12,151 nt of DNA from Paracoccaceae bacterium. Its GTDB lineage: Bacteria > Pseudomonadota > Alphaproteobacteria > Rhodobacterales > Rhodobacteraceae. Below, one piece after another: positions 1 through 12,151 of the stretch; the stretch's first letter is position 1; each line of letters starts with the position of its first letter. The notes beneath the pieces were generated by a model. It saw nothing but the letters and a program-made list of their open reading frames with translations. It made no database searches and was not told the DNA's origin. The stretch covers positions 1 to 12,151 of the forward strand of contig RGAJ01000028.1 in the NCBI GenBank assembly GCA_009920225.1. Reading direction: 5' to 3'. Position numbers and translations under genes: made by a program.

Positions 1-2
1 CG

Positions 3-222
3 GCCGGGACAAGCGTTGTCGACACAGCCGAGAACAATGCCGGGCTGCCACCCAATACGGTCGTGCTGTCGCAGGCGGTTAATGTCGAGGATGCAACGGC
101 CCTCACCTTTAATGTTCAGGACATCTCGGTGCTTGATGCCGCCGGGGCCGCAGGAGTAGCCGTCCTGCCGGGTACGCTCACGGGTGTGCTTTATGACGGC
201 AATCAGGCCATCCAGACCTTCA
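3..222 (+). CDS. Unidentified coding fragment, open at the left edge and cut at its 3' side
   Basis: One + strand frame is open from the window edge and reads as a plausible protein: alternating hydrophobic/polar stretches with many Ala, Val, Gly and Thr, and many codons ending in G or C. I do not recognise the family. It could be part of a large beta-rich surface or phage-type protein, but that is a guess. By hand count GC is about 63% over 1-180 against about 53% over 241-420. The frame runs on to a stop at 555-557, but from about 221 rightward the DNA is anmK read on the wrong strand, so only the part up to ~222 is likely genuine. No start codon is inside the window (a GTG at 63 is in frame but has no convincing ribosome site). 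It is either a gene truncated by a rearrangement or one side of an assembly join. Confidence 0.4.
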
Positions 223-1087
223 CCAGCAACCGCGACGGCGCACGCGGTGCAAATTCAAACGCCACAGACACGGACGCAGCCACCATCGCGCACAGGGTGG
301 CAATCGCATCTGCATCGCCCAATTCGCGCACCAAATCCAAAATAATCGCAAACGCATCTCGATCCAAGGATTTCGGGGGAATTTTGCGGAAATATGGATC
401 CGACAAAAACAGTTCAAGCGCACCGTCGCCCACCCGACCTTGGGCGGCCACGGCACCGTCACGATCAAAATCGCGCCCAAATCGCCGCCGCATCAAATCA
501 TTGATCGGTGCGTTCGCAGGCCCCGTGTCAAAGGCCAAAAGCGCGCCATCGTCATGAGGACGTTCAAAGGAAGGATCAATAAAGGTGATATTGCCAACGC
601 CACCCAAATTTAGGATCGCAATCGGCTCAGTCGCTTTGATGAATTTTGCACAGGCAAAGTGGAAAAACGGCGCAAGCGGCGCACCCTGCCCGCCCCATGC
701 GACATCATCAGATCGAAAATCCCAAACAACAGGCCGCCCCAAGGCAGTTGCCAAAACCTGACCATCGCCCAATTGGTGCGTGCCGCGTCCCCGCGGATCA
801 TGGGCCAAGGTTTGTCCGTGAAACCCGATTAGATCCCCCTCCATATCGCCCATCGCCGCGATATGCGCCGCATGAACAACGTCGCGGGTCGTATCCAAAG
901 GGGCGTCATGCCATTTCCCCAAAGCCTGATGCAAAATTGCCCGCTCTGCGTCGGAATACGACCGATAGGCGGTGGGGCCAAAATCAAAGACGGTTTCGCC
1001 ATCTGTGGTGATTTGCGCAACATCAACCCCGTCCAAAGACGTTCCCGACATCATTCCAATCGCTTTTATAGGCTTTTTTGCAAACAT
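203..1087 (-). CDS. anmK: Anhydro-N-acetylmuramic acid kinase, 3'-truncated
   Basis: AnmK phosphorylates and opens 1,6-anhydro-MurNAc from peptidoglycan turnover to give MurNAc-6-phosphate in the cytoplasm. Family motifs are clear: [13 protein letters not shown] near the N-terminus (nucleotide loop), [10 protein letters not shown], the catalytic-region [28 protein letters not shown] and [14 protein letters not shown]. The start at 1087 is preferred because AAGGA lies 7 bases upstream; an in-frame upstream ATG at 1147 lacks this. The frame encodes 294 residues against a usual ~370. It follows the family up to SRLLV, where members continue with a Cys-Gly-Gly-Gly motif, but here it ends after five unrelated residues (KVWMA) encoded by the left-hand fragment. 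About 75-80 C-terminal residues, including part of the sugar/ATP-binding C-lobe, are therefore missing and the product is probably inactive. It is divergent from tyrS with a 63-bp gap. Confidence 0.85.
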
Positions 1088-1150
1088 CATCTTTTCCTTG
1101 CGCACCATCATCGCTATAGCAATGACGCAAACCAAAAGATGGGGCAAGTG

Positions 1151-2401
1151 ATGACCTTTATACCGAAATCAGAATTCCTTCAAATCATGCTAGATCGCGG
1201 CTTTGTCGCCGATTGCACCGATTACGAAGGCTTGGACGAGGCGTTGGTAAAAGGGGGCATGCCTGCCTATATCGGATTTGATGCGACCGCGAAATCCCTG
1301 CATGTTGGATCGCTGATCCAAATCATGATGCTGCGCTGGCTGCAAAAAACGGGCGGAAAACCCATCACCTTGATGGGCGGGGGCACAACCAAAGTGGGCG
1401 ATCCCAGCTTTCGCGCCGATGAACGCCCATTGCTAAGCGCCGAACAGATTGACGACAATATCGCCGGCATCAAACGCGTGTTCGCCGCCTATTTGACCTA
1501 TGACGATGGCGCCAGCGATGCAATGATGATCAACAATGCCGAATGGTTGGACGGGTTGAATTACCTTGAATTCTTGCGCGACGTGGGCCGTCATTTCAGC
1601 GTGAACCGCATGTTGTCGTTTGAATCGGTCAAATCCCGTTTGGACCGTGAACAATCGCTGTCGTTCCTTGAATTCAACTATATGATATTGCAGGCCTATG
1701 ATTTCATGGAACTGCACCAACGCTATGGCTGCATGTTGCAGATGGGCGGATCCGATCAGATGGGCAATATCATCAACGGAATGGAACTGACCCGTCGCGC
1801 GGCCGATGGTCGGGTTTACGGCCTAACGTCGCCCTTGCTGACCACATCAGACGGCAAGAAAATGGGCAAATCGCAAAATGGCGCGGTTTGGCTCAACGGC
1901 GATATGCTGTCGCCCTATGAATTCTGGCAATTCTGGCGCAACACAACAGATGCGGATGTGGGACGTTTCTTGAAACTCTACACTGAATTGCCAATCGACG
2001 AATGCAACCGCTTGGGCGCATTGGCCGGATCTGAGATCAACGATGCCAAAATCATCTTGGCGAACGAAGTCACAACCCTATTGCACGGCGCCGCGGCGGC
2101 AAAGGCAGCCGAAGCAACCGCCAAGGAAGTGTTCGAAAAAGGCGGCGTTGGGGATGATCTTCCCACCTTGACGCTGAGCGCTGCAGAATTGGGCGATGGT
2201 ATGTCGATCGTGCAAATCATTGTCCAAGCGGGCCTTGCCAAATCTGGGAAAGAGGCAAGGCGCCTGATCGCCGAAAACGGTGCGCGCCTAAATGACGAAC
2301 CGCTGACCGATGCAGGCCTGATGGTGACGCGTAATCAACTGACCACGCCGATCAAACTATCCGCAGGTAAAAAGCGGCACTCGTTGGTTAAACTCGGATA
2401 A
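1151..2401 (+). CDS. tyrS: Tyrosine--tRNA ligase
   Basis: Cytoplasmic class I aminoacyl-tRNA synthetase that activates tyrosine with ATP and charges tRNA-Tyr. It encodes 416 residues, normal for the bacterial enzyme. Visible motifs are HVGSL at 51-55 (HIGH signature), [11 protein letters not shown] at 76-86, the tyrosine-pocket QAYD at 181-184, GGSDQMGN at 199-206 and KKMGKS at 236-241 (KMSKS signature). A C-terminal S4 RNA-binding domain runs from about 352 to 412 ([15 protein letters not shown] and NGARLNDE). The frame is open far upstream, from 863, but that part is antisense to anmK. The ATG at 1151 gives the usual N-terminus (MTF-PKSEFL...[16 protein letters not shown]). The ribosome site is weak (GGGGCAAG). 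Nothing in the sequence suggests damage. Confidence 0.96.
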
Positions 2402-2422
2402 CCATCGACTTTCAAATATAAA

Positions 2423-2443
2423 GGCACCACATAACGTGGTGCC
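2423..2443 (+). terminator. Hairpin after tyrS, likely transcript end
   Basis: GGCACCAC (2423-2430) and GTGGTGCC (2436-2443) form a perfect 8-bp stem with a 5-nt loop, 21 bases after the tyrS stop. The following CCTTGTG is a poor U-tract, so this may only stabilise the 3' end. Confidence 0.5.
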
Positions 2444-2454
2444 CCTTGTGCACC

Positions 2455-2476
2455 TTTCATCTTTGCCCAATTACTC
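2455..2476 (+). repeat. Post-stop motif copy 1 (TTTCATCTTTGCnnAAATACTC type)
   Basis: TTTCATCTTTGCCCAATTACTC, 53 bases after the tyrS stop and just after the tyrS hairpin. It nearly matches the copies at 4998 and 10318, which also follow stop codons. From memory, similar strings are common after genes in Rhodobacteraceae; I know no assigned function. Confidence 0.55.
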
Positions 2477-2546
2477 ATTTCGCCACATCGCAACATGTCG
2501 GCGGTTCGATCATCCAAACGCCTTATGGAAAAAATGCATGAAACGC

Positions 2547-2582
2547 ATGATACCCTTCCCGTAATTACGGAAAGGGTATCAT
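2547..2582. repeat. 36-bp near-perfect palindrome between convergent genes
   Basis: ATGATACCCTT (2547-2557) pairs with AAGGGTATCAT (2572-2582), and the centre CCGTAATTACGG continues the dyad. The only mismatch is the C/A pair at 2558 and 2571. It lies in the 234-bp gap between the 3' ends of tyrS and the exported cyclophilin. A T-run about ten bases beyond it on the - strand (read from 2536 downward) could make it a terminator for the cyclophilin operon. A dispersed repeat or a protein-binding site are alternatives. The rest of this gap holds the tyrS hairpin, the post-stop motif and a GC palindrome at 2598-2611; I see no gene in it. Confidence 0.5.
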
Positions 2583-2597
2583 AAAAGTCGTGGCAAT

Positions 2598-2611
2598 GCG
2601 CGGCGCCGCGC
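2598..2611. repeat. GC-only 14-bp perfect palindrome after the cyclophilin operon
   Basis: GCGCGGCGCCGCGC is its own reverse complement and lies 24 bases past the stop of the exported cyclophilin gene. As RNA it could form a 5-bp GC stem with a 4-nt loop. On the - strand CTTTTATG follows at some distance, so a weak terminator role is possible. Confidence 0.35.
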
Positions 2612-2635
2612 CATCATCTTTAGGTGTCGTGAAAA

Positions 2636-3181
2636 TTATTGAACGACCCGAACTGAGACCATGCGATCAGGTTCACCCAAGACCGCGCCATTGCGACCTT
2701 CGCCGCGTTTGATGGCGTCAACAATATTCATGCCCTCGGTCACACGACCAACCACTGTATATTGCCCGTTCAGGAAATAGCCCTCGTCAAACATGATGAA
2801 AAACTGGCTGTTCGCGCTGTTGGGATCTTGGGATCGCGCCATGCCAACGATACCGCGATCATAGGGAACATCCGAAAATTCCGCAGGTAAATCAGGATAG
2901 GACGACCCACCCCGACCCGCCATGCGCAAATCTGATCCCAGCTTGCCAAATTCAACATCGCCTGTCTGCGCCATGAAACCATCAATCACACGGTGAAACA
3001 CCACATTATCATAGGCCCCCTCAGTCGCCAATGTCGCAATCCGTTCCGCATGTGCAGGTGCCACATCTTCGAACAGATCGATTGTGATCGTGCCATTTGC
3101 AACGCCTGCGACGTCGATTGTGATTTCAGACGCCGCGAGCGGTGTCGCCATGACGCATGCCGCAATCAAAAGGTTACGCAT
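2636..3181 (-). CDS. Exported cyclophilin-type peptidyl-prolyl cis-trans isomerase
   Basis: Cyclophilin that catalyses cis-trans isomerisation at X-Pro bonds, here probably in the periplasm. Residues 1-18 ([18 protein letters not shown]) look like a short signal peptide with cleavage near Ala-Ser; no lipobox Cys is placed for lipidation. The fold is covered by [14 protein letters not shown] at 62-75, with the catalytic Arg and the substrate-pocket Phe/Met/Gln, then GGRGG-type residues at 88-92, SANSQFF at 122-128 and FLNGQYTVVGRV at 136-147. The position of the cyclosporin-contacting Trp of human CypA holds Phe, as in many bacterial members. The 181-residue length is normal. Its ATG overlaps the end of the upstream cyclophilin gene by 8 bases (ATGCGTAA), so the two are probably translationally coupled. 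The pair looks like an old tandem duplication that split into cytoplasmic and exported forms. Confidence 0.92.
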   Translation of the reverse strand: MRNLLIAACVMATPLAASEITIDVAGVANGTITIDLFEDVAPAHAERIATLATEGAYDNVVFHRVIDGFMAQTGDVEFGKLGSDLRMAGRGGSSYPDLPAEFSDVPYDRGIVGMARSQDPNSANSQFFIMFDEGYFLNGQYTVVGRVTEGMNIVDAIKRGEGRNGAVLGEPDRMVSVRVVQ

Positions 3182-3680
3182 CTGCGGCGACCTTTACCGA
3201 AATCATCCGGTCAGGTGACATTGGCGGTTCGCCGCGCGTGATCGCATCGACATGTTCCATGCCTGAAATCACACGACCATACACAGTGTATTGACGGTTC
3301 AAGAAATGGTTGTCGTTAAAGTTGATGAAAAACTGGCTGTTCGCACTGTCCGGATTTGCCGAGCGCGCCGCACCCAACGTCCCACGATCATGGGGAATGC
3401 CAGAAAATTCTGCCTTGACGTTTGGCAACTCGGACCCACCTGTCCCGGCCATACGCAGATCGAAATCTTTCTCCATATTGCCGTTTTTCACGTCACCCGT
3501 TTGCGCCATGAATCCATCAATCACACGGTGGAAACATACATTGTCATAGGCACCAGAACGCGCCAGTTCTTTCATGCGCTCGCAATGAAGCGGGGCAATA
3601 TCAGGCAACAGTTCGATGATGACTGTACCATCTTTGAGTTCCATCAAAATTGTGTTTTCTGGATCTTTGATCTCGGCCAT
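3174..3680 (-). CDS. Cytoplasmic cyclophilin-type peptidyl-prolyl cis-trans isomerase
   Basis: 168-residue single-domain cyclophilin without a signal peptide ([18 protein letters not shown]...), so cytoplasmic; similar to E. coli PpiB in size. Key segments are [14 protein letters not shown] at 50-63, the [13 protein letters not shown] loop at 74-86, SANSQFF at 112-118 and [12 protein letters not shown] at 126-137. Catalytic Arg and pocket residues are present; Phe replaces the CsA-binding Trp. A strong ribosome site (AAAGGAG, 7 bases before ATG) marks this as the first gene of a two-gene operon. Its stop overlaps the start of the exported paralogue by 8 bases. The two proteins share the core motifs nearly word for word but differ at both termini. 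It diverges from pgk with a 123-bp gap. Confidence 0.93.
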
Positions 3681-3693
3681 GGGGCACTCCTTT

Positions 3694-3715
3694 GTTCATA
3701 TTTGCCCAGATACCT
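3694..3715 (+). repeat. Degenerate copy of the post-stop motif, in a divergent promoter region
   Basis: GTTCATATTTGCCCAGATACCT matches the TTTCATCTTTGCnnAAATACTC pattern at most positions. Unlike the other copies it does not follow a stop codon: it lies between the divergent cyclophilin and pgk genes. Confidence 0.35.
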
Positions 3716-3732
3716 AAGGCTCTTTTGCCTCA

Positions 3733-3761
3733 GGGACAAGCCATTGCGTGCGATATATAAG
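3733..3761 (+). promoter_or_regulatory. Possible pgk promoter
   Basis: GGGACA (3733-3738) and TATAAG (3756-3761) are separated by 17 bp and resemble sigma70 -35/-10 boxes, 43 bases before the pgk ATG. Match by eye only. Confidence 0.3.
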
Positions 3762-3803
3762 CGATGTATTGAAAATAAAAACTCTTGGAAATGGTACAAA
3801 GAC

Positions 3804-4994
3804 ATGGGCTGGAAAACTCTCGACGACATGAACCTCGCTGGTAAACGCGTTTTGATACGTGTTGACATTAACGTCCCGATGGATGGGACAACTGTAACCG
3901 ACGCCACGCGCATTGAAAAAATCGTACCGACCGTGCGCGACGTGCTCAGCGCCGGCGGACGCCCCATTCTTTTGGCCCATTTCGGGCGCCCCAAAGGCCA
4001 GCGCAATGATGATATGAGCCTGCGCCATCTGATCCCTACCTTGGAACACCATATCGGCGCGCCCGTCACATTTGTCGCCGATTGCATCGGTGCCGCAGCC
4101 CAAGCCGCGGCCGACACCTTGCCCGACGGTCAGGTTTTGGTCATGGAAAACACCCGTTTTCACACGGCCGAGGAAAAGAACGATCCCGACTTCGCCGCCG
4201 CCCTTGCAGCCAATGGCGACATCTACTGTAACGATGCCTTTTCTGCAGCCCACCGCGCGCATGCCTCGACCGAAGGAGTTGCGCGCCTTCTTCCATCTTG
4301 CGCAGGACGCTTGATGCAAGCAGAACTCAGCGCGCTCGAAGCGGCGCTTGGTACCCCAAAACGTCCTGTGGTCGCCATTGTCGGTGGCGCAAAAGTGTCC
4401 ACAAAATTGGAACTCTTGGGCAATTTGGTGGGCAAAGTCGATCATCTGGTGATTGGCGGCGGGATGGCAAACACATTTCTTGCGGCCCAAGGGATTGATG
4501 TGGGAAAATCCTTGGCTGAACATGACATGACAGACACTGCGCGCGAAATCTTGGCCAAGGCTGACACCGCAGGCTGCACCATCCACCTACCGACCGATGT
4601 GGTTGTAGCGCGTGAATTCGCCGCGAATGCCGCAAACGAAACCGTTGCCGCCACAGACTGCCCCGCTGATGCGATGATCTTGGATGCAGGTCCTGCAACC
4701 GTTTCCGCGATCAATGCGGTCTTCGATACCTGCAAAACGCTGATCTGGAACGGCCCCTTGGGTGCCTTTGAACTGACCCCATTTAACGCCGCAACAAATG
4801 CCGCCGCAGCCCATGCTGCAGCATTGTCCGAACAGGGAAAACTGATTTCCGTTGCCGGCGGCGGGGATACGGTTGCTGCTCTGAACCAAGCGGGCGCATC
4901 CGACAAATTCACCTATATCTCGACCGCCGGCGGCGCATTCCTAGAATGGATGGAAGGAAAAACACTTCCTGGCGTTGCGGCTTTGGGGGCATAA
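3804..4994 (+). CDS. pgk: Phosphoglycerate kinase
   Basis: Transfers phosphate between 1,3-bisphosphoglycerate and ADP in glycolysis and gluconeogenesis; monomeric two-domain cytoplasmic enzyme. It encodes 396 residues, the usual length. N-domain substrate residues are in RVDINVP (19-25), HFGRPKG (59-65) and ENTRF (115-119). The C-domain nucleotide site shows GGAKVSTK (194-201), NGPLGAFE (316-323), GGGDT (352-356) and the STAGGAFLE segment (373-381). The frame extends upstream to 3291, antisense to the cyclophilin gene; the ATG at 3804 gives the family's [14 protein letters not shown]-terminus. The upstream ribosome site is weak (GGAAATG further away). The next gene, an aldolase of the same pathway, is 167 bp downstream with its own candidate operator, so the two are probably separate transcription units. 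Confidence 0.96.
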
Positions 4995-4997
4995 TCC

Positions 4998-5019
4998 TTT
5001 CATCTTTGCACAAATACTC
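4998..5019 (+). repeat. Post-stop motif copy 2
   Basis: TTTCATCTTTGCACAAATACTC starts 3 bases after the pgk stop codon. It differs from the copy at 2455 at two positions. Confidence 0.55.
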
Positions 5020-5056
5020 ACCTCACAACGGTTCAATAAAACACAATTCCCCCTTC

Positions 5057-5089
5057 GTTAGCGCAATCATTTCAAACGGTTGCGCTAAC
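5057..5089. promoter_or_regulatory. Paired LacI-type half-sites upstream of the aldolase gene (CceR-like candidate)
   Basis: GTTAGCGCAA (5057-5066) and TTGCGCTAAC (5080-5089) are perfect inverted 10-mers with a 13-bp spacer. The CG centres (5062/5063 and 5083/5084) are 21 bp apart, two helical turns. Each arm resembles the GTTAGCGCTAAC-type palindrome read by LacI-family regulators. In Rhodobacter, the LacI-family regulator CceR controls central carbon genes, so it is a reasonable candidate; this assignment is from memory. The site lies 72 bp before the aldolase ATG. An RNA hairpin is the alternative reading. Confidence 0.5.
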
Positions 5090-5161
5090 AACATTGCGTA
5101 AATTTTACCAAGCGCGTACCACCACGTCATAGATCCCACCACGCCCCAAAGGAGCAGGTCC

Positions 5162-6073
5162 ATGACCAAAGAACGCCACGCAATGCGCCTTGAACAGTTC
5201 AACAAAGTGAAATCAGATGCGGGCTTTATCGCCGCCCTGGACCAAAGCGGTGGATCGACGCCAAAAGCGTTAAAACTCTACGGGATCGACCCCGATCAAT
5301 ATTCGGGCGATACCGAAATGTACGACCTGATCCACGATATGCGCAAACGCATCATCACATCCCCTGCCTTCTCGGGTGATCGTGTCTTGGGCGCAATTTT
5401 GTTTGAAATGACGATGGACCGCGACATCGACGGCACTCCAACCGCCGATTACCTGTGGAGCTCCTGCGGCGTCGTGCCCTTCCTCAAAGTCGACAAAGGT
5501 CTCGCCGACGAAGCGGATCAAACCCAATGCCTCAAACCGATGCCAGACCTTGATGCCCTCCTCGAACGCGCAGTATCGAAAAATATATTCGGCACCAAAA
5601 TGCGCTCGGTCATCAATGGTGCAAACGCAGTCGGCATTCGTGCCGTCGTCGATCAACAATTTGACATTGGCTTGCAAATCCTTGGTCACGGCCTGATCCC
5701 GATCATCGAACCCGAAGTCACGATTTCAATCGCTGACAAAGCACAGGCCGAAGACATGCTGCGCGATGCGATCCTTGATCGCCTGAACGCCCTGCCCGAA
5801 GATCACCATGTCATGCTCAAGCTCACCTTGCCAGAGGTGCCCAATCTCTATCAACCACTCGTCGATCACCCCCGCGTTCTGCGCGTCGTGGCCCTCTCAG
5901 GCGGCTACAGCTTAGCCGAAGCCAACACGCGCCTGTCCCAAAACACGGGCATCATCGCGTCCTTCTCTCGCGCATTGACCGAAAAACTCAGCGCGCAACA
6001 ATCCGACAGCGCCTTCAACGCCGCACTCGATGGCGCAATCCAGGGCATTTATGTCGCCTCAATCGCAGGCTAA
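5162..6073 (+). CDS. fda: Class I fructose-bisphosphate aldolase
   Basis: Reversibly cleaves fructose 1,6-bisphosphate to dihydroxyacetone phosphate and glyceraldehyde 3-phosphate by a Schiff-base mechanism. The 303-residue protein closely resembles the small bacterial class I aldolases (Staphylococcus Fda type): FIAALDQSGGSTPKAL at 22-37, ITSPAFSGDRVLGAILFE at 65-82, VPFLKVDKGLADEAD at 105-119, IFGTKMRS at 142-149, LIPIIEPEV at 178-186, HVMLKLTLPE at 216-225 with K220 as the likely Schiff-base lysine, RVVALSGGYS at 241-250 and ASFSRAL at 266-272. No zinc-binding His set of class II enzymes is seen. The start at 5162 is supported by AAGGAGCAGG just upstream; an internal ATG at 5183 has no ribosome site. 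It sits in a central-carbon neighbourhood (pgk before, pdh after) and has its own operator-like site and a strong terminator, suggesting a monocistronic, regulated transcript. Confidence 0.95.
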   Translation: MTKERHAMRLEQFNKVKSDAGFIAALDQSGGSTPKALKLYGIDPDQYSGDTEMYDLIHDMRKRIITSPAFSGDRVLGAILFEMTMDRDIDGTPTADYLWSSCGVVPFLKVDKGLADEADQTQCLKPMPDLDALLERAVSKNIFGTKMRSVINGANAVGIRAVVDQQFDIGLQILGHGLIPIIEPEVTISIADKAQAEDMLRDAILDRLNALPEDHHVMLKLTLPEVPNLYQPLVDHPRVLRVVALSGGYSLAEANTRLSQNTGIIASFSRALTEKLSAQQSDSAFNAALDGAIQGIYVASIAG

Positions 6074-6101
6074 TCCCAAGGGATACACGACGAATCCGAT
6101 T

Positions 6102-6128
6102 AACCCGCCGCACTGGCGGGTTTTTTTT
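6102..6128 (+). terminator. Rho-independent terminator of the aldolase gene
   Basis: AACCCGCC, loop GCACT, then GGCGGGTT running into eight T's (6121-6128). It starts 28 bases after the aldolase stop and is the only classic terminator in the window. Confidence 0.92.
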
Positions 6129-6148
6129 CGTTTTCGCGTCAAAGGGGA

Positions 6149-6177
6149 TTCACAAAACGAATCACCTATGGCATAGT
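6149..6177 (+). promoter_or_regulatory. Possible promoter of the septation gene
   Basis: TTCACA (6149-6154), exactly 17 bp, then CATAGT (6172-6177). It resembles a sigma70 promoter just beyond the aldolase terminator. A GATTC/GAATC inverted repeat (6147-6163) overlaps the -35 region. Confidence 0.4.
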
Positions 6178-6187
6178 GCCCAAATAA

Positions 6188-6209
6188 CCCCGATCAACGG
6201 GGAATTTTT
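6188..6209 (+). promoter_or_regulatory. Terminator-like hairpin in the leader of the septation gene
   Basis: CCCCG (6188-6192) and CGGGG (6198-6202) form a short stem with loop ATCAA, followed by AATTTTT, ending 10 bases before the ATG at 6220. It could attenuate transcription or affect initiation. The stem is only 5 bp, so its significance is uncertain. Confidence 0.3.
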
Positions 6210-6219
6210 GAGGCAGTCC

Positions 6220-6519
6220 ATGAGCAGAAATCACACACCTTCGTTGGGGCTTATCGGCGGATTCGCCGTTGCGCTTGCGCTTGGTTTGTATTTCACTTTT
6301 GCGGCGGTACAGGGCGATTACGGCCTGTTCCGCCGCGCGGAAATCTTGGGCGACGCGGACAAGCTGCAGCGCGAACTTGATACGCTAAAGATCGAAGTTG
6401 CCCGTATGGAAAACCTCACTCGCCGCATGTCCGACGATTATCTCGATCTCGACCTTCTCGACCAACAAGCGCGCGACGTTTTGGGCCAAGTGCGCCCTGA
6501 CGAAATCATCATCCAATAA
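6220..6519 (+). CDS. DivIC/FtsB-like septum formation initiator family protein
   Basis: Small bitopic inner-membrane protein of 99 residues, of the type that helps assemble the divisome. Residues 11-30 form one membrane-spanning helix (LIGGFAVALALGLYFTFAAV), preceded by a short cytoplasmic tail. A charged, heptad-like coiled coil follows (about 38-70, ILGDADKLQRELDTLKIEVARMENL), then the conserved DYLDLDLLDQQARDVLG block (74-90). The ATG at 6220 is chosen over an in-frame TTG at 6208 because GAGG lies 6 bases before it. The gene commonly sits directly before pdhA in Rhodobacteraceae, as here, although the 177-bp gap and the pdhA palindrome suggest separate control. Family membership is clear; equivalence to E. 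coli FtsB is inferred. Confidence 0.88.
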   Translation: MSRNHTPSLGLIGGFAVALALGLYFTFAAVQGDYGLFRRAEILGDADKLQRELDTLKIEVARMENLTRRMSDDYLDLDLLDQQARDVLGQVRPDEIIIQ

Positions 6520-6530
6520 CTCCCCCCACA

Positions 6531-6563
6531 TTTTCTGTCTAAAAATATCCTCGCCGAAGGCGA
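6531..6563 (+). other. 3' element after the septation gene: motif variant plus short hairpin
   Basis: TTTTCTGTCTAAAAATATCC (6531-6550) is a looser relative of the post-stop motif. TCGCC-GAA-GGCGA (6551-6563) follows as a 5-bp stem. It lies 11 bases after the stop and may mark the transcript end. The remainder of the gap to pdhA is AT-rich with a repeated CATGCTTG; no gene is seen. Confidence 0.4.
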
Positions 6564-6614
6564 AATCCGACATTACAAGATGCTTCGCATGCTTGTTTTG
6601 CATAGCTGCCATGC

Positions 6615-6643
6615 TTGCAAAAATTTTTCTCGCACTTTTAAAT
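6615..6643 (+). promoter_or_regulatory. Possible pdh operon promoter
   Basis: TTGCAA (6615-6620), 17 bp, TTAAAT (6638-6643), in an AT-rich stretch immediately before the 6657-6680 palindrome. Matches to the sigma70 consensus are 4 of 6 in each box by eye. Confidence 0.3.
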
Positions 6644-6656
6644 CTTTTGCTGTAAT

Positions 6657-6680
6657 AAATAGTTTAACACTAAACTATTT
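6657..6680. promoter_or_regulatory. Perfect 10+10 bp palindrome before pdhA, candidate operator
   Basis: AAATAGTTTA (6657-6666), spacer ACAC, TAAACTATTT (6671-6680). It ends 16 bases before the pdhA ATG and lies downstream of the likely promoter, a typical repressor position. It does not resemble the E. coli PdhR box. As RNA it could form a weak AT hairpin just 5' of the ribosome site. Confidence 0.5.
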
Positions 6681-6696
6681 TTAAGAGGGCGTTCAA

Positions 6697-7686
6697 ATGG
6701 CGGCAAAAAAGACATCAGCCACGGCGAATGTTTCAGCTGAAGAGCTTAAGAAATATTACCACGACATGCTTTTAATTCGACGGTTCGAAGAAAAAGCAGG
6801 TCAGCTGTACGGCATGGGTTTGATCGGGGGCTTTTGCCACCTTTACATCGGGCAAGAGGCCGTTGTCGTCGGCCTTGAGGCCGCCGCCGAAGAAGGCGAC
6901 AAGCGCATCACATCTTACCGCGATCATGGTCACATGTTGGCATGCGGCATGGACGCAAATGGCGTGATGGCCGAATTAACCGGACGCGAGGGCGGCTATT
7001 CCAAAGGGAAAGGCGGCTCAATGCACATGTTCTCCAAGGAAAAGCACTTCTACGGCGGCCATGGCATTGTCGGCGCTCAGGTGCCATTGGGCGCAGGTTT
7101 GGCCTTTGCCGACAAATACCTTGATAACAAGCGCGTCACATTCGCATATTTCGGCGATGGCGCCGCAAACCAGGGTCAGGTCTACGAAACTTTCAACATG
7201 GCCGCGCTCTGGCAGCTGCCGGTGATTTTTGTTGTTGAGAACAACCAATACGCTATGGGCACCGCACAACAACGCTCCACCTCATCCCAAGAAATCTATC
7301 AACGCGGCATCGCCTTTGGCATCCCTGGCGAAGCGGTCGATGGAATGAATGTCTTGGCGGTGAAAGAAGCCTCTGAAAAAGCGGTTGCACATTGCCGCTC
7401 AGGCAAAGGCCCCTATATCCTTGAGGTCAAAACATACCGTTACCGCGGGCATTCAATGTCTGACCCCGCAAAATACCGCACCCGTGAAGAGGTGCAAAAA
7501 ATGCGTGATGAACGCGATCCGATTGAAAACGTGCGCTCTATGCTTTTGACAGGTGGTCACGCCACCGAAGATGAATTGAAAGCAATCGACAAACAAATCA
7601 AAGAAGTCGTGAACGCATCCGCCGAATTCGCCAAAACCAGCCCCGAGCCCGCCTTGGACGAGCTTTGGACAGATATCTACGCATAA
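6697..7686 (+). CDS. pdhA: Pyruvate dehydrogenase E1 component, alpha subunit
   Basis: Thiamine-diphosphate subunit of the alpha2beta2 E1 enzyme, which decarboxylates pyruvate and passes the acetyl group to the lipoyl arm of E2, linking glycolysis to the TCA cycle. It encodes 329 residues, typical for this type. The TPP/Mg motif runs from GDGAANQGQ at 153-161 to VVENN at 179-183. Other conserved segments are [15 protein letters not shown] at 24-38, [13 protein letters not shown] at 44-56, YRDHGH at 74-79, [10 protein letters not shown] at 103-112 and the [15 protein letters not shown] loop at 247-261. The ribosome site AGAGGG lies a few bases before the ATG. It leads a tight operon: pdhB starts 14 bases after its stop. 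Control probably acts through the palindrome at 6657-6680. Confidence 0.97.
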
Positions 7687-7700
7687 GGAGTGATTTGATT

Positions 7701-7946
7701 ATGGCAACCGAAATTCTTATGCCCGCCCTGTCCCCGACAATGGAAGAAGGCACATTGGCCAAATGGTTGGTCAAAGAAGGCGACACAGTTTCCTCAGGTG
7801 ATATCATCGCCGAGATCGAAACAGACAAAGCAACGATGGAATTCGAAGCGGTCGACGAAGGTGTGATCGGCAAAATTCTGATCGCTGAAGGCACCGAAAA
7901 CGTCAAGGTGAACACACCAATCGCGATTATGGTCGAAGACGGCGAA
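7701..7946 (+). repeat. Lipoyl-domain coding repeat, copy A (within pdhB)
   Basis: Direct repeat of the start of pdhC (9022-9267). The encoded domains differ at only a handful of residues; the DNA shares a 41-nt identical run (7740-7780 = 9061-9101) and a 29-nt run around the lipoyl lysine. Confidence 0.85.
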
Positions 7947-8972
7947 ACTGTCACAGACGCGCCTGCATCGGCACCCGTCGCAGCCGCAACACCCGCCGCC
8001 GTGGCAGCAGCCCCCGCTGCCGCTGCCGCACCCGCACCAATCCAGGTGGACAACACCCCCGATTGGCCCGAAGGCACACCCGTCAAACAACAAACCGTCC
8101 GCGAAGCACTGCGCGACGCAATGGCCGAAGAAATGCGCCGTGACGACACTGTTTACCTGATGGGTGAAGAGGTCGCGGAATACCAAGGTGCCTATAAAAT
8201 TTCCCAAGGCATGTTGGATGAATTCGGATCGAAACGCGTGATCGACACCCCCATCACCGAACATGGCTTTGCGGGTATCGCGGTCGGGTCCGCCTTTGCA
8301 GGCCTACGCCCCATCGTGGAATTCATGACTTTTAACTTTGCAATGCAAGCAATTGATCACATTATCAATTCGGCGGCGAAAACATTGTATATGTCTGGCG
8401 GACAAATGGGCGCGCCCATGGTATTTCGTGGTCCAAACGGCGCAGCCGCCCGCGTCGGCGCACAACACAGCCAGGACTATGCCGCATGGTACGCACAAAT
8501 TCCGGGCCTCAAGGTCGTGATGCCCTATTCGGCGTCTGACTATAAGGGCTTGATGAAAACAGCGATCCGCGACAACAACCCTGTGATCTTTTTGGAAAAC
8601 GAAATCCTGTACGGTCGCAGCTTTGATGTGCCCGAGATCGAAGATTTCACAATTCCATTCGGCAAAGCCCGTGTATGGCGCCAAGGCACTGATGTGACCA
8701 TCGTATCCTTTGGCATTGGCATGCAATACGCGCTAGAAGCGGCGGACAAGCTGGCTGCTGACGGTATCACGGCCGAGGTCATCGATCTGCGCACCCTGCG
8801 CCCGATCGACTATGACACGGTGATTGCGTCTGTGATGAAAACCAACCGCTGCGTGACCGTCGAAGAAGGTTGGCCTGTCGGATCCATCGGCAATCACTTG
8901 TCTGCCACGATCATGGAACGCGCCTTTGATTATCTTGACGCGCCCGTCATCAACGCTGGTCACGACAGATGA
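7701..8972 (+). CDS. pdhB: Pyruvate dehydrogenase E1 component, beta subunit with lipoyl domain; C-terminus frameshifted
   Basis: Beta subunit of E1, of the alphaproteobacterial type with its own N-terminal lipoyl domain (1-82, lipoyl Lys K43 in ETDKATME). An Ala/Pro linker (about 87-114) follows, then the E1-beta core from about 118: [13 protein letters not shown] at 154-166 with the active-site Glu region, [21 protein letters not shown] at 188-208 and GAQHSQ at 253-258. The start at 7701 (AAGGAG 10 bases upstream) gives 423 residues. The protein follows the family to DAPVIN (413-418), then ends AGHDR-stop. The usual continuation (a GKDVPMPYA-type segment) is missing, while the normal last residues, [17 protein letters not shown], are encoded one frame over at 8956-9006. 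This points to a deletion of about 53 bp (size estimated from remembered relatives). It would damage the C-terminal domain if real. Confidence 0.93.
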
Positions 8973-9009
8973 AGTGGTCGCAGCCGTGAAAAAAGTAACC
9001 TATCGTTAA
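8955..9009 (+). pseudogene. Out-of-frame remnant of the original pdhB 3' end
   Basis: Reading from 8956, one frame over from the pdhB ORF, the DNA encodes [17 protein letters not shown] and a TAA at 9007-9009. This is the expected C-terminus of alphaproteobacterial E1-beta. The TAA runs into the AAGGAG ribosome site of pdhC, the compact spacing expected of the intact operon. So the stop at 8970-8972 is secondary. Confidence 0.85.
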
Positions 9010-9021
9010 GGAGCCCGCGCA

Positions 9022-9267
9022 ATGCCAACAGAAATTCTGATGCCCGCCCTATCCCCAACGATGGAAGAAGGCACATTGGCCAAATGGTTGGTCAAAGAAG
9101 GTGATACAGTCAAATCTGGTGATCTTTTGGCCGAGATTGAAACCGACAAAGCGACGATGGAATTCGAAGCGGTCGACGAAGGCGTGATCGGTAAAATCCT
9201 GATCGCGGAAGGCACCGAAAACGTCAAGGTCAACACCGCCATCGCGGTTTTGTTGACCGATGGAGAA
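9022..9267 (+). repeat. Lipoyl-domain coding repeat, copy B (within pdhC)
   Basis: Partner of 7701-7946. Differences cluster after the GDTV turn and at the end of the domain, while the centre is almost unchanged. This suggests duplication with continuing gene conversion or strong constraint. Confidence 0.85.
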
Positions 9268-10311
9268 AGCGCATCTGACATCGGATCCGCACCTGCAGCA
9301 CCTACACCCGCCGCTGCCCCCGATGCGACGGCAATCCCTGCGGCACCTGCAACGCCAGTGGCGGCACCGGCTGTATCGCATGGCGCTCGCGTCTTCGCAT
9401 CCCCCTTGGCTCGTCGCATCGCGGCGGATAAGGGGATTGATCTGGGATCACTGACAGGCTCTGGCCCACACGGTCGCATTGTCAAAGCTGACGTTGAAAA
9501 TGCAACCGCAGCCCCAAAAGCTGCGTCAGCACCAGCGCCCTCTGCCCCTGTGGCAGCTGCGCCAAAACCTGCGGCACCACAAGTGTCCGCCGAAGGTGTG
9601 GCCAAGCTCTATGCAGATCGCGAATATACAGAAATCCCGCTGGATGGTATGCGCAAAACAATCGCAGCCCGTTTGTCAGAAGCCAAACAAACGATCCCGC
9701 ACTTCTATCTGCGTCGGGATATCAAATTGGATGCGTTGATGGCGTTCCGTGCGCAGATCAACAAACAACTTGAATCGCGCGGCGTGAAATTGTCCGTCAA
9801 TGACTTCATCATCAAAGCCTGCGCAAACGCATTGCAAGCCGTACCAGCCGCAAACGCGGTTTGGGCAGGTGATCGTGTGTTGCAATTGAAACCATCCGAC
9901 GTTGCGGTTGCGGTGGCAATTGATGGCGGTCTGTTCACGCCTGTCCTCAAGGATGCTGACAAAAAGTCGCTTTCGGCATTGTCATCCGAAATGAAAGATC
10001 TCGCAGGTCGTGCGCGCAACAAAAAACTTGCGCCCCACGAATACCAAGGCGGCAGTTTCGCGATCTCAAATCTGGGTATGTTCGGAATTGACAACTTTGA
10101 TGCGGTCATCAACCCACCCCACGGTGCAATTTTGGCCGTTGGTGCGGGGGTCAAAAAACCGGTCGTTGGCGACGACGGACAGATCAGCGTTGCAACAGTG
10201 ATGTCTGTGACCTTGTCGGTCGATCACCGCGTCATTGACGGTGCATTGGGTGCTGAGCTGTTGAAATCAATCGTCGACAATTTGGAAAACCCCATGGGTA
10301 TGTTGGCGTAA
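9022..10311 (+). CDS. pdhC: Pyruvate dehydrogenase E2: dihydrolipoamide acetyltransferase
   Basis: Core of the pyruvate dehydrogenase complex: carries the lipoyl swinging arm and transfers acetyl to CoA. It encodes 429 residues in the usual order: one lipoyl domain (1-80, K43 in ETDKATME), an Ala/Pro linker, the E3/E1-binding domain (about 124-160, [18 protein letters not shown]...[13 protein letters not shown]), a second Ala/Pro linker (160-185) and the catalytic acyltransferase domain (about 205-429). The catalytic motif DHRVIDG is at 401-407. AAGGAG lies 8 bases before the ATG and overlaps the ancestral pdhB stop. The lipoyl domain is nearly identical to that of pdhB. No lpd (E3) follows: the next gene, cysE, is convergent, so E3 must be encoded elsewhere. 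Nothing looks damaged. Confidence 0.97.
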
Positions 10312-10317
10312 TCGCAG

Positions 10318-10339
10318 TTTCATCTTTGCTAAAATACTC
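10318..10339 (+). repeat. Post-stop motif copy 3
   Basis: TTTCATCTTTGCTAAAATACTC starts 6 bases after the pdhC stop, immediately before the shared hairpin at 10342-10363. The first 12 bases are identical to the copies at 2455 and 4998. Confidence 0.55.
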
Positions 10340-10341
10340 AA

Positions 10342-10363
10342 AAGGCCCGCGAAAGCGGGCCTT
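10342..10363. terminator. Bidirectional terminator between pdhC and cysE
   Basis: AAGGCCCGC (10342-10350), GAAA tetraloop, GCGGGCCTT (10355-10363): a perfect 9-bp stem between convergent genes. On the - strand it runs into TTTTGAG, so it suits cysE somewhat better than pdhC. Confidence 0.8.
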
Positions 10364-10399
10364 AACTATTTGGGTTCAAACCCTAAAAACACATTGTAC

Positions 10400-11209
10400 T
10401 TATTCTGCGACTGGCAAAATTTGGTTCATGGACACAGACGGGTTGGGACACCCTGCTTCGCCCACCACTTTTGCAGGAACCCCTGCAACAGTCGTTTTGG
10501 GCGGAACTTCGTGCAGCACAACAGAGCCGGCAGCGATCCGGCTGCAATCACCCACTTTGATATTTCCCAAAACCTTGGCACCTGCACCGATCAACACGTT
10601 GTTGCCGATTTTCGGATGACGGTCTTCTTCTTCTTTTCCGGTGCCGCCAAGCGTGACAGAGTGCAACATAGACACATTGTCACCAACAACAGCCGTTTCG
10701 CCAATCACAATCGAATGGGCGTGATCAATCATGATGCCCTTTCCGATCCGCGCGGCAGGATGGATATCAATTCCGAATGCTTCGGACACCCGCATTTGGA
10801 ACAAATAGGCCAAGTCCTTGCGACCTTGGTTCCACAACCAATGTGCCACGCGATAGGACTGCACCGCTTGAAACCCCTTAAAGAACATCAGCGGCTGTAA
10901 ATACCGATGGCATGCAGGATCACGCTCATAGACCGCCGCGATATCCGCACGCGCAGCATAAGACAGCGCTGGATCATCTGCGTAGGCTTCATCACAGATC
11001 TCGCGGATCAACTGTTCTGACATTTCATTCGACGCAAGCTTTGACGCAATGCGATATGCCAACGCTTGTTCAATTGATCGATGATGCAACACGCACGAAT
11101 GTAACATCCCACCCAAAAGCGGTTCTTGTTCCACTGCCTCTTGCGCCTCTTGCACCAAACGTGCCCAAATCGGATCTAGCTTTGCAATGTTTTCAAGTGT
11201 CTTAGCCAT
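10400..11209 (-). CDS. cysE: Serine O-acetyltransferase
   Basis: Acetylates L-serine with acetyl-CoA to O-acetylserine, the first step of cysteine synthesis; a cytoplasmic hexamer in the family. It encodes 269 residues. An N-terminal helical domain (1-~140, including LQPLMFFKGFQAVQSYRVAHWLW) is followed by a left-handed beta-helix of hexapeptide repeats (about 148-250). Catalytic Asp-His are D148 (DIHPAARIG) and H163 (MIDHAHSIVIGE) by comparison with E. coli D143/H158; the SVTLGGTGK loop at 184-192 binds CoA. AGGAG precedes the ATG by 8 bases. The C-terminus ends PVAE, not in the Ile that E. coli CysE uses to bind CysK. In Rhodobacterales, cysE commonly flanks the GTA cluster (recalled), which fits the portal fragment upstream. 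Confidence 0.95.
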   Translation of the reverse strand: MAKTLENIAKLDPIWARLVQEAQEAVEQEPLLGGMLHSCVLHHRSIEQALAYRIASKLASNEMSEQLIREICDEAYADDPALSYAARADIAAVYERDPACHRYLQPLMFFKGFQAVQSYRVAHWLWNQGRKDLAYLFQMRVSEAFGIDIHPAARIGKGIMIDHAHSIVIGETAVVGDNVSMLHSVTLGGTGKEEEDRHPKIGNNVLIGAGAKVLGNIKVGDCSRIAAGSVVLHEVPPKTTVAGVPAKVVGEAGCPNPSVSMNQILPVAE

Positions 11210-11233
11210 GTCAACGCTCCTTGATGAAACAGG

Positions 11234-11262
11234 AATATAATATCAAAGAGCCACAAAAACAA
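11234..11262 (-). promoter_or_regulatory. Possible cysE promoter
   Basis: On the - strand, TTGTTT (11262-11257), 17 bp, TATATT (11239-11234), placed 25 bases before the cysE ATG. The -10 matches the consensus in 5 of 6 positions; the -35 is poor. Confidence 0.4.
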
Positions 11263-11278
11263 CGCACAACTTGGTATC

Positions 11279-11294
11279 ATTACGATTTCGTAAT
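11279..11294. repeat. Short inverted repeat over the stop of the portal fusion
   Basis: ATTACGA-TT-TCGTAAT (11279-11294), 7-bp arms, covering the TAA of the fused ORF. It has no T-run; it may be a weak 3' hairpin or chance. Confidence 0.25.
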
Positions 11295-11999
11295 CCTGTG
11301 TAAAATGACCGTCGACACGACTTGGATCGCGTGTGCGTAATCGGGATCATTCAGAAATGGTTCTGGCGGACGTGGCTGTGACGCAAGATATTGACCAAGC
11401 GACCCGTTTCCATGCTGTGTGGCACGTCCCAATCTTTTGCGAATTTTGTCAGCACTGTGCACACGATCAAACAGTGATACACAAACCATATACCGCAGAC
11501 TGGGCGGCACCAGTAAAAGATACCGCGCCGCCCAAGCCAAATCCGTCACAGGCCACCCATCCGCCCCGGGCACCAATGCCATGCGATCAGACCGCAGAAC
11601 ATGTAATTCTGCCACCGTATCATCCGCGCCGCTGACCATTTCGACATAGGCATTTCCCGTCAGGATCAACTGACCATAAAGCGATTCCAAAAAATCGGCT
11701 AGGGTTTGTGCTGCATTGGGGGATCGAATCAATCGCAAAATGGGATGGTCGCTATAGCGTGTGTCTGCGTCTTGCAAAACCAAAGGCACTGCGGCGGCAG
11801 CCTCTGCAATCAACTTAACCGCACGAAATTCAACCGGATTTCCACAATATCCCGTTTTGGTCAAACTGCTGGTATCACGCGCGCTCCAAACCACGCGGCC
11901 CGATGAATGATAGGCCACCACAGGACCGGTGGCTGACGTCTTGCGCGACGGCGCGGATTGGGGCGATTGTTTGCGTCGAAACAAATCCCGTATGGCCAT
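11280..11999 (-). CDS. Chimeric ORF: GTA/HK97-type portal N-terminus fused to a small Rhodobacteraceae protein
   Basis: The 239-residue ORF has two halves. Residues 1-~151 match the start of the HK97-family portal of Rhodobacter-type gene transfer agents (RcGTA g3): RTGPVV/GRVVW-like start, GNPVEFRAVKLIAEAAAAVPL at 53-73, HPILRLIRSPN at 85-95, LYGQLILTGNAYVE at 107-120 and ELHVLRSDRMALVPGADGWP at 131-150. A portal should continue for ~250 more residues with the clip and crown domains. Instead, from about 152 the frame reads DLAWAARYLLLVPPSLRYM... RKRLGRATQHGNGSL... PPEPFLNDPDY. I recall this pattern from a small uncharacterised Rhodobacterales family (possibly DUF7742) near GTA/cysE. Codon use is normal on both sides. 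AAGGAG precedes the ATG by 7 bases. A functional portal is very unlikely. This looks like the scar of a GTA cluster deletion or a misassembly. Confidence 0.75.
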   Translation of the reverse strand: MAIRDLFRRKQSPQSAPSRKTSATGPVVAYHSSGRVVWSARDTSSLTKTGYCGNPVEFRAVKLIAEAAAAVPLVLQDADTRYSDHPILRLIRSPNAAQTLADFLESLYGQLILTGNAYVEMVSGADDTVAELHVLRSDRMALVPGADGWPVTDLAWAARYLLLVPPSLRYMVCVSLFDRVHSADKIRKRLGRATQHGNGSLGQYLASQPRPPEPFLNDPDYAHAIQVVSTVILHRITKS

Positions 12000-12089
12000 G
12001 TCATGCTCCTTTATCGTTTTCGATCAAATGATCTGTGTCTGGAACACTATGGCGTACAGGTCTTAATTCAGGCCCCTAGCGACGCGCGG

Positions 12090-12113
12090 TGGGTGTTGCG
12101 GACACAACACCCA
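12090..12113. repeat. Hairpin upstream of the portal fragment
   Basis: TGGGTGTTG (12090-12098) and CAACACCCA (12105-12113): perfect 9-bp arms with a 6-nt loop, no T-run. It sits 91 bases upstream of the portal ATG. The last 152 bases show no convincing coding frame on either strand; a terminase end was looked for and not recognised. Confidence 0.4.
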
Positions 12114-12151
12114 TCTCACACGCACAGCGCATAAAAGGGGTCACGCCCTAC

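What the first reader, a model, noticed from the sequence alone, without database searches (positions are those of the whole stretch)
11280..11999. In-frame scar of a gene transfer agent: portal N-terminus fused to a downstream small gene next to cysE
The first ~151 residues are a GTA-type portal. The remaining ~88 belong to another protein that resembles a small Rhodobacterales family I recall beside GTA/cysE. In that order's usual layout (terminase, portal, ... tail genes, ..., cysE; recalled) one deletion from mid-portal to the start of the small gene would remove nearly all GTA structural genes and give exactly this order. The join lies between about 11540 and 11552; Pro-Val could come from either partner, so short microhomology is possible. 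It would show how a lineage loses its GTA, possibly leaving a still expressed fusion.
Basis: partly seen in the sequence, partly recalled or inferred. Interest (0 to 1): 0.7.

Follow-up and report, generated by a model that had tools for sequence, protein, structure and literature searches.

The report
Scar of a deleted gene-transfer agent
A marine bacterium has lost almost all genes of its virus-like DNA-transfer particle by a large deletion that left a two-gene fusion, and relatives have lost theirs too, many of them through one deletion that joins the same two codons each time.

Summary
The minus-strand ORF 11999-11280 is a GTA portal N-terminus (residues 1-151) fused in frame to DUF7742 (152-239), upstream of cysE; the join lies at 11547/11546. 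About 11.8 kb (rest of g3 to the start of DUF7742) is missing relative to intact relatives; portal C-half, g5, g12 and g13 were searched for and not found elsewhere in the genome. The single-deletion story is incomplete: g1-g2 sit on another contig followed by an unrelated gene (DUF3422), so there is a second breakpoint or a mis-join. Near-identical intact portals and other portal::DUF7742 joins occur among metagenome proteins, and a congener has a different deletion (g2::g15). I read it as a decaying GTA-loss scar, not a designed fusion. GTA loss in Alphaproteobacteria is already in print. Not found in my eight literature searches: 31 genomes, scattered over the family, share a different scar in which the TerL Walker-B Glu codon is joined to a g15 Glu codon, at the same codon. 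Homology, DNA-site conservation, shared flanks and a folded chimera do not explain it. No reads were available, so a mis-join in the window itself is not excluded.

The parts
11547..11999 (-). portal (g3) remnant, residues 1-151 of about 391
   Evidence: Pfam PF04860; 97-99% identical to intact 391-aa portals P0001, P0002, P0005; G57E at a site that is Gly in 225 of 230 mapped homologues
11280..11546 (-). DUF7742 remnant, nearly complete, fused in frame; own start codon lost (inferred)
   Evidence: Pfam PF24891; 99-aa free-standing homologue in G001
11544..11549 (-). deletion junction, portal codon 151 to one of the first codons of DUF7742
   Evidence: intact portals read GWPVA here; P0003 shares the DUF7742 DNA from 11545 downwards
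10400..11209 (-). cysE, right-hand landmark of the GTA locus
   Evidence: downstream of g15/DUF7742 in relatives; cysE1 directly downstream of the RcGTA cluster in R. capsulatus (PMC9552610, passages)
12000..12151 (-). 152 bp upstream of the portal start to the contig end, with a strong hairpin
   Evidence: fold z-score -2.39; contig ends at 12151

Best explanation
The locus is the scar of a lost RcGTA-type gene transfer agent. A deletion of about 11.8 kb took what lies between mid-portal and the start of DUF7742 in relatives (portal C-terminus and, by position, g4 to g15) and joined the portal N-terminus in frame to DUF7742. No particle can be made from what is left (inferred from the missing genes), so the fusion most likely has no GTA function and is decaying; DUF7742 may still be translated as a tail of the fusion (inferred). 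The lineage is one of many in the family that lose the GTA by single large deletions, mostly between g2/g3 and g15/DUF7742, which fits loss of a costly producer trait (cheater idea of PMC10883770).
For: Pfam split at the join; intact order in relatives; no portal C-half, g5, g12 or g13 in G000 or G001 with a query that finds terminase, g5, g12 and g13 in three intact controls; different deletion in congener G001 (g2::g15); other portal::DUF7742 joins in metagenome proteins: P0003 (right end within about 6 bp of the window's), P0011, and P0207 from another lineage; intact portal alleles at 97-99% identity; G57E at a near-invariant site; scars with different junctions in relatives: L167, L171, L217, L219, L220, L449-L452.
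Against: Fragmented assembly, no reads, the join seen once in DNA. g1-g2 on another contig beside DUF3422 needs a second event or a mis-join. Only two portal differences from P0002, so decay is weakly shown. P0003, P0011 and P0207 come from metagenome contigs whose DNA I could not read; P0003's 11 cluster members are grouped at 90% identity and need not all carry the join. Two more odd portals of the same species group (P0004, P0012) have tails that I could not place. Only some of the missing genes (portal C-half, g5, g12, g13) were searched for in G000.
Confidence: 0.82

Rival explanations
1. Assembly chimera: strains with intact GTA and strains with other deletions were collapsed, and the join is an assembler's product.
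For: 586 contigs; the species group has intact and deleted alleles; C50 and C191 do not fit into one simple locus.
Against: The partner is exactly the gene next to cysE; similar joins occur in separate records (P0003, P0011, P0207); no leftover portal C-half in G000; congener G001 also lost the portal, g5, g12 and g13.
Confidence: 0.13
2. A selected, functional fusion protein portal-DUF7742.
For: Frame kept; DUF7742 nearly whole; the P0003-type allele seems to keep DUF7742 from its start.
Against: Only G000 shows it among the listed hits of 394 family genomes; the P0011 allele keeps only the second half of DUF7742; G57E at a near-invariant portal site; the frame is kept by chance one time in three.
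Confidence: 0.04

Closest known systems
RcGTA-like gene cluster of Rhodobacterales (g1-g15, cysE downstream)
   Same: Same portal family, same flanking genes mltG-g1-g2 and DUF7742/cysE
   Different: portal C-half, g5, g12, g13 not found; g1-g2 on another contig; particle production not expected
Pseudogenised or lost GTA clusters of Alphaproteobacteria (PMC10883770, passages read)
   Same: Loss of a GTA in some lineages while relatives keep it
   Different: Here the exact junction is given, several alleles exist in one species group, and a codon-exact scar recurs in 31 other genomes; the passages that I saw describe no junctions
Convergent gene loss by deletion in other bacteria (ABC transporter loss in C. 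difficile, PMC5951980, search listing with start of abstract only)
   Same: Repeated loss of the same genes
   Different: Not compared at the level of junctions

Membership tests
RcGTA-type GTA, functional | terminase, portal, capsid and tail genes g2-g15 in one cluster | tested here: not met
   only g1, g2 (C50) and portal N-terminus found in G000; portal C-half, g5, g12, g13 not found
RcGTA-type GTA, remnant | homologous genes at the canonical place between mltG and cysE | tested here: met
   portal::DUF7742 directly upstream of cysE; mltG-g1-g2 on C50; the two contigs are not shown to be neighbours
Phage_portal PF04860 | whole-domain match | tested here: not met
   above cut-off (70 vs 39.1 bits) but only profile positions 4-93 of 321
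DUF7742 PF24891 | whole-domain match above cut-off | tested here: met
   64.6 vs 27 bits, positions 6-83 of 87
Class A scar (TerL Glu::g15 Glu) | junction at the shared GA[AG] codon of TerL Walker B and g15 | tested here: not met
   window junction is portal::DUF7742; terL in C50 is full-length

The most novel reading that the evidence does not exclude
Rhodobacteraceae erase their GTA through a deletion hot spot that is exact to one codon: the Walker-B Glu codon of the terminase is joined to a Glu codon of g15, removing about 11.3 kb, in many lineages independently, by a mechanism that neither sequence homology nor a conserved DNA site accounts for; the window shows a different junction of the same erasure process. 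The alternative single-origin form is a trans-species GTA-minus allele whose flanks were rewritten by recombination.
Probability: 0.5. Interest if true: 0.8.

Novelty: new member of a known kind. Interest (0 to 1): 0.5.

Why it matters
Why GTAs persist although producers die is an open question; a published model finds that non-producers can invade (PMC6209664, passages). Sequence-exact scars with intact alleles in near-identical relatives let one measure how often and how GTAs are lost. The codon-exact scar found while checking this window gives a testable hot spot, in cultured strains such as Ruegeria sediminis and Marivita geojedonensis.

Tried and rejected

Homology-driven deletion for class A: rejected. 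In the 10 of 16 intact clusters where both sites were found, from a few hundred (L204, the best case) to more than a million window pairs match better than the site pair. In 8 of 10 clusters the site pair is not among the 1,560-5,000 listed HSPs; in L204 and L205 it ranks 872 and 1,068.

Conserved DNA site: no excess synonymous conservation at the terL site (its windows rank 221-333 of 345, 1 being most conserved); the g15 site windows rank 29-100 of 188.

Transfer of one class A allele with long flanks: junction flanks match the own genus on both sides where close intact sisters exist. In Ruegeria the nearest 36 bp show Fst 0.026 (p 0.13, left) and -0.016 (p 0.73, right). Against this, two windows 75-266 bp to the right show Fst 0.044 and 0.036 at p about 0.01, of 16 windows tested on all positions. 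At the family level class A differs from intact near the join in residue make-up (g15 position 655: Pro or Gly in 10 of 23 against 20 of 212; terL position 210: Leu in 3 of 22 against 0 of 108), which a single origin could also give.

Re-gain of intact clusters: g12/g13 distances follow g15 distances, r 0.84 over 72 loci; the nearest neighbour was the same in 36 of 72 and within the top three in 51 of 72.

Functional class A chimera: overall N/S is like the intact sisters' (terL 325/445 against 354/416, g15 1624/1464 against 1636/1290; 23 class A genomes, one without usable g15 counts) and omega is like that of intact pairs. But changes at invariant sites are raised (1.17 vs 0.66 per 100 codons in terL, p 0.0009; 1.18 vs 0.65 in g15, p 0.007; 10 class A vs 34 intact, of which one, L448, is an outlier with 4-10 changes), and AlphaFold gives pLDDT under 50 for residues 145-269 around the join, with a shallow alignment of 15 rows and mean pLDDT 67.

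Class A as assembly error: unlikely, since it also sits in a one-contig genome (G123) and in a 3.6-Mb contig (G500). Two viral-contig scans for same-species intact partners found nothing above 84% identity. The first genome-contig scan, with the window fusion, found no relative.

Full report
What is there. The ORF named in the finding is real but runs on the minus strand, 11999 to 11280, 239 codons. Its first 151 residues are a GTA portal cut short and its last 88 are a nearly whole DUF7742 domain; Pfam splits it at residues 147/152, and each half alone matches only its own family. The window is an entire contig, C191 of genome G000, which has 586 contigs and is 92.3% complete. cysE follows on the same strand at 11209-10400.

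Normal layout. In relatives the portal and DUF7742 lie on one strand and contig, 12.0-13.2 kb apart in G004, G007, G012, G017, G022, G027 and G033, and 8 kb apart in G015, which proved to be a scar itself; in G014 the two matches lie on different contigs. Fetched loci show mltG, g2, g3 ... g15, sometimes a DUF2793 gene, DUF7742 where detected, and cysE in this order. From portal residue 151 to the DUF7742 start is about 11.8 kb in L202, L204 and L205 (my arithmetic). In R. capsulatus the serine acetyltransferase gene cysE1 is directly downstream of the GTA cluster, with g16 between (PMC9552610, passages).

What is missing. An intact portal query finds only residues 1-152 in G000 and nothing in G001 and G002, the other two genomes of the genus. 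A joined query of TerL C-part, g5, g12 and g13 finds only terminase in G000 and in G001 and nothing in G002. The same query finds terminase, g5, g12 and g13 in three intact controls (G011, G013, G018), terminase and g5 in G021, terminase and the g12-g13 stretch in G015, and nothing in G032. The other structural genes were not searched for one by one.

A second breakpoint. In G000, mltG, g1 and a full-length terminase are on contig C50 (5,501 bases). Downstream, 123 bp after the terminase, stands a DUF3422 gene and then a sulphur-transport gene on the other strand. Among the fetched loci numbered L120 and up, DUF3422 was found only in this place of G000 (L286 and L284). The window contig ends 152 bp upstream of the portal. 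So besides the portal::DUF7742 deletion there is either a rearrangement between g2 and g3 or a mixture of strains in the assembly.

Other alleles. The protein search gave intact 391-aa portals 97-99% identical over the shared part (P0001, P0002, P0005; cluster sizes 4, 21 and 1). It also gave P0011 (portal 1-93 joined to the second half of DUF7742) and P0003 (portal 1 to about 318 running into DUF7742 DNA in another frame; cluster of 11 at 90% identity). P0003 matches window DNA from 11545 on at 98% over 64 residues, so its right-hand end lies within about 6 bp of the window's. It implies a DUF7742 start NTG-YCG-ACG-GAT, which leaves about one base of microhomology at the window join (inference). 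P0207 is a portal::DUF7742 join from another lineage, with DUF7742 just over its cut-off (27.4 vs 27 bits). P0004 and P0012 have other tails that I could not place. A search restricted to the DUF7742 half found P0011 alone, of 9 candidates, and missed P0207. These records are protein clusters; I could not read their DNA.

Congener. G001 (same genus) has mltG, g1, g2 to residue 489 of the reference, then g15 from residue 616, a free-standing 99-aa DUF7742 and cysE: a different deletion.

How it works, shown and inferred. Shown: absence of the genes searched for and an in-frame join. Inferred: no particles, no GTA function, decay. The portal part carries G57E where 225 of 230 mapped homologues have Gly, and Q100L against P0002. 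Published work already reports pseudogenisation and complete loss of GTAs in several lineages and suggests cheaters (PMC10883770, passages); a model finds that GTA-plus populations do not resist invasion by non-producers (PMC6209664, passages).

Survey of named genomes. Of 80 named cysE loci, 56 show at least six of the twelve genes g4-g14 in view (one of them, L184, without hits to g13 and g14). Eleven show g2 or g3 fragments joined to g15 with no hit to g4-g14: L121, L130, L141, L144, L164, L167, L168, L171, L172, L178, L194. Thirteen are cut by contig ends, show only other remnants or lack GTA genes in view. Two of the last group, L193 and L199, keep terminase and portal elsewhere in the genome.

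An unexpected regularity. Nine of those eleven (all but L167 and L171) have the same junction: the GA[AG] codon of the TerL Walker-B motif (FDxAWxDE; motif name recalled) joined to the GA[AG] codon of g15 (WFTExGC), at the same codon in each. Their genomes show no GTA portal elsewhere: 8 of 9 have no match, and one has a 30% match. A family sample of 394 genomes, nearly one per genus, has 16 hits that span this join. The same codon was seen in 12 of the 16 by motif, in L258 by translation, and in L265, L267 and L269 by alignment coordinates. Two of the 16 duplicate named genomes. In the genus of Ruegeria sediminis 10 of 54 species carry it, two of them counted before. That makes 31 distinct genomes.

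Is it one event or many? On a g15 C-terminal tree of 90 rows the nine named class A loci need nine changes, all forced by starred branches. On a larger tree of 120 rows the label needs 17 changes, 12 forced (22 labelled rows, two of them duplicates; L121 and L258 stood unlabelled and L260 was too short; shuffled mean 20.4, 10 of 500 as low, so the label is somewhat clustered). In Ruegeria it needs 7 changes, 5 forced, among 31 rows; two of those rows (L255, L256) are class A genomes of other genera that I had left unlabelled, so the number is approximate. Flanks match the own genus on both sides where close sisters exist, and in Ruegeria class A and intact alleles do not differ in the 36 bp next to the join, although two windows 75-266 bp away differ at p about 0.01. 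This favours repeated deletion, but one old allele with thorough recombination is not excluded. Homology and conserved synonymous sites do not mark the place. The chimera is open in 7 of the 9 named cases, evolves at the rate of intact genes overall, but shows more changes at invariant sites, for example G69E in the P-loop of L428 and a stop in L433; AlphaFold does not fold the join. I read these as young scars. The cause of the exact junction is unexplained. Four other scars that I fetched from Ruegeria have four different junctions (L449-L452); G465, G487, G493 and G508, which lack one or both matches, were not typed.

Verdict. The window is a real-looking GTA-loss scar, of a kind that is known in outline. 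A mis-join remains possible without reads. Among the listed hits of the 394-genome sample the portal::DUF7742 fusion itself is seen only in G000. Eight literature searches listed no paper whose title or shown abstract start reports the codon-exact scar; I saw listings and the passages cited, no whole text.

Noticed in passing
L121, L130, L141, L144, L164, L168, L172, L178, L194, L254-L269, L387-L394: The same codon-exact TerL::g15 deletion scar in 31 distinct genomes scattered over the family; mechanism not found.
   Followed up: partly
L286 (G000:C50) 1673-4485: Full-length GTA terminase followed 123 bp later by a DUF3422 gene instead of the portal.
   Followed up: partly
L449, L450, L451, L452 (Ruegeria relatives): Four further GTA deletions with four different junctions (g2::g15, g2::g14, g3::g15, g2::g15 near its end).
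   Followed up: partly
L193, L199 (Roseovarius): No GTA genes beside cysE, but terminase and portal matches elsewhere in the genome; in G077 (L199) they are about 90 kb apart.
   Followed up: no
L181, L198: mltG lies directly upstream of cysE with no GTA hit in between; no portal match in these genomes.
   Followed up: no
P0132: A metagenome protein that joins a GTA portal N-terminus to a MoeA N-terminal domain.
   Followed up: no
window 12000-12151: Strong hairpin upstream of the portal remnant (fold z-score -2.39).
   Followed up: no
window 2636-3680: Two adjacent cyclophilin-like ORFs on the minus strand; only the second (3174-3680) was tested against Pfam and matched.
   Followed up: no
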